64,000 nt of DNA, from assembly GCF_026676115.1 (NCBI RefSeq), contig NZ_JAPONB010000008.1, forward strand, positions 62,001-126,000. Direction: 5' to 3'. Of the stretch, positions 1 through 64,000 are shown piece by piece. The notes below the pieces were generated by a model. That model was given only the letters and a program-made list of their open reading frames with translations, did no database searches and was not told where the DNA came from. The translations under genes were made by a program, and so were the position numbers. Within the stretch, counting starts at the first letter, position 1. Each line of letters starts with the position of its first letter. The DNA is from Salinimicrobium sp. TH3 (GTDB lineage Bacteria; Bacteroidota; Bacteroidia; Flavobacteriales; Flavobacteriaceae).

Positions 1-6
1 TTTGAA

Positions 7-188
7 GGGGGTAAAATTGTTCAAAAGCGGTAGAGAAAATAGTTTTTACTCGCTTTTACATGAATAACTTCTGAATTATAGGTATTTATCCTGAAAAATT
101 AAGTTTTGGATTTTGCCTATTCTGTTTAATCATGAAATGATTAGAACTTTTCATGAAGGTTTTTCTGAACAATTTTCGACCAACCCCC
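7..188. repeat. Possible MITE-like element with imperfect terminal inverted repeats
   Basis: The left end (7-26) reads GGGGGT followed by AAAATTGTTCAAAA. The right end (161-188), read on the other strand, is GGGGGTTGGTCG followed by AAAATTGTTCAGAAAA. The ends therefore match apart from a six-base insertion. The interior codes for nothing I recognise. The element touches the window edge, so its true left boundary is not certain. I see no transposase. Confidence 0.35.
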
Positions 189-270
189 GAAATAATCTGA
201 ATTAAGATATTAAAAGTACGAAGGAAGAAGTGAAAATTTATTTTTTTTCTGATCACTAATCACTGAAAAC

Positions 271-300
271 TTACTGCCTACTCACCCCTGCCCACTGCAT
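271..300. repeat. Dispersed repeat, copy 1 (ACTGCCTACTCACCCCTGCC type)
   Basis: First of four copies in the first 2.3 kb (also near 443-474, 1060-1092 and 2212-2245). The shared core is ACTGCCTACT followed by a short variable part and CCCACTGC. Downstream, at 320-360, there is a CCCCCAACCCTAAAGGGAG palindrome typical of Bacteroidota intergenic repeats. Nothing else is visible in 189-452. Confidence 0.6.
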
Positions 301-442
301 GTTTATTTATTTATTCCACTGTTCTTTTTCATTTCCCCCCAACCCTAAAGGGAGCTGAAAAAGAACAGAACCTGCTAATAGAAAAATATATCAATTTTGA
401 TTTAATGTTCATTCATCAACTAGGAGCCTTTACATTATTCGG

Positions 443-474
443 CACTTCCTACTCACCCCTGCCCACTGCGTACT
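443..474. repeat. Dispersed repeat, copy 2, overlapping the 3' end of the SRPBCC gene
   Basis: CTACTCACCCCTGCCCACTGC is shared almost exactly with 274-298. This copy supplies the stop codon (453-455, minus strand) and the last residues of the neighbouring gene. The repeat therefore extends into coding sequence. Confidence 0.6.
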
Positions 475-962
475 GTTTTCTGATCACTGCCTTCTAAAAC
501 TTCCCGCCATCTGCCACTTTCTGCATAATCTTTAAGAACTCTATTGCGTCCCTTTAGAAAATTGCTCATGTAGCTTTTGAGGAATAATTTATTTGCCAAC
601 TCACCTAAAATGCCAAGCGGAGCCTGAAACTTAAAGACATCCCTCATAATTGTTCCTCCATTCGAGGTAGAAAAATAATGTTCATGCCTAAAACTTTTAA
701 AGGCACCTTTCACCATTTCATCCGCAAAAAAATCGGGCCTGTCGAATTCTGTAACTCTGGTAGTAAGGCTTTGAACTACCCCAAGATGTTTCCCCCGCCA
801 GGTAACAGTTTCATTCAGGCCTATTAATCCGCTGGTTCTTCCTGCAACTGCTCTTTCATCAGACGATCTATTGATCTTCGATTGAAAATCAATGCTCCTG
901 GACAGATCAAATACAATCTGCTGCTCAGCTTTAATATATGTTTCTAACCTAATTACCGGCAT
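453..962 (-). CDS. SRPBCC-family (START-like) ligand-binding protein
   Basis: This 169-residue protein has the layout of the SRPBCC fold used for hydrophobic-ligand binding or cyclase/ATPase-activation roles. It has an N-terminal strand (VIRLETYIKAEQQIVFDLSRS), a middle GLIGLNETVTWRGKHLG strand pair, a TRVTEFDRPDFFADEM segment and a C-terminal amphipathic helix containing KSYMSNFLKGRNRVLKDYAE. There is no signal peptide, so it is probably cytoplasmic. Small proteins of this type in Flavobacteriia are usually called cell-division-inhibitor-like or simply SRPBCC; substrate and role are unknown. The gene stands alone. The last 15 or so residues, after WREVL, are encoded by a dispersed intergenic repeat and probably replaced the native tail. 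Confidence 0.8.
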   Translation of the reverse strand: MPVIRLETYIKAEQQIVFDLSRSIDFQSKINRSSDERAVAGRTSGLIGLNETVTWRGKHLGVVQSLTTRVTEFDRPDFFADEMVKGAFKSFRHEHYFSTSNGGTIMRDVFKFQAPLGILGELANKLFLKSYMSNFLKGRNRVLKDYAESGRWREVLEGSDQKTVRSGQG

Positions 963-1004
963 ATTATTAAGTGTTGTGTGGTCTCTTAAAATACGATTTT
1001 AGAA

Positions 1005-1172
1005 AAAGAGCCAGGTACCAAGACTTTTACAGGTTGAACTAATTATAAAAAACTAAACACTTACTGCCTACTTCACTCTGCCCACTGCCTACCGAAATTC
1101 CCTTATCATTCAGATCGATCGGCAGCGAAGTGAAGAATCTCTTTTGAAGTACGAGATTAGAAGTACGAAATA
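1005..1172. repeat. Long imperfect direct repeat, copy A
   Basis: It matches 2150-2326 in the same orientation. Shared blocks in order are GAGCCA, CAGGTTGAACT/CCGGTTGAACT, ACTAAACA, the ACTGCCTACT repeat, CTTATCATTCAGA, GAAGTGAAG, ATCTCTTTTGAAG and TTAGAAGTACGAAAT. The rest of this gap (1173-1375) shows only AT-rich sequence with further ATTCAGAACGAG fragments and no gene. Confidence 0.7.
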
Positions 1173-1375
1173 CGACCGACGAATTACAAAGTACCGCCTG
1201 TCATTCAGAACGAGATTTATTAGTATTCTTCATGGAACGGTTTTGCATCCAAAAGATAAACAGAGGACATGACATAACCTGACTTTGCAAAAAGTCAGAA
1301 GACGACATTGGAGGCAGAATTGCTTCTCTTTTACCGGCAGAAAAAAAGCTTTTTTGAAGTCTTTGGAATCATAAT

Positions 1376-2005
1376 TTAAACCCAGTCCTCAGCCAAAATC
1401 CTTTCCTGCTTTTCCAGCTGTTGTACTACTACTCCAAGTTCGTTGATGATATTCTCTCCTTTGTCCTTATTGTACCAAATTTGCAGCAGGGTTTTAAACT
1501 GGGCGTCGATCTTGCCGAATTTCTCTTTATAGTCGGTCACTAGTTTAGTAGCTGCAGCCGTTCGTGGTCCCCAGGTGGCCATCACCTCCAGGTTGGGATT
1601 CATTATAATGAGCTTTGGAATGGAGCGGGTGCCATTGGTAAGGAAATGGTCCATTAGTTCCGGATACTCATCTCTCAAAACGACCCTGAGCTCAATATTT
1701 TCTGAAGCCTCTGCAAGTTTGTTGAGCACCGGCAGCGTTTGGGCCGCGTCTCCACACCAGGATTCGGTAATGAGCAGCCAGATCTGTTTAACTCCAACAC
1801 CTTTAAAAAGGGAGGTTTCGGTTTCCGAAAGCTGAATGGTCTTATTCAGCCGCAGGGAGCGTTTATAGTTCAGAGCAGTAAATTCAACCCGGTCCTGATC
1901 AATTTCTCCAGAAGTGCTTTCGGTAAGCACCAGCTTTTTCATCAGGTCCATATATTCCGTGTAGGTCATGGAGCCTTCCAGACCTTGAGCCAGTTTTTCT
2001 ATCAT
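1376..2005 (-). CDS. Thioredoxin-family protein with a single-cysteine WCGD active site
   Basis: The 209-residue protein has a helical N-terminal part and a thioredoxin fold from about residue 70. The expected active-site loop after the first core strand reads ESWCGDAAQTLPVL (Cys84), so the usual second cysteine of CXXC is replaced and only one thiol is present. The later SIPKLIIM segment supplies the cis-proline typical of the fold. It has no signal peptide and is presumably cytoplasmic. Flavobacterial homologues with WCGDA are annotated simply as thioredoxin family. A monothiol site suggests glutathione-like, bacillithiol-like or mixed-disulfide chemistry rather than classical reduction, but this is inference. 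Met13 is an alternative start. The gene is isolated between the two copies of a long direct repeat. Confidence 0.85.
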   Translation of the reverse strand: MIEKLAQGLEGSMTYTEYMDLMKKLVLTESTSGEIDQDRVEFTALNYKRSLRLNKTIQLSETETSLFKGVGVKQIWLLITESWCGDAAQTLPVLNKLAEASENIELRVVLRDEYPELMDHFLTNGTRSIPKLIIMNPNLEVMATWGPRTAAATKLVTDYKEKFGKIDAQFKTLLQIWYNKDKGENIINELGVVVQQLEKQERILAEDWV

Positions 2006-2149
2006 AATGATAAATTTTAAAATGCAAAAATATAGTTCTCTTTTACGGGGAGATATGATCCTACTCAGGTTTGGTAATGGTTAATAAGTAAATTGGGGAT
2101 TGGGTAATTAGGGTGGGGTGATTTGTTAAAAATTCTCGGTGCATTCAAT

Positions 2150-2326
2150 AAAGAGCCAAAAGCCAGGACCAATACTTTTTGCCGGTTGAACTTATTACTA
2201 AACACTAAACATCTACTGCCTACTTATCACTGCGCACTGCCTACCAAAATTCTCTTATCATTCAGAACGAGCGGGTGTGAAGTGAAGGATCTCTTTTGAA
2301 GGACGAATTTAGAAGTACGAAATTAG
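2150..2326. repeat. Long imperfect direct repeat, copy B
   Basis: Second copy of the 1005-1172 repeat, in the same orientation. The two copies enclose the thioredoxin-family gene. Identity is roughly three quarters by eye, with several small indels. Confidence 0.7.
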
Positions 2327-2332
2327 ACCCCC

Positions 2333-2499
2333 AAATGTCCCACTGAGCCCGACCACAGGGAGGAATAGTCGAAGTGCTCCTTAACAAAATTTCTCTTCTA
2401 AAACGGCTTCGACTACCCGCCTCCCGGCGGCTCAGCCTGACAGCCTATACCAATGTCACACTGAGCCAGACCACAGGGAGGAATAGTCGAAGTTTTGTG
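2333..2499. repeat. REP-like cluster: two direct copies and one inverted copy
   Basis: CACAGGGAGGAATAGTCGAAG occurs at about 2353-2373 and again at about 2472-2492, each preceded by CACTGAGC. Between them, at 2404-2440, lies an inverted relative (GGCTTCGACTACCCGCCTCC then GGCGGCTCAGCCTGACA). The arrangement could fold into stem-loops. This is the common TCGACTACGCTCAG-type repeat of Flavobacteriia. Confidence 0.65.
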
Positions 2500-3087
2500 A
2501 AGGAAGAAATTTGAAAATACGAAGGTTGAAGTACACCTCCGTCTGTCAACTCAAAACTTTGTAGAACTTTTCCGGCATGGAAAGAAGAACATAACATTTT
2601 GAATTGCAGTACAAAAGCTGATTGCAAGTTCCTTTTTTGTACGTGTAGTGGGAGAATTTTCGAAAGTCAATTCGGTGTTTAAGAAAGTCGACAACTATAG
2701 ATTAACCTGGAGCAGTTCCGCAGAATTTGAGACCCGAACCTAAACCTGCTGTTAAACCTTCTCATCAATTGGAGGCGTATCCAATTTAAAGAGAACTCAA
2801 AATTAACTACTTATTTCTAAGAGTACGGAATTACCCGCCAGATATAAATCCGGAAAAACCTCTTATACAATAGGAGAATTTTCAACTTCAGGATAGGGAT
2901 ATCTTTAATACAGTAGATCTACACATCAGGAATTCATTTTAAAACAATTTGAAGTCTTTTTTAAAAAGATCTTTTGCCTAACAACAGCTCTCCCTTCAGT
3001 GTTCCTTTTGATCTCTTTTGCAGGTTTTAAAACTTATACTGAGAAATCATCATAACTCCGGTCTTATGACCATTAAACTATACTATT
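2500..3087. other. Gene-poor gap upstream of the BspA-type lipoprotein
   Basis: No supported gene. A short stretch at about 2967-3057 translates as a signal-peptide-like segment (KKIFCLTTALPSVFLLISF) but has no start codon and stops soon after. It may be the leftover 5' end of a lost secreted-protein gene. Confidence 0.3.
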
Positions 3088-5511
3088 ATGAAGAACTCAA
3101 CTCAACAATTAAAAAAGTGGTTCACTGCAAATGGAAATCCTGCTGTTTTCGGTCTGGTAAGGAAGAGTCAGACAACATTTTCTGATGCTTTTAAATTAAG
3201 ATTCTGGCTGCTTATGCTAGCTATGATCATCTTCAGCTGCGACACTGATTCTGATGAATTACTACCTGAGGAGGAAAACCTAATAAAAAAGGATCTGTTG
3301 CAGGAAAATACCACTGCGACCCAAAATACCCCGGGTATTTATGACGCTGCCCATGGAGGCCAGGAAGGCTTTTATTTTTTGCCTCCTATGGTAAAATCTC
3401 CGGACTATAGTGGAACATTTGACCCTGGTCTTGCTCCGGTAGTTGAAATATATGAATTAGGAACCAGTGAACTACTTCATGCTGCTTTTTCAATGAATGG
3501 AGACGCGGGCTCAGAGCTCGTTCGGCTAGATGAAGAAGGAGAACAATACGTGGTGAACTGGCACACAGATCAAACAGGGACAGCAGTAGGGCAAACATAC
3601 AGAATTAAAATAAAGGTCGCCGGTACTGTACTTGGTCATGCAGATGTACAAATGGCAGAAAATGGAAATGAAGCTAAAAATATTACAGATGGTGAAGCGA
3701 TTGCCCTGGTTGATGGACGAACCCTCCCCATAAAATTTCGGATTGAAGAAGGGGCAGTAAATATTGTTGGACCAGAGGGAGGTGTCGTTATAACCAACGA
3801 TGGACTTGTGAACCTGATAATCCCTGAAAGTGCTGTTGATGAGAATATAAACATAACCGTCAATCCTGTAGTGGATGAGCTCCAGGATCCCGATGTTGTA
3901 CCGGGAGCGCTTTTTGATTTTAATCCCAGCCCGTACAATTTTAAGCAGGATCTTACTCTTACGATAAAATACGATCCCGCTAACTTACCTGTGGGTGTGG
4001 CTGAAGATGAACTCAGGCTGCTGGCGGTTGTTAATGGAGAGTGGGTACAGTTAGCCGGGAGTTCGGTAGACGTGGAAAACAAAACGGTAACCGGACCTTT
4101 AAGCAGCTTTAGCCGAAAAGGTGTAGGGCGTGGAAAAGTTCATGAAATAACTGTCTCACCATCTGAAGCCTCCATTGATGTTGGTGAAACTTTTCAATTC
4201 GAAGCAGTTTTGAAGAATTTGGATGGGGAAGTGATGTCCCGAAAAGTCCAATGGTTGAGTTCAGATGATGCAATAGCAACAGTCGATAACTCAGGGTTAG
4301 TAACCGCCGTGTCCTTCGGTGAAGTTACAATTGAAGCTAAATCGGGAAAAATTAGTGAAACTGCAAATCTTATTGTAGCAGACGATAATGTTTCAAGTGC
4401 TTTTGTCACTAAGTGGAATACTAACTTAGATTATAATTCAAGAATCGCTCTGGCTTTGGCCGGTACGGTAAACGCCTCAATTGACTGGGGAGACGGGACT
4501 GCCAAAGAAGAAGTAACAGGACCAGGTCCTCATTATCACACGTATGCCGTAGATGGAATTTATACGGTTTCTGTTACGGGTACAGTGACGGCTTATGATA
4601 CCTATAATTATGGTGGTAATTATTACGAGAGAAATAAACTTATTGAAGTAGTATCGTGGGGAGATGTAGGTTTTGTTGATCTTTCCTATGCTTTTTATAG
4701 AGCAGAAAACCTCCTGTCAGTTCCAACAAGCTCTGCTGGAATAGAAAATGTGACCAATATGAGATCAATGTTTGGAGGTACGTGGTATTTTAATACGGAT
4801 ATAGGAGGTTGGAACACGGCAAATGTGACCAATATGTCGGGTATGTTTGCTGGCACCTATTCATTTAATGCCGACATAGGGAATTGGTCGACTGGAAATG
4901 TGACGGATATGAGTTCTATGTTTGGTAATGCAATTCCTTTCAACCAAAACATCGGAGGTTGGGATACCAGTAATGTGACAAACATGCGGGGAATGTTTTC
5001 GGGCGCGCAGTCATTCAACCAGGACATTGGAAATTGGAATACCGAGAGTGTTACTAATATGAGGTATATGTTCTCTAGGGCCTATTCCTTTAATCAAAAT
5101 ATTGGACAATGGAACACCGCAAATGTTACTATTATGGAGGATATGTTCAGAAGCGCAAGAGTTTTCAACGGAGATATTAGCAATTGGGATACAGGGAAGG
5201 TGACAAATATGAAGTTTATGTTCAACTTGGCGTATGCTTTTAACCAAAATATAGGAGGTTGGAATGTTGAAAATGTTACAGATATGTCGTCAATGTTTGG
5301 TGGTGCCACAAATTTCAATGGGGATATCAGTACTTGGAATACTGGGAACGTGCTGTCAATGGATTCTATGTTTTATGATGCACATTTTTTTAATCAAGAT
5401 CTCTCTAAATGGTGTGTTACGAATGTTTCGAGCGAGCCATTAGATTTCGATACCGAAGCCACGAACTGGGTCTTACCCCGACCAGTTTGGGGAACCTGTC
5501 CCACGAATTAA
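3088..5511 (+). CDS. BspA-type (DUF285) repeat surface lipoprotein with ZU5-like, Ig-like and PKD-like domains
   Basis: Large 807-residue lipoprotein. An unusually long 36-residue polar N-terminus precedes the hydrophobic segment and a lipobox (MIIFSC, Cys51). The next recognisable unit is ZU5-like (about 225-340, VGPEGGVV and IIPESAV). It is followed by a bacterial Ig-like Big_2 domain (about 350-430, [16 protein letters not shown]), then a PKD-like unit with WGDGT and [13 protein letters not shown] (about 440-500). Nine 25-residue BspA repeats fill 554-778 (NVTNMRSMF then [11 protein letters not shown] and variants), and the tail is cysteine-containing. BspA repeats are known in adhesins and host- or matrix-binding proteins. 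Here I infer a cell-surface anchored binding protein, ligand unknown. It is monocistronic with its own terminator. Confidence 0.88.
4747..5421 (+). repeat. Nine tandem 75-bp coding repeats (BspA/DUF285)
   Basis: In-frame array encoding nine 25-residue units of the form NVTxMxxMF-x5-FNxDIGxWxT. Units differ at the nucleotide level, so this is an old array rather than a fresh expansion. Its regular period makes it a candidate for copy-number change between strains. Confidence 0.85.
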
Positions 5512-5542
5512 AAGGAGTATGATTTCATAACAATGTGAAACT

Positions 5543-5573
5543 AAAATCCCGGCTAGTATAGTCGGGATTTTGT
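5543..5573 (+). terminator. Intrinsic terminator after the BspA-type gene
   Basis: AAAATCCCG and CGGGATTTT arms enclose an 11-base loop and are followed by a T-rich stretch. It lies 30 bases past the stop codon. Confidence 0.8.
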
Positions 5574-5583
5574 TATTAGAAAC

Positions 5584-5646
5584 CCTCGTCAGTTCGAGTG
5601 ATTTCTGAAGCCGAAAGGCGAAAGAAATCATATCGAGAATACGAGG
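5584..5646. repeat. CGTCAGTTCGAGTG-family repeat, single unit
   Basis: CTCGTCAGTTCGAGTGATTTC pairs with a later AAATCATATCGAGAATACGAG segment to make an imperfect hairpin. It is the same family as the clusters at 8576-8935 and 10226-10400. Confidence 0.6.
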
Positions 5647-5672
5647 GGGTTAGGAACTACCAAACCCGCTTT

Positions 5673-6341
5673 CTAAGAAGCTACTTCAGAAACCGTTAAT
5701 TCCCCTTCCCATTCAGAAGAAATTATTTCCTCCTTTTTTATCAAATTGCCGGAAGTGGTAATTCTATATTTGTCCTTTTCAGTATTTTGCAAGTCCCAGA
5801 TAATGTTTTCTGCTTCCGGAAATTCTAAATTACCCTTCATTTGTTCTTCAAATAATCTTTTTACGATATTCCTGTCAGACAACCCGTCATTTAATATTCT
5901 TAGGATCATTTCTTTGTCAAGGTTCTTTTCCGGCTCATCCTGAAAGTTAATCAGGCATTTAATAATGGTTGCGCTGGAGCTGGGGAATTTGCCGTTGTAT
6001 GCCTTAAAAAGTAACTGGTTGATATGGAATAATGGAGCCTGCAGTTCCATCTCGGGGTATTCCTCACACACTTTATCCATTAACATATCATTGGAGATCT
6101 GGTCAATTTGACCTTCAGTCAATTTTTCCCCGAGTTTGTATTGTAACACAATCCCTGCAGCTTCCGAAGGTTCAAAATCGGCTATTGCCATAAACAGTAG
6201 TTCCCGTAAGCTCTCTCTTCCGGTATCGTCCGCATCGGGATAATCAAACTTTTCCAGCAATTGAACATAGTCCTCATTTGTCCAGAATTCTTTGATCTCA
6301 TCGACCGTCTGGACTTCCTCTATTGTTATTATGTATTTCAT
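5673..6341 (-). CDS. Conserved-looking hypothetical protein, acidic, cytoplasmic
   Basis: The 222-residue protein is mostly helical and acidic. It has no signal peptide, membrane segment or recognisable catalytic motif. Landmarks are an N-terminal VDEIKEFWTNEDYVQLLEKF helix, GRESLRELLFMAIADFEPSEA, and a C-terminal part after KYRITTSGNLIKKEE that may form a small beta unit. I do not recognise the family. Codon use and length support a real gene. It stands alone between a CGTCAGTTCGAGTG-type repeat and the decayed DUF2200 region, so context gives no functional clue. Confidence 0.7.
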   Translation of the reverse strand: MKYIITIEEVQTVDEIKEFWTNEDYVQLLEKFDYPDADDTGRESLRELLFMAIADFEPSEAAGIVLQYKLGEKLTEGQIDQISNDMLMDKVCEEYPEMELQAPLFHINQLLFKAYNGKFPSSSATIIKCLINFQDEPEKNLDKEMILRILNDGLSDRNIVKRLFEEQMKGNLEFPEAENIIWDLQNTEKDKYRITTSGNLIKKEEIISSEWEGELTVSEVAS

Positions 6342-6477
6342 TGTGAACTTTTTATTCGGATGTTATATTTTCCGAAGCGGACAGTATAATCAAATTTAAT
6401 GACTGTAGGCTTGTATGGAATCACAACTTTTGGTGGAGGGGGATCATGGAGGCTTAGGCCCACTGATCCAAATTTAA

Positions 6478-6664
6478 TATCATGAGACTTCAAAAACTCA
6501 CAATGCCTGTATAGCCAATCTTACATTTGCTTCTGTTTATCCTCAATACGTCACCAAAATTGAGAAGAAAGGCAGAACAAAAGCAGAGTTTCGCCGTGGT
6601 ATAACATGGCTAACAGGATTTGAAAAAAAACCTGTACCAATTGATTGTAGAAAACGTTGCTTAT
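6478..6664 (+). pseudogene. Remnant of a DUF2200-family gene
   Basis: Between in-frame stops, the translation contains FASVYPQYVTKIEKKGRTKA followed by EFRRGITWLTGFE. As I recall, this closely follows the conserved N-terminal third of DUF2200 proteins (FASVYPLYxxKxEKKGRTKxE then WLTGY). There is no start codon at the expected place, and the family similarity stops after WLTGF, where about 70 residues should follow. I read it as a truncated, dead copy. The rest of the gap 6342-6750 shows no gene. Confidence 0.6.
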
Positions 6665-6750
6665 GACCTTTCATCAAGGTTAATTTCCTCATAAATAAAA
6701 CAGTAGCATTCCTTACCGAAGTACATTTACAAGTATCAAAGAAAGATAAC

Positions 6751-8562
6751 ATGAACAGCGAAGAAAAGGTGATGCAACCTATAGCGGCATCAAAAGGTAT
6801 GGGTGCGATCCTGGAAAATGACCAGGTGACTTTCAGGGTCTGGGCTCCTCATGCCGACCGTGTTTTTGTGGCGGGTGATTTCAATGACTGGGCAGAAGAC
6901 GGGCTGGAACTGCAAAAAGAAGAGGAAGGTTATTGGGCGGGTGTTACCAAGAAGGCCAAAGAAAGGGAGCAATACAAGTATGTGATCTTTAACGGGGAGG
7001 ACAAGTTTTTCCGAAATGATCCCTATGCGACGGAAGTAACCAACTCAAATGGAAATTCCATCATACGCCGACTGGACTTTGACTGGGATGGGGATAGTTT
7101 TGAACTTCCCTCCTGGAACTCCTTGGTGATCTATGAACTGCATGTGGGCACTTTCAACCGAAAACAGGCAGACCAGGTGGGCACCTTTAATGACGTCATC
7201 GAAAAATTAGGCTACCTGAAGGAACTGGGGATCAATTGTATAGAATTGTTACCGGCAGCCGAATTTGCCGGCGGCATTTCCTGGGGCTATAATTCCGCTC
7301 ATCCCTTTGCGATAGAACAGGATTACGGAGGACCCGATGGTTTGTACAGCCTGGTAAAAGAGGCTCATAAACATGGGATTGGTATCATCATGGACGTGGT
7401 ATATAATCACCTGGGGCCATCAGATGTAGACCTCTGGCAGTTTGACGGATGGAGTGAAAATGGAAAAGGCGGTATTTATTTCTACAATGACCACAGGAGT
7501 GATACCCCCTGGGGAGATACACGCCCCGATTATGGTCGGCCGGAAGTACGGCAGTATTTGAGGGATAATGCCCTGATGTGGATCGAGAAATACCACTGTG
7601 ACGGACTCAGAATGGATGCGACCTCTTATATAAGGTATGAAGGGGGCGGTCTGGGATTTGATACCGAGATCATTGAAGGCCTTATCCTAATGCGCGACAT
7701 AAATACTGAAATAAGGAACAAGTACCCTAAAGTACTTACTATAGCCGAAGATCTTAAAGGGCAGGACCTCATTACGAACAAGATAGAAGACGGGGGAATT
7801 GGCTATGGAGCGCAATGGGACCTTCATTTTGTGCACCCCATAAGAGAGGCTTTGATTAATCCTGAAGATGACGCCAGAGACCTGGAGACCATTGCCAATG
7901 CAATTACCTATCGATATGGCCATGATGCTTTTTCCCGGGTCATTTACACCGAATCACATGATGAAGTAGCAAACGGAAAGGCCCGCGTCCCCGAGGAGAT
8001 ACATCCCGGGAATGCTGAGAGTGCCTTTGCAAAGAAAAGATCTATAATAGGCCTGGTACTGGTAATGACGGCTCCCGGAATTCCAATGATCTTCCAGGGT
8101 CAGGAATTTTTAGAAGACGAATATTTTAAGGATCATGAAGGCCTGGATTGGGGAAAATTTGAGAACATGAAGGGAATCACCCGGCTGGCAGCAGACCTTT
8201 TTAAATTAAAGACCGGCGAATTTGGGGCTACTGAAGGCTTGAGAGGCCAGGAAACCGAAATTTTACATCTTAATCAGGAAACAAAAATACTCGCCTATAA
8301 GCGCACCAATCCCGGGGAAAATGAGCAGCCGGTGCTTGTGATCATCAATTTTGGCAATAAGGATTACGAGAATTATGGCATTGGAATCGAACCTGATGTA
8401 GACTGGAAGCTGAGATTCAATAGTGCCTGGAAAGGTTATGACGAGGATTTTTCGGAAATGCCCGTCGACGGAATGAATACCGAAGAAAAAGTCACCGATG
8501 ATAAAGCCTGGACAGGACAAGTGAATATCCCCGCGTATGGCAGCCAGATCTATACCATATAA
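6751..8562 (+). CDS. GH13 family alpha-glucan enzyme, branching-enzyme-like
   Basis: The 603-residue protein has an N-terminal CBM48-type module (about 15-100, FRVWAPHADRVFVAGDFNDW). A GH13 TIM barrel follows (about 120-500) and then a C-terminal beta domain. Catalytic residues are visible: Asp289 in DGLRMDAT (nucleophile), Glu333 in TIAED (acid/base) and Asp404 in TESHDE (transition-state stabiliser). MDVVYNH supplies the first conserved GH13 region. It has no signal peptide, so it probably acts on intracellular glycogen or maltodextrin. The SHDE motif favours 1,4-alpha-glucan branching enzyme; the barrel's early part also resembles malto-oligosyltrehalose trehalohydrolase, so specificity is open. 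It is monocistronic with no glycogen genes beside it. Confidence 0.85.
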   Translation: MNSEEKVMQPIAASKGMGAILENDQVTFRVWAPHADRVFVAGDFNDWAEDGLELQKEEEGYWAGVTKKAKEREQYKYVIFNGEDKFFRNDPYATEVTNSNGNSIIRRLDFDWDGDSFELPSWNSLVIYELHVGTFNRKQADQVGTFNDVIEKLGYLKELGINCIELLPAAEFAGGISWGYNSAHPFAIEQDYGGPDGLYSLVKEAHKHGIGIIMDVVYNHLGPSDVDLWQFDGWSENGKGGIYFYNDHRSDTPWGDTRPDYGRPEVRQYLRDNALMWIEKYHCDGLRMDATSYIRYEGGGLGFDTEIIEGLILMRDINTEIRNKYPKVLTIAEDLKGQDLITNKIEDGGIGYGAQWDLHFVHPIREALINPEDDARDLETIANAITYRYGHDAFSRVIYTESHDEVANGKARVPEEIHPGNAESAFAKKRSIIGLVLVMTAPGIPMIFQGQEFLEDEYFKDHEGLDWGKFENMKGITRLAADLFKLKTGEFGATEGLRGQETEILHLNQETKILAYKRTNPGENEQPVLVIINFGNKDYENYGIGIEPDVDWKLRFNSAWKGYDEDFSEMPVDGMNTEEKVTDDKAWTGQVNIPAYGSQIYTI

Positions 8563-8575
8563 AATGTTTTACGGT

Positions 8576-8935
8576 AATCGCCTCGGTTCCCAATACGATT
8601 CCGAGTCCTCGGGATCACTAGAACTGACGGCGGTTCAATTGCGGATTCAAAATTTAAAATTCAAGATTGATGAAATTTAAAAATTACCTCCCAAAAATGC
8701 CATTTTTGAATACCCGTCAGTTCGAGTGTCCCGATGGCTATCGGGATGTATCGAGAACAAGGGAGCCGGTCCTCGATACGATTTTCAAAACCGTCAGTTC
8801 GAGTGAAATTGGACGAGTGGTAGCGAGTACGATTTTGTATCGAGAACGACGGGAGTTCCGGATCTCGCCTCGGTTCTCGATACACCTTTCTGCCTGCGCT
8901 GCAGGCCAAAAGCCACTCGAACTGACGGCGAAGGA
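8576..8935. repeat. Cluster of CGTCAGTTCGAGTG-family repeats (BIME-like)
   Basis: Units at about 8713-8757 and 8791-8854 are direct copies starting CCGTCAGTTCGAGTG and ending TATCGAGAAC. The unit at about 8870-8930 is inverted (TTCTCGATACACC then CACTCGAACTGACGG). A degenerate inverted unit lies at 8576-8633. The TCCCGATGGCTATCGGGA hairpin at 8728-8745 sits inside one unit. The cluster lies between two convergent genes and could serve as a terminator or transcript-stabilising structure. Confidence 0.75.
8691..8714. repeat. Dispersed palindrome CCAAAAATGCCATTTTTGAA
   Basis: Member of the eight-copy intergenic palindrome family close to CAAAAATGNCATTTTTGA. It lies in a convergent gap just before a repeat cluster. 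Confidence 0.6.
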
Positions 8936-8943
8936 AACAGTTG

Positions 8944-10059
8944 TTAAAATGATTCTTTTGTCATTCCTTCTTCATGAGGTTCAGAAGTGTTTTTAATCTC
9001 AAAATCCACAACCCCAAGTATTAGTTCCTCTTCTGTAATTACCTCAACTTTCCAATGGCCTTCCTTCAGGTTATTTTTATAGGTATATCCACGAAAACCA
9101 CGACCACGACCACCGGCAACTTCAAAGCCAATATCATCAGTTTCTTCCCATTTTTCGGTTTCGGGATTATACCATTTCCACCTGTGAAAAATGGACTTTT
9201 TTAAATCTGTAGGTGCAAAAACAGAAGTGAACACATAAACTCTTTGATCTGCCTGACGATGAAAATTGGTGTCATGTTTACGCCAGAATACATACCATGG
9301 ATTCTTCTCGTAAGTAACTATGTATTTGTTATTTACTTTCTGCACCTCATGAGCCACCAATCCGGTATCCATAGCCAGCGGCACCGGGGGAATAAGATTG
9401 AAATAGTAAAAAACATTGATCGTTATATAGATAGAAAGGATAAGACTTATCAGTTTTTTCAGACTTATCTCAGCTCTCGTGCCCGGGCTTGACCTGTAAA
9501 TAAACCTGATGAGGACCAGCGTACTCCCCAAACTTACAAGTCCCGAAATGATAAAAATAAAGGTGTTCATTTCCTTGATCAGCGTGGGAATCATAAAAGC
9601 GAAAAAGGTAAAGCTTATAAAAAAATAGACGCTAAACTGAAGGTATTTATTGGATATCTTCTTTTTAAGAAACTCGTTTGCAAATAAGAGCAGCACCAGC
9701 AGTATGAAAAAAAACATGGTTTTTGACATGGATACACTTCTGAAAAAATAGATAACAAAAGCACTTGAAAGTGCGCCAAAGAAGAACTGTATGACTAGCG
9801 GAAAATATTCGGAATAACGCCTGATGAAAGTACCTTCCCACTTGTCTTCATCCACTGTATTATACAAATAAAGCGTTATGGATAATAAGGTCATATGCGA
9901 GCAAAGTACCAGCGTATCATAAACCCGATCTATTCGCCCTAAGGTCAAGGTATCAAAAATAAAACCCCCCATAAAAAAAAGGATGGGAGCGTACTTTTGA
10001 TTGCGAATAACATACCTGCCAAAAGCACTATTTCTATATTTTTCTAAAGCTCTTTTCAT
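8944..10059 (-). CDS. DUF2914 domain membrane protein
   Basis: The 371-residue protein has about seven hydrophobic segments in the first 220 residues (for example PILFFMGGFIFDTLTLG, MFFFILLVLLLFANEFL and LISLILSIYITINVFYYF). A soluble C-terminal domain follows, carrying the DUF2914 signatures VYVFTSVFAPTDLKKSIFHRW and WKVEVITEEELILGVVDFEI. DUF2914 occurs fused to membrane regions in many Gram-negative bacteria; no function is established. The C-terminal domain probably faces the periplasm. It is a single gene, flanked on both sides by clusters of the same intergenic repeat. Confidence 0.87.
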   Translation of the reverse strand: MKRALEKYRNSAFGRYVIRNQKYAPILFFMGGFIFDTLTLGRIDRVYDTLVLCSHMTLLSITLYLYNTVDEDKWEGTFIRRYSEYFPLVIQFFFGALSSAFVIYFFRSVSMSKTMFFFILLVLLLFANEFLKKKISNKYLQFSVYFFISFTFFAFMIPTLIKEMNTFIFIISGLVSLGSTLVLIRFIYRSSPGTRAEISLKKLISLILSIYITINVFYYFNLIPPVPLAMDTGLVAHEVQKVNNKYIVTYEKNPWYVFWRKHDTNFHRQADQRVYVFTSVFAPTDLKKSIFHRWKWYNPETEKWEETDDIGFEVAGGRGRGFRGYTYKNNLKEGHWKVEVITEEELILGVVDFEIKNTSEPHEEGMTKESF

Positions 10060-10225
10060 AATATTTTGAGCGTCAAATGTAGGTAAAAACTTCCTCCGGA
10101 TATTTGCCTGGACTTTAGTGCCGGAGAGCTTATGAAAAAAAGCGGAATTAGGATCTTATCAAAAATTTCAGCGGAATGAAATTATTCATAACATTCTTTA
10201 CTCTCCTCTCATTAGTTCAATGCTC

Positions 10226-10400
10226 CCGTCAGTTCGAGTGTTTTCATCAATGTGGGAGCACTGGTTCTCCTCCGTCAGGTCGAGTGTCCCGATAGCTATC
10301 GGGATGTATCGAGAACGACGGAAATTTCAATGTCGCCTCTGTTCTCGATACAATTCTTTCATCCGCTCCGCTCCTGTAAAAATCACTCGAACTGACGGCA
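10226..10400. repeat. Second CGTCAGTTCGAGTG-family repeat cluster
   Basis: Direct units start at 10227 and 10270 (the latter with TCAGGTCGAGTG and an inner TCCCGATAGCTATCGGGA palindrome). An inverted unit lies at 10335-10400 (GTTCTCGATACAATTC ... CACTCGAACTGACGG). It has the same architecture as the cluster at 8576-8935, on the other side of the DUF2914 gene. Confidence 0.75.
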
Positions 10401-10411
10401 AAGGAATTTCA

Positions 10412-10435
10412 AATTAGAATTAGAATTAGAATTAG
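10412..10435. repeat. Short tandem repeat (AATTAG)x4
   Basis: Four perfect hexamer copies followed by a partial fifth (AATTC). Noncoding. Confidence 0.85.
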
Positions 10436-10511
10436 AATTCAAATTCAAGATCAGGAGAAACTTGTATTTGGAATTTGGTACTTGTAATTTTGGTGCTTTG
10501 CAAAAAAATCT

Positions 10512-10536
10512 CTCAAAAATGTCCTTTTTGACTACC
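10512..10536. repeat. Dispersed palindrome CTCAAAAATGTCCTTTTTGA
   Basis: Member of the eight-copy palindrome family. It ends 5 bases before the start codon of the decayed methyltransferase copy. Confidence 0.55.
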
Positions 10537-10541
10537 ATTAA

Positions 10542-10690
10542 ATGACAAAAAACAAAAAAAACCGCCCCTAGCCTACCAAAAATGCCATGGCGCAGGTATA
10601 TAAAAAGAACTTGTGGGGTGGTGACAGTTCTGAATTCTACCTCAAATTAGGTTCCAATAATCCTGAAACAGGAAATCTACAAATTGTAGT
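10542..10690 (+). pseudogene. Decayed N-terminal copy of the methyltransferase at 15146
   Basis: From the ATG at 10542 the reading frame gives MTKNKKNRP, a TAG stop, then PTKNAMAQVYKKNLWGGDS and FYLKLGSNNPETG. The intact gene 4.6 kb downstream gives KKPWPTKDAMVQIYENNLWG and FYSGLGSHDPETV at the same positions. The stop at 10569-10571 replaces the tryptophan codon TGG by TAG, a one-base change. Similarity fades after about residue 50, before the SAM-binding motif, so the copy is both interrupted and truncated. Confidence 0.75.
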
Positions 10691-10716
10691 GGTATCACGG
10701 TTCCAATCCAGAGTGA

Positions 10717-11180
10717 GGAAAAGAAATTGGAGTTAACTGGGAAAGGGGTAATAATTTTTTCATTGATTCGAAAATCCCTGGTCTGGGAATAGAAATGTAT
10801 CGACAATCAACATTGTACAATAAAAAAAGCCCCCAGAAAAACACGTTACCCTACATAAATGTTTAAACCGGGAGCAATTTCTATGTAGATGGTACATCTG
10901 TAACATCATTAATTTCCCGCAAATTTAGAGGTTATCCAGGTGCAGGAGGAGCTGATTTAGTAAACGTATGGAATTTCAAAGTAAACGTAACCAAGGAATT
11001 GGTTAATAGGTTAAATGGGAATTGGTTCAATATTCAATTGGGGACCTGGGACGACCTCACCTGTTTTTGTTATATCAAAATTAGGAATTGCCTCATTCAT
11101 CGCGATGGAATACATCTCTTAAGAGTATGATGTAATAGACCCCGCAACGGGCATAACAGGAAACAGGCAACGGCGGGCAG
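10717..11180 (+). pseudogene. Probable decayed gene of unknown function
   Basis: One frame reads for about 135 codons with a single TAA at 10864. It gives VNWERGNNFFIDSKIPGLGI before the stop and RKFRGYPGAGGADLVNVWNF after it. Near 11040-11060 the protein-like sequence seems to move to another frame (TSPVFVISKLGIASFIAMEY, a stop, then EYDVIDPATGITGNRQ). No start codon is visible. I do not recognise the family. The composition looks like former coding sequence with one stop and one frameshift. Confidence 0.35.
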
Positions 11181-11198
11181 GCAACAGGAATAAGAACA

Positions 11199-14183
11199 TT
11201 AGACCCGTAATTTAAGTATGACAGTAGTACCTTTATCTTTTTGGCAATTTACCTGCACTGCTTTTTCAACGTCATAACCAAGCAACGATAAACGCTCATT
11301 GACCAGAGTGATCCCCTTGGATTCATGCAGTTTGTTACCCTTATTAGTGGCAAACCCAATTCCGTTGTCTTCAATTTTGCACTGTAAGAGGTTCTCTGAA
11401 AGCGACTTAAAAGAAATTTTTAATGTAGGATCTGTGATCCCCGGCGGAAAAGCATGAACAAAAACATTCTCCACAAAGGTTTGCAGTAGCATCGTGGGGA
11501 TTTCCACATCGTAGACATCAACTAAAGGATCTACATCAAATATCACTTTGATCCTGTTATTAAACCTCGTATTCTCCACCCGAATGTAGGATTGCAGATA
11601 CTCAATTTCTTCGATCAAAAGAATGCTGGGTTTGGTGCAGTGATCCAGATTTAGCCTTATCAATTTGGCAAAGTCATTTAAAAAGCTGCTGGCATTGTCT
11701 ATATCACTGTCCATGATATAGTTCTGAATGGAATTCATGGCATTAAAAATAAAATGCGGATTCATTTGGGCCAGTAAGGCTTCCATTTTGGTCTCTTCAA
11801 AGCGTTTCTGAATCAATCCTTTTTGTACTTCAAAATTCCTGGTTTGCCTTATTTGTAGCCTATAAACACTGTAAACCAACATAATGATAAGGCTCATGAC
11901 CGCTAATCCAAACCACCAGGTTTTCCAGAATGGCGGAAGTATGGCCAGGTGTAAAAGCGACTGGGTATGACTTAGACCGGTACTTTTATCCAACACTTTT
12001 ACCGCGACATCATAATTTTTTGCAGGTAAAAAAGGCAGGAATATTTCAGGTTTAGGCGAAGGAAGGCTCCAGCTGTCATCTTTGTTTAATTGGTATTGAT
12101 AAGTTAGTTTATGCGGGTAAGGATGTGCGTTGGTGCTTAGTTTAAACAAGAGGGTATTTTCATTGTGCGGCAACTCCAATTCCTCCTTGTTGACAAATTC
12201 TCCCAAAGGAGTTTTATCGTTGTTGATAAAAACTTCTTTCAGTTTTACTTCATCTACCAATGCTTCAGGATTACTTACCACCTCAAGATCTATACTATAA
12301 AACCCATTTTCGCTGCCAATAGATAATTTATTGTGATCTACATCGGCACTCAATAAGGGTTGTTTTAGTCCTTGTTCCTCATCCAGGAATATAAAGCGGT
12401 GATCCTTGTAAAGCGTCAACCCCTTTTCTGTCCCAATAATTAAACTCCCCCGATATTGCTTCAGAAACGAAATGGAATTACCCTGGATTTTTGCCCGCGG
12501 GATCTTCTTAAGAACTTTAAATTCAGCTTTATCGTTTACGATAAATACATCCCCAAATTCATTGGAAACAGCGATATTATTTTCTAAAGGGGTAATATGT
12601 TTTAATTTTTTTTCTTTCCAGATCCCATCATCAAGATAAGACTTAAACCCATTGTTTTCCCACACGTAAAGACCTGAGAAAACCGAAAGAAAATAGGTTT
12701 TACTGCCCTGTCGCAAACTATTGACTACCATGGTTGGCGTGTGGGGATCTTCAGGTGTAAAATAAGTGTATTTAAAAGCGTCCAGATCCCTGTAAAGTCT
12801 TACGCCGCCATAAGGATTTGTTTCTATTAGATTACCCGCTTCAGTAAAATTAATCTCTTCGGAATGCAGGGGTAAATAACGCTTCAATTCCCCCGAATCA
12901 TTTATTGCAAATATTCCGACATTAGTATTTAACCAGTAAATATTCTGAAACACCTTAATGTCATAAAAACTGATATCCCCGGCCTTTGTGGAATAATCCA
13001 TTTCATAAAAATGATCCGTGTGTTTTGGAAGTGGTAATTTGGTGTTTAAGACATATTCCTCCTGCCATTTTTTAAATTGATCCAGGGAAATTTTATCGTC
13101 ATTCCCGGAATTTTTTAAAAGGAGCGCGTCGTTCAGTAATACTGCAGAAGTGTTTTCGGTTTCGGCAAATCCAAGAATGTTTTTTCCATGGATCGCATTG
13201 ATCTTTATTTGAGGATTTAAATTGATCTCATACAGTCCGGCATCTTTGGTTCCTATATATAGTTTTTCAAACCTTGCATCATAAGCCAGGGAAATAACTT
13301 TATTGCTCAAAATATTAAATTCTGAAGCCCTGGAAACCATCCGGTCCTTTACCACTTCATAAATTCCGCCGTTAGTATCGTATATACCCCAGGCAGCCGC
13401 AAATATTTTATTCCCGGCAGTTTTGACATGATCCCAGATAATAGAATGTCCCAGTTTTTTTGCCGGAACAGGGTCCTTCTCACTCACATATTCAGCAAGA
13501 TCATTCTTTGTAAAAAAACCTTTGTTGCTACTATAAATACTGTTATTATCCACCAGCACGGAATAGATATATTCATGGTCATTCACCTTAACCATCGCTG
13601 CCACATTGTTCTTTTGAACAATTTTAAAAACTCCTGAATTATAGGTCACCACATAAATTTGATCCCTGTATTCAAAAAAACCCTGCACCCTAAAAAGTCC
13701 TTCTTTAGAAGGAATTTTGAAGGAATGTACCTTATAGGTATTGATGTCGATCCTTGAAGCCCCATTGCTGGTCCCCACATACATATAATCCCCATGGGGA
13801 AAGAGGGTGGTGATTTCATTGTGAACCAAACCGTCTTTTTCTGAAACTACCCTGAATTTGAATCCGTCATAGATGCTGACTCCTTCCCCGTAGCTTCCAA
13901 ACCACAATTTTTTATTCCTGTCTTCTGCAATGGCCCAACAGCTGTTTAAAGCCAGGCCGTCCTCCTCAAAAAAGTAGGTAAAAATATCGTTCTCCTTTTT
14001 CACCACTCCGTTCTCAGTCCCAATCCACAGAATATTATTGCTATCAACCAACAAAGACCTCACGGCGTTGTTAGGCAATTCGTTGGCTGCAGTATAATTT
14101 TTACCGGGAAAGTTTTGGGGAAACGCCATGTTTACCCACAAAAACAGGAGAAGTACAGGTTTATTGATTTTGCAGAATGGCAT
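11199..14183 (-). CDS. Two-component propeller sensor histidine kinase (LytS/YehU type)
   Basis: The 994-residue sensor has a signal peptide (KINKPVLLLFLWVNMAFPQ) and a periplasmic propeller region with reg_prop repeats (for example NNAVRSLLVDSNNILWIGTE and KLWFGSYGEGVSIYDG). A Y_Y_Y-type domain (about 650-740), one membrane helix (WWFGLAVMSLIIMLVYSVY) and a cytoplasmic His_kinase plus HATPase unit follow. The phosphorylated histidine is expected at His810 in MNPHFIFNAMNS. Such kinases partner LytTR regulators. I place the start at 14183, directly before the signal peptide, rather than at the upstream in-frame Met at 14231. This gives a 23-base overlap with the regulator gene, so the two are one transcript. 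No polysaccharide locus is adjacent, so the signal is unknown. Confidence 0.88.
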   Translation of the reverse strand: MPFCKINKPVLLLFLWVNMAFPQNFPGKNYTAANELPNNAVRSLLVDSNNILWIGTENGVVKKENDIFTYFFEEDGLALNSCWAIAEDRNKKLWFGSYGEGVSIYDGFKFRVVSEKDGLVHNEITTLFPHGDYMYVGTSNGASRIDINTYKVHSFKIPSKEGLFRVQGFFEYRDQIYVVTYNSGVFKIVQKNNVAAMVKVNDHEYIYSVLVDNNSIYSSNKGFFTKNDLAEYVSEKDPVPAKKLGHSIIWDHVKTAGNKIFAAAWGIYDTNGGIYEVVKDRMVSRASEFNILSNKVISLAYDARFEKLYIGTKDAGLYEINLNPQIKINAIHGKNILGFAETENTSAVLLNDALLLKNSGNDDKISLDQFKKWQEEYVLNTKLPLPKHTDHFYEMDYSTKAGDISFYDIKVFQNIYWLNTNVGIFAINDSGELKRYLPLHSEEINFTEAGNLIETNPYGGVRLYRDLDAFKYTYFTPEDPHTPTMVVNSLRQGSKTYFLSVFSGLYVWENNGFKSYLDDGIWKEKKLKHITPLENNIAVSNEFGDVFIVNDKAEFKVLKKIPRAKIQGNSISFLKQYRGSLIIGTEKGLTLYKDHRFIFLDEEQGLKQPLLSADVDHNKLSIGSENGFYSIDLEVVSNPEALVDEVKLKEVFINNDKTPLGEFVNKEELELPHNENTLLFKLSTNAHPYPHKLTYQYQLNKDDSWSLPSPKPEIFLPFLPAKNYDVAVKVLDKSTGLSHTQSLLHLAILPPFWKTWWFGLAVMSLIIMLVYSVYRLQIRQTRNFEVQKGLIQKRFEETKMEALLAQMNPHFIFNAMNSIQNYIMDSDIDNASSFLNDFAKLIRLNLDHCTKPSILLIEEIEYLQSYIRVENTRFNNRIKVIFDVDPLVDVYDVEIPTMLLQTFVENVFVHAFPPGITDPTLKISFKSLSENLLQCKIEDNGIGFATNKGNKLHESKGITLVNERLSLLGYDVEKAVQVNCQKDKGTTVILKLRV

Positions 14184-14913
14184 TGATAAATTCTTCTTCT
14201 TTTCTATGTGAAACAGGAAGTTTTTCTCCATTGGTCAATTCCACTTCCTTATTTGCCTTATGGTACCTCACCACATAATTCAGGTTTATAACATAGGTCT
14301 TATGTATCCTTATAAAAGATGTGTCTGGCAGTATTTCTTCCACATATTTTAAGGTCTTGGTGGCTGTTTTACTGCAGCCGTCAATCCTTTTAATGCAGCA
14401 GTAATTACTTTCAGCTTTGCAATATAAGATCTGGTTGGCATGAATGAGTTCAAATCCTTCCAGGGTAGGAAAAGCGATCTTGCTTACATTTTGATCATTT
14501 ACATTGAGATTCTCAAGCAATAAAGACAATTTTTTCTGGGCGAAATTCCCCTGGTTCTTACGCTCAAACTTTTTTACAGCTTCAGATAGATCCAGATGGT
14601 TAATAGGTTTCAGTAAATAATCCAGCGCGCTGCGCTTAATCGCTTTAATGGCAAATTGATTATAGGCAGTGGTAAAGATTACCTCGAAATTTATGACCTC
14701 AAAATATTTAAACAATTCAAAACCATTTTTCTCTGGCATTTGAATGTCCAGAAAAACCAGCTCGGGCTGATGTTCCCTGATAGCAAGCACCCCGGAATCT
14801 ACCGAATTGCACTTCCCTACAATATTGAATCTATTAGGAAAGTACCTGTTAAGGGTTTTCTCCAGTAGATCCTGCGCATTAATCTCATCGTCAATAATTA
14901 CTGCTTTTATCAT
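14161..14913 (-). CDS. LytTR-family response regulator
   Basis: This is a 250-residue regulator when started at MIKAVIIDDE. A Met five codons upstream is less likely, because the receiver domain begins at once here. The receiver domain has the acidic pair Asp8-Asp9, the phosphorylation site Asp56 (LVFLDIQMPEKNG) and the conserved LLKPI lysine. The C-terminal LytTR DNA-binding domain covers about 145-248 (ILYCKAESNYCCI and FIRIHKTYVINLNYV). It is encoded upstream of, and overlapping, its propeller kinase. LytTR regulators bind direct repeats in target promoters; I could not identify its targets here. Confidence 0.92.
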   Translation of the reverse strand: MIKAVIIDDEINAQDLLEKTLNRYFPNRFNIVGKCNSVDSGVLAIREHQPELVFLDIQMPEKNGFELFKYFEVINFEVIFTTAYNQFAIKAIKRSALDYLLKPINHLDLSEAVKKFERKNQGNFAQKKLSLLLENLNVNDQNVSKIAFPTLEGFELIHANQILYCKAESNYCCIKRIDGCSKTATKTLKYVEEILPDTSFIRIHKTYVINLNYVVRYHKANKEVELTNGEKLPVSHRKEEEFINAILQNQ

Positions 14914-15016
14914 AAAGCAATTATACAATTAAATGGGAATATGAGGATTGATTTAGTAATGAGAACAAAATTTCCTTTTCTGAAATTATTTCACGTTTAT
15001 CCATTTTATTGTTTAT

Positions 15017-15051
15017 GGTTTTTGGTTTTTGGTTTTTGGTTTTTGGTTTTT
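15017..15051. repeat. Short tandem repeat (GGTTTTT)x5
   Basis: Five perfect heptamer copies in the divergent gap between the response regulator and the methyltransferase, about 95 bases before the latter's start codon. A seven-base unit can vary by slippage. Confidence 0.85.
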
Positions 15052-15145
15052 AAAAAGGTCTTTATGTATGTTCAGGGTTCGAGATAGAATGTCTTATTTT
15101 AGCTTACAAATTTCCCTCAAGTGAAAAACCCATTCTGTTCTTTTA

Positions 15146-15811
15146 ATGTCAAAAAATAAAAAAATAAAGAAGCCCTGGCCCACCAAAGACGCCATGGTGC
15201 AGATCTATGAAAACAATTTATGGGGTGCTGGCGAATCCGGATTCTACTCGGGTTTAGGCTCCCATGATCCTGAAACTGTGGACCAATACATAGCTGTAGT
15301 ATCCGCTTTCTTAAAAGGTTTTGAAACTCCCCCAGTTGTTTGCGATCTGGGTTGCGGGGATTTCAATATTGGCAAAGAACTGGTAAATTACACCAGGAAG
15401 TATATCGCACTGGATATAGTACCGGAACTTATCGCACATAATAAAGAGAAATATAAAGCTGATCATCTGGAATTCCGGGTTTTGGATATTGCGATTGATG
15501 AATTGCCTTTGGGAGATTGCGTGGTGCTAAGACAGGTTTTGCAGCATTTATCAAATGCGGAAATCAAAAGTGTGGTAGAAAAATTATATGCTTTTAAATA
15601 TGTTATTTTAACCGAGCATCTCCCCGAAGAAAATTTTGAACCCAATAAAGATATTATCTCGGGACAGGGAATCAGGCTAAAAAAACAAAGTGGCGTGAGA
15701 CTTTCCGCCCCACCATTTAATTTTAAAACCAGGAAAGAGAAACAGTTATTATCGGTACCATCTCCCGGTTTTGAAGGAGTCTTAGTTACTAGCTTGTATG
15801 AGGTTAAATAA
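15146..15811 (+). CDS. Class I SAM-dependent methyltransferase
   Basis: The 221-residue cytoplasmic protein has a Rossmann methyltransferase core. Motif I is VVCDLGCGDFNIG (Asp67, Gly69, Gly71), followed by an acidic residue ending strand 2 (YIALDIVPELI), LEFRVLDIA, and the DCVVLRQVLQHLSN segment. The N-terminal 50 residues (KKPWPTKDAMVQIYENNLWG) are also found in the broken copy at 10542. The substrate is not evident. It is monocistronic, with a terminator about 80 bases downstream. The GGTTTTT tandem repeat lies upstream. Confidence 0.87.
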   Translation: MSKNKKIKKPWPTKDAMVQIYENNLWGAGESGFYSGLGSHDPETVDQYIAVVSAFLKGFETPPVVCDLGCGDFNIGKELVNYTRKYIALDIVPELIAHNKEKYKADHLEFRVLDIAIDELPLGDCVVLRQVLQHLSNAEIKSVVEKLYAFKYVILTEHLPEENFEPNKDIISGQGIRLKKQSGVRLSAPPFNFKTRKEKQLLSVPSPGFEGVLVTSLYEVK

Positions 15812-15891
15812 AACTTACAGAGGTTATTGGATACCTCATAATTCATAACCAGATTTTTCAAAACATTATGGGCTTTATAATTTACAGCCAT

Positions 15892-15923
15892 AAAAAACCG
15901 GAACTTTCAAATCCGGTTTTAAT
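15892..15923. terminator. Bidirectional intrinsic terminator
   Basis: AAAAACCGGA and TCCGGTTTT arms surround a nine-base loop with T-runs on both strands. It can end the methyltransferase transcript on the plus strand and the 18-codon ORF at 15919-15975 on the minus strand. Confidence 0.75.
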
Positions 15924-15975
15924 TAGACTTACCCGTCGCGGGATTGATTGTTTTCAGCACTTTTTCTTCAGACAT
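15919..15975 (-). pseudogene. 18-codon leftover of an aldehyde dehydrogenase 5' end
   Basis: The ORF encodes MSEEKVLKTINPATGKSN and then stops inside the terminator hairpin. The KTINPATG segment is typical of the first 15-20 residues of succinate-semialdehyde-type aldehyde dehydrogenases. The body of the gene (about 440 codons) is absent. An internal deletion that kept the start and the terminator would explain this; a functional micropeptide is the less likely alternative. The rest of the gap 15976-16157 shows only the palindrome at 16037. Confidence 0.4.
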
Positions 15976-16036
15976 AGTTCTTCTATTTACTTCAAATAAA
16001 GATAGATAGAATAGGCGTGGGAGTAATAATGCCGTA

Positions 16037-16053
16037 TTAGACAAATGTCATAA
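16037..16053. promoter_or_regulatory. Weak CRP/FNR-like palindrome (AGACAAATGTCAT)
   Basis: TTAGACAAATGTCATAA has one mismatch from the perfect palindrome at 24799. It lies about 62 bases before the start of the aldehyde dehydrogenase leftover. Confidence 0.2.
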
Positions 16054-16157
16054 CCGCCACGTTAGGATTGCTGCTGGTAACGGGTGGAGAAAAAGCCTGT
16101 GAGATGAGTGGTTTAAATATTGACGTATTTACTGCAAAAAAAGCCATTATTATTCTA

Positions 16158-16535
16158 TTACTCAGGCACCTTTTCTACGGGATAATAAATTGTCTGCACC
16201 TTAATTTTACCTTCTTTTATTAAATAGGAGTCAGCGCCATCAGGTATTACTGAAATATCCGATTTGCCTGTCCAATGCAGAAAACAGATCTCGTCATGGC
16301 AAAGTTTCAATTCGTAATTGTAATTACCTCCCGGTAATTGGCTTTCCAGCAGTTCTGCCGCTTCTTTCATCCCCTTTCTCCCATGGAAAACCCCATAGTT
16401 GGTAAGAAGAACAGAATCTGGAGCATAATTCCGCTCAAGGTCCTTTTCCAGTTCCCCTTTTTGAGCCAGTGCCAGGTGATCTTCAAACACCTCCCGCACA
16501 CTCCTCTTTTCAAGATCTTTTTCCTTCTCGATCAT
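16158..16535 (-). CDS. NTF2-like (SnoaL-type) protein
   Basis: The 125-residue protein has an N-terminal helix pair (VREVFEDHLALAQKGELEKD) followed by LERNYAPDSVLLTNYGVFHG and GMKEAAELLESQLPG. A beta-rich second half (NYELKLCHDEICFLHWTGKS) completes the standard NTF2-like cone. Members of this superfamily are binding proteins or small isomerases and hydrolases; the sequence does not tell which. There is no signal peptide and it is monocistronic. The divergent gap 16536-16845 contains a copy of the dispersed palindrome but no other gene. Confidence 0.8.
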   Translation of the reverse strand: MIEKEKDLEKRSVREVFEDHLALAQKGELEKDLERNYAPDSVLLTNYGVFHGRKGMKEAAELLESQLPGGNYNYELKLCHDEICFLHWTGKSDISVIPDGADSYLIKEGKIKVQTIYYPVEKVPE

Positions 16536-16677
16536 GCCGTTTTATTTTTAATTTACCTCTTATAAGGTAAGCTAATTCTTCCGTTTAATTTAAACCTACT
16601 GCCTATCCTTCCGCTACTTTAACTGCTCCTCCTAAAAGAACAGTTAATCGTATTAAGTAACGTTATCTCAACAAGCC

Positions 16678-16703
16678 CTTCCAAAAATGACATTTTTAAG
16701 GCT
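16678..16703. repeat. Dispersed palindrome CCAAAAATGACATTTTTAAG
   Basis: Member of the eight-copy family. It lies in a divergent gap, about 145 bases before each flanking start codon. Confidence 0.6.
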
Positions 16704-16845
16704 CTTCTTCCGGAATGCTTTTTCCCGGCTGTACCGGCATTGTAAATACCTGAAAATTTCCCGATCTTTTCAGGCCACACTAAAGGAGGACAGGTTAAAT
16801 TAGAATAGATTTATAAAACTGGAAATCAAACACGTACAGGGCGGC

Positions 16846-17091
16846 ATGCGAGAATTCGAGAGGACCGGGATCTACCCCGAATACCTGCTGTTCAACATGC
16901 CCGGCACCCGCCAAAGCTGGAAAATAAAAATTAAACACACGCCCCAGAAAGGAGTATTGAACAGTAAAGGCAAAGTTCTTTACGAGTACAGCTTTGACGA
17001 AAATTTTTGCAAATTCAGGAAAGTCAATGCCGATGGCACTTATTCGGAATGGATGGAGCCGGAATTTATAATTACCGAAATGCGGGATTGA
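16846..17091 (+). CDS. Small hypothetical protein
   Basis: The 81-residue product begins MREFERTGIYPEYLLFN and contains KIKIKHTPQKGVLNSKGKVL and DGTYSEWMEPEF. It looks like a small beta-rich domain. The open frame continues about 14 codons upstream (LEIKHVQGG just before Met) without another ATG, so a non-ATG start upstream is possible. I do not recognise a family. The amphipathic residue pattern and lack of internal stops support coding, but confidence is moderate. Confidence 0.55.
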   Translation: MREFERTGIYPEYLLFNMPGTRQSWKIKIKHTPQKGVLNSKGKVLYEYSFDENFCKFRKVNADGTYSEWMEPEFIITEMRD

Positions 17092-17161
17092 ATTTGAAAA
17101 ACTTCTCTTAAGCTTTAACCTGCAGCCACTAAAAGATCAAGAAAAGGAACAGAAGATAGGA

Positions 17162-17653
17162 TCATTTTCTAAAAAAATACCTCAGTCCAATTTTTCCTTC
17201 CACGATTCCTGTTACTTCCAGGTCGGGCCGGCTCTGATATTGAAAATGCCCCACCAGTCCAAGTTTTGAATTGATCCAAAAGATCCCTGTAAGGCGTCCC
17301 AGCCAGCCAAAATAGGTGGAGGTTTCTGAATTATCCCCTTGCTTTTTCCAAATATTGGAAACACTGCTTCCTACTCCTATTTCGATCCTGTTGTCTTGTA
17401 TAAAAAAGTAGTCGGCTCCCAAAGCCAGTTTCTGGTAATTTGCCTGCTTGAACTTTCCGAAGAGTACGTAAAAAGCAAACTCGTTTTCAATTAATCCCAC
17501 TTCGATATCGAAATGAAGCCCGCGGTGATCTTCTTCGGTCCTGGGATTGTCAATGATCCCAAAAGCTTTATTAGGATCTATGGCAATTCCCGTATAGATC
17601 TGGCTATAACAGCTAATGCTGCAAAAAAAGAAGTATAAAATGCACCGGCACAT
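17162..17653 (-). CDS. Secreted outer-membrane beta-barrel-like protein
   Basis: The 163-residue protein has an N-terminal signal peptide rich in aromatic and cysteine residues (CILYFFFCSISCYSQ). Alternating short beta strands follow (FDIEVGLIENEFAFYVLFG, LALGADYFFI, RIEIGVGSSVSNIW, LTGIFWINSKLGLVGHFQYQ). It ends in KIGLRYFFRK, a terminal aromatic-rich strand common in outer-membrane barrels. About eight strands fit a small porin-like or OmpA-like barrel without a periplasmic domain. Function is unknown. Similar flavobacterial proteins are annotated only as hypothetical. Confidence 0.65.
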   Translation of the reverse strand: MCRCILYFFFCSISCYSQIYTGIAIDPNKAFGIIDNPRTEEDHRGLHFDIEVGLIENEFAFYVLFGKFKQANYQKLALGADYFFIQDNRIEIGVGSSVSNIWKKQGDNSETSTYFGWLGRLTGIFWINSKLGLVGHFQYQSRPDLEVTGIVEGKIGLRYFFRK

Positions 17654-18065
17654 TTTAATAAACTTAAAATTCCATCTTAAATTTAGTTACTATTCAGAGT
17701 AAAAGCATTTCCATTGGGCTAAGCTTAACTTACTAATAAACAGGAATGTTAAATTAAACATGAAGAGATTGAGACCTCAATTTTGAGGAAGAGATGCAAA
17801 TCAAATTTTACCCGCCATACCGGGGCCGTCCAAACTTAAATTAGTAATTGTTAAATATTCACTCCCCTAACGGTTCCAACCGCCACTAAAAGAATTATTA
17901 TTTTTTCTGAAGTTTTAAAACGGCGATTCAGAAAAAGAATATAATCTGAAATTATGTCTCAAGAAGTTTTTACCTGGTTTCCAATTTAGCTGAAAAATAC
18001 TTTCCCGGCCACCCAAGTATTGGTTCAAAAGAATCTTCAGATAAGATTGAAAAACAATTTACATT
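17654..18065. other. Gap without recognisable gene
   Basis: No open frame with coding character. A short frame from about 17954 (MSQEVFTWFPI, then a stop) could be a relic but is not recognisable. No repeats of the named families are present. Confidence 0.4.
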
Positions 18066-18094
18066 GAAAAAGGCCGCCTTTTGGCAGCCTCTTA
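18066..18094 (-). terminator. Intrinsic terminator for the PepSY-like gene
   Basis: On the minus strand the arms GGCTGCC and GGCGGCC (one G-T pair) enclose AAAA and are followed by TTTTTC. It lies 22 bases past the stop codon of the gene ending at 18116. Confidence 0.7.
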
Positions 18095-18115
18095 TTAAAA
18101 ATATTCCAGTGGAAT

Positions 18116-18547
18116 TTAGTCCAATTTTCTAAAATTCCCCTGTGCATCAAATTCCACTTCGATACCACTGGCGAGTTCCACTTCCTGTTCCTTATCTTGT
18201 TTCTCCCATCCAATTACCTCTGCATCTGCATGGTTGGCCTGTAAATAAGAAGCTACTTTTGCAGGTAAAGCAGTCATAGGAAGTGCTTCATTATTTTGGC
18301 TGTCGATCTCAATAATATTTCCATTCTCATCAAAATCCAGCTCGATTCCATTTGCTAACTTCACTTCGTATTTCTCATCTTCCCATATCTTCCAGTTGCT
18401 GTTCTCCTCTACTCCTGTTACAGAGACTGAAGAGAAATGTTGCTTAATAAAATTCTGGGCTGTTCCCGGTAAGTTTCCGGTACTTGTCTGCGCAAACATA
18501 CCAATAGAGAACAATGCAAAAAATGCTGATACAATTTCTTTTTTCAT
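18116..18547 (-). CDS. Secreted PepSY-like protein with two repeats
   Basis: The 143-residue protein has a Sec signal peptide (IVSAFFALFSIGMFAQ). Two PepSY-like (DUF2874-type) units follow, about 28-82 and 92-143. Each has an N-terminal helix (TAQNFIKQHF; PAKVASYLQANH) and a strand pair with the characteristic acidic hairpin (GIELDFDENGNIIEID; GIEVEFDAQGNFRKLD). Such periplasmic proteins are common in Bacteroidota near two-component systems and may bind metals or modulate proteins; this is not established. It is transcribed away from the OmpR-type regulator at 18660, with 112 bases between start codons, so a shared regulatory region is likely. Confidence 0.85.
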   Translation of the reverse strand: MKKEIVSAFFALFSIGMFAQTSTGNLPGTAQNFIKQHFSSVSVTGVEENSNWKIWEDEKYEVKLANGIELDFDENGNIIEIDSQNNEALPMTALPAKVASYLQANHADAEVIGWEKQDKEQEVELASGIEVEFDAQGNFRKLD

Positions 18548-18659
18548 AACTTGTTATTTTAAATTCTATGCGAAGTAAGGCGCCAAAACTGGAAGAAATT
18601 AGGAATAGATCTCAGCAGGAATCCTAAATGTTTCCCAAATTCAATTCTACTTTCGAATC

Positions 18660-19337
18660 ATGAAGATCCTGATTATTGAAGACGAGAAAGATATGAGGCA
18701 AAATATGCAGACCACCCTGGAAAAGGAAAACTTCCTGGTGGAACCTGTAGCTACATATAAAGAAGCTATTTCCAAAATTGGAGTTTATGATTACGACTGT
18801 ATCCTGCTGGACATAAGCCTTCCGGATGGTAACGGACTTGAAATTCTAAAAACCCTCAAAGAGAAAGGCTACAGCGATTCGGTCATTATAGTGTCGGCTA
18901 AAGATTCGATCGACGATAAGGTCGAAGGCCTGGAACTTGGCGCCGATGATTATCTCCCTAAACCTTTCCACATGGCCGAGCTCAATGCAAGAGTGAAAGC
19001 CGTTCTTCGCAGGCGTAAATTTGAAGGGAACAATTTCCTGGAGGTAGCCAATGTGAAAATAAATATCGATAGTCATACAGTTGCCGTAAATGATAAGGAC
19101 CTTGAGCTCAACCGAAAAGAATTTGATGTGCTTTTTTACCTGTGCACCAATCAAAACCGCCTGGTAAGTAAATCTGCGCTGGCAGAACATGTTTGGGGAG
19201 ATTATATCGACCAGACAGATAATTTTGACTTTATATATTCCCAGATCAAAAACCTGAGAAAAAAACTATCCGATACAGGGGCAGAACCGGAAATAAAAGC
19301 TGTCTATGGAATAGGTTATAAGCTCCTCGTTCCATGA
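18660..19337 (+). CDS. OmpR-family response regulator
   Basis: The 225-residue regulator has a receiver domain with acidic residues Glu7-Asp8 and phosphorylation site Asp51 (CILLDISLPDGNG), plus the conserved lysine in DDYLPKPF. The C-terminal winged helix (about 125-225) shows LELNRKEFDVLFYLCTNQ and KAVYGIGYKLL. It overlaps the downstream kinase by four bases (ATGA), which implies translational coupling. A divergent PepSY-like gene and a downstream PepSY-like lipoprotein suggest those are its targets or sensory partners. A sequence near 18650 resembles a Bacteroidota -7 box very close to the start codon. Confidence 0.93.
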   Translation: MKILIIEDEKDMRQNMQTTLEKENFLVEPVATYKEAISKIGVYDYDCILLDISLPDGNGLEILKTLKEKGYSDSVIIVSAKDSIDDKVEGLELGADDYLPKPFHMAELNARVKAVLRRRKFEGNNFLEVANVKINIDSHTVAVNDKDLELNRKEFDVLFYLCTNQNRLVSKSALAEHVWGDYIDQTDNFDFIYSQIKNLRKKLSDTGAEPEIKAVYGIGYKLLVP

Positions 19338-20593
19338 AACTTCTCAATTTTACTACTACCTATTTTGCTGTGATCCTGGTTTTTTTGTTGGCACTCTGGG
19401 CACTCATCTTTTACTTTGAGATTCTGGATGAGATCTATGACAGTATGGATGACGGTCTTGACAACCAAAAAATGCTCGTGATTAGAAAAGCCAGACAGGA
19501 TCCATCGGTGCTTGAAAAGAGCGCTTTTGAAGATGGAAATTATATCATTTCCCCCACTACTCCTCAAATAGGCCGTGACTTTACAGATGCTTACCGCGAC
19601 ACGCTCATGTACATGGAAAACGAAGATGAATACGAGCCGGTACGCCTTATAGAAAGTGTCTTCCAGCAGGACGGCTCCTTCTACAAAATAAAGGTAATAA
19701 CCTCTATGGTGGAAGAGGATGATCTTCGCAAGGAATTGTTCTTTTCCCTCCTGTGGCTATATCTCGGCCTTATCTTGACCATTGTGTTGCTTAACAGTTA
19801 TTTTCAGAAAAAGGCCTGGCAACCTTTCTATAAACTTCTTCGCCGCCTGGAAAATTTCAGTATTGAAAAAGACCGGACGATTAAATATGAGGAAACGAAA
19901 ATAGATGAGTTCCGCCTTCTTAATGAACGGGTAGACAGCCTGCTGAAGAAATCTGTTGAAAGCTACAATAGCCAGAAAGAATTCATTGAAAACGCGTCGC
20001 ATGAGTTGCAAACCCCGCTTGCCATTAGTATTAATAAGCTGGAGCTAATGGCCGAAAATGCCGAATTATCACAAGAACAAATGGAAGAACTGGGAACGGT
20101 TCTGCAAAGCCTGGAAAGACTTACCCGGCTTAACAGGTCCCTGTTATTGCTCTCAAGGATCGAGAACAGGCAATTTGCAGAAGAAGAAAAAATCAACTGG
20201 AATAGCCTGACCAAACAGATCATTACGGAATTTCAGGATTATGCGGCCCACCGGGAGGTGAAAATAGTGCTTGCTGAAGAAAACAGTATTGAACATCAAG
20301 GAAGTAAAGATCTTGCCGGAATGCTTATTTCAAACCTGCTCAAAAATGCCATTTTTCACACCCCTTCGGGCACTGTTGTCAAAGTCATCATTTCCTCAAG
20401 GTCAATAAAATTTGAAAACCCCGGAAAAGCAGCCCTTGAAAAAAATAAGATCTTCAGCAGGTTTAAAGGAGCCGAAAAAGCAGATTCTACAGGTCTTGGT
20501 CTTGCAATTTCTAAAGCCATTGCCGAAAAAATGGACCTGGACCTCACCTATACTTTTCACGATCAAACCCACATTTTTACAATAGACTTTTAA
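19334..20593 (+). CDS. Sensor histidine kinase (HisKA type)
   Basis: The 419-residue membrane kinase starts with helix 1 (TYFAVILVFLLALWALIFYF). A short extracytoplasmic part of about 110 residues and helix 2 (LFFSLLWLYLGLILTIVLLN) come next. A HAMP-like linker follows, then HisKA with His223 (NASHELQTPLA) and HATPase_c with the N box (LLKNAIFHTPSG) and G box (STGLGLAISKAIAE). The catalytic residues look intact. Partner of the overlapping OmpR-type regulator. The small sensor domain has no recognisable family; the neighbouring PepSY-like proteins may provide the input. Confidence 0.92.
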   Translation: MKLLNFTTTYFAVILVFLLALWALIFYFEILDEIYDSMDDGLDNQKMLVIRKARQDPSVLEKSAFEDGNYIISPTTPQIGRDFTDAYRDTLMYMENEDEYEPVRLIESVFQQDGSFYKIKVITSMVEEDDLRKELFFSLLWLYLGLILTIVLLNSYFQKKAWQPFYKLLRRLENFSIEKDRTIKYEETKIDEFRLLNERVDSLLKKSVESYNSQKEFIENASHELQTPLAISINKLELMAENAELSQEQMEELGTVLQSLERLTRLNRSLLLLSRIENRQFAEEEKINWNSLTKQIITEFQDYAAHREVKIVLAEENSIEHQGSKDLAGMLISNLLKNAIFHTPSGTVVKVIISSRSIKFENPGKAALEKNKIFSRFKGAEKADSTGLGLAISKAIAEKMDLDLTYTFHDQTHIFTIDF

Positions 20594-20646
20594 AGTTCCC
20601 AAATCTTTCCAGTTTCCTTTCCCATTTTAGCAGGAAAGAACAAAAA

Positions 20647-21093
20647 GTGAAGTATGGACATCTCTTATTAATTCTTCTCAGCAACTTGTTGTTGTCCTGC
20701 GACGACGATGATTATCCTTACGCAGAGGTACCCTCTGTTGTGCTGAATGAATTCTGGGCCGAATATCCCAAAGCCACCGATGCTGAATTCAGCCAGTTTC
20801 AAGAAACCTATGAAGTAGAATTTGAAATAGGGGATAATGACTATAAGGCTCTGTTTGATTCCTCGGGAAGCATTCTGAAGAAAAAGCGGGAAATATCCTG
20901 GTCATCCCTGCCTCCTGCAGTACGCAATTCGCTCCGGAAGCAATACGGAGAAAAAGACATTAAAGATCCTGAGGTATTGAGAACAGGGGACAAAACTTTT
21001 TATCAGGCAGAAGTCAGACGGTTTTTTTCAAATGAAAAGGTGGTTCTGAATGAAGCAGGAAAAACCGACACCACATTGATTTACTGGAAATAA
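20647..21093 (+). CDS. PepSY-like lipoprotein
   Basis: The 148-residue product starts at GTG; the nearby ATG at 20654 is out of frame. The signal peptide ends in a lipobox (NLLLSC, Cys18) followed by DDDDYPYAEVP, and acidic residues directly after the cysteine are notable. Two PepSY-like units then follow (FWAEYPKATDAEFSQFQETY and SLRKQYGEKDIKDPEVLRTG), each helix plus beta hairpin. It lies 53 bases after the kinase, in the same direction, so it is probably in the same operon. Together with the divergent secreted PepSY-like protein it suggests an envelope-sensing module. The exact role is unknown. Confidence 0.82.
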   Translation: MKYGHLLLILLSNLLLSCDDDDYPYAEVPSVVLNEFWAEYPKATDAEFSQFQETYEVEFEIGDNDYKALFDSSGSILKKKREISWSSLPPAVRNSLRKQYGEKDIKDPEVLRTGDKTFYQAEVRRFFSNEKVVLNEAGKTDTTLIYWK

Positions 21094-21100
21094 AAAAGTT

Positions 21101-21952
21101 ATGAAAAAGATCATTTTTGGAATACTAGTTTTAATCGTGGGGGTGCTGACCTTTTTCTCCTTTAAAGAAAAGCCTTCAGAAAATTTAAACAAAAACCTGA
21201 ATTATGAGATCCTTCAAAAATGGGATTTACCCGATGTGCTTAATGAAGTATCGGGGATTGCATGGCTTGGAAAAGGTCGCATTGCATGTATCCAGGATGA
21301 GGATGGGATAATTTATATTTATAATCTCCAAACTTCCAAAATAGATAGTGAAATAGAATTCGGCGATGGCGGAGATTATGAGGGAATAGCCGTAATAGAC
21401 GATGACGCATATGTTCTGCGGAGCGACGGAGTTATTTTCGAAGTATTAGATTTTGAGGGTGCCAACCCACAGGTCAACAGGAATGTAACTAAAGCTAACA
21501 CTCTGCCCGGGATCAACTTTGAAGGTATTTGTGCCGATCCGGTAAACAATCGGCTCCTGCTGGCTGTAAAAGAGCGTAAAGATTCTCAAAACGAAAAAGA
21601 GATCTATGCTTTTGACCTCAACAAAAAAGATTCAGGTGAAAAGCCCGAGTTTAAAGTCAGTCTTTCCGATCCTCTTTTTGACCGGGTAGATGAAAAATTG
21701 AAAAATAAATTTTCGCCGGGAGAATTGAATATCCATCCACATAGTGGTGAGCTGTTTATCCTTGACGGCACCAGGCCTAAACTTTTAATTGTCGAAAAAG
21801 GAGGAACTCTTAAGGAGCTGTTCATTTTCGAGTCCAAAGACTTTGCAAATCCCGAGGGATTGACCTTTAATTCTGAAGGAGATCTATTCATTTCCAATGA
21901 AGCGGAAGAAGGTCCTGCAAATATCCTTAGAGTTTCTCTCAACAGGAAATAA
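21101..21952 (+). CDS. SdiA-regulated-domain (YjiK-type) beta-propeller protein
   Basis: The 283-residue protein has an N-terminal hydrophobic anchor or signal (IIFGILVLIVGVLTFFSF). A propeller-like domain then carries SdiA-regulated motifs: NEVSGIAWLGKGRIACIQDE, GDYEGIAVIDDDAYVL, NFEGICADPVNNRLLLAVKE and NPEGLTFNSEGDLFISNEAE. These repeated GIA/EGI blade signatures are characteristic of the family (PF06977). It probably sits in the periplasm or on the cell surface. Function is unknown. It starts only 7 bases after the PepSY-like lipoprotein and is followed by a terminator, so it is likely the last gene of the two-component operon. Confidence 0.87.
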   Translation: MKKIIFGILVLIVGVLTFFSFKEKPSENLNKNLNYEILQKWDLPDVLNEVSGIAWLGKGRIACIQDEDGIIYIYNLQTSKIDSEIEFGDGGDYEGIAVIDDDAYVLRSDGVIFEVLDFEGANPQVNRNVTKANTLPGINFEGICADPVNNRLLLAVKERKDSQNEKEIYAFDLNKKDSGEKPEFKVSLSDPLFDRVDEKLKNKFSPGELNIHPHSGELFILDGTRPKLLIVEKGGTLKELFIFESKDFANPEGLTFNSEGDLFISNEAEEGPANILRVSLNRK

Positions 21953-21968
21953 ATAAAAATTAACCAAA

Positions 21969-22003
21969 AGAAAATCCTTCATGCAGAAACTGTAGGATTT
22001 TCT
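21969..22003 (+). terminator. Intrinsic terminator after the SdiA-regulated gene
   Basis: AGAAAATCCT and AGGATTTTCT arms enclose a 15-base loop, followed by TATT. It separates the two-component operon from the TVP38 gene. Confidence 0.7.
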
Positions 22004-22031
22004 TATTCAGATAGTAAAACTAAAAACAAGA

Positions 22032-22751
22032 ATGGAAAATAATTCTATTGAAACAGCTTCGGTAAAGCAAAGTAAGCTCCCTCTTTACATTTCAGCGTTA
22101 ATTATTGTCTCCCTGGTCCTCGCCTACTTTTTTATTCCGGGGGTTCAGGATTTTCTCACTGAAGCCTGGAATGTCCTCACGAGCGATGATAACGAAAGAA
22201 TTGAAGCATGGGTTGGAAACTTTGGATGGTTTGGTCCGGTAGTACTTGTTCTGGCCATGATCCTGCAAATGTTCCTCCTTGTCATTCCCACAATTGCACT
22301 CATGGTAGTTTCGGTACTGGCATACGGACCCGTCTTTGGAAGTATTATAATTCTTGTGGCTGTATTTTCGGCCTCTTCTGTAGGTTACTTTATCGGGAGG
22401 TATTTTGGACCTTTGATCGTAGAAAAACTCATAGGTCACAAAAACGAAAAGAAAATTGGAGATTTTATTGATGACTATGGATTTTGGGCAGTTATTGTCA
22501 CCCGGCTAAATCCATTTCTTTCAAACGATGCCATTAGCTTTGTAGCCGGCATCCTTAAAATGGGTTATTGGAAATTTGTTGCCGCCACCTTAGCAGGTAT
22601 TGCCCCCCTCACACTTTTTATTGCAGTGATAGGAGAAAGTACAGATGGCCTTAAAACCGGATTGTTATGGGGATCAATTATAAGCCTCATCTTGTTCGGG
22701 CTCTATGTATATTGGGATAAAAGTAAAAGAACATCACAAAGCACAGCTTAA
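22032..22751 (+). CDS. TVP38/TMEM64 (VTT domain) membrane protein
   Basis: The 239-residue integral membrane protein has hydrophobic segments at about 18-40, 68-95, 100-125, 150-175, 180-205 and 210-232. The VTT/SNARE-associated core shows the family features GPVFGSIIILVAVFSASSVG followed by YFIGRYFG, and VTRLNPFLSNDAISFVAGI. This re-entrant-loop superfamily (DedA, TMEM41/64) includes lipid scramblases and undecaprenyl-phosphate or phospholipid transporters. The substrate here is unknown. It is 11 bases before the DUF2490 gene, so the two form a small operon. Confidence 0.9.
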   Translation: MENNSIETASVKQSKLPLYISALIIVSLVLAYFFIPGVQDFLTEAWNVLTSDDNERIEAWVGNFGWFGPVVLVLAMILQMFLLVIPTIALMVVSVLAYGPVFGSIIILVAVFSASSVGYFIGRYFGPLIVEKLIGHKNEKKIGDFIDDYGFWAVIVTRLNPFLSNDAISFVAGILKMGYWKFVAATLAGIAPLTLFIAVIGESTDGLKTGLLWGSIISLILFGLYVYWDKSKRTSQSTA

Positions 22752-22762
22752 AACGAGGACTT

Positions 22763-23449
22763 ATGGCATCTTTTTCCAGGAAGAAAATTATAATTCTAAT
22801 GCTCTTCTGCATAATGAGCATAAACAAGGCTTTTTCTCAAAATTCCCAATCTTACTTTTACGATCATGAATTCGAAGTTTCTCTGCCTGTAAATACAGGG
22901 TGGTCTATGGATATTAGTGCAGGATACAGGGGATTACTTCAGGAGAGACTGGACGGGCAAAAAATTTCCGGTTCCCGCAATGAACATCTGGAAATAAACC
23001 ATTTTACAAATTACCGGGAGCGCAAGTCACTGGTGTTAAGTCTCGGCCTTAGGTACCGTTTTAAAGAACTTTTTGACTCTTCTGAAGTAGATGAATTCCG
23101 AATTATTGAACAGGTAAAGATCGACCCGGTTAACTCATATTTGCCCTTTTCGCACAGGTTTCGGCTGGAACAAAGGTTTAGAGAACATTTGACTCACCGA
23201 TTAAGATATGAACTTGCATCTTCATATGCCATGAGCGAAGCTTTTTCCCTGGGTTTATCCACAGAAGCTTTATATGCCGTTTCTGCCCACCACAAACCTG
23301 AAGCTGAGCAAAGATTTTCTTTGGGTGTAGAAAACAGTTCTTTTAAGGATCTTGAACTTGATTTATCTTTCGAATACAGGATGGAAAATTATGCTGTTGA
23401 CCTCGCCCATGAATTTTTTATTATGACCGGGGTGTCTCTTTCGTTTTAG
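22763..23449 (+). CDS. DUF2490 outer-membrane-like protein
   Basis: The 228-residue protein has a signal peptide (IIILMLFCIMSINKAFSQ) and a beta-barrel-like body. DUF2490 landmarks are visible: FYDHEFEVSLPVNTGWSMDI, LSLGLRYRF, FSHRFRLEQRFREHLTHRLR and a terminal FIMTGVSLSF strand. DUF2490 proteins are predicted outer-membrane barrels of about 220-240 residues, widespread in Bacteroidota and without a known role. It follows the TVP38 gene closely. The 167-base gap after it shows no further gene. Confidence 0.87.
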   Translation: MASFSRKKIIILMLFCIMSINKAFSQNSQSYFYDHEFEVSLPVNTGWSMDISAGYRGLLQERLDGQKISGSRNEHLEINHFTNYRERKSLVLSLGLRYRFKELFDSSEVDEFRIIEQVKIDPVNSYLPFSHRFRLEQRFREHLTHRLRYELASSYAMSEAFSLGLSTEALYAVSAHHKPEAEQRFSLGVENSSFKDLELDLSFEYRMENYAVDLAHEFFIMTGVSLSF

Positions 23450-23616
23450 ATCATTTATTCAAAGTGGCCATTCCAATTAAAGAAGAATCTGCCATCCTTT
23501 AAAACCTTTTTGAATCAAATCTTCATTGGGTTTAACCTTCCTGAAAGAACTTGCAACAATATTTTCTTTAATTTAACCGAAGCACAATTACTTACGGTCT
23601 AAAAAGAAGATTAAAA

Positions 23617-24681
23617 ATGAATGCCGACAAAAGAACGGAAGAGGAAGAAATAAAAAAGATCCTTGAGGAAGAGAATGTAAAAAAAGCCCTTTTAGAGACC
23701 GGTACGTCAAAGAAAACCTTTCCCAGTGCAAGAAGAGAAATCCTTCTTCTTGTGGGCTACACAGCCCTTATAATTATAGTAGCAGGTCTCCTCTATTTTT
23801 TGCTGGAATCGGGCAACCTGCCAATCTCTCAAGCTTATCTCCCAATAGCCAAAAAACTCATATTAGGCTCGGTATTGATCACTACTGTACTCTTTTTGAA
23901 CAGTCTTCTGCGGAAGATCTTAAAAAGAAAAATAGATGATAAGGCCAGTGCATATAATTTTAGAAGCCTCATCAACTTTGTCAGCTTCTTTCTTATTGTT
24001 CTTATCGTCATATCCCTTGTGTTTTCAAATTGGTATGCGACCCTGGTCTCCTTCGGGGTTATCTCATTAATCCTGGGTTTGGCACTTCAAAATCCCCTCA
24101 CCAGCCTTTTTGGATGGGTTTACCTTCTTCTTCGGAAGCCATATGAAGTTGGAGACAGGATAAAAATAGGAACTGTTTACGGTGATGTAATGAATGTGGG
24201 ATATTTTGACACCACCCTGTGGGAGTTTCGTGGTGACTACCTATCGGGGGATCACCCTAGCGGAAGAATAATCAAATATGCCAATTCCCGAATCTTTAGT
24301 GAATATGTAGTGAACTATTCCTGGCCGCTTTTTCCTTTTATTTGGAACGAAGTCAAATTTTATGTTTCCTACGACAGTGATTTCGATTTTATCTCCCTTT
24401 TGGTAACAGATATTGCCGAAAAAGAACTGGGAGAAGCAATGATGAGAAGGGTAAAAAGACTAAAAACCATTCTTGCCGATTCTATGATCCAGGAGCTTGA
24501 AATCAAAGAGAAACCTTCAGTAATTTTTACAGCTAACAACAATACCTGGATCGAAGTTACCGTAAGGTTCCTTGTTGAGCCAAAAAATTCGGGTCCCACA
24601 AAATCCTTGTTATTTACACACATCATGAAAGAACTGAAAAAACATCCTCAAAAGGTTATTTTTCCTAATTCAAATCAGTAA
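23617..24681 (+). CDS. Small MscS-type mechanosensitive channel
   Basis: The 354-residue protein has a charged N-terminal stretch and three or four membrane helices (about 48-70, 80-105, 115-140, 140-165). The MscS pore and beta-domain signature follows (FGVISLILGLALQNPLTSLF, then KPYEVGDRIKIGTVYGDVMN). The C-terminal alpha/beta cytoplasmic part is present to NTWIEVTVRFLVEPKNSG. The family releases solutes on hypo-osmotic shock. It is monocistronic, just upstream of the universal stress protein gene, and fits the stress character of this region. A second, larger MscS homologue lies at 47867. Confidence 0.92.
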   Translation: MNADKRTEEEEIKKILEEENVKKALLETGTSKKTFPSARREILLLVGYTALIIIVAGLLYFLLESGNLPISQAYLPIAKKLILGSVLITTVLFLNSLLRKILKRKIDDKASAYNFRSLINFVSFFLIVLIVISLVFSNWYATLVSFGVISLILGLALQNPLTSLFGWVYLLLRKPYEVGDRIKIGTVYGDVMNVGYFDTTLWEFRGDYLSGDHPSGRIIKYANSRIFSEYVVNYSWPLFPFIWNEVKFYVSYDSDFDFISLLVTDIAEKELGEAMMRRVKRLKTILADSMIQELEIKEKPSVIFTANNNTWIEVTVRFLVEPKNSGPTKSLLFTHIMKELKKHPQKVIFPNSNQ

Positions 24682-24798
24682 AGGTTCATTTATTATCCGT
24701 CCGAATTCAATTTCTTCAGCTTTTCCGAACCTCTGAAACCAGGTAGTACTTCAGATAAACTTTACTGGCAGATCTCTTATTCTTAATTAATTACCAAT

Positions 24799-24816
24799 AA
24801 TGACAAAAGTCATTTC
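24799..24816. promoter_or_regulatory. Perfect palindrome AATGAC-AAAA-GTCATT upstream of the universal stress gene
   Basis: AATGACAAAAGTCATT lies about 45 bases before the start codon. The TGAC-N4-GTCA layout resembles CRP/FNR-family operators (FNR: TTGAT-N4-ATCAA). Related sites precede 32190, 36453 and 52011. Confidence 0.4.
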
Positions 24817-24859
24817 TGCATAGCCAACAATTAAATATTTTTAGGTAAAACTCCTGGCT

Positions 24860-25690
24860 ATGAAAAATGTTCTTGTACTTACAGATTTTTCTGAAACCGC
24901 CAATCTTGCATCAGATATTGGTTTAGCGATCGCCGGAAAACTTAAAACCGGGATAACTTTTTTGCACCTGGTTTCAACCCCGGTCGAATGGAGAAAGCTC
25001 CCTCTGGAGAAGGAGAATCTTTATCCCGAAACCAAAGCCGCCATTGGGGACGCCAAAGATAAACTGTTCAGCCTGGAAAGAAAGGCTCACGATATGGATG
25101 TTGAAGCCCATACTTCTTTGGTCTTTGATGCAGGGATGGAAGAAATCTACAGGTATATCAACGAGAAGAATTATTGCCTGGTGTTGATAGGCACCCACGG
25201 CGAGAAAGGCAAGAATAAAACAGCCGGCACAAATACCCTGAGGGTGCTCCACAAATCCCCGGTTCCCGTTATTGCCGTTAAACTGGGAGCTAACCCCCAT
25301 TTGCCTCAAAAATGGGTAATCGTCTCCGATTTTTTGGAAAAATCCCAAGAGAGCTTCAACAGGATCATGGATTTAGTAAAAAAACTTGGGGCCTCTGTAC
25401 AGATCCTATATGTGAACACCCCTTATTTCTTTGAAGAAACCACCGGGATCAATAAAAAATTAGAGCTTTTCACTGCTCCTTATTCTGAAATGCAGATTAA
25501 GCCGGTTATTATAAACGCCTATAATGAAGAGCGGGGAATAGATGCTTATGTGAACTCTTACGAGTGTGACCTGGTTAGCGTCATCACCCATGGCCGCAGT
25601 GGTCTCAACCCGGTTTTTAGAAGGAACATTACCGAAAAGATCCTGAATCATCTCGACCTGCCTCTTATGAATATAAATGCCGATCTGTAA
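24860..25690 (+). CDS. Two-domain universal stress protein
   Basis: The 276-residue cytoplasmic protein contains two UspA-like domains. The first (1-143) begins KNVLVLTDFSETANLASDIG and ends with the nucleotide-binding-type segment LVLIGTHGEKGKNKTAGTNT before VLHKSPVPVIAVK. The second (about 150-276) begins WVIVSDFLEKSQESFNRIM and ends LVSVITHGRSGLNPVFRRNI. The THGxxG motif in domain 1 fits an ATP-binding variant. USPs support survival under starvation, oxygen or redox stress. A perfect TGAC-N4-GTCA palindrome just upstream suggests control by a CRP/FNR-type regulator (inference). Confidence 0.92.
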   Translation: MKNVLVLTDFSETANLASDIGLAIAGKLKTGITFLHLVSTPVEWRKLPLEKENLYPETKAAIGDAKDKLFSLERKAHDMDVEAHTSLVFDAGMEEIYRYINEKNYCLVLIGTHGEKGKNKTAGTNTLRVLHKSPVPVIAVKLGANPHLPQKWVIVSDFLEKSQESFNRIMDLVKKLGASVQILYVNTPYFFEETTGINKKLELFTAPYSEMQIKPVIINAYNEERGIDAYVNSYECDLVSVITHGRSGLNPVFRRNITEKILNHLDLPLMNINADL

Positions 25691-25745
25691 TAAAACATCG
25701 TCTTATCCCGATTGCCTAATGTTTTAATGCCCGCCAAAAAAGAAC

Positions 25746-25770
25746 TTCAAAAAACACCTTTTTGACACCT
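25746..25770. repeat. Dispersed palindrome variant TCAAAAAACACCTTTTTGAC
   Basis: Diverged member of the eight-copy family, with the right flank ACACCT. It is 120 bases before the DUF4126-like gene. Confidence 0.45.
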
Positions 25771-25889
25771 AAGCCATTGAAAGATATTAAAGAGTTAGGA
25801 TCAATGTTCTATTTCTAATTGCAGCCTTTTTACTGCTTCTCCTTTTCCTGCTCAATTTTTTCTATCTTTTCTTCCCTAAACCCATTTTC

Positions 25890-27074
25890 ATGACTTTCGT
25901 TCAAATTGTCAGCATTTTAGGTATGATTCCGCTGTTCTCGATGAGAACCTTCCTCCCCGCCTTTCTTGCAGCACTTTTTCTAAGGTATCCACAATATTTC
26001 CCGGGAATGGGAGAACTCGTGTCCCCTGCAACAGATTCTTTTATCACCAGGGACTGGGTTTTGTACACCCTGGGAGGCTTAAGTTTATTAGAGATCGTGG
26101 GCGATAAAAGTACCGAGATAAGAAATTTTTTGAAAGATGCAGAAACCTACCTCAAGCCGCTAATATTTTTTATTATCAATCTTAATTTACTGGACGAAGC
26201 CTCTGTAGAAGTACTTGGAAAAGTTCAATGGGCAGCCTTTGATCCCCTTTGGATCCTCCTGCTTTTTGGAACTCTCGCAGTGCATTGGCTGGCGGGACTA
26301 AGGCGGGATTTTATCAGCTTTTTAGAAGACGTAGATGAGGATGACAACTTTTACATAAGTAAAATAAGCAGTTGGCTGGAGGACAGCCTGGTCATCTTCG
26401 GATTTCTGCTACTTATCTGGCTCGGGCTGATAATGGTTGCAGTTTATGCAGCGGCTATAGGCTTTTTTATCCTTCTAAAGAAAAGAACCGAACGCAAACT
26501 GGAACAGCAAAAACTCGCCTGCCCCAACTGCGGCAAAATGAACCTGCCCTTCGCGGTAAAATGTTATAACTGTAAAGCACCGCAGCCGGAGGTACACCAA
26601 ATAGGCATTTTTGGGCAGCGTAAAAAGGAATTAGTATCTAATCTCGAAAAACACCGGCTCCACCTTGCCTCTCACCGAAAATGTCCCGACTGTGGGAACA
26701 AGTTGAAAAGCATAGATTTATTTCAGCAGTGCGATCTCTGCGGTTCCACTTTATTTGATTCTCCAACTCCAAAGGAATATATTCGTTACCAGGACAGGAA
26801 ATTCTATAAACTCGCCGGAGTATCTTTTCTCCTGGGGTTTATTCCTATTATGGGGTTTGTTATAAGCGCGGTACTCGCCAATGTATATCTTTTCACACCT
26901 TACCGGCGGTATATCCCTAAGAGCAAATCTTTTCTCACAAAGATCTTTATAAAGATTCTCACCTTTCTGTTTTTTATCTTCGGGATAGCTCTTGGTTTTA
27001 TTGCCGCTCCCGTTTACATTATCTTAAGATACTTTATCTGGAAGCGACGCTTCGTGAAAAGAAGTACCACCTGA
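25890..27074 (+). CDS. DUF4126-like membrane protein with zinc ribbons
   Basis: The 394-residue protein has a DUF4126-like membrane part (about 1-200; QIVSILGMIPLFSMRTFLPAF, then LGGLSLLEIVGDKSTEIRNF). Two zinc-ribbon-like clusters follow: CPNCGKMNLPFAVKCYNCKA near 211 and CPDCGNKL...CDLCGS near 268. Two further membrane helices (FLLGFIPIMGFVISAVLANV; LTFLFFIFGIALGFIAAPVY) and a basic tail end the protein. The combination is unusual; function is unknown. The frame stays open upstream through a very hydrophobic stretch (AAFLLLLFLLNFFYLFF) with no ATG, GTG or TTG, so I keep Met at 25890. Confidence 0.78.
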   Translation: MTFVQIVSILGMIPLFSMRTFLPAFLAALFLRYPQYFPGMGELVSPATDSFITRDWVLYTLGGLSLLEIVGDKSTEIRNFLKDAETYLKPLIFFIINLNLLDEASVEVLGKVQWAAFDPLWILLLFGTLAVHWLAGLRRDFISFLEDVDEDDNFYISKISSWLEDSLVIFGFLLLIWLGLIMVAVYAAAIGFFILLKKRTERKLEQQKLACPNCGKMNLPFAVKCYNCKAPQPEVHQIGIFGQRKKELVSNLEKHRLHLASHRKCPDCGNKLKSIDLFQQCDLCGSTLFDSPTPKEYIRYQDRKFYKLAGVSFLLGFIPIMGFVISAVLANVYLFTPYRRYIPKSKSFLTKIFIKILTFLFFIFGIALGFIAAPVYIILRYFIWKRRFVKRSTT

Positions 27075-27229
27075 TTATTTTTTGATTCTTTCAGAAGGAA
27101 TGAGAAAACCGCCTTTTTCTTCAGCGCAGTACCAGGTGGTAAAGGCTTAAAACATGCACTTGGGCAAATGCTCATTTTCCCGTATCTTAAGATGCGAAAA
27201 TAAGGTTTAACTATAATTCAATAACCGCA

Positions 27230-29218
27230 ATGAAAAGATCCCTTACATTACTCATGTTTCTTATTTGCAACGCCGTGTTTGCCCAGCAAAATGTGCTCAC
27301 CCCACAGGATGTTGCAAAAATGGAATTTATCATCAATACCGTGATCTCCGAAGACGGGGAAAAGGTCGTTTACCAGCACCTTAAGCCTATGGCACCACAG
27401 GAAGAAAATGCACCGGCAGATGTTCACCTCTATGTCTACGACAAGGCGAGCAAATCAAACAGGCCGTTTATTACCGGCTACAGCGTTTCCAATGTGAAAT
27501 TTAGACCGGGGCATAACAGCATTAGCTTCACTGCTAAAAAGGACAAGGACAAATTTACTTCTCTTTACGAAATAGGAATGAACGGCGGAGAAGCTCAAAA
27601 GCTCTATGAATTCAAAAATGCTATGAGCTCCTATGACTGGAATCCTGATGGAAATAAAATCATTTTCATTTCAAAAGAACCAAAAGAAAAGCAGGATTCC
27701 CAACTTCCATATCAGCCGGAAATCTATGAAGAAGGTCTCGACAATTCAAAAGCCTACGTTACAGATATTAGTAGCCCCTCTCCCCGCTCCCTTGAGGTAC
27801 AGGGACATGCAACGGCAGTAGAATGGAGTCCCGATGGTGCAAAGATGGCAGTTAGTGCAGCTCCTTCTTCTTTAGTTGATGATTTTTACACCGGTCAAAA
27901 AATCTTTATAGTCGATGCAAATTCGTTAAAAGTTACTTCGCAAGTAGACCATAAAGCTAAGCTAGGCCCAATGAAATGGAGTCCCGACGGAAAAAGGATC
28001 GGATTCATAGCAGGACAGGATCAACATGACCCGGTAGATGGCCGTATCTTTATAGCTGAGGCAACCGGAGGCAGTCCAAAGATCCTACAGGCCGATTACC
28101 CGGGGAAATTTGATGACCTGGCATGGAAGGATAATAAAACACTTACCTACCTTGCCAGTGAAGGTGTTTACAGCAGCATTGGAACTTTGAGCCTTGACGG
28201 AAAAATGAATAAGATGTACAGGGATGATAACCTTAGTATTTCCAGTTTCTCTATGGCCGATAATGGTGCGATATCTTTTGTAGGAAATACAGCGCAACAC
28301 CCGGGAGAACTTTTCCTTTTAAACCCCAAAGCTTCCACTGCAAATCGTGTTACTAATTCCAATCCATGGCTGGACCAGGAAAAATTAGGAAAGCAGGAAG
28401 TGATCACCTACAAAGCTGCCGACGGAATGGAAATCGAAGGAATTCTTATTCATCCTGTTTCCGGCGGGGGAAAAACTCCTTTGATCACTGTGGTTCATGG
28501 AGGACCTGAAGCCCATTATGATAATGGCTGGCTTACCTCTTACAGCATGCCGGGCCAGATGGGTGCCGGGGAAGGTTACGCTGTATTTTACCCTAATTAC
28601 CGCGGAAGCACCGGTCGCGGAGTGGAGTTTGCAAAATCCAGCCAGGGAGATCCGGGCGGAAAAGAATTTGACGATATCATAGATGGTGTAGATTACCTGG
28701 TGGAAAACAGAAATGTGGACAGAGACCGCGTGGGAGTGACCGGCGGATCGTATGGTGGTTACGCTACAGCATGGATGGCCACCCGTCATACCGACCGGTT
28801 TGCTGCAGGAGTTATGTCTGTAGGTATAAGCAACAATATTTCAAAGTGGGGAACAAGTGATATTCCGGAAGAAATGTTCCTGGTGCACAGCCGAAAAAGA
28901 ATTTGGGATGATTACCAGTTTTTCCTGGAGCGAAGTCCTATTTTTTATGCAGATCAAGCTAAAACGCCTCTTTTGATCCTTCACGGAAAAGAAGATACCC
29001 GTGTTGATCCGGGACAGTCATATGAACTTTACCGTCATATTAAAACCAGGACAGAAACCCCGGTGAGACTGGTTTTATATCCCGGTGAAGGCCATGGGAA
29101 CAGAAAATCAACTGCCAGGTATGACTATAGTGTGAGGATGATGCGCTGGTTCAACAGCTACCTGAAAGGTACTGAAGATGAGATGCCGCAGGCTACGGTA
29201 AACTTTGCTTCAGAATAG
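27230..29218 (+). CDS. Secreted S9 family serine peptidase (prolyl oligopeptidase/acylaminoacyl type)
   Basis: The 662-residue periplasmic enzyme has a signal peptide (SLTLLMFLICNAVFAQ). An N-terminal propeller of WD40-like PD40 blades follows (for example SYDWNPDGNKIIFIS, AVEWSPDGAKMAVSA, PMKWSPDGKRIGFIA). The C-terminal alpha/beta-hydrolase domain has the triad Ser507 (VTGGSYGGYATA), Asp589 (LHGKEDTRVD) and His622 (GEGHGNRKS). The oxyanion-side HGGPEAHYDNGW segment is typical. Such enzymes cleave short peptides. It is monocistronic with a strong terminator after it. Confidence 0.93.
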   Translation: MKRSLTLLMFLICNAVFAQQNVLTPQDVAKMEFIINTVISEDGEKVVYQHLKPMAPQEENAPADVHLYVYDKASKSNRPFITGYSVSNVKFRPGHNSISFTAKKDKDKFTSLYEIGMNGGEAQKLYEFKNAMSSYDWNPDGNKIIFISKEPKEKQDSQLPYQPEIYEEGLDNSKAYVTDISSPSPRSLEVQGHATAVEWSPDGAKMAVSAAPSSLVDDFYTGQKIFIVDANSLKVTSQVDHKAKLGPMKWSPDGKRIGFIAGQDQHDPVDGRIFIAEATGGSPKILQADYPGKFDDLAWKDNKTLTYLASEGVYSSIGTLSLDGKMNKMYRDDNLSISSFSMADNGAISFVGNTAQHPGELFLLNPKASTANRVTNSNPWLDQEKLGKQEVITYKAADGMEIEGILIHPVSGGGKTPLITVVHGGPEAHYDNGWLTSYSMPGQMGAGEGYAVFYPNYRGSTGRGVEFAKSSQGDPGGKEFDDIIDGVDYLVENRNVDRDRVGVTGGSYGGYATAWMATRHTDRFAAGVMSVGISNNISKWGTSDIPEEMFLVHSRKRIWDDYQFFLERSPIFYADQAKTPLLILHGKEDTRVDPGQSYELYRHIKTRTETPVRLVLYPGEGHGNRKSTARYDYSVRMMRWFNSYLKGTEDEMPQATVNFASE

Positions 29219-29239
29219 AAGATCTCAAATTAAAAACTT

Positions 29240-29275
29240 GCCCCCATAAACTTTTGTTCATGGGGGCTTTTTATT
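29240..29275 (+). terminator. Intrinsic terminator after the S9 peptidase
   Basis: GCCCCCAT and ATGGGGGC arms, a 12-base loop, then TTTTTATTTTT. Confidence 0.9.
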
Positions 29276-29305
29276 TTTATGTGGTGCCAATTTCAGAAAT
29301 ATCCC

Positions 29306-29330
29306 TTTCAAAAATGACATTTTTAGGACT
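29306..29330. repeat. Dispersed palindrome TTCAAAAATGACATTTTTAG
   Basis: Member of the eight-copy family, in the convergent gap between the S9 peptidase and katG. Confidence 0.6.
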
Positions 29331-29443
29331 CTAAATAACTGACGTTTATTTTAAAAATTTCCTGTAGTTGACGATCACCACATATTTGATCGAGTCTCTA
29401 TTCTTTTTCAGCAACGACAGTAAAATGATCTGTAATAAAGTGA

Positions 29444-29580
29444 AAAGAGGCTGTCTGAAAAAGCCATTTTTCGTCAAGCTGAAATTGATTCAGCTTCTAA
29501 TTGATTTTGATTTTCAATTAGTTAAGATCCCAAAAATAAATTCAGGATGACGTATTACATGCTTTTCAAACAGCCTCTTT
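29444..29580. repeat. 137-bp inverted-repeat element (AAAGAGGCTGTCTGAAAA ends)
   Basis: The ends are near-perfect inverted repeats: left AAAGAGGCTGTCTGAAAAAGC, and right, on the other strand, AAAGAGGCTGTTTGAAAAGC. Inside are hairpins GAAATTGATTC flanked by CAAGCT/AGCTTC and an AATTGATTTTGATTTTCAATT palindrome. A GATCC...TTCAGGATGACG end also occurs inverted in the trpB-trpA element. It is noncoding and may also end the katG transcript. Confidence 0.75.
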
Positions 29581-29601
29581 CTAATAAACCGGTGACACAG
29601 A

Positions 29602-31875
<2,274 letters not shown>

Positions 31876-32110
31876 TTAGTTAGTTATTTCCATAAATTTA
31901 CAATAATTAAGAATTATAAATTTTAACTGCTCATAGTAAAAATTGATGCTTTGACAGAAAATTATTTATAGTGTCTGACTGAAAAAAAGAAATAATTACC
32001 AGTCTTCGCAAGGAAAAAATCCACAGAATCTTTGCCTGCTTCACTTAGCCCGCCTTACAGGAAGAAGACTTTAAAAAGAATAACCCGAAAATTGAAGGCT
32101 ACTCCTCAAA

Positions 32111-32127
32111 TTGATAAATATCATCAA
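32111..32127. promoter_or_regulatory. FNR-like palindrome TTGAT-AAAT-ATCA
   Basis: TTGATAAATATCATCAA matches the FNR consensus TTGAT-N4-ATCAA at nine of ten defined bases. It lies 63 bases before the phosphoribosyltransferase start and 248 from katG. The rest of this divergent gap (31864-32189) is AT-rich without another recognisable feature. Confidence 0.4.
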
Positions 32128-32189
32128 TTCATAAATATAAAAGTCTTAAATTCAGATAATTAAATCAAATAAAGACTTACATAAAACTT

Positions 32190-32837
32190 ATGTTCTACAA
32201 TAGAAAAGAAGCGGGAGAATTACTGGCAGCTGCACTAAAAAAGTTCCGGAATTTGGATCCGGTGATACTTGCTATTCCCCGGGGAGGTGTGCCGGTAGGT
32301 TATGAAGTGGCCAAAATATTAGAGGTCCCCCTGGATGTGGTCATTACAAAAAAAATAGGCCATCCCATCGACAGGGAGTATGCCATTGGTGCCGTAGGAA
32401 TGAGAGGTCATTCTCTTAATCATACCGCCGAGGGAATTTCTGAAGATTATTTATTAAACGAAATTTTAAGGGTCAAGAAGGTCGTGAAGGAGAAGGACCA
32501 CTTGTACCACAAGACATTTCCCGGTATTGAACTTAAAGACAGATGGATCATTCTGGTGGATGACGGGGTGGCGACCGGCAGTACTGTTTTAGTAACTGTA
32601 GATCTACTGGCAAAGCAGTCTCCGGCAGGAATTATTGTAGCCGTCCCGGTGGCCCCTGCTAAAACTTTCAGGAAAATGGAAGACCACCCTTTAATAAATG
32701 AGGTGGTTTGTCTGGAAACTCCCGAATACTTTAGAGGTGTTAGCCAATTCTATGAAAATTTTGCTCCTGTAGAAGATTCAGAAGCCATTGATCTGCTCCG
32801 GCGAGCCAGCGCAACTGAACGAACCAATAAAATATAA
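32190..32837 (+). CDS. Phosphoribosyltransferase-domain protein
   Basis: The 215-residue cytoplasmic protein has a type I PRTase fold. It has the N-terminal VILAIPRGGVPVGYEVAKIL strand-loop, ITKKIGHPIDREYAIGAVG, and the PRPP-binding loop WIILVDDGVATGSTVLVTVD. These stand-alone PRTases of about 210-220 residues recur next to universal stress proteins, PEP synthase and dehydrogenases in hypoxia or dormancy gene sets of several phyla. Their substrate is not known. Four bases separate its stop codon from the SDR gene, so both are probably co-transcribed. The FNR-like site at 32111 lies upstream. Confidence 0.88.
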   Translation: MFYNRKEAGELLAAALKKFRNLDPVILAIPRGGVPVGYEVAKILEVPLDVVITKKIGHPIDREYAIGAVGMRGHSLNHTAEGISEDYLLNEILRVKKVVKEKDHLYHKTFPGIELKDRWIILVDDGVATGSTVLVTVDLLAKQSPAGIIVAVPVAPAKTFRKMEDHPLINEVVCLETPEYFRGVSQFYENFAPVEDSEAIDLLRRASATERTNKI

Positions 32838-32841
32838 AAAA

Positions 32842-33603
32842 ATGGAAAAACTTAAGGATAAGGTTTGTGTCGTAACCGGGGCGGCCGGTGGAATTGGAAA
32901 AGCTACAGCTGAACTGTTTCTTTCGCATGGGGCAAAGGTGATGTTGGTAGATCTCAATGAGGATGACCTTCGTAACGTCACCCAAAGCCTGGATAAGGAA
33001 CGAACAGCCACCTTCGCGGCCGATGTTTCAAAGCTCGCCGATAATAAAGCTTTTACGGAAGCTACCCTATCAAAATTCGGTAGGATTGACATTGCTTTTC
33101 TAAATGCGGGTATAGAAGGTAAATTCTTTCCAATATCCCAATATCCCGAAGATGTCTTTGACAGAGTAATCGCAGTTAATCTAAAAGGGGTGTGGTTGGG
33201 ATGCCAGCAATTAATTCCAAAAATGAGCCAGGGAGGGAGTGTCATTATCACCTCTTCTGTAGCAGGCCTAAAAGGTTTTCCTCATTTAGGTGCCTATGTG
33301 GCTAGCAAGCATGCAGTGGTAGGAATTATGAAAACGGCTGCCCTGGAATTTGCAGTTAAAGGAATAAGAGTTAACTCTATACATCCGGGGCCTGTGAACA
33401 ATCGTATGATGCATTCTATTGAAGAACAAATACACCCCGAGCAACCTGCAGATTCCCGAAAAGATTTCGAAGCCAGTATTCCTTTTGTACGCTATGCAGA
33501 AAATTCTGAGATAGCCGATCTTGCTCTCTTTCTTGCCAGCGATGACAGTAAGTACATGACCGGAACCACACAGGTAATTGACGGCGGAATGATCATTAAG
33601 TAA
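32842..33603 (+). CDS. SDR-family NAD(P)-dependent oxidoreductase
   Basis: The 253-residue classical short-chain dehydrogenase has the cofactor motif TGAAGGIGKATAE, the NAG motif (LNAGIEG) and the catalytic Ser in VIITSSVAGLKG. The Tyr-Lys pair is in AYVASKHAVVG, followed by VNSIHPGPVNNRM and the C-terminal YMTGTTQVIDGGMI. I chose MEKLKDKVCVVTG as the start; the frame extends 18 codons upstream into the preceding gene, but the Rossmann strand begins here. The acidic residue after strand 2 (LVDLNE) favours NAD over NADP. The substrate is unknown. It is in an operon with the phosphoribosyltransferase. Confidence 0.92.
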   Translation: MEKLKDKVCVVTGAAGGIGKATAELFLSHGAKVMLVDLNEDDLRNVTQSLDKERTATFAADVSKLADNKAFTEATLSKFGRIDIAFLNAGIEGKFFPISQYPEDVFDRVIAVNLKGVWLGCQQLIPKMSQGGSVIITSSVAGLKGFPHLGAYVASKHAVVGIMKTAALEFAVKGIRVNSIHPGPVNNRMMHSIEEQIHPEQPADSRKDFEASIPFVRYAENSEIADLALFLASDDSKYMTGTTQVIDGGMIIK

Positions 33604-33645
33604 AAAATTACTCCCGGCTTTATGAAAATGCCGCCGGGAGTAACT
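33604..33645. terminator. Bidirectional terminator between SDR and PEP synthase genes
   Basis: TTACTCCCGGC and GCCGGGAGTAA form an 11-bp stem with a 14-base loop. On the minus strand it is followed by TTTTTTA, so it best serves ppsA; the plus-strand T-run is weak. Confidence 0.75.
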
Positions 33646-33660
33646 TTAGTACCTGAAATC

Positions 33661-36048
33661 CTAAACAACGGGTTCCTCTTTTTCTTCTTCAGCGTTTTTA
33701 ATATTCTTAATTCCTTTTATAAGAGCATCGGGATTGAAGGAAATACTGCTTATTCCCGCCTTTACAAGAAAGGAAGCGAATTCAGGAAAATCACTTGGAG
33801 CCTGTCCGCACAAGCCTATTTTTTTCCCGGTTTTATTGGCTTTTTCAATGGCAAGGGAGATCATTTTTTTGGGAGCAGGATTATTTTCGTCAAAAAGGGA
33901 GCTAATTAACTGCGAATCCCTGTCTATACCAAGGGTGAGTTGGGTAAGGTCATTAGAACCAATTGAAAATCCGTCAAAAACCCTCGCAAATTCTTCCAGT
34001 AAGAGTACATTACTGGGAATTTCCACCATGACATAGATCTCGCAGCCGTTTTCTCCGCGTTTCAATCCATTTTCGGCCATGAGGTTGACTACTTTCTCAC
34101 CTTCTTCTACGGTTCGGCAAAATGGGATCATTAATTTAACATTTTCGAGACCCATCTCTTCCCTTACCTTTTTTAGCGCCCTGCATTCCAGCAGAAATCC
34201 CTCCCGGTACAGGTCATGGTAATACCGGGAAGCTCCTCTAAAGCCCAGCATCGGGTTTTCTTCTTCAGGCTCAAATTGTTTCCCTCCAATAAGATTTGCA
34301 TACTCATTAGTTTTGAAGTCACTCATACGAACAATGACCTCTTTAGGATAGAAAGCAGCTGCAATGGTGGCAATGCCCTGGGACAATTGATCCACGAAAT
34401 ATTCTTCCTTTTGCGGGTAATTCCTGGTGAGGTGACTAATTTCTTTTTTAGCCTCTTCATCTTTTAATTCATCAAATTTTATAAGAGCCATTGGGTGTAC
34501 CTTAACCATATGAGTAATAATAAATTCCATTCTAAGAAGGCCAACACCGTTGTTAGGATAAAAAGAGAGCTGGAATGCCCTTTCCGGATCTGCAAGAATA
34601 AGCTTGGCCTCTGTATTCGGCATTTTTATCTCTCCAAAGTCGATCTCTTGTGTTTCAAATTTAAGCTCTCCCTGATAAATAAACCCGGTTTGCCCTTCCA
34701 CACAAGACACTGTGATCATCTCCCCATCCTTGATGTTGCGGGTAGCAGCACCCGAGCCTACAACCGCAGGAACACCGAGTTCCCTTGCAACTATAGCAGC
34801 GTGACTTGTACGTCCCCCACGATCTGTGACAACCCCGGCGACCTTTTTGAGTAATGGATCCCAGTCGGGACTTGTGGTTTCGGTTACCAATATATCACCC
34901 TTTTGCAGTTTATCTGCCTCGCGTGGGGACTCGAGAATCCTGGCAGGTCCCACCGCAATCCTGGAACCAATAGCATTTCCTTTACCCAGGACTTTACCTT
35001 TCTCCAGAAGCTTATATTGCAGCTGAAGTTCTTCCTTTACTGAAGTATGGACTGTTTCTGGCCTTGCCTGAATTATAAATAGCTCATTGGTGATTCCGTC
35101 TTTAGCCCATTCAATATCCATAGGCTTTCCGTAATGCTCTTCTATTTCCAGGGCCCACTTGGCAAGAGCAAGTATTTCTTTGTCATTCAATACGAACTGG
35201 TCCTGCTTTTTAGGTTCGGTATCCATGTTCATTGTTGAGGCATGCCCGTTTGAACCGGCATAGACCATGGTTTTCTCCTTAGCCCCAAGTTTTTTCTGAA
35301 TAATCGCCAGCTTTTCTTTTACAAGAGCCGGCTTAAAAACATAGAATTCATCAGGGTTTACCGTTCCCTGCACAATGTTTTCGCCAAGTCCCCAGACGCC
35401 GGCTAAATGTATGACTTCTCTAAAACCACTTTCAGGATCAATAGTGAACCCAACTCCCGAACTGCCACGATCTGATCGCACCATTTTTTGAACCCCAACA
35501 GAAAGGGCAACTTCCCGGTGCTCGAATCCCTGGTCTTCCCTGTATTTTATCGCCCTGTCTGTGTAGAGAGAAGCAAAGCAGTTCTTTACAGATTTTAACA
35601 ATGCCTCTTCGCCGGAAATATTCAGAAAAGAATCATGTTGACCGGCGAAACTTGCCTGTGGAAGGTCTTCGGCCGTAGCACTGCTTCTCACAGCAACCTC
35701 AATATGCTTTTCTCCACTTAGATCTTTATAGGCCTGTACTATTGCCTGCTCGAGATCTTCGGAAAAATTACCACCCAAAATAAGCTGCCTTGCCTCTTCC
35801 CCTATTTTATTCAGGTTGGAATAATCTGGCCGCTTCAGGTCCTTCAGAAGCTTTTCCAGTTTTTGATCCAGCTCATTTTCCTTAAGATAACTTCTAAAGG
35901 CTTCGGCCGTAGTGGCAAAACCATCGGGAATCCTTACCCCATGTGAGGCCAGATCAGTAAACATTTCCCCCAGGGATGCATTTTTCCCTCCCACCAGAGG
36001 AACATCCTTCATTCCAATTTCTCTAAATTTCCGTATATACTTATCCAT
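33661..36048 (-). CDS. ppsA: Phosphoenolpyruvate synthase
   Basis: The 795-residue enzyme converts pyruvate plus ATP to phosphoenolpyruvate, AMP and phosphate. The N-terminal PPDK ATP-grasp domain (about 1-340) starts VPLVGGKNASLGEMF and contains VAVRSSATAEDLPQASFAGQ. The central swivelling domain has the phosphohistidine in GGRTSHAAIVARELG. The C-terminal TIM barrel carries FRGASRYYH and IGLCGQAPSD with the catalytic cysteine. It is a complete family-length protein. It lies 18 bases after a small membrane-protein gene, in the same operon. PpsA near USP, PRTase and KatG recalls stress or fermentation-to-gluconeogenesis regulons. Confidence 0.96.
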   Translation of the reverse strand: MDKYIRKFREIGMKDVPLVGGKNASLGEMFTDLASHGVRIPDGFATTAEAFRSYLKENELDQKLEKLLKDLKRPDYSNLNKIGEEARQLILGGNFSEDLEQAIVQAYKDLSGEKHIEVAVRSSATAEDLPQASFAGQHDSFLNISGEEALLKSVKNCFASLYTDRAIKYREDQGFEHREVALSVGVQKMVRSDRGSSGVGFTIDPESGFREVIHLAGVWGLGENIVQGTVNPDEFYVFKPALVKEKLAIIQKKLGAKEKTMVYAGSNGHASTMNMDTEPKKQDQFVLNDKEILALAKWALEIEEHYGKPMDIEWAKDGITNELFIIQARPETVHTSVKEELQLQYKLLEKGKVLGKGNAIGSRIAVGPARILESPREADKLQKGDILVTETTSPDWDPLLKKVAGVVTDRGGRTSHAAIVARELGVPAVVGSGAATRNIKDGEMITVSCVEGQTGFIYQGELKFETQEIDFGEIKMPNTEAKLILADPERAFQLSFYPNNGVGLLRMEFIITHMVKVHPMALIKFDELKDEEAKKEISHLTRNYPQKEEYFVDQLSQGIATIAAAFYPKEVIVRMSDFKTNEYANLIGGKQFEPEEENPMLGFRGASRYYHDLYREGFLLECRALKKVREEMGLENVKLMIPFCRTVEEGEKVVNLMAENGLKRGENGCEIYVMVEIPSNVLLLEEFARVFDGFSIGSNDLTQLTLGIDRDSQLISSLFDENNPAPKKMISLAIEKANKTGKKIGLCGQAPSDFPEFASFLVKAGISSISFNPDALIKGIKNIKNAEEEKEEPVV

Positions 36049-36066
36049 GACAGGTGCTTTTTACAG

Positions 36067-36453
36067 TTAATATTGAACAATTTGGTATCCCATATTCAGC
36101 AGAAAGATACCCAGCAAAAACAGGAGAAAATAAATGGTCTGAACCAGTTTCACATTCACTACTTGTAGTTTTTGAGTAGTGGAAGCAGGAAAAACAAACA
36201 GTCCCAGGCCTACTAAAAGTGAGGCCCATCCCAGTAGCGTGATAATAAACCGCCAGTCCGGCTGCCAGATGTTGTGAAACAGAATATTTAATAATCCCAC
36301 AACTATAGCAATAAAGGCTGCAAGGATCTGGAATTTTTGATCTTTAAGGTCATCAAAAATCTGTTTGATCCTCACCGGGTTGAAGCTGAGGATAAAAAAG
36401 AATATCAACAGATACCAACCCCAGAATTTCGCCAGGAATGGTGAAATTTCCAT
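36067..36453 (-). CDS. Small four-helix membrane protein
   Basis: The 128-residue protein starts at MEISPFLAKFWG. An in-frame Met 11 codons upstream is possible but adds a polar extension. Four hydrophobic segments are clear: WGWYLLIFFFILSF, FQILAAFIAIVVGLLNILF, FIITLLGWASLLVGLGLFVF and TIYFLLFLLGIFLLNMGYQ. Short proteins of this layout occur in many bacteria as unnamed inner-membrane proteins. It is the first gene of the operon with ppsA, and a CAATGACATTTATCATTG palindrome lies about 50 bases upstream of the start. Confidence 0.75.
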   Translation of the reverse strand: MEISPFLAKFWGWYLLIFFFILSFNPVRIKQIFDDLKDQKFQILAAFIAIVVGLLNILFHNIWQPDWRFIITLLGWASLLVGLGLFVFPASTTQKLQVVNVKLVQTIYFLLFLLGIFLLNMGYQIVQY

Positions 36454-36502
36454 TTTCCAAATATTTAGGTAATCTGAATTTACCAACTGTAACTGTCTTA
36501 TT

Positions 36503-36520
36503 CAATGACATTTATCATTG
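36503..36520. promoter_or_regulatory. Palindrome CAATGACATTTATCATTG upstream of the ppsA operon
   Basis: TGAC-ATTT-ATCA core inside CAATGA/TCATTG arms, about 50-67 bases before the start codon at 36453. Same layout as the site at 24799. The rest of the gap 36521-36917 has no gene I can support. Confidence 0.4.
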
Positions 36521-36917
36521 AGCTCAAGTTTGTAGAAAATTAATTGTGTTTTACAAGATTTCTTCACAAACATTTATATCCAGAAGTCACTTTTTCAGCT
36601 CTTCATAATACTGTAGGAGATACAACCGCCAAAGAATAATGGCAGTTAATTTTGCCGGACCCGGCACGATAAATTTTTTAAAGAATTATTTCCGGACCGC
36701 TGGAAAGGGATACTTCAGCTGTGGTTTGTGGCCTCATGGAAGATACAGCCAATGTTATAGACAGGCTTGAACCAGGCTAAAAACCAGCAGCTTTCAGTTA
36801 GCATTTATTTGAAACCGAAGCGCAATTCATCAAATCAAAAATGAGACCCGGGACCCAGGAAAAACGGGGAAGGCTTTACGCTGCTATATAAAAGTCTCAT
36901 GGCTCTCTTCCCTCTTC

Positions 36918-37520
36918 CTAATCATGCTTCATTTGAAGTTTGGGATCAATGACAAAAGTCCTGGGGGTTTCCTTATTAATCCTTATCATAATATTATAAT
37001 ACTCCAGACCTTCTACCTTTTTATTTTTGATCTTCCCTATGACAATTCCGTCTTTATTAGGATCGCGAAAAACCCCGTCCAGAATTTCTGCACCCCCCTC
37101 TGGTTTCCTAAAGATCCCCAGCACATCTACCGTAGTTCCTAATTGAGGATTCAAAGCTTCTGCACTCCAGTATATTTTCATATTCTTGTCAACCAAAGCA
37201 ACATGATTTGAGGGCAGAACGTGTTCTGAGGATCCCGATCGATCATCAGATATTTTCACATAGTCTTCTACTGTCTCTTCCGTAATGTTTTCGGTATCTA
37301 CTGTGAGCAGGACATTAGTATCCTTTTTAGCGCCCACTGGAAGAATTTCAGAATTCATTGCTAAAATACCCCCGGAAGAATTCTGGAGCAGGCTCATTTC
37401 CCCTGAAGCTACCTGCTCAGGATCACCTTGTGTTTTGCTTTCATTACAGGAGAAGGTACCAAAACTGAGACATAAGACTAAGAGGACAGATAAAAACTGG
37501 ATGGTCGGTTTCTTTCTCAT
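36918..37520 (-). CDS. Hypothetical lipoprotein
   Basis: The 200-residue lipoprotein has a signal peptide FLSVLLVLCLSFGTFSC with Cys25 as lipobox, then NESKTQGD. The mature part has MNSEILPVGAKKDTNVLLTV, SSEHVLPSNHVALVDKNMKI and EGLEYYNIMIRINKETPRTF, consistent with a small all-beta domain. I do not recognise a family. It is probably anchored to a membrane leaflet facing the periplasm. It is separated by about 270 bases from the next gene on the same strand, so probably monocistronic. Confidence 0.72.
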   Translation of the reverse strand: MRKKPTIQFLSVLLVLCLSFGTFSCNESKTQGDPEQVASGEMSLLQNSSGGILAMNSEILPVGAKKDTNVLLTVDTENITEETVEDYVKISDDRSGSSEHVLPSNHVALVDKNMKIYWSAEALNPQLGTTVDVLGIFRKPEGGAEILDGVFRDPNKDGIVIGKIKNKKVEGLEYYNIMIRINKETPRTFVIDPKLQMKHD

Positions 37521-37786
37521 AACTTCTTGTATGAGTTGTTAAGTTATGATTTTCAAAGACTTAAAAATTAAAAACAATTAATTTTTAACATTTTTGATAA
37601 GTCAAATTTAATCCACTGTACCTCCCGAAGACTACTTTCCCCGCGCCACAGAATAAGCTTTCAGTTACTTCAAAGGGGAAATATGGGCCTGTAATGGGAT
37701 CATGAGTGGGTGCCAAACCGGCTTCGACCTTATTCTCACCTTCTCAGGTCGGGATAATTAGACTTTCTGATGGTTTGCCACCCAGA

Positions 37787-38548
37787 CTAATTCACAATGA
37801 AATTTGTTCTGTCCAATCCTGTATTTCCACTAACAGGATCAAAAGCGTAAATAAGCAGCTCATAAAGTCCCTTTTCTAGAGTAGTTTCTGCCGAAAATGT
37901 GCTGGGCTTATCTTTTGCCTTGAGTTCCAGCTCGCTCACCTTTGTTCCTTCGCGGCTTAGTATAGCCTTGACTTCATATTTTTCGGCATCCCATATTCCG
38001 CCGGGCGTGACCGGGCAACCGCACATCATCACCACATTTGCTTTTATTGTTATGGTTTTGTCTTCACTAATTCGCTCATGAGTTTGAGGGGAAAGTATAT
38101 CCACAACAAATCCTGGTACCTCCAGGATCAATCCTTCGCCGGTAATATCTTTCCTGGGTAGAAGCCACAGCTGGGTGCTGCTCATTACCCTTGCCTGCTT
38201 CTTATTGTATGGGGCCTGGGCTTCCACGGTAACAAAAACCGGTTCTTCAAGGTCCAGTTTAGCCAGGAACCCGGCCGTATTTTCATCGGTGATCCTTTGG
38301 TTACGGCTGTGGGCCTGCTTCATAATAAGCTCTGTGTCTCCGGTACTTCCACTCGTTTTTCCGCTGGCCAGCACTTCTCCTGTTTCAGCATTTTTGATGA
38401 GAACCATGGCTCCCCCAATAGAACTGCCAATAAATTTGGCGTCTTTGGATTTCACCCTTACCATAACTTCCGTTTCCTGTGCCTGTAATGCGGGTGTCAT
38501 TATGATCATTCCCAGCACGACAACAATACTTACATACCAGTTTTTCAT
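37787..38548 (-). CDS. Secreted hypothetical protein with Ig-like features
   Basis: The 253-residue protein has a signal peptide (YVSIVVVLGMIIMTPALQAQ) and then beta-rich sequence. The first half, up to about 150, resembles an invasin or transthyretin-like domain (VRVKSKDAKFIGSSIGGAMV, EPVFVTVEAQAPYNKKQARV). The second half resembles an Ig-like fold (PGFVVDILSPQTHE, LYELLIYAFDPVSGNTGLDR). A VVMMCGCPVTPGG segment holds two cysteines at about 174-176 that could bind a metal or form a disulfide. No family name can be assigned. It is monocistronic. Confidence 0.7.
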   Translation of the reverse strand: MKNWYVSIVVVLGMIIMTPALQAQETEVMVRVKSKDAKFIGSSIGGAMVLIKNAETGEVLASGKTSGSTGDTELIMKQAHSRNQRITDENTAGFLAKLDLEEPVFVTVEAQAPYNKKQARVMSSTQLWLLPRKDITGEGLILEVPGFVVDILSPQTHERISEDKTITIKANVVMMCGCPVTPGGIWDAEKYEVKAILSREGTKVSELELKAKDKPSTFSAETTLEKGLYELLIYAFDPVSGNTGLDRTNFIVN

Positions 38549-38653
38549 CTTTCTTTTTTTGATTTTACTAATTTACGCCTCTCCCGGCAAACCAAAAAGT
38601 CCCGGAAAGATTTTTGGAAGGAAGGCTTTTTTAAACCGGGAGCAATTTCAATC

Positions 38654-39145
38654 TTAGTAGCCCAATTTCCTGAAGAAGGATTCCACCTCCTCTTCAAAAA
38701 ATTCCACCGGAATATTATGATCCAATCGGGGAGCAAGGTGTAAGTGTATATCTGTGACAGAGTTAAAATCTTCTGACAAAAAAGTAAACGTGTCTGCCGG
38801 GGAAACAACATCATCCTTTTGACCAATAACGATCTGCTTCAGGTTGTTGTAATTCTCCTGCGACGGAATATTTTGAGGTACAGAACGCTTCATCAATGCA
38901 GGATTGAACAAGAGCGCCGGGCGAAGAAGTGCGTTTGAAACATAATATCCTGCGAAGCCTCCCATGCTGCTACCTATTACTGCATCAATCTCCACATCTG
39001 TATAGAGATCAATAATAGTCTCAATCGCATCGGGATTTTCATAATAATTAAGATCGGACGCATAGACTTTTCCATACTTCTCTAAAATGGCTTTTTTCTC
39101 GGGGCTTAGTTTACTGTCCAGACCGTGTAGATATAAAATATTCAA
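38654..39145 (-). CDS. YqiA/YcfP-type alpha/beta-fold esterase
   Basis: The 163-residue compact hydrolase starts MNILYLHGLDS, the family's HG oxyanion motif. It has the nucleophile elbow IGSSMGGFAGYY (Ser in GSSMGG), an acidic residue in IGQKDDVVSP, and the histidine in LAPRLDHNIP. YqiA proteins of 160-200 residues are small cytoplasmic esterases or thioesterases. There is no signal peptide. It is monocistronic. The 216-base gap upstream of the start is AT-rich with nothing recognisable. Confidence 0.86.
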   Translation of the reverse strand: MNILYLHGLDSKLSPEKKAILEKYGKVYASDLNYYENPDAIETIIDLYTDVEIDAVIGSSMGGFAGYYVSNALLRPALLFNPALMKRSVPQNIPSQENYNNLKQIVIGQKDDVVSPADTFTFLSEDFNSVTDIHLHLAPRLDHNIPVEFFEEEVESFFRKLGY

Positions 39146-39361
39146 AATTCCTGGTTTTTAGGTTTAATAGTCATTTTCAATATACAATATTCAGTATAAA
39201 GTTTTCTTTTATCTAAGCCTTCTTCTCGTGGTAAATTTAATTTAGTACTTCGATTTCTGCCCTAAAAAGCTAAACTACCCGGCATTTACGGGCCAATTTA
39301 AGACTGCTTTTTTTCTCAATAATTTAAAAATTTCCGCTCCGGCCCCCTGTTCTGTGTACCC

Positions 39362-39748
39362 CTACAATCCACAGGAACCATTGACCGAAACGGAATTATG
39401 CTTGCTTTTACTTAAAAATATCCTGCTGTCCCATATGTAGCGTTCATGCAGGGAAAGTTTGTAAACTGTTATATTCTCTATTCCCTGTTGAGCCAGGGCA
39501 GCCTTCAGCTCTATTTCCTCCCGGGCTTTAAGCACAGGAATTATAATTTCTTCGGAAAGATCCCCTTTCAAAAAAGCTATTTTTGACACCTCTTCTTCCG
39601 CAGAAAAATAGATTCGGGCATGCCCTTCTTCAGAAATCACTCTTAATCCTGAAATTCCTCCCAGGTCAAGATATGTCACCGAAGCTCCCCGCTCCAGGAA
39701 ACATTCTGCCAAAAAATCCAGCAGTTGGTATTTATTTGAATCTTCCAT
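39362..39748 (-). CDS. Small hypothetical protein
   Basis: This is a 128-residue product when started at MEDSNKYQLLDFLAECFLER. A 14-codon upstream extension from 39790 is hydrophobic but not signal-like. It looks like an alpha/beta domain: LGGISGLRVISEEGHARIYF, IIIPVLKAREEIELKAALAQ, IENITVYKLSLHERYIWDSR. No family is recognised. The coding strand includes, in the VSKIAFLKGD region, a sequence resembling the dispersed AAAAATGNCATTTTT palindrome; this is likely coincidental. Confidence 0.6.
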   Translation of the reverse strand: MEDSNKYQLLDFLAECFLERGASVTYLDLGGISGLRVISEEGHARIYFSAEEEVSKIAFLKGDLSEEIIIPVLKAREEIELKAALAQQGIENITVYKLSLHERYIWDSRIFLSKSKHNSVSVNGSCGL

Positions 39749-40004
39749 AACCTTTAATTTAAGTACAAAAATAAACCTGAGTAGCGCCAAAAGGTGACGC
39801 CGGGGAAAATTCAGATTTTTCAGGAAGGAAAATTAAAATTCAAAAAAGAAGACTTTTTTTCCAAAAACATAAAATATGGAATCAAATGTTACAGTTCAAA
39901 AGTGTCATCTACAGATATGAAACCCGTCAATAAAATAACATCTGGTTAACATCAAATGTGTATAAATCTCTCTAATTTAAAGCATTAAATGTAAACCAAT
40001 TAAG

Positions 40005-40550
40005 ATGAAAACTTTGACAAAAAATCTGCTCAGAACAGCTACTGTATTATTAGTCCTGGTTCTGGCATCCTGTGGATCGGCCAAAAAAACGAGTGATGAC
40101 CTCATTACCGATGCGTCACAGGAAAAGGCTATGATCGAGAGAGAACATCCTATGATGGCTGAATATTTCAATTCGGCTGAAGGATATGCTATTTTTCCCA
40201 ATGTGGGGAAAGGAGCCTACATTATAGGAGGAGCCTCGGGTAACGGGGTTGTTTATGACAACGGAAATTTGATTGGCTACGCCGATCTAAAGCAAGTGGA
40301 TGTAGGGCTGCAAATTGGAGGAAAAGCCTTTGTAGAGGTACTTTTCTTTGAAACCGAAGAAGCCCTTCAACGCTTTAAAGATGGTAGTTATGAAGTAAGT
40401 GCCAACGCCTCTGCCGTGATTCTCGACAAAGGATTTTCGGAAGACCTGGAATTCCAGGATGGAGTGGCAATTGTTACGGTTCCTAAAGGTGGTGCCATGG
40501 CAGGAATCTCTGTAGGAGGACAAAGATTTGAATACACCCCAATACAATAA
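40005..40550 (+). CDS. SYLF-domain lipoprotein (YSC84-like)
   Basis: The 181-residue lipoprotein has a signal peptide (TATVLLVLVLASC, Cys23 in the lipobox) followed by a SYLF domain. Family landmarks are YFNSAEGYAIFPNVGKGAYI, IGGASGNGVVYDNGNLIGYA, QVDVGLQIGGKAFVEVLFF and FSEDLEFQDGVAIVTVPKGG. SYLF (DUF500) domains bind lipids in eukaryotic Ysc84/SH3YL1; the bacterial role is probably envelope-associated lipid binding and is often linked with stress. It is monocistronic with a terminator close behind. Confidence 0.9.
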   Translation: MKTLTKNLLRTATVLLVLVLASCGSAKKTSDDLITDASQEKAMIEREHPMMAEYFNSAEGYAIFPNVGKGAYIIGGASGNGVVYDNGNLIGYADLKQVDVGLQIGGKAFVEVLFFETEEALQRFKDGSYEVSANASAVILDKGFSEDLEFQDGVAIVTVPKGGAMAGISVGGQRFEYTPIQ

Positions 40551-40564
40551 GGTAACCCGAATAT

Positions 40565-40606
40565 TAAAAAGCAGTTTTCTTTACGAAGGAAGCTGCTTTT
40601 TAATTT
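40565..40606. terminator. Terminator between convergent SYLF and patatin genes
   Basis: AAAAAGCAG and CTGCTTTTT arms with extra TTTC/GAAG pairing inside. T-runs are present on both strands. Confidence 0.75.
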
Positions 40607-40705
40607 TGTCCAAAGGTGCTTTGTGCTTCGTCCCTGGAACATAGCTTTTTTTGCGGAATTTAGATGTGAAATATTCCCGGCCTATACAGCTTCACTGCTA
40701 TTTGA

Positions 40706-41527
40706 CTACTTTACCCTCGTCCTGAGTTTTTCCACAGGAATCTCCCCGTTCTCAATCATTTTTTTGGTGTGCTCATATCCCGCCCGAATAATTTCCTCGA
40801 TTTTTGCAAAATCAAGCAAAGTATAATTTTGCATTTGCGGCGGATCGATTAAAAAATCACACAAATCCATTTCAGGTTTGGAATTCTGGGTAATTCCGAG
40901 GTTTACAGCACGTTCCATAATGCTTCGCGGCCCCGGAAAACTGTCTTTTTGACCCGGAAAATTAACATGGGAACCTATAAGATATTTACATTTATCCCTT
41001 ATAGCCGAAGCCGGAAGATTGCAGAAAAGTCCGCCATCTACGTAGTTGGTCTTCTCCAGCACAATAGGTGCAAAAACCCCAGGAACAGAACAACTGGCGA
41101 CTATATAATCAAAGAGAGGACCACTATTACGCATTTCGCCGCAGGCATTATTAAGGTTGGAAAGTGCGAGATAGAAAGGCTTTTTTAGACCCGAGAAATC
41201 ATCTTTGGCGATATACCTCTGGAGTGCTACCTTCATCTTTTCCAGTTTGTAGAGCCCGGTGCGTCTCCATGAAAAGCCGGTCATCTTGGAAAAAGTCTCT
41301 TCAGTAAGTATTTTTTTTATGCCTCCGGGAGAATATCCTGCAGCATATAAAGATCCCACAACTGCACCCATACTGGTGCCCGAGATTATCTGCGGCTCAA
41401 TCCCGTGTTCATGCAGCGCCTGCAGTACCCCCACGTGAGCATAACCGCGGGCACTGCCACCACTAAGGCATATGCCTACTTTATACTCGTGTTTTTTTCT
41501 AAAACGGAAGATATCCGGAAGGTCCAA
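40706..41527 (-). CDS. Patatin-like phospholipase
   Basis: The 273-residue protein carries the Ser-Asp dyad of patatin lipases: oxyanion GGSARGYAHVGV, nucleophile in SGTSMGAVVG and the Asp in VDGGLFCNLPA. It has no signal peptide and is probably a cytoplasmic or peripheral membrane lipase acting on phospholipid or acyl esters. Its length equals the short bacterial RssA-like subgroup (about 260-300). It is monocistronic. The gap to the efflux operon, 41528-41958, holds one palindrome copy and no gene. Confidence 0.92.
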   Translation of the reverse strand: MDLPDIFRFRKKHEYKVGICLSGGSARGYAHVGVLQALHEHGIEPQIISGTSMGAVVGSLYAAGYSPGGIKKILTEETFSKMTGFSWRRTGLYKLEKMKVALQRYIAKDDFSGLKKPFYLALSNLNNACGEMRNSGPLFDYIVASCSVPGVFAPIVLEKTNYVDGGLFCNLPASAIRDKCKYLIGSHVNFPGQKDSFPGPRSIMERAVNLGITQNSKPEMDLCDFLIDPPQMQNYTLLDFAKIEEIIRAGYEHTKKMIENGEIPVEKLRTRVK

Positions 41528-41834
41528 ATTTAATTTATTTTACCTTTTTACAGGGGGTGCAAGATACCATTTCAACAGGACTTTCACTATTCACCTCAAT
41601 TCAAAAAAACTTTAGAAGTTACGGCTACTAATTATAATTAACATAGGTGGGTATTACCGGTAGCTAAACACAGTGAAGGATTAATTAAAATACCTTGAAA
41701 AATGAATTTTACGAATGGAGAGCTTCAACCCTGCAAAATATTCAAGCTAAACCTTCACAGGTTGGCTTAATCCGACACATCAACTTAGTGTTTTAGTTGT
41801 AGCTATCTATTCAATGAAAAAATCCCGGACTACC

Positions 41835-41860
41835 TTCCGAAAATGCCTTTTTTGAGACCT
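41835..41860. repeat. Dispersed palindrome CGAAAATGCCTTTTTTGAGA
   Basis: Member of the eight-copy family with the right flank GAGACCT. It lies about 100 bases before the open frame of the efflux outer-membrane protein. Confidence 0.5.
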
Positions 41861-42102
41861 CTTTATCCCGGTTGCCTATATCCGAAAAATCTGTAACTTT
41901 AAAATTCTTCGATCTCTAAAAGCTTGAAGATAAAGTTTAACTTAAATATCAATCGTAACTGAAGCCGGAATTCACATATTTCACTCCTCCCTCAAGAACC
42001 TACCTCTTTGAGGATTTTAGGCTGCTCCTGGGTCTTGGCGCTTTAATCCTTTTTTCCTGCACTCCCCGGCTCGCACCGCAGGAAGCTCCTATCCCCGAAC
42101 CT

Positions 42103-43377
42103 GTGGAATTTTCAACACCGGGAACCACTCCTCTTCCCGATGAATGGTGGACAAGCTTTGAAGATCCTGTCCTTGATTCCCTGGTGGAACAGGGCTTGCA
42201 GGAGAATCTCCTGCTGGCCGGCAACTGGCAGGAATATCAGGCCGCCCTGGCTGTTGTGAAAAGGGAACGATCCTTACTTTTTCCCCAGATAGATGCCTTT
42301 GCGGGAGTATCAAAAGACGGACGCCCAACTATTTTCTCCCGGGACATGAGATTAGAGACCGGTCTTGCTGCCTCCTACGAAGTGGATCTATGGGGACGCA
42401 TTCGCGCAGGAATACAAGCCGAAAAATATACTTCTGAAGCTATTTTACGCGACTATCAAGCAGCTGCAATGACAATTTCGGCCGAGATCTCCAATACATG
42501 GTATGAACTTCTCACTGCCCGAAGACAGCTGGCGCTTATTGAGGAACAAATACAAACCAATGAAGATATAGTTAAATTGATCCGTGCCCGGTTTGCCGGC
42601 GGACAAATACGTGCTGTTGACATTTTGAGACAGGAACAGCTGCTGGAAAGCACCCGCAATCAAAGGATCTTTTACGAAACTAATCTTGAAGTACTGAAGA
42701 ACCGGCTGGCAGTACTGCTGGGTCGCCCGCCACAGAACATAGAAGATTTTCGACCTGGCGTTCTACCTTCGTTGCCTCCGCTACCAAACACCGGGCTACC
42801 TCTGGAACTCATTCGTCGCAGGCCCGATCTGCAAAGGGCTTATAACCTTGTATTGGCGGCCGACCGTGAAATGGCATATGCGGTAAGGAGCAAGTTCCCT
42901 ATCATCTCCCTCGACGCAACCGGGAGTTTTAATTCTTCGGAAGTAAGTAACCTGTTCCAGAACTGGACCTACAGCCTGGCCGGTAATTTAGTGGCTCCAC
43001 TTATCTACGGCGGAAGACTTTCAGCAGAAGTAGATCGGGCTGAAGCAGTAAAGAATCAAAGGCTTTTTGAATATGGACAGGCAGTTCTTACGGCTTTTGA
43101 GGAAGTCGAAAATGCACTTCTTCAGGAAAAAAAACAACTTGAAAGACTGGAGGTACTTGAAAGAAGAATTGAGCTTTCAAATAAAACTTCCCGGCAACTT
43201 CGAATTGAATTTCTCAACGGGTTGAGCCCTTACCTGGATGTACTGCTGGCGCTTGATGAGCAACAGCAACTCGAAAGGGAGATGATCGAGGCGCAGCAAG
43301 TATTGCTGGAGATAAGAATTGGCCTGTACAGGGCCCTGGCAGGTGCCTTTGATGTCCAAAGAGAAACCAGCCTTTAA
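42103..43377 (+). CDS. RND efflux outer-membrane lipoprotein (TolC/NodT family)
   Basis: The outer-membrane factor has two OEP repeats (about 45-215 and 235-415). It shows DEWWTSFEDPVLDSLVEQGL, YEVDLWGRIRAGIQAE, LPLELIRRRPDLQRAYNLVL and NLVAPLIYGGRLSAEVDRAE, standard NodT/CusC landmarks. The first plausible start codon in frame is the GTG at 42103, but the frame is open back to 41959. Those extra codons encode a hydrophobic run and lipobox (GLGALILFSC, Cys codon at 42058). The real start must therefore be upstream, yet no ATG, GTG or TTG exists there in frame. A CTG start or an upstream frameshift are the options. First gene of a three-gene efflux operon. Confidence 0.85.
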   Translation: MEFSTPGTTPLPDEWWTSFEDPVLDSLVEQGLQENLLLAGNWQEYQAALAVVKRERSLLFPQIDAFAGVSKDGRPTIFSRDMRLETGLAASYEVDLWGRIRAGIQAEKYTSEAILRDYQAAAMTISAEISNTWYELLTARRQLALIEEQIQTNEDIVKLIRARFAGGQIRAVDILRQEQLLESTRNQRIFYETNLEVLKNRLAVLLGRPPQNIEDFRPGVLPSLPPLPNTGLPLELIRRRPDLQRAYNLVLAADREMAYAVRSKFPIISLDATGSFNSSEVSNLFQNWTYSLAGNLVAPLIYGGRLSAEVDRAEAVKNQRLFEYGQAVLTAFEEVENALLQEKKQLERLEVLERRIELSNKTSRQLRIEFLNGLSPYLDVLLALDEQQQLEREMIEAQQVLLEIRIGLYRALAGAFDVQRETSL

Positions 43378-43387
43378 AAGTAAAAAC

Positions 43388-44593
43388 ATGAGTACAAAGA
43401 AGATCATTCTTATTTGCATTGGCATTATGGTTTTGGCAATAGTGGTGACCTCTTTTATTTTTATGAGTGAACCCACGGCCCAAATAGAGGGAGCTACAAG
43501 GGAAATGGCCATGTTGGTTAATGTGACAGAGGCAGAAAAAGGCAATTTTGCGCCTTTACTGGTCGCTACAGGCACGGTGGAACCTGTAGAAGATGTGATC
43601 ATTAGCGCCCGTGTAGGTGGGGAAGTAGTGCGTCGTGCCCCTGCTTTTGTGCCTGGTGGATTTGTAAAGAAAGGAGAAGTGCTCCTGCAAATAGACCCTG
43701 CAGATTATCGGAATACTCTGGAACTGCGGCAAAGTGAACTGTTACAGGCACAAACCGAACTTGATGTAGAAATGGGTCGCCAGGAAGTAGCACAGCAGGA
43801 TCTGGAACTGATAGGTGGTCAAACTTTAACGCAGCAGGAAAAATCCCTTGTATTACGGCAACCTCAGCTCAATGCGGTAAGGGCGAGGATAAAGGCCGCA
43901 CAGGCAGCCGTAGATCAGGCGAGACTGGATCTGGACCGCAGTACCATTCGTGCTCCTTTTGATGCGCATATTATCACACAAAATGTGACTACCGGCTCAC
44001 AGGTGGCTCCCGGTGAAGATCTGGGACGCATTGTAGGCACCGAGGAATACAGGGTAATCCTGGGCCTGCCGGTTTCCCGTTTGCGCTGGCTAGCATTTCC
44101 AGATTCAGAACATAAAAAAGGGTCTCCGGTACAAATTCGAAACACTGCAGCCTGGCCTCCGGGCACATACCGCACCGGATATCTTGCGAGCCAGGTGGGC
44201 GCTTTGGACAATCAAACCCGACAGGCCCGAATTCTGGTAGAAGTTCCAGATCCTCTTGCCCAGGACACAGCTGCAGGAAAACCCGAGCTCATCATTGGCA
44301 CCTTTGTGGAAACTTTAGTTGAAGGAAATGAGATATCAAACGTGGTACGGCTTAACAGGGATTACCTGCGCGATAATAATAAAGTATGGGTCATGGTGGA
44401 CGGAAAACTCACAATAAAGGAGGTGGAAGTTTTATTGACCGATAACCAGTACGCATATATAAGCCAGGGACTCCAGGGAGGAGAAAAGATTGTCACCACG
44501 AACCTGAGTACGGTAGCCGAAGGGATAGCCTTACGTACAGAGAAAGATACTACCGCGCAAAAGAAAGGAAGCGAAAAGGATAGCATAGAGTAA
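43388..44593 (+). CDS. RND efflux periplasmic adaptor (membrane fusion protein)
   Basis: The 401-residue adaptor starts at [20 protein letters not shown], 10 bases after the outer-membrane gene. The frame extends further upstream inside that gene, but the anchor helix begins here. Domains in order are the biotinyl-lipoyl half ([31 protein letters not shown]), a coiled-coil hairpin (about 95-180, [20 protein letters not shown]), the second lipoyl half ([20 protein letters not shown]), a beta-barrel and a C-terminal membrane-proximal domain ([14 protein letters not shown]). It links the pump to the outer-membrane channel. It overlaps the permease start by one base (TAATG). Confidence 0.94.
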
Positions 44594-47500
44594 TGGCCGA
44601 AAAAGAGTCAAATACCAGGAAGGAAGGAGTCATTGCATATATGGCCCGCAATTCTATTGCTGCTAATTTAATGATGGTCCTACTCATAGCCGGTGGTATA
44701 TGGACCATGCTGCAGATTCAAAAAGAGGTTTTCCCGCAGTTTCAGCTGGATTATGTAAATGTAAATGTACAATATCCTGGAGCTGCTCCTGCCGAGGTGG
44801 AACAGGGAATCCTGTTACCGGTTGAAGAGGCTATTCGCGGGATACAGGGGATAAAGGAGATCGTTTCTACCGCCAGAGAAGGTTCGGGGGAAATTGCCAT
44901 TGAACTCATAGCGGGCACGAACCGAATGAAGGCTTTTCAGGATATTGATCAGGCCGTAAGCAGGATTCGCACCTTCCCCGATGATATTGAACAGCCCCAG
45001 GTAAGCCTTCAGTTGCAGCAGCAGGATGTGATGGAAATAAGCTTGTATGGACAGGTAGATATCTGGACCCTGCGTCAACTTGGAGAACAACTTCGGAATA
45101 TCCTGCTTAGCAATTCGGAGATCACGCAGGTTGATCTGGGAAATGTGCCCGATTATTTTACTCACATAGAAATTCCCCGCAATAACCTGCGGAAATACAA
45201 TCTTACCCTGGACGAAGTAGCCCGAATCGTAGCCGAGTCAAGCGAAGATGTGCCGGCCGGAGCCGTGGAAACCGCATCGGGAGAGATCCTGCTCAGGATG
45301 AAGGAACGGAAACAATGGGCAGAAGAGTTCAGGAAGATTGCAATTATTAATTCCAATTCAGGAGCAAAGGTTACCCTGGGGGAAATAGCTACAGTGACCG
45401 ATGGTTTTGAAGAATCAGGCTTTCACGGACAGTTCAATCGGCAGCCGGCAGTAAGCCTGGAGATCTTTCGGGTTGGTGACCAGTCTCCCCTCGTTATAGC
45501 CGAGACGGTACAGGAGATACTGGATGACTTTAGGCTACCGCCGGGAGTAAGTTACCGCATAGACAGTAACCGCGCCGAAGACTTTAGCGATCGGCTGTCC
45601 CTGCTAACAGAAAACGGCTTAATGGCAATAGGCATAGTTTTGATCATCCTCACCCTGTTCCTTGAATACCGACTGGCGTTTTGGGTGATGATGGGGATGA
45701 CCATCTCCTTTATAGGGGGAATAATTTTTCTTCCGCTGGTGGGCGTGAGTATCAACATGATCTCTATGTTCGGATTCCTCGTGGTGCTGGGCATCGTAGT
45801 GGATGATGCCATTGTAGTAGGAGAAAACGTATATGAATATCGTAAGAAAGGCCTCAAACCCATGCAGGCTGCCATTGCCGGGACCAAAGATGTCTCTCGG
45901 CCTGTAGTCTTTAGTATTGCAACCACTATTATTGCATTTGTACCGCTTTTGCTTATGCCCGGGGAAACGGGAAAATTCTGGTGGCCCTTACCCGTAGTGG
46001 TGATCGTGATCCTTGCGGTTTCCCTACTTGAAGCCCTGTTCATCCTCCCCTCCCATCTTGGTCATCTTAAGGAGAAAAAGCCAAAAGGCCTGGCCCTAAA
46101 ACTGGAAAAATGGCAGCAAAAATTTGCTGATGCTTTTGACAGATTTATACAGAATTACTACAGACCGCTTCTCGACACATCCTTAAAGTATCGCTATATA
46201 ACGCTTACCGCAGCCATCGCACTTTTAATTATGGTAGGCGGTTATGGCTACAGTGACCATATGGGAATGATCATGATGCCTGAGGTAGCCGCCGATGAAA
46301 TCGAAGCCGGGGTACGCCTTCCCGAAGGCACCACTACCCCACAAGCCGCGAAAGTAGCCGAAGAGATCACCAACTCCACCTTTGAAATGTTTGAAAAGCA
46401 CAACCTTTTTGAAGCTGCCGAAGGGGTGAAAACCAATGTGAGAGGACAAAACTTTATTGATGTGGAGATCGTGATGAAACCACCCGATGAGAGGGAAATG
46501 ACCGCCAGGGAGGTTATTGAATTATGGCGGGAAAATATTGGTGAAATTGAAGGTGTAGACCAAATAACATTTGAAGCCGAGCGAGGCCCCGGCGGCTATC
46601 AACAGGCAATAAGTGTAGATCTTAGCCACACGAATATTGAGGTGTTGGAAAAAGCCAGTACGGCATTTTCCGAAAGACTGGAAGCCTTTGAAAATACCCG
46701 TGACATTAGTGACAATTATAATAAGGGAAAGCAGCAATTCGATTTCAAGCTACTTCCACAGGGGCGAAATCTTGGCCTCACCTCCAGTGAGGTTGGGCAG
46801 CAGGTAAGGGATGCTTTTTATGGAGCTTTGGCCATGAGACAAATGCGGGCCACAAACGAGATCGAGGTGCGGGTAAAACTGCCGCTGGAGGAGAGACGAA
46901 ATATTCAGAACCTGGAGAACTTTCTCATAAGGACTTCACAAGGAGTGGAGGTGCCTTTGATGGATGTGGTCGAGATAGAAAAGGATGAGGCTTTTAGCAG
47001 CATCAACAGGCGCGACGGCCGCCGGGTGGTGAACGTTGGTTTGGATGTAGAACCCGCCAATACTGTTGGACAGGTTCTTGCAGCGATCCAAAAGGAAATA
47101 CTGCCACAACTGCGAGCCGATTTTCCGGGGCTAACCTGGACCTTTGAAGGCAGCCAGGCCGATATGCGCGAATCTACAGATACCCTATGGAACACTTTTT
47201 CAATGGCTATGTTGATCATATATGTGTTACTGGCAATAGCCTTTCACAGCTATGCCCAGCCGCTCATTGTAATGGCAGCTATTCCTTTTGGGATCGTAGG
47301 TGCGGTGATAGGACATATCCTGCTGGGTTACGACCTTTCCCTGGTGAGTCTAATGGGCGTGATAGCCCTTACGGGCGTAGTGGTGAATGACAGCCTTATC
47401 ATGATAGATTATGCCAATAAAAAACGAAAAAACAGTTCCATCTATGAAGCCATTCACGAAGCAGGTCTCCGCCGTTTCAGACCAATAATACTTACTACGC

Positions 47501-47718
47501 TTACCACTTTTGGAGGTTTAACCCCAATTATTCTTGAGACCTCGAGCCAGGCTTATTATCTTATTCCCATGGCTATCTCGCTAGGTTTCGGGATCGTTTT
47601 TGCCACATCCATTATTCTCTTAATCGTACCCTGTCTTTATCTTATTCTGGAAGACGCAAAACTGTACATCCAACACCGCCGTACCGTGCCGCGAAAACTT
47701 TCTTCGGAAGACGCCTAA
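44593..47718 (+). CDS. RND efflux permease (HAE-1/AcrB-like)
   Basis: The 1041-residue inner-membrane proton antiporter has the full 12-helix, two-large-periplasmic-loop layout. The N-terminal helix ([20 protein letters not shown]), the loop porter motif [20 protein letters not shown], and the TM4 proton-relay aspartates in [18 protein letters not shown] are seen. The second-half repeat is [20 protein letters not shown]. It lacks obvious metal-binding methionine motifs, so hydrophobic drugs, dyes or fatty acids are more likely substrates than Cu/Ag (inference). Last gene of the operon. No regulator gene is adjacent. Confidence 0.95.
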
Positions 47719-47813
47719 TCAACATGTAAATTAAAAAGCTTCCTTAACACCTTCAGTAGCTTATTTGAATTTTCTTATCTTTATATTTTCCTGAAAAATT
47801 CGAAGAAAAGCAG

Positions 47814-47838
47814 ATCAAAAATGCCATTTTCGGTACCT
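47814..47838. repeat. Dispersed palindrome TCAAAAATGCCATTTTCGGT
   Basis: Member of the eight-copy family with the right flank GGTACCT. It ends 29 bases before the MscS start codon. Confidence 0.5.
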
Positions 47839-47866
47839 TATTTAGCAGAACCTTCAGCTGAGAATC

Positions 47867-49687
47867 ATGATAAAAACCTTCCCCAAAAACACCATTTTTA
47901 AAAGAAATATCCTAATACTCTTCAGCTTAATCTTTGTTTTTCAGCTATTGGCTTCCGCCGAAATGAATGCGCAAATTCCCGGCATGCAATCTGAAACAGA
48001 ATCCGAAGAACCCGAATGGCCCGAAGATGCCCTAACAAGACGTACCCCCCGTGGAAGTGTCGCCGGATTCATCTCTGCCGTAGCCGAAAAAAATTATGAT
48101 GTGGCGGGTGAATACTTTAATATTCCGGAAGGAGAATTTGAAGATGATCGAAGTGCCGAACTGGCAAGAGAACTTCAAATCCTGCTCAATCAGCGCGGGC
48201 AAATAATGCCATACTCATGGCTGAGCAAAGATAGTGAGGGGCGGCTGGATGACGATTTGCCCAACCATTTGGAGCGGGTGGGGACAATTAGCATTTCGGG
48301 GGAAGATTATGATATTTTGCTCGAAAAGGTAGAAGGACCTTTGGGAGGACCACTCTGGCTGTTTTCAGATCAAACCGTACAATATATAGAGGAGCTCTCG
48401 GTCCTGGAAGAAAATGTCCTGCTGCTTGGCCGTATAATGCCGCCAATTTTAGAGCGATATGAGCTGTGGGGAGCTACGATAGGACAATGGCTGGCCATCC
48501 TGCTGTTAGCTGCTTTTTCGTACGTAGTTGCCTGGCTCATCATCCATTTTTTCCTTTTCATTATTCCTCTTATCTGGAAAAGAGCCCGAATAGAGCCTAC
48601 AGCCGGAGTGCTAAAGGCTTTTGCCCTGCCGGTCAAACTTTATCTTGCAGTATGGCTTTTTGTAATGCTGTCCCAGGAAATTGGGATTAGTATCATCCTT
48701 CGGCAGCGATTTAGTGGCATCTCGATAATTATAGGTTTACTGGCTTTCCTAATTCTCTTGTGGCGCCTATCAGAATTTCTCGGAAACTTTAGTACAAACA
48801 GGATGAGTTCCCGGGGGAATCTATCTGGAGTTTCTGTTGCACTTTTTCTGAAAAGAGCTGCGAAAATTGCGATCATAATTTTTGGTATAATTGCCGTTTT
48901 AGGAACCATAGGTGTAGATGTCACCACCGGGCTTGCCGCCCTGGGAATTGGTGGTATTGCCCTTGCCCTGGGAGCTCAAAAAACCATCGAAAATTTTGTG
49001 GGAAGTGTAACCCTTATTACCGACCAGCCCATAAGAGTAGGTGATTTTTGTAAAGTGGGAGATACAGTAGGAACTGTAGAAAAGGTGGGAATGCGTTCGA
49101 CAAGAATAAGGACCCTCGCCAGGACAGTAGTTACTATTCCCAACGGGGAATTTTCCTCCAGTAAAATTGAAAATTATGCCCACCGGGATAAATTCTGGTT
49201 TAATACCGTTATAGGTCTGCGATATGAGACCACTCCAGACCAAATAAGATATCTATTGGTTGAGTTAAGAACTATTTTATATGCTCATCCCATTGTAACT
49301 TCAGACACTACACGGGTTCGCTTTATAGAACTGGGATCTGATTCCATAAATATTGAAATTTTCACCTATATAAAGGTCAGCACTTATGACGAATATTTGG
49401 AAGTGAAGGAAGACCTGCTCCTGCGTATCATGGATGTAGTAGGAGAGAGCGGTACAGGTTTCGCTTTCCCATCTCAAACTATTTACTTCGGAAAAGATGC
49501 CGGTCTTTCAAAGGAAAAATCCAAAACGGCCGAAGAGAAGGTGCGCCAGTGGAAGGAGAAAGGAGACTTGCAACTGCCTAAATTTGATCCTGAACATATC
49601 AAAGAGATCGAAGACAAGATCCCGTATCCGCCGGAAGGTTCTGCCGAGCAGAAGAGCAAAGGTACAGGCACCCTTCCCGGATTATAA
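47867..49687 (+). CDS. Large MscS-type mechanosensitive channel with periplasmic N-terminal domain
   Basis: The 606-residue protein has a signal peptide (ILILFSLIFVFQLLASAEMN) and a periplasmic region of about 160 residues (TPRGSVAGFISAVAEKNYDV; YFNIPEGEFEDDRSAELARE). Four membrane helices lie between about 200 and 360. The MscS pore and upper beta domain are in GLAALGIGGIALALGAQKTI and NFVGSVTLITDQPIRVGDF. A cytoplasmic domain ends with a charged tail (KSKTAEEKVRQWKEKGD). Comparable multi-domain channels are osmotic safety valves. It is transcribed from its own upstream gap, which contains a palindrome copy. Confidence 0.92.
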   Translation: MIKTFPKNTIFKRNILILFSLIFVFQLLASAEMNAQIPGMQSETESEEPEWPEDALTRRTPRGSVAGFISAVAEKNYDVAGEYFNIPEGEFEDDRSAELARELQILLNQRGQIMPYSWLSKDSEGRLDDDLPNHLERVGTISISGEDYDILLEKVEGPLGGPLWLFSDQTVQYIEELSVLEENVLLLGRIMPPILERYELWGATIGQWLAILLLAAFSYVVAWLIIHFFLFIIPLIWKRARIEPTAGVLKAFALPVKLYLAVWLFVMLSQEIGISIILRQRFSGISIIIGLLAFLILLWRLSEFLGNFSTNRMSSRGNLSGVSVALFLKRAAKIAIIIFGIIAVLGTIGVDVTTGLAALGIGGIALALGAQKTIENFVGSVTLITDQPIRVGDFCKVGDTVGTVEKVGMRSTRIRTLARTVVTIPNGEFSSSKIENYAHRDKFWFNTVIGLRYETTPDQIRYLLVELRTILYAHPIVTSDTTRVRFIELGSDSINIEIFTYIKVSTYDEYLEVKEDLLLRIMDVVGESGTGFAFPSQTIYFGKDAGLSKEKSKTAEEKVRQWKEKGDLQLPKFDPEHIKEIEDKIPYPPEGSAEQKSKGTGTLPGL

Positions 49688-49736
49688 ATATTAAATTCAA
49701 TAACTGAAGTGGATTAGCTCTACCTAAAAAAAATTT

Positions 49737-49763
49737 GCTTAAAAAATCACATTTTTGAGTCCT
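49737..49763. repeat. Dispersed palindrome TAAAAAATCACATTTTTGAG
   Basis: Member of the eight-copy family with the right flank GAGTCCT. It ends 15 bases before the start codon of the ankyrin gene. Confidence 0.5.
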
Positions 49764-49777
49764 CATAAAATACAGAT

Positions 49778-50239
49778 ATGGATTTCTACGAAAATATTAG
49801 ATCGGGTAATACCGAAGCAGTCGAACAAATGCTGAAGCAGGATCCTTCCCTGGCAAATCAAAAGGATGAAAAAGGCTTCCCTCCTATTGTTCTCGCAACT
49901 TACAATGAACACCCGGAGGTATCACAGGTCCTGCTCGGGCACGGTGCCGATATTGATGCAAAAGACGTGGCGGGAAACACGGCCCTAATGGGAGTATGTT
50001 TTAAAGGCAACCTTGAGATCGCCCGCCTGTTGATTAACAGTGGTGCTGATGTCAACGCAAGAAATTTTAGCGGGGCCACACCTCTTATTTTCGCCGCTAT
50101 GTTCAATCAACCGGAGATTATCCACCTTTTGCTGGAAAACAGAGCAGATAAAGCAATGAGGGATGTGAAGGGGAATACCGCATACACCTACGCTCAAAAA
50201 GCAGAGAGCCAAAATTTACGGGAGCTGCTTGAGCCGTAA
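49778..50239 (+). CDS. Ankyrin-repeat protein
   Basis: The 153-residue protein consists almost entirely of four ankyrin repeats: DFYENIRSGNTEAVEQMLKQ, FPPIVLATYNEHPEVSQVLL, NTALMGVCFKGNLEIARLLI with GADVNARNFSG, and TPLIFAAMFNQPEIIHLLLE. It has no signal peptide, so it should act in the cytoplasm as a protein-binding scaffold. In many bacteria such single-domain ankyrin proteins accompany catalases and protect haem enzymes; katG here is 18 kb away, so this link is speculative. Confidence 0.92.
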   Translation: MDFYENIRSGNTEAVEQMLKQDPSLANQKDEKGFPPIVLATYNEHPEVSQVLLGHGADIDAKDVAGNTALMGVCFKGNLEIARLLINSGADVNARNFSGATPLIFAAMFNQPEIIHLLLENRADKAMRDVKGNTAYTYAQKAESQNLRELLEP

Positions 50240-50369
50240 AGGAAGCCTTAAAAAATTCCGAAAGTTTTACTTTTCCCTAGCTTTTTAAGGATATTACCTT
50301 AAAATAAATATAATTCATTGGTCGGGCACATCTGTTTCCCTTAAATTAGAAAAAACCAACACCAAAATT

Positions 50370-51164
50370 ATGATAGACAGTAAGATTAAGACTATGGCCC
50401 GCACCGGCTTTGTAGCAAAGGGAGTGGTATACGGAATTATTGGCGTTTTGACCTTTAAAGCCGCTATTGATATGGGTGGCCAAAAGGCAGGGCAGTTAAA
50501 GGTTCTTGAATTTCTGGAAAAACAAACTTTCGGTAACATCCTGCTTATTTTAATGGCGATAGGTTTAGCCTGTTATGCTGCCTGGAGATTTATACAGGCT
50601 ATAAAGGATCCAGAGAATATTGGAGATGACAAAAAGGGTGCGGCAAAACGCATCGCATTCTTTTGTAGTGGACTCCTGTATCTGGGCTTTGGAGTTCTTG
50701 CGGCCTTAAAAGCATTTGGGTCGGGAAGAGGTAGCTCCGGCTCCTCCGGTTCTGCCCAAAAATCTTCTTTTTTGGCAAGCGAAACAGGACTCTGGATCAT
50801 TGGGATAGTAGGTGTAGGAATTATTATCGCCGGTATTTTCCAATTTGTAAAGGCCTATAAGAACGATTATTATAAGAAACTTGGTCTTGCCTCCCTCGGC
50901 GACAAAAAGAAGAGAGAGAGTGTAAAGAAAACTGCGGAATTTGGTTTGAGTGCCCGGGGAGTGATCCTGGTGATCATTGGATTCTTTGCAGTCAAGGCTG
51001 CTGTAAATTCTAATCCTTCAGAAATAAAGACAACACAGGAAGCTTTTGGATTTCTTCAGGACTCGGCTTATGGCCCGTGGTTGATGGGAGTGGTAGCTGC
51101 CGGCCTTGTGGCCTATGCGGTTTATATGTTCCTCATGGCGAAGTACAGAAGATTTCACGCTTAA
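50370..51164 (+). CDS. DUF1206 membrane protein
   Basis: The 264-residue protein has three repeated two-helix units. Each starts with the DUF1206 signature ARxGFxAKGVVYxIIGxLxxxAA (first copy ARTGFVAKGVVYGIIGVLTF, third copy FGLSARGVILVIIGFFAVKA). Each ends in a helix with YAAWRF-, IIAGIFQFVKAY- or VAYAVYMFL-type sequence. A Ser/Gly-rich linker lies near residue 123 (GSGRGSSGSSGSAQKSSF). The family is a six-helix inner-membrane protein of unknown role. It is monocistronic, with a strong hairpin after it. Confidence 0.92.
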   Translation: MIDSKIKTMARTGFVAKGVVYGIIGVLTFKAAIDMGGQKAGQLKVLEFLEKQTFGNILLILMAIGLACYAAWRFIQAIKDPENIGDDKKGAAKRIAFFCSGLLYLGFGVLAALKAFGSGRGSSGSSGSAQKSSFLASETGLWIIGIVGVGIIIAGIFQFVKAYKNDYYKKLGLASLGDKKKRESVKKTAEFGLSARGVILVIIGFFAVKAAVNSNPSEIKTTQEAFGFLQDSAYGPWLMGVVAAGLVAYAVYMFLMAKYRRFHA

Positions 51165-51278
51165 AAATTAGGGGAATTCACCCATAGGTTTTTAAAGCAA
51201 ACAAACCTTATCTTTACATATACCTTTAATTAAGACATGATCTAATCAAAAGGTAATTTGTAAATTTTTGTTTAAAAT

Positions 51279-51312
51279 TAAGAAGAGAGATTGGGGGATC
51301 TCTCTTCTTTAT
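51279..51312. terminator. Bidirectional terminator between DUF1206 and racemase genes
   Basis: AAGAAGAGAGAT and ATCTCTCTTCTT form a 12-bp stem with a GGGG-type loop and T-rich ends on both strands. Confidence 0.85.
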
Positions 51313-52011
51313 TTATGTACCTGTCTGTTCTTTTTGAAAAATAAAATTCACAGCCATTTTTGCATGAAGATTAGTGCTTTGCAACAAAGGAAGGTCTGTG
51401 TCCTCTTCACTTATTAAAAGCGGTAGTTCGGTGCAGCCCATTATCACTGCCTGGGCACCTTTTTCTTTTAGCAACTGGATATGGTCCAGAAAGAAAGACT
51501 TGGCAGATTCAGTAAATTTTCCGCGGGTGAGTTCCGCAGCAATATAATGGTGGATCTCATCCATAAAATCCTCTTCAGGAATTATAGTTTCAATCCCGAA
51601 CTTCTCCTTAAGCCGCTTATGAAGGAAATCTCCTTTCATCGTAGCCCGTGTGCCCAATAATCCCAATTTTTTATAACCTTTACGAGTAGCTTCCATACCT
51701 ATAGCATCGGCAATATGTAAAATGGGTATGGATATTTTATCGTGCACGTATTCGTACACCAGGTGTGGGGTATTGGCACAGATAACTATAGCCCGGGCGC
51801 CGGCAATTTCAAGCTTGCGCGCTATGTGCAAATAAGTGGTCTTTATTTTATCAATATCATTCTCCCGCATAAGTTCTACATTAAGACTGTAAAGTATGAG
51901 AGGAGGGTTTGCTTGAGTTCCTGTCCTTTTCCCGGCCATCTCATTGATAAGCCGGTAATAAACAATGGACGAATGCCAGGAAGTGCCGCCAATTAATCCG
52001 AGAGTACGCAT
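51313..52011 (-). CDS. Aspartate/glutamate racemase family protein
   Basis: The 232-residue cofactor-independent racemase has both catalytic thiols: Cys78 in VICANTPHLV and Cys193 in IMGCTELPLL. The N-terminal LGLIGGTSWHSSIVYYRLIN and the LGLLGTRATMKGDF motif between the two lobes are typical of the YgeA/RacX-type broad amino-acid racemases. It would supply D-amino acids for wall or biofilm modification. It is monocistronic. A TGAT-CAAA-GTCA palindrome lies about 50 bases upstream of the start. Confidence 0.93.
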   Translation of the reverse strand: MRTLGLIGGTSWHSSIVYYRLINEMAGKRTGTQANPPLILYSLNVELMRENDIDKIKTTYLHIARKLEIAGARAIVICANTPHLVYEYVHDKISIPILHIADAIGMEATRKGYKKLGLLGTRATMKGDFLHKRLKEKFGIETIIPEEDFMDEIHHYIAAELTRGKFTESAKSFFLDHIQLLKEKGAQAVIMGCTELPLLISEEDTDLPLLQSTNLHAKMAVNFIFQKEQTGT

Positions 52012-52058
52012 GGGTGGTAAAGTTTGTATAAAGGTACTTATAACACTTGGCCGCTGGG

Positions 52059-52074
52059 CTGATCAAAGTCATTA
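52059..52074. promoter_or_regulatory. Half-conserved palindrome TGAT-CAAA-GTCATT upstream of the racemase gene
   Basis: Related to the TGAC-N4-GTCA palindrome at 24799, but only the right arm is perfect. It is 48 bases before the start codon. Confidence 0.25.
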
Positions 52075-52079
52075 AAACG

Positions 52080-52108
52080 AAAAAAAGCACCCCGAAGGAT
52101 GCTTTATT
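52080..52108 (-). terminator. Intrinsic terminator of the subtilase gene
   Basis: On the minus strand AAAGCATCC and GGGTGCTTT pair around TTCG and are followed by a T-run. It lies about 18 bases past the stop codon. Confidence 0.85.
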
Positions 52109-52125
52109 TTTTAAATTTTTATCCC

Positions 52126-53355
52126 TTAATGTACAGCAATAGTGTCTGGATTATTATCCCTGTCTCCCGATACTGTTCCCCCGGAAGAAACGTTACCCAA
52201 TAAAAGTATACCGGCTACGTGTGGTGACGCCATTGAAGTTCCACTAATAGTATTGTATCCGCCGCCTTTCCAAGTTGAGTTAATTGATACTCCTGGTGCT
52301 GCGTAATCTACAGGTGGATTTCCATAGTTAGAGAAAGATGCAAACCTATCTGAAGAATCATGTGCAGAAACTGTATAGATATTTGTTCCATTCACTCTGG
52401 CTGGTGAGGAATTATTAGCATCTGCACTTTCATTACCCGCTGCAAGAGCGAATTTAACTTTTGAAGATGCGGCTAATACTGCATCGTCGAGTGCTTTGGA
52501 AGTTGGTCCTCCTAAACTCATATTGGCAACATCTCCTGTTTGACCGTATTGAGCAACGTGGTTCACCCCGGCAATAACTCCAGAATAAGATCCACTTCCA
52601 CGGCTGTCAAGCACTTTAACAGGAACAACTGTTGCTCCGGCAGCAACTCCAATGACTCCCACATTATTATCAAGAGCAGCTACAGTACCTGCCACATGTG
52701 TTCCATGCCCATTATTGTCATCTGGAGCCCCGGAATCCCTACCAGAAGTAAACGCGTTAAATCCACGGGAAGCATCCACATTAAGATCTTCATGGTCAAT
52801 GTCGATCCCACTGTCAATGATCCACGCAACATTGCTGCCGGTGTAGGCAACTCCGCCATTCACACGTGTAATTCCATAAGGGGTTGTTTGAGTACCTGTT
52901 CCTCCACCGGTGTCGCCACCTCCGTCATCTGGACATGGTTCCCCATTTTTAGTCCCACATGGAGGGGCAAGAGCTACAATCCTGTCTTGCTCTACATAAG
53001 CTACATCTTTACTCTTACTCAATTTTAGAGCAGCACTTTTGGACATTTTCAATGTCACGCCCGATAGTGCAGCGCTATAAACATTTACGATCTCGGCACC
53101 TTCCACCTCGTTCATGGTTAAGACAGCCTGAGTTTTTTGCTGAACCTGCATACTGTTAAGATGGTGATCGCCACTCATTTTCCCAGCTTCCCTGTATACA
53201 ACGATATATTGACCGGGAATAATCTCAGAATAGGACTGGGCAGCCTGTGGCTCCTCTGGCATTGGTGAATTCGGTGTTTCGTCCTGGGAACACGACACCA
53301 TTGCGGTTAGGGCCAAAGCAGCCGCAAAACCTGAGTAGTACTTCTTTAAATTCAT
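52126..53355 (-). CDS. Subtilisin-like (S8) serine peptidase lipoprotein
   Basis: The 409-residue protein has a lipobox (ALTAMVSC, Cys22), an I9-type propeptide (about 45-130: PGQYIVVYREAG, AALSGVTLKMSKSA, YVEQD) and a Gly/Asp linker. The catalytic domain has the triad Asp (WIIDSGIDIDH), His (NGHGTHVAGTVA) and Ser (SGTSMASPHVAGI). It belongs to the proteinase K-like S8A branch. The lipidation signal suggests a surface-anchored rather than freely secreted protease. There is no C-terminal T9SS domain; the protein ends just after the catalytic domain (DRDNNPDTIAVH). It is monocistronic with a terminator. Confidence 0.94.
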   Translation of the reverse strand: MNLKKYYSGFAAALALTAMVSCSQDETPNSPMPEEPQAAQSYSEIIPGQYIVVYREAGKMSGDHHLNSMQVQQKTQAVLTMNEVEGAEIVNVYSAALSGVTLKMSKSAALKLSKSKDVAYVEQDRIVALAPPCGTKNGEPCPDDGGGDTGGGTGTQTTPYGITRVNGGVAYTGSNVAWIIDSGIDIDHEDLNVDASRGFNAFTSGRDSGAPDDNNGHGTHVAGTVAALDNNVGVIGVAAGATVVPVKVLDSRGSGSYSGVIAGVNHVAQYGQTGDVANMSLGGPTSKALDDAVLAASSKVKFALAAGNESADANNSSPARVNGTNIYTVSAHDSSDRFASFSNYGNPPVDYAAPGVSINSTWKGGGYNTISGTSMASPHVAGILLLGNVSSGGTVSGDRDNNPDTIAVH

Positions 53356-53545
53356 AATAAAGATTTTAGGTTATTGTTAAAAGATTTTTCGAATCTATAT
53401 TATTAAATCTTTAAATGAAACTTTTTAACACCAACCACATCAGCATTTTGGGGAATTTAACAGCAAAAAATCAATGTTATTACACCGGTTTTTAAATGTT
53501 AAATTCTTCTTATAACCTTTGCTCCTGCTGCTGTTTTGAAAAAAT

Positions 53546-53580
53546 AAAAAAGGCAGAATCTCCGGGATTCTGCCTTTTTT
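53546..53580. terminator. Strong terminator downstream of the rhodanese gene
   Basis: AAAAAGGCAGAATC and GATTCTGCCTTTTT form a 14-bp stem with a short loop and T-runs on both strands. It ends the rhodanese transcript (minus strand). Confidence 0.88.
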
Positions 53581-53603
53581 AACTTTAACATTTATTTGTA
53601 GGA

Positions 53604-53915
53604 TTATTCTGTCCTTTCTCCTTCCCACTGAGAAAATCCTCCAAGAAGGTTATAGGTGTTTTTAAATCCCTTTTGATCCATGATAGCACAGGCTTGACCG
53701 CTTCTGTTTCCACTACGGCAATAGATATAATAATTTTTACTCTTATCCAGTTTATCAATTTCATCGATGAATTCCTGCCCTTTATAGATATCAATGACCC
53801 TTGCGCCGGGTATGTAACCTTCCTCTACTTCCTGTTCAGTTCGAACATCCAGAATAACAGCATCATCATCTTCTGCAATTTTTTCTCTCCACTCTTCCTG
53901 ATTTATTTCTTTCAT
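53604..53915 (-). CDS. Single-domain rhodanese-like protein
   Basis: The 103-residue cytoplasmic rhodanese starts at MKEINQEEWREKI; the upstream in-frame extension to 53981 is not rhodanese-like. It has AVILDVRTEQEVEEGYIPGA and the active-site loop YCRSGNRSGQA with Cys66, then GFKNTYNLLGGFSQWEG. The CRSGNR loop is of the sulfurtransferase (GlpE/PspE) type. It moves sulfane sulfur to an acceptor not identifiable here. It is transcribed divergently from the trp leader. Confidence 0.93.
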   Translation of the reverse strand: MKEINQEEWREKIAEDDDAVILDVRTEQEVEEGYIPGARVIDIYKGQEFIDEIDKLDKSKNYYIYCRSGNRSGQACAIMDQKGFKNTYNLLGGFSQWEGERTE

Positions 53916-54044
53916 AATTTCATGTTTAAATTTATCCTCACAAATATAAGAATCACCTGCTCTTTTAGAGCTCCTTTCCAACTTCAGATTGTTTATGCCT
54001 AAGAAATTTTTCCATAAAATATTTTTTTAGAAATATTTCCCATC

Positions 54045-54052
54045 TATATTTG
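54045..54052 (+). promoter_or_regulatory. Bacteroidota-type -7 box TATATTTG of the trp operon
   Basis: TATATTTG is a perfect match to the Bacteroidota -7 consensus TAnnTTTG. The -33 region is T-rich (54022-54029) without a clean TTTG. The expected start of transcription falls at about 54057-54061, at or next to the leader ATG. Confidence 0.55.
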
Positions 54053-54060
54053 CTATTCTA

Positions 54061-54117
54061 ATGAAACTGATAAACAAAAATAACTGGTGGTGGAAGTCCT
54101 TACGTGAATCGTCGTGA
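54061..54117 (+). CDS. trpL: trp operon leader peptide with three consecutive Trp codons
   Basis: An 18-codon ORF encodes MKLINKNNWWWKSLRESS. Codons 9-11 are three consecutive TGG tryptophan codons (54085-54093), rare by chance and the hallmark of a ribosome-mediated attenuator. It precedes an intrinsic terminator (54142-54173) and the trpE start at 54208. Its own stop codon TGA lies inside GTCGTGA (54111-54117). That segment can pair with TCACGAC (54155-54161) in the loop and 3' arm of the terminator. Stalling at the Trp codons would leave GTCGTGA free to form the antiterminator; completing the peptide would mask it and let the terminator form. This is inferred from sequence only. Confidence 0.85.
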   Translation: MKLINKNNWWWKSLRESS

Positions 54118-54141
54118 GCAACACCTCCTGTAATCATATAC

Positions 54142-54173
54142 AAAGGCTTGTCAATCACGACAAGCCTTTTTTT
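54142..54173 (+). terminator. trp attenuator terminator
   Basis: AGGCTTGTC and GACAAGCCT form a 9-bp stem with a six-base loop, followed by seven T residues. It lies between the leader peptide and trpE, so it can only act as an attenuator for the operon. Confidence 0.88.
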
Positions 54174-54207
54174 ATGTCCGCATTTCAGTAAAAACAGAAG
54201 AAAAAAC

Positions 54208-55602
54208 ATGTACAAACTCAATACTACCTATAAAAAACTCCTGGCCGATACCTTTACCCCTGTAAGCGTTTATCTAAGGCTTCGGGATATTTTTCCCAAC
54301 AGCCTGTTGCTGGAAAGTAGTGACTATCACGGGAACGAAAACAGCTTCTCCTACATTTGCTGCAATCCTATCGCAGGAGTAAAGGTTGAAAAAGGGCATT
54401 TTATCGAATTCTTTCCAGATGGCACTTCCAGGGAAACTAAAATTTCATCGAAATTTGATGTTCCTGCCGGTATTCATGATTTCTCTAAAAAGTTCAAAAC
54501 CACCGGTCCCGACTTTAATTTTATTAATGAAGGTCTTTTTGGTTATATCGCTTACGACGGTGTGCAGTATTTTGAGAAGCTCAACCTTTCAAAGAAAAAG
54601 GAAGACCTGGAAATCCCGGAGATCAACTATTCCATCTATCAGAATATAATAGCCATTAACCATTTCAACAATGAAGCCTACATATTCGACCACAGCTTTA
54701 ATTCAAAGAGCAATCTTGAACAAATAGAGCAACTTCTCAAAGTCAAAAATTTCGCTTCCTATGCTTTTTCTGCGGAAGGAGAACCGGCTTCAAATGAAAC
54801 CGATGAAGGTTACCGCCAGATGGTTTTAAAGGCTAAAGAACATTGCCACCGCGGCGACGTTTTTCAACTGGTCCTCTCCCGAAGGTTTTCACAAGCATTT
54901 AAAGGTGACGAATTCAATGTCTATCGTGCCCTGCGAAATGTGAATCCTTCCCCCTATCTCTTCTATTTTGACTACGGAAGCTTTAAGATCTTTGGAAGTT
55001 CACCTGAAGCCCAGCTGGTGGTCAAAGAAGGCAAAGCCGAGATACATCCCATTGCCGGAACCTTCAAACGCACCGGAAATGATGAACAGGATGCTGCAAG
55101 TGCAAAAGTTCTGGCGGCCGACGAAAAGGAAAATGCCGAACATGTGATGCTCGTCGACCTGGCCCGCAATGATCTAAGCCGTAGCAGTAAAGAGGTGAAA
55201 GTTGAAAATTATAAGGAGATCCAGTATTTCTCTCACGTAATCCACCTGGTGAGTAAAGTGACAGGTATTAAAAACAGGGATGTGAGCACCATGCAAATGG
55301 TAGCCGATACCTTTCCCGCAGGAACACTAAGCGGAGCCCCAAAACATAAGGCCATGCAGCTCATAGAAAAATACGAAAATGTCAATCGCGATTTTTATGG
55401 TGGTGCCATAGGGTTCATGGACTTCAATGGGAATTTTAACCACGCCATCATCATCAGGTCTTTTTTAAGTAAGAACCACCGACTCTATTACCAGGCCGGC
55501 GCCGGAGTAGTTTCGGGATCAACGCCCGAAGGGGAATTACAGGAAGTCTACAATAAGATAGGAGCTCTTAAAAAAGCACTGGAACTGGCTGAAGAGATAT
55601 AA
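54208..55602 (+). CDS. trpE: Anthranilate synthase component I
   Basis: The 464-residue enzyme converts chorismate (with ammonia or glutamine via TrpG) to anthranilate, the first committed step of tryptophan synthesis. I start it at MYKLNTTYKKLLADTF. A Met 20 codons upstream would lie inside the attenuator hairpin. The C-terminal chorismate-binding domain shows VFQLVLSRRFSQAF, HPIAGTFKRTGN, MLVDLARNDLSRS, TFPAGTLSGAPK and the final AGAGVVSGSTPEGE motif. The N-terminal SLLLESSDYHGNENSFSYIC segment resembles the LLES feedback-site region of TrpE. First structural gene of trpEGDCFBA. Confidence 0.96.
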   Translation: MYKLNTTYKKLLADTFTPVSVYLRLRDIFPNSLLLESSDYHGNENSFSYICCNPIAGVKVEKGHFIEFFPDGTSRETKISSKFDVPAGIHDFSKKFKTTGPDFNFINEGLFGYIAYDGVQYFEKLNLSKKKEDLEIPEINYSIYQNIIAINHFNNEAYIFDHSFNSKSNLEQIEQLLKVKNFASYAFSAEGEPASNETDEGYRQMVLKAKEHCHRGDVFQLVLSRRFSQAFKGDEFNVYRALRNVNPSPYLFYFDYGSFKIFGSSPEAQLVVKEGKAEIHPIAGTFKRTGNDEQDAASAKVLAADEKENAEHVMLVDLARNDLSRSSKEVKVENYKEIQYFSHVIHLVSKVTGIKNRDVSTMQMVADTFPAGTLSGAPKHKAMQLIEKYENVNRDFYGGAIGFMDFNGNFNHAIIIRSFLSKNHRLYYQAGAGVVSGSTPEGELQEVYNKIGALKKALELAEEI

Positions 55603-55604
55603 CA

Positions 55605-55640
55605 CCCCGCCCAGCGGGCACCCCTTCTTAGGAAGGAGGA
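55605..55640. repeat. Two small hairpins between trpE and trpG
   Basis: CCCGC-CCA-GCGGG (55606-55618) is followed by CCTTC-TTAG-GAAGG. Similar CCCCTTCTT/AAGGAGG hairpins are common Bacteroidota intergenic repeats. The second hairpin holds a GGAAGGAGGAG tract that could act as a ribosome-binding site for trpG. Confidence 0.5.
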
Positions 55641-55656
55641 GAAAAAGAAAATAAAA

Positions 55657-56337
55657 ATGGAAAATAAAGAATATAAGACCGGTAATTCCCTAACCTCTAC
55701 AGAGAACCAAGGAGGAGCTAAATTCTCTGTGCTTGTAATCGACAATTACGATTCTTTCGTGTACAACCTGGTACATTATCTGGAGGAACTGGATTGTGTA
55801 GTAACTGTACGCCGCAATGATGAAGTGAATCTTGAGGATATTGAAAAATATGACAAGATCCTGCTTTCCCCCGGCCCTGGAATTCCCGATGAAGCAGGCC
55901 TTCTCAAAGAAATAATCTCTACCTACGCCTCCAAAAAGAGCATTTTTGGTGTGTGTTTGGGTCAGCAGGCTATAGGAGAAGTCTTTGGCGGAAAAATTAT
56001 CAATCTCAAGGAAGTTCATCATGGTGTGGCATCCAAAATAAAATTATGCGTAGAAGACGAACCTCTTTTTGATCAATTAGAAAATGAGCTGGAAGTAGGG
56101 CGTTATCATTCATGGGTAGTTGACAAGGCTTTGCCAGACTGTTTGGAGGCCACTTCTTATGATGAGAATGGAGAAGTAATGTCTCTGCGTCACAGAGATT
56201 TCGATGTGCGGGGAGTGCAATTTCATCCTGAATCGGTTTTAACGCCACAGGGAAAAAAGATGATTGCCAACTGGATCAATAGTCCGGTAAGGAAGAGCAA
56301 AGAAGAATCAAACAATCGGGAAGCCGAAACAATTTAG
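55657..56337 (+). CDS. trpG: Anthranilate synthase component II (glutamine amidotransferase)
   Basis: This 226-residue class I amidotransferase supplies ammonia to TrpE. The fold starts SVLVIDNYDSFVYNLVHYLE after a nonconserved 22-residue N-terminal extension. It carries LSPGPGIPDEAG, the catalytic cysteine in GVCLGQQAIGEVFGG (Cys100) and the His-Glu pair in VQFHPESVLTPQG. The trpG-type substitution pattern and the operon position distinguish it from pabA, although it could serve both. It is 54 bases after trpE and four before trpD. Confidence 0.95.
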   Translation: MENKEYKTGNSLTSTENQGGAKFSVLVIDNYDSFVYNLVHYLEELDCVVTVRRNDEVNLEDIEKYDKILLSPGPGIPDEAGLLKEIISTYASKKSIFGVCLGQQAIGEVFGGKIINLKEVHHGVASKIKLCVEDEPLFDQLENELEVGRYHSWVVDKALPDCLEATSYDENGEVMSLRHRDFDVRGVQFHPESVLTPQGKKMIANWINSPVRKSKEESNNREAETI

Positions 56338-56341
56338 CAGG

Positions 56342-57331
56342 ATGAAAGACATTTTAAACAGGTTGATCAATCATGAAACTATTTCAAAGGAAGAGGCCAG
56401 AAAAGTTTTGGTAAACATCTCTACCGGCGAATACAATGACAGTCAAATTGCCGCCTTTCTTACGGTTTATATGATGCGCAGCATTACTCTTGAAGAACTG
56501 GAAGGTTTTAGAGACGCACTTTTGGAAATGTGCCTTTCCACAGATCTTTCTCAATATGACCCCATTGATCTTTGTGGTACCGGTGGCGATGGGAAGGACA
56601 CCTTTAATATTTCCACACTTGCCTCTTTTGTGACAGCAGGCGCAGGAGTAAAAGTAGCCAAGCATGGTAACTACGGAGTTTCTTCAAGCTGCGGAAGTTC
56701 AAATGTTATGGAGCACTTTGGAATAAAATTCAGTAATGAGCAGAATTTCCTAAAACGAAGTATGGATGAGGCGGGAATTTGTTTCTTACATGCCGCTTTA
56801 TTTCACCCGGCCATGAAGAACGTAGCACCCATAAGGAAGAACCTGGGCGTAAAAACATTCTTTAATATGCTGGGACCTATGGTGAATCCGGCTTTCCCGA
56901 AGAAACAGGTAGTGGGGGTTTACAGCCTGGAGCTCGCGAGAATGTATGCTTATCTTTACCAGAAAACAGATAAGAATTTCACCATTTTACACGCCCTTGA
57001 TGGCTACGATGAGATCTCCCTTACCGGAAATACAAAAATGATCACCAATAATACCGAAGCTATGTTAAGGCCAGCCGACCTAAACCTTACCGCCGTCCAC
57101 GCAATCGAAATTTCAGGAGGAGACAGTGTATCCTCGGCGGCAGAGATCTTTATGAATGTACTTAGCAATAAAGGTACGGCAGCACAGGAAAATGTGGTTT
57201 GTGCCAATGCGGCAGTGGCAATAAACACCGCAAAAAATACAGGGCTGGAAAATGCATTTTTGGAAGCAAAGGAAAGCCTGCGTTCAGGCCGTGCTTTAAA
57301 TGCGCTTAAAAAACTACAGCAATTAAATTAG
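56342..57331 (+). CDS. trpD: Anthranilate phosphoribosyltransferase
   Basis: The 329-residue enzyme joins anthranilate and PRPP to phosphoribosyl-anthranilate. Motifs visible are the PRPP loop DLCGTGGDGKDTFNIST, VAKHGNYGVSSSCGSSNVME, FHPAMKNVAPIRKNLGVKTF and NMLGPMVNPAFPKKQVVGVY. Length is normal for the family (330-345). It starts four bases after trpG and ends 10 bases before trpC, so translation is probably coupled across the operon. Confidence 0.97.
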   Translation: MKDILNRLINHETISKEEARKVLVNISTGEYNDSQIAAFLTVYMMRSITLEELEGFRDALLEMCLSTDLSQYDPIDLCGTGGDGKDTFNISTLASFVTAGAGVKVAKHGNYGVSSSCGSSNVMEHFGIKFSNEQNFLKRSMDEAGICFLHAALFHPAMKNVAPIRKNLGVKTFFNMLGPMVNPAFPKKQVVGVYSLELARMYAYLYQKTDKNFTILHALDGYDEISLTGNTKMITNNTEAMLRPADLNLTAVHAIEISGGDSVSSAAEIFMNVLSNKGTAAQENVVCANAAVAINTAKNTGLENAFLEAKESLRSGRALNALKKLQQLN

Positions 57332-57341
57332 TTAGAAAAAA

Positions 57342-58133
57342 ATGAACATACTGGATAAAATAGCAGCAAGAAAAAGAGAAGAAGTAGCCATTCTTAAAGA
57401 AGAAGTGCCTGCTGAATCCCTGCAACTCCTGCCCCACTTTCATCGCAAATGTTATTCGTTAAAAGAAAACCTGAAGAATTCCTCCACAGGGATCATTGCA
57501 GAATTTAAGCGCCGCTCCCCTTCTCATCCCGAGATAAACCTGGAAGCCGATGCTGCCACTGTAACGGCAGGATATGAAGCTGCGGGTGCATCGGGAATTT
57601 CGGTGCTAACAGATGAGGAATTCTTTGGCGGCAGCCTGGATGATCTTGCAATTGCAAGAGAAACAGTCAAGCTTCCATTGCTTCGAAAGGATTTTATGAT
57701 CGACGAATATCAAATCGTTGAAGCCAAAGCCATGGGTGCAGATGTGATCCTGTTGATCGCAGCTATTCTAAAGCCCGAAGAGATTAAAAATCTTTCAAAA
57801 AAGGCAAAAGATCTGGGCCTTGAGGTGCTGTTGGAAGTGCATAATGAAGAGGAGCTGGAAAATGCCATTTTTGACACCGTAGATATGATTGGTGTAAATA
57901 ACCGGAACCTCAAAACTTTTGAGGTAGATCTTGGCATTAGTAAAGACCTGGCACAAAAGATCCCTAACCAGTTTGTGAAAATCTCCGAAAGCGGTATTAG
58001 CGACACTGCACCAATTATTGAGCTCCAAAAAAGCGGTTTCAAGGGCTTCCTTATTGGTGGGAATTTTATGAAAACCGAAGATCCCGGAAAAAGCGCTTCA
58101 GAATTCATTAAGAAATTAAAAAACAAAGCCTGA
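57342..58133 (+). CDS. trpC: Indole-3-glycerol-phosphate synthase
   Basis: The 263-residue TIM-barrel enzyme closes the indole ring. It has the N-terminal ILDKIAARKREEVAILKEE, IIAEFKRRSPSHPEIN (catalytic lysine), SVLTDEEFFGGSLDDL, LLRKDFMIDEYQIVEAKAMG, GVNNRNLKTFEVDL and VKISESGISDTAPI with FLIGGNFMK. It is a stand-alone trpC, not fused to trpF. Its TGATG junction overlaps trpF by one base. Confidence 0.97.
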   Translation: MNILDKIAARKREEVAILKEEVPAESLQLLPHFHRKCYSLKENLKNSSTGIIAEFKRRSPSHPEINLEADAATVTAGYEAAGASGISVLTDEEFFGGSLDDLAIARETVKLPLLRKDFMIDEYQIVEAKAMGADVILLIAAILKPEEIKNLSKKAKDLGLEVLLEVHNEEELENAIFDTVDMIGVNNRNLKTFEVDLGISKDLAQKIPNQFVKISESGISDTAPIIELQKSGFKGFLIGGNFMKTEDPGKSASEFIKKLKNKA

Positions 58134-58780
58134 TGAACCTGAAACTGAAGATCTGCGGAATGCGGGAGCCCGAGAATATGAGCAGGATCGAGGCTTTACA
58201 TCCCGATTACCTGGGACTTATTTTCTTTGCCGGTTCTTCGCGGAATGTTTCCGAAGAAATTCTTCAGGTGGGAGAAAAGATCAAAAGAACGGGAGTTTTT
58301 GTAAATGCTTCAAAGGAAGAAATCCTGGAGAAGGTTGAAAAATATAAGCTTTCGGCACTTCAGCTTCATGGAGAGGAAAGTCCGGCATTTTGCAAGGAGC
58401 TTACAACAACGCTTTCAGAAGGAATAGAGTTGATCAAGGTCTTCAGTATTAAAGAAGAATTTGATTTTGACCGGCTGCGCCCGTACGAAGGTATCGTAGA
58501 TTACTTCCTGTTTGACACCAAGGGAGAAAACAAGGGTGGCAATGGCATTATGTTTAACTGGGAAGTATTAAAAGATTATCCTTCCACTACTCCTTTTTTC
58601 CTGAGTGGTGGGATTGGTCCCGGGGATGAGCCTGCGATCAAAGAACTTTACCGTAGCTTTCAAAAAAGGGAAAAAGAAAGTTTGTTCTACGGGATAGATG
58701 TAAACAGCAAATTTGAGACTGCCCCGGCAGTAAAAGACGCCGAAGCCCTGAAGATCTTCAGACAACGGCTATATAATTGA
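58133..58780 (+). CDS. trpF: Phosphoribosylanthranilate isomerase
   Basis: The 215-residue TIM-barrel isomerase catalyses the Amadori rearrangement of phosphoribosyl-anthranilate. It has [19 protein letters not shown] (catalytic Cys in ICGM), [51 protein letters not shown], the [16 protein letters not shown] loop with the catalytic Asp, and [14 protein letters not shown]. The family-typical length and its position between trpC and trpB are clear. Confidence 0.96.
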
Positions 58781-58785
58781 ACATT

Positions 58786-59967
58786 ATGAGTTATCAAGTA
58801 AACGAAAAAGGATATTACGGGGATTTTGGCGGTGCCTTTATTCCTGAAATGTTATACCCAAACGTGGAGGAATTACGCTCCCAATATTTAGAGATCATGC
58901 AGGAGGAGGATTTCCAAAAGGAGTTCCGCCAGCTGCTCAAGGATTATGTAGGGAGACCAACTCCACTTTATTTTGCTGAAAGATTCAGTCAAAAATATGG
59001 GACAAAGATCTATCTAAAACGTGAAGATCTTTGCCATACGGGGGCGCATAAGGTGAATAATACCGTTGGGCAGATCCTCATGGCAAAACGCTTGGGCAAG
59101 AACCGCATCATCGCCGAAACCGGCGCAGGACAGCATGGCGTCGCTACTGCAACTGTTTGCGCCCTTATGGGGATTGAATGTATTGTTTATATGGGGGAGG
59201 TTGATATTAAAAGGCAGGCGCCTAATGTTGCGCGAATGAAAATGCTTGGGGCCACTGTAGTCCCGGCAATTTCGGGAAGTAAAACTTTGAAGGACGCCAC
59301 CAATGAAGCAATCCGCGACTGGATCAACAATCCGCTGGATACGCATTATATTATTGGCTCTGTTGTAGGGCCTCATCCTTATCCCGATATGGTAGCCCGC
59401 TTCCAGAGTGTGATTTCTGAAGAGGTAAAAATCCAGCTTAAGGAAAAAGAAGGTCGTGAGGCACCAGATCATGTCGTGGCCTGCGTAGGTGGAGGCAGTA
59501 ATGCCGCCGGGATCTACTATCACTACCTTGATAACGAAAAGGTAAATATCATTGCTGTGGAAGCTGCCGGAGAGGGCATCCTTACCGGAAAAAGCGCTGC
59601 CACCTCTGCTCTAGGCCGGGAAGGCATTATTCACGGTAGCAAAACCCTGCTTATGCAAACCGATGACGGACAGATCACCGAACCTTATTCAATTTCTGCC
59701 GGCCTTGATTATCCCGGAGTGGGGCCAATGCACGCGAACCTGTTTAGGACAGGACGTGGAGAATTCATCTCTATCACCGATGAGGATGCCATGGCAGCCG
59801 GATTGCAACTCTGCAAACTGGAGGGGATCATTCCCGCCATAGAAACTGCCCATGCACTTGCTATTTTTGACAAGCGGAAATTTGAGAAAGATGAAGTTGT
59901 GGTAGTTAACCTGTCGGGGCGTGGAGACAAAGACCTCAACACCTATATCGAACATTTTAATTTGTAA
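58786..59967 (+). CDS. trpB: Tryptophan synthase beta subunit
   Basis: The 393-residue PLP enzyme makes tryptophan from indole and serine. I start it at [20 protein letters not shown]; a TTG three codons upstream would overlap trpF. The PLP lysine is in [13 protein letters not shown], the catalytic Glu in [14 protein letters not shown], and the phosphate loop in [15 protein letters not shown]. The indole-tunnel and COMM regions ([20 protein letters not shown]) are present. It ends 203 bases before trpA because of an inserted repeat element. Confidence 0.97.
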
Positions 59968-59977
59968 ATAAAACAGG

Positions 59978-60156
59978 CCTCACAGGTTTTGAAAACATCG
60001 TCATCCTGAGCTTGTTTTGAGAGCATTAAGAAGCTGAAATAAATTGAAAGTACCGTCATCCTGAACTTGTTTCAGGATCTAATGGAAGCTGAAATAAATT
60101 CAGCTTGACGCAAGAAAAATAAAATTAAATCTTACAGGTTTTTAAAACCTGTGAGG
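59978..60156. repeat. Inverted-repeat element inserted between trpB and trpA
   Basis: The ends read CCTCACAGGTTTTGAAAAC (59978-59996) and, inverted, CCTCACAGGTTTTAAAAA (60139-60156). The right end also forms the palindrome ACAGGTTTTTAAAACCTGT. Inside are two tandem copies of a hairpin unit: CGTCATCCTGA...GAAGCTGAAATAAATT at about 59999-60048 and again at 60054-60110, the second ending TTCAGCTTGACG. The unit is shared, inverted, with the element at 29444-29580. No ORF. Confidence 0.75.
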
Positions 60157-60170
60157 TTCAAAAAAAGAAC

Positions 60171-60938
60171 ATGAACAGAATCAAACAAAAACTACAGGAA
60201 AAGCCTTCAAAAAAGCTGCTTTCCATATACTTTACAGCCGGATATCCCGAACCTGACGATACTACTACAATTTTACAGGAGCTGCAAAAAAGCGGGGTGG
60301 ACATGGTGGAGATAGGGCTGCCATTTAGCGATCCCCTTGCCGATGGACCGGTGATCCAAAAAAGTTCTGAAGCCGCTTTAAAGAACGGCATGACCACCAA
60401 CAAACTTTTTTCTCAACTGGAAAGCATCAGGGAAAGCATCGACATTCCTTTGTTGATCATGGGGTATTTTAATCCCATTCTTCAATACGGGGTAGAGAAA
60501 TTCTGCCGCAAGTGCAGCGAAATAGGTATTGACGGGCTTATAATCCCCGATCTTCCCCTGGAAGAATACGAACTGCAGTACAAAGAGATTTTTAAGCAGT
60601 ACGATCTACTTCCGGTGTTCCTTGTTACCCCACAAACTTCAGAAGAAAGAATTAGGGAGATTGACAGAGCTTCCGAAGGATTTATCTATATGGTAAGTAC
60701 CGCGGCAGTTACGGGAGGAACAGGAGGTTTTGGCGAAGCACAAAAAGAATATTTTGACAGGGTGTCAAAAATGGGTTTACAGAACCCTCTAATTGTTGGT
60801 TTTGGAATAAAGGACAGTACGAGTTTTGAGCAGGCTACGGCAGTGACCAACGGCGCAATTATTGGCAGTGCCTTTATAAAACAACTTACTGACAGCGGCA
60901 CCTCCGGGATTTCGGATTTTATCAATTCCATAAGATAA
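60171..60938 (+). CDS. trpA: Tryptophan synthase alpha subunit
   Basis: The 255-residue TIM-barrel lyase splits indole-3-glycerol phosphate to indole and glyceraldehyde 3-phosphate. Catalytic Glu lies in VDMVEIGLPFSDPLADGPVI, and the catalytic Asp in GLIIPDLPLEEYE. The phosphate-binding IVGFGIKDSTSFEQ and GAIIGSAFIKQL, plus the mobile loop STAAVTGGTGGFG, are intact. It is separated from trpB by a repeat element. It may rely on read-through or its own start signals. Confidence 0.96.
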   Translation: MNRIKQKLQEKPSKKLLSIYFTAGYPEPDDTTTILQELQKSGVDMVEIGLPFSDPLADGPVIQKSSEAALKNGMTTNKLFSQLESIRESIDIPLLIMGYFNPILQYGVEKFCRKCSEIGIDGLIIPDLPLEEYELQYKEIFKQYDLLPVFLVTPQTSEERIREIDRASEGFIYMVSTAAVTGGTGGFGEAQKEYFDRVSKMGLQNPLIVGFGIKDSTSFEQATAVTNGAIIGSAFIKQLTDSGTSGISDFINSIR

Positions 60939-61018
60939 CCAACCCTCTTATTAACAAGTATTTAATAGAGACAGGGTATGAACTTTCGTATCTTGAAGTG
61001 AATTCAAAAAACGAAATT

Positions 61019-61165
61019 ATGGGACGTATAGAAGATAAACACGATAAAAGGAAAAGAAGCAGTGATAATGATCCTCTTAGTGGAGAATTAGGAAACCGCG
61101 ATAGAGAAACGAACAAATTTGATCTGGAAAAAGACAATATCAAAGACCAGCAGAACAAAAAGTAA
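61019..61165 (+). CDS. Small highly charged protein (48 residues)
   Basis: The ORF begins MGRIEDKHDKRKRSSDNDPL and ends DLEKDNIKDQQNKK. Lys, Arg, Asp and Glu make up nearly half of it, so it is probably disordered. It follows trpA by 80 bases in the same direction, and its TAATG junction overlaps the next small ORF by one base. That coupling is the best sign that it is a real gene. No family is recognised. Confidence 0.5.
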   Translation: MGRIEDKHDKRKRSSDNDPLSGELGNRDRETNKFDLEKDNIKDQQNKK

Positions 61166-61299
61166 TGGAAAAGGAGAAAAAAAAGAACAAAGGAGGTAAA
61201 ACTCCCCTCCCTACTTTTGGAAAACTGCGACCTAAAAGAGGAAAGTTTACTACTAAACCTCAGCAAATAAAAAATCCGCTGGAAAAAGAATCCGTCTAG
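61165..61299 (+). CDS. Small basic protein (44 residues)
   Basis: The ORF begins MEKEKKKNKGGKTPLPTFGK, continues LRPKRGKFTTKPQQIKNP and ends LEKESV. It is strongly basic (about one third Lys/Arg). It overlaps the previous small ORF by one base and the converging uracil-DNA-glycosylase gene by four. GKLRPKRGKF could bind nucleic acid, which is a guess. Confidence 0.5.
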   Translation: MEKEKKKNKGGKTPLPTFGKLRPKRGKFTTKPQQIKNPLEKESV

Positions 61300-61961
61300 T
61301 CTTCAAAAAACTGACGGTACTGCAAGACTCTGAAATCAATTGTATTGAATTCAGGGTTTTGTTTTTTCAAATGTTTATACAATTCCATACTTCCTATAGC
61401 CCTGTTTGCCGATCCTGACGGGGCCGTGAGGGAAACGGTATTGATCAAGCGTCCATCTAGCAGGAACTGGTGTACCCGCGGCACATCATTAGAAATGACT
61501 TTAATCTTAATATCCTGCTCCTTTAGTAATTTCCTGAAGAAGAATTCCGGCCCGTTCTTACTGTTGCCACCCGTAAAAAGAAGGGTGTCTATCTTTGCAT
61601 TTTCCCGCAGTATCCCAAGAAGATCACGTAATTCAACGTGAAGCATCCCCAAATCTGAAGCATCCACTTTTTCCCTCCTGCAGCTTTCCACAGTGTCACA
61701 AATCCCTATGCCTTTACCCGCCAGGAATTCTTTGCGCTGCTTCACGGCTTCGGGAGTATTTTCAAATTTAAGATCGAGATCAAAGATCCTGTCGATGATC
61801 TGCCATAACATTCCGTCCCTGCTGCCATAACAGAAATCCACGTCGCCTTCTTTTAGTTCCCTTGTAGTAAATCGCGGCGGCGGCAAAGTGCCCACAATAA
61901 GTTTTGTGGCATTTTCAGGAATAAAAGGTTTGTAAGGATGTTTATGATGAAAAAGGTTCAA
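61296..61961 (-). CDS. Uracil-DNA-glycosylase-superfamily protein
   Basis: The 221-residue protein has the uracil-DNA-glycosylase superfamily layout. The first motif is KLIVGTLPPPRFTT (replacing the usual GxDP water-activating loop), followed by DVDFCYGSRDGMLWQIIDRI and GIGICDTVESCRREKVDASD. A central DTLLFTGGNSKNGPEFFFRK strand and the C-terminal TVSLTAPSGSANRAIGSMEL loop hold the leucine-loop position. It may recognise mismatched or damaged bases; the lack of a canonical active-site Asp or Asn means catalysis is unproven. It converges on the small ORFs after trpA. Confidence 0.78.
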   Translation of the reverse strand: MNLFHHKHPYKPFIPENATKLIVGTLPPPRFTTRELKEGDVDFCYGSRDGMLWQIIDRIFDLDLKFENTPEAVKQRKEFLAGKGIGICDTVESCRREKVDASDLGMLHVELRDLLGILRENAKIDTLLFTGGNSKNGPEFFFRKLLKEQDIKIKVISNDVPRVHQFLLDGRLINTVSLTAPSGSANRAIGSMELYKHLKKQNPEFNTIDFRVLQYRQFFED

Positions 61962-62182
61962 AGTTTAAGGTTTAAGGTTTTAGATCTTTTTGTTGTCGGG
62001 CCAGTTGCAAATAAAATTAATCGGCACGGATTGCAAATCCGCGCCATCTGGTTCTGGCTTTTGGCTGTGTTCTCGGTATAATTTTAATTAACTACCGCTT
62101 CTCAAAATAAACTTGATCTTACAGCCAATAGTTCTCAATATTCATATGTCCAATCTCTTATCTCATATCTCAATACCCGATA
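61962..62182. other. Gap without recognisable gene
   Basis: Contains GTTTAAGGTTTAAGGTTTTAG and other simple AT-rich repeats, but no gene. Confidence 0.5.
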
Positions 62183-64000
62183 CTATTTAAGCACAACAAC
62201 CAGGTCATCTGCGTAGACCATATCTCCTTCTTTAAGGATGATCTTATCAACTTCTCCCGAAGCATTGGCGGTGATAGTAGTTTCCATTTTCATGGCTTCG
62301 ATCACAAACAACGGCTGATTTTTCTCCACTTTTTGCCCCGGCTCCACCTGTATATTAGACAGAGCTCCCTGTAGAGGGGCGCCTACCTGCTTCTTGTCAT
62401 TCTTGTCTACTTTTTGATGTACCACTTTCTCTACCTTGACCGACTGGTCTTTCACCTCAACAGCGCGGGTTTGTCCGTTTACTTTGAAGAAAACCTTTGC
62501 CATTCCGTCCTCATCTGTCTCTCCTATTGAAAGGAATTCGATCAACAAGGTCTTACCGCGGTCAAGATCTACAATGATCTCTTCTCCAGGTTCCATTCCA
62601 TAGAAAAAGCTCTTTGTTGGTACATTCATTACACCTCCAAATTCCATATGGTGGTTGTAGAAATCTGTAAATACTTTGGGATATAATTTATAGGAAAGGA
62701 AATCTGTGATCTCAACATTCCTGCCCATTCCTTCTCCAAAAGTTTTTTCAAATTCGGCAAATTCCTTTTCAAAATCAATGGGTTCTAGATGTGCGTTAGG
62801 CCTTTCTTTGTATGGCTTCTCATCTTTAAGAACGATCTTTTGAATTTTCTCCGGGAACCCGCCATGAGGCTGCCCGAGGTCACCTCTAAAGAAACTTTTT
62901 ACCGATTGAGGGAAGGAGATTTCATCCCCTTTCTCCAGGACATCTTCTATACTCAGATTATTGCTCACCAGGTACTGCGCCATATCTCCCACTACTTTTG
63001 AGCTGGGCGTAACTTTTATGATGTCCCCGAAAAGGTCATTGACCTTGCTATACATTTCGGTGATCTCATGGAAACGATCTGCAAGACCTAGACTTTCTGC
63101 CTGGGGTTTTAGATTGGAATATTGACCGCCTGGAATCTCGTGTTTATAAACCTCCCCCGATCCAGCTTTAAGTCCGGATTCAAAGGGGTAGTAATAGCTT
63201 CTTACTGCTTCCCAGTATTGTGAATATTCGTTTAATTTATCTGTATTAAAAGCTCTGCCGCGGTCATGGAACCTAAGCATTTCAACTATGGAATTAAAGT
63301 TTGGTTGAGAAGTAAGCCCGGAGAGTCCCCCAAGCGCCACATCCACTACATCGACCCCGGCCTCTATGGCCTTAAGATAAGTAGCCGCCTGTATTGAGGA
63401 GGTATCATGTGTATGCAAATGGATTGGAACATTAATTCTGGATTTTAGTGCAGATATCAACTCATACGCCGCATCGGGCTTCAGGATTCCCGCCATGTCT
63501 TTAATTCCTATGATGTGAGCTCCCGCATTCTCTATATCTTTACCAAGCTGGACATAATAGTCAAGATTGTATTTTGATTCCTTCGGGTTCATAAGATCCC
63601 CCGTGTAGCAAATAGTTCCTTCGGCAAGACCATTGGTTCTCTTTCGCACGTGGTCAATACAGGGTGCTATGGATTCCATCCAGTTAAGGCTGTCAAAAAT
63701 CCTGAAAACATCTATCCCGTTCTCCCAGGACTGCTCTACAAATTTTTCTATAAGGTTATCGGGGTAAGCAGTATAGCCCACGCCGTTAGAACCGCGAAGC
63801 AGCATTTGCATAAGAATATTGGGCATAGCCGCTCTAAGGATCCTCAACCTTTCCCACGGATCCTCTTTAAGGAACCGCATACACACATCGAAAGTCGCAC
63901 CTCCCCAAATTTCCATACTGAATACTTCCGGATGGTTTCGTGCAAAACCTTCGGCTACTTTTTCCATATCGTATGTACGCATACGGGTCGCCAGCAAACT
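62183..64000 (-). CDS. pyc: Pyruvate carboxylase, C-terminal half (runs off the window)
   Basis: The visible 605 codons hold the carboxyltransferase TIM barrel from LLATRMRTYDMEKVAEGFAR, with SMEIWGGATFDVCMRFLKED and PWERLRILRAAMPNILMQML. MLLRGSNGVGYTAYPDN, GIKDMAGILKPDAAYELI (metal and lysine) and PIHLHTHDTS follow. The PYC_OADA domain and the C-terminal biotinyl domain with the biotin lysine in FVIEAMKMETTI complete it. The N-terminal biotin carboxylase half lies beyond 64000. The enzyme carboxylates pyruvate to oxaloacetate in anaplerosis. The frame continues past the window edge, so the start is not visible. Confidence 0.96.
   Translation of the reverse strand, partial: SLLATRMRTYDMEKVAEGFARNHPEVFSMEIWGGATFDVCMRFLKEDPWERLRILRAAMPNILMQMLLRGSNGVGYTAYPDNLIEKFVEQSWENGIDVFRIFDSLNWMESIAPCIDHVRKRTNGLAEGTICYTGDLMNPKESKYNLDYYVQLGKDIENAGAHIIGIKDMAGILKPDAAYELISALKSRINVPIHLHTHDTSSIQAATYLKAIEAGVDVVDVALGGLSGLTSQPNFNSIVEMLRFHDRGRAFNTDKLNEYSQYWEAVRSYYYPFESGLKAGSGEVYKHEIPGGQYSNLKPQAESLGLADRFHEITEMYSKVNDLFGDIIKVTPSSKVVGDMAQYLVSNNLSIEDVLEKGDEISFPQSVKSFFRGDLGQPHGGFPEKIQKIVLKDEKPYKERPNAHLEPIDFEKEFAEFEKTFGEGMGRNVEITDFLSYKLYPKVFTDFYNHHMEFGGVMNVPTKSFFYGMEPGEEIIVDLDRGKTLLIEFLSIGETDEDGMAKVFFKVNGQTRAVEVKDQSVKVEKVVHQKVDKNDKKQVGAPLQGALSNIQVEPGQKVEKNQPLFVIEAMKMETTITANASGEVDKIILKEGDMVYADDLVVVLK

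Follow-up and report, generated by a model that had tools for sequence, protein, structure and literature searches.

A Bacteroid-trp leader of Salinimicrobium sp. TH3 read as a ribosome-mediated attenuator with a proposed loop-capture antiterminator

The RNA leader of the trp operon in the window, the 64-kb stretch of contig DNA analyzed here, was assigned a probability of about 0.8 of being a ribosome-mediated trp attenuator of the Bacteroid-trp family, in which the strand holding the leader stop codon would disarm the terminator by capturing its loop. The element is a real, ordinary member of a catalogued Rfam family, RF01692. The wiring of the switch and a promoter position close to the leader start go further than the descriptions found and look unusual; since the element was already catalogued, the gain is in mechanism. 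Attenuation is supported by the Trp-codon ORF, the terminator, the alternative hairpins and the place before a complete trp operon, all of which fit. Judged from its sequence, the leader very probably functions as a Trp attenuator; the particular wiring proposed, GUCGUGA with UCACGAC, is held with good but lesser confidence.

The leader, its operon and its family

The coordinates of all features are collected in Table 1. An 18-codon ORF with three tandem TGG codons and a T7 tail just 5′ of trpE had been described in a first-pass annotation and both were recovered, the trpE ATG lying 34 nt past the T run. The 9-bp GC-rich stem of that annotation was corrected to a terminator stem of 11 bp, 5 of them G-C, closed by a loop of 6 nt. 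One terminator-like site was found in the region (shuffle mean 0.3, sd 0.5). The RNA from 54055 to 54177 was more stable than its shuffles with a z of −4.53, none of 200 being as good.

Table 1. Features of the trp leader, operon and neighborhood, in window coordinates
Feature	Position	Strand	Basis or remark
Rhodanese-domain gene	53604-53915	-	divergent from trp operon
-7 box TATATTTG	54045-54052	+	match to Bacteroidota sigma-A TAnnTTTG; predicted start 54057-54058
Leader peptide ORF	54061-54117	+	18 codons; ATG 54061; stop TGA 54115-54117; peptide MKLINKNNWWWKSLRESS
Hairpin 1:2	54083-54131	+	Rfam Bacteroid-trp structure; Trp-codon strand with CACC region
Three tandem Trp codons (TGG x3), proposed stalling site	54085-54093	+	sequence; WWW in 95/96 loci
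Inner stem of hairpin 1:2	54099-54104 / 54113-54118	+	covariation
Proposed antiterminator, 5′ strand GUCGUGA	54111-54117	+	includes leader stop codon; overlaps 3′ strand of hairpin 1:2
ACACCU, possible antiterminator extension onto terminator ascending arm	54121-54126	+	stalled-state prefix fold
Intrinsic terminator	54142-54173	+	AAAGGCUUGUC-AAUCAC-GACAAGCCUUU; hairpin 54142-54169; T7 54167-54173
Proposed antiterminator, 3′ strand UCACGAC	54155-54161	+	terminator loop and first 3 nt of descending arm
Regulated operon trpE-G-D-C-F-B-A	54208-60938	+	NCBIfam matches
trpE	54208-55602	+	NCBIfam
trpG	55657-56337	+	NCBIfam
trpD	56342-57331	+	NCBIfam
trpC	57342-58133	+	NCBIfam
trpF	58133-58780	+	NCBIfam
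trpB	58777-59967	+	NCBIfam
trpA	60171-60938	+	NCBIfam

Some trp proteins scored below the cut-off of the equivalog model that matched them best; trpE, for one, reached 422 bits where 517.7 is needed. Sub-cut-off scores are common for such divergent equivalog models. The closest named TrpE relative among the matches listed was that of Salinimicrobium sediminilitoris, at 98% identity. The operon is tight except for a spacing of ∼200 nt between trpB and trpA (59968-60170). Because the rhodanese gene is divergent from the operon, the sequence 5′ of the leader must carry promoters in both directions.

Scanning of the window with Rfam gave RF01692 (Bacteroid-trp) at 54038-54152 with 51.6 bits (cut-off 49), the sole family above gathering score. 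The match is not truncated: it spans model positions 1-131 end to end, hairpin 1:2 included, and the genomic context required for the family is present, with trpE and six more trp genes downstream. Hairpin 1:2 is the only structure in the RF01692 consensus, which stops within the terminator's ascending arm; unlike the window element as described here, the model has neither terminator nor antiterminator. Weak matches of cyano_het_sRNA and Atu_C9 on the terminator were under the cut-off and were taken as chance. A T-box leader was rejected, no Rfam T-box family being above gathering score in the window. Control by TrpR or TRAP was rejected likewise: TRAP (PF02081) and TrpR (PF01371) gave no match in the host genome at E ≤ 0.001, and the controls for these searches were positive (B. 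subtilis for TRAP; E. coli and B. subtilis for Trp_repressor).

The statement that leader attenuators are little described in Bacteroidota was half right, for the element itself is on record. In the text available from these sources, Bacteroid-trp is listed as a table row (Weinberg 2010, PMC2864571), a Bacteroid-Trp RNA is named 5′ of the Flavobacterium psychrophilum trp operon (PMC6414381), and strong clues to leader-peptide attenuation 5′ of amino-acid operons are given for F. psychrophilum (PMC9723704).

Within the window's GTDB family the RF01692 model matched 178 of 249 genomes, the other 71 giving no match. It matched in 30 of 296 genomes drawn from the phylum, 28 of them in the window's family, and in 12 of 149 genomes of another order of the same class. 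Two sets of leaders were compared. Set 1, obtained by searching with the Rfam model, had 96 leader loci (94 distinct after removal of 2 duplicates), with WWW in 95 and WW in 1, ATG starts in 93 and GTG in 3, and a spacing from start to W run of 24 nt in 92, 21 nt in 3 and 27 nt in 1. Set 2 was the best 80 of 586 TrpE relatives, chosen by TrpE alone (78 distinct leaders), and is the fairer test of conservation since set 1 was picked by the Rfam model. A complete leader (start, W run, ORF and terminator) was present in 79 of these 80 loci, 78 with WWW and 1 with WW, at a spacing of 24 nt in 77 and 21 nt in 2. The remaining locus, L159, has the WWW ORF, and a run of N at the expected place of the terminator. 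Refutation was to follow if close relatives did not conserve the Trp codons or the terminator; both are conserved, and this, with the lack of a TrpR or TRAP match, supports Trp-attenuator function by comparison.

Zero in-frame stops were counted between start and W run, a count that is partly built in because the script steps back from the W run to a stop, so the fixed spacing alone was used as evidence. The spacing shifts in threes only (21, 24, 27), as for a translated ORF with tandem Trp codons. In the terminator alignment 98.5% of cells were paired and 18 were altered on both sides, and in the inner stem of hairpin 1:2 48 cells were altered on both sides; in neither case did any of 500 shuffles score as high.

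Two side observations were made on the leaders. The sequence CACCTCCT lies at 54122-54129 of the window leader and also occurs in L032 and L033. It equals a core anti-Shine-Dalgarno motif, a likeness that is probably chance since the motif is absent from most leaders and is part of hairpin 1:2. A small GIY-YIG ORF of 71-98 aa lies between attenuator and trpE in L100, L102, L108, L147, L150, L157 and L164, where the distance from the leader terminator to trpE is 383-474 nt. Its hosts are some Salegentibacter, Flagellimonas/Muricauda relatives and one uncultured Flavobacteriaceae. Two of the ORFs were tested and matched Pfam PF01541 with 62 and 65 bits. Short inverted-repeat-like stretches (TTTCCG..CGGAAA) lie next to the ORF where the sequence was inspected. 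From its sequence the ORF looks like a mobile insert, which would fall under the control of the attenuator.

Pairing of the stop-codon strand with the terminator loop

The best helix between spacer and terminator joined the stop-codon strand to the loop region in 91 of 94 leaders; this usual helix was absent from L062, L094 and L095. In 58 of the 78 distinct leaders of set 2 the leader stop is the TGA of the antiterminator strand, and in another 17 it lies 5 nt farther on. With the stop codon within the antiterminator strand, a ribosome at the stop covers that strand, and one at WWW lies over the sequence that pairs with this strand in hairpin 1:2.

Specificity was assessed by swap tests, in which terminators were exchanged among leaders and own pairing was compared with swapped pairing, a sharper measure than column covariation. 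Specificity was evident in the divergent sequences of 12 loci from another order, which had been picked by a model excluding the loop and the descending arm: swaps were as good as own pairing in 8 of 20,000 for the loop with the top of the descending arm, and in 18,712 of 20,000 for the ascending arm. The helix in this set is only 5 bp in L184 and 6 bp in L182. In the window's family, swaps of the loop + 3 nt were as good in 208 of 10,000 (set 1, 92 leaders), 8,551 of 10,000 (set 2, 78 leaders) and 540 of 10,000 (both sets, 163 leaders), L076 and L094 being excluded from this test. Swaps of whole terminators were as good in 0 of 10,000 in set 1 (94 leaders, two from other families) and 9,461 of 10,000 in set 2 (78 leaders), and those of the ascending arm in 8,919, 6,010 and 9,349 of 10,000. 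The weak or negative results in the window's family are ascribed to the element barely varying there.

Column measures were taken on the 94-row alignment, where the share of antiterminator cells that pair is 85.5% (84.6 in shuffles; 0/500 as high) and 9 cells are altered on both sides (2.6 in shuffles; 0/500). A control with the partner slid by one column came out against the pairing on one of five measures, the covariation score (0.059 against 0.053 for the true partner), but only 16.8% of cells pair in the slid register. Individual leaders have matched changes on the two strands. In Dokdonia pacifica (L127, of the window's family) the stop is changed from TGA to TAA and the loop is matched (TTACGA), giving TCGTAAGA/TCTTACGA; further cases are L187 (TTGTGAG/CTCACAA), L188 (ACCGTGAGT/ACTTACGGT), L178 (GTCGTAAG/CTTGCGGC) and L076 (GTTGCAG/CTGCGAC).

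Folds were calculated with ribosome footprints that assumed a leading edge of about 11-13 nt, for 88 of 94 leaders (the pattern did not find the element in the other 6). With RNA up to the loop, the mean antiterminator probability was 0.93 with the ribosome stalled at WWW (>0.5 in 84/88), 0.36 with no ribosome (>0.5 in 34/88) and 0.01 with the ribosome at the stop (>0.5 in 1/88). At least 5 nt of loop and arm top were captured in 156 of 165 leaders in the stalled state, 59 with no ribosome and 0 with the ribosome at the stop, and in 6.1% of shuffled spacers in the stalled state. As computed, the 1:2, antiterminator and terminator pairings are thus mutually exclusive and set by ribosome position. 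On full-length RNA at equilibrium the terminator wins in all ribosome states (mean 0.93-0.97), and it is likewise favored in minimum-energy folds of the full RNA of an E. coli K-12 trpL control; the antiterminator must therefore act kinetically, here and in E. coli.

The proposed sequence of events is as follows. Transcription would begin 3-4 nt 5′ of the leader ATG, with a ribosome trailing RNA polymerase. With ample charged tRNA-Trp the ribosome would pass WWW, reach the stop and hide GUCGUGA, so that the terminator hairpin would form and transcription would end. With scarce charged tRNA-Trp it would stall at the Trp codons and mask the 5′ strand of hairpin 1:2. The exposed GUCGUGA would then bind UCACGAC once the loop had been transcribed, and the terminator would be delayed until the polymerase was past. 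With no ribosome, hairpin 1:2 would sequester GUCGUGA, making termination the default.

The same data bear on attenuation with the classical E. coli wiring, in which pairing with the ascending arm acts and loop pairing is secondary. All 165 stalled-state folds have 4 nt or more of the ascending arm paired with upstream sequence, but equal arm pairing occurs in 73% of shuffled spacers; for this reason the extension along the arm, although present in every stalled fold, was discounted as evidence. ACACCU-type pairing with the arm barely exceeds shuffled controls, and the swap tests gave no sequence-specific signal for an E. coli-type ascending-arm antiterminator in the window's family or in the other order.

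A precedent for arm pairing does exist in a sister family of the same order (f2), for which 26 full-length TrpE loci were collected (L189-L214). A WWW or WW leader with a terminator was found in 24 of these, and none in L205 and L213. Twenty of the 24 leaders were used for swaps, the window-type L189 and L190 and the near-copies L199 and L206 being left out. Swaps were as good in 7 of 20,000 for the ascending arm and in 8,897 of 20,000 for the loop (no signal), figures that are not strict probabilities because the members are akin. The excluded L189 and L190 are f2 members with a Flavobacteriaceae-like TrpE and have the window-type pairing. The f2 leaders form a second Bacteroidota trp-leader group, mostly missed by Rfam; the RF01692 search gave no match in five listed genomes (g236) of this family, one of which, G260 (L193), has a WWW leader. 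For the window element, E. coli wiring is judged unlikely.

A second alternative, and a decidedly improbable one, is a pseudoknot between the loop and the stop-codon strand above an intact lower stem of 8 bp, which would tune termination or act as a site for a protein or a trans RNA. Such a structure is topologically allowed by reasoning, the pairing takes up no more than the three uppermost base pairs of the stem besides the loop, and the loop sequence is kept beyond the needs of a bare terminator. Against this, the strand is shared with hairpin 1:2 just as an attenuator switch requires, and the folds leave it free in the stalled state only. That the RNA is chiefly a trans-acting small RNA or a peptide source, with attenuation incidental, is very improbable: its predicted (near-)leaderless terminated transcript is similar to rnTrpL as described in the available text of PMC7298713, but no sign of any target was seen in the analysis and the conserved parts are WWW and the switch strands.

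Promoter position and leader start

Bacteroidota have their own sigma factor, and to our knowledge sigma-70-type promoters are not expected in them; 2 such promoters were found in the region against 2.3 in shuffles, no excess. The phylum is also, as far as we know, without Shine-Dalgarno sites, and none was found at the window leader. The sigma-A box ends 8 nt 5′ of the leader ATG. With the 4-5 nt between the TAnnTTTG box and the transcription start reported for F. johnsoniae (PMC6847099, available text), this predicts a leader of 3-4 nt.

In set 1, 94 of 96 loci had a -7 box no farther than 45 nt upstream, as did 75 of 79 in set 2. For 165 distinct leaders the gap from box to start codon was 4-8 nt in 87 (exactly 5 in 57), 9-12 in 7, 15-22 in 63 and 28 or 30 in 2, with no box in 6; in f2 it was 4-6 in 18 of 24. 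As a control, 43 mechanical ORFs in the window, a small set with a minimum length of 150 aa, were examined: 3 had a box within 60 nt, at 14, 19 and 49 nt. A quick TrpE tree with 94 rows (4 without box) required 11 changes between the short and long gap classes, against a shuffled mean of 25.5; the trait is thus clustered, yet has switched repeatedly.

As predicted from the -7 box alone, the leader transcript is likely to be near-leaderless at its start. Leaderless initiation is rare in the phylum; in the text available, 87% of predicted F. johnsoniae leaders are longer than 10 nt (PMC6847099) and 5.5% of F. psychrophilum mRNAs are leaderless (PMC9723704). If the leaderless reading is true, ribosome loading follows the transcription start without a 5′ leader, and tryptophan sensing, with the leader ORF at the 5′ end of the mRNA, hinges on leaderless initiation.

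Implications and comparison with known systems

We lean slightly toward a wider reading in which Bacteroidota trp leaders have at least two wirings (loop capture in the window's family and another order, ascending arm in f2), are leaderless in many lineages and can have the terminator disarmed via its loop. Two wirings within one phylum would provide a natural comparison. Loop capture, if right, means that attenuators are able to disarm a terminator through its loop; in the literature searched no description of this was found for amino-acid attenuators, and the supplement of Weinberg 2010 may say more. With an antiterminator named, an RNA family known from computation becomes a switch open to testing, in a phylum that lacks Shine-Dalgarno sites; the wiring and the promoter position are the parts that merit experiment.

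Two described systems are closest in outline. In Sinorhizobium meliloti, according to the available text of PMC7298713, rnTrpL starts at the trpL ATG, a leaderless trp leader in another phylum. The likeness is that of a trp attenuator RNA starting at its ATG, as predicted for many leaders of the window's family; the S. meliloti leader differs in its unrelated phylum and in the trans functions proposed there for the rnTrpL RNA and the peTrpL peptide.

With E. coli trpL the window element shares a short tandem-Trp ORF, a hairpin including the Trp codons and a terminator before trpE, so that the classical arrangement claimed in the first-pass annotation holds for the layout. It does not appear to extend to the antiterminator. 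The computed fold of E. coli trpL has the antiterminator strand bound to the terminator's ascending arm; in the window element it is the loop and the upper end of the descending arm that take part in the specific pairing, and the leader has no Shine-Dalgarno sequence and carries a sigma-A box 8 nt before its ATG. The window element thus appears to work like the E. coli trpL attenuator while being wired differently.
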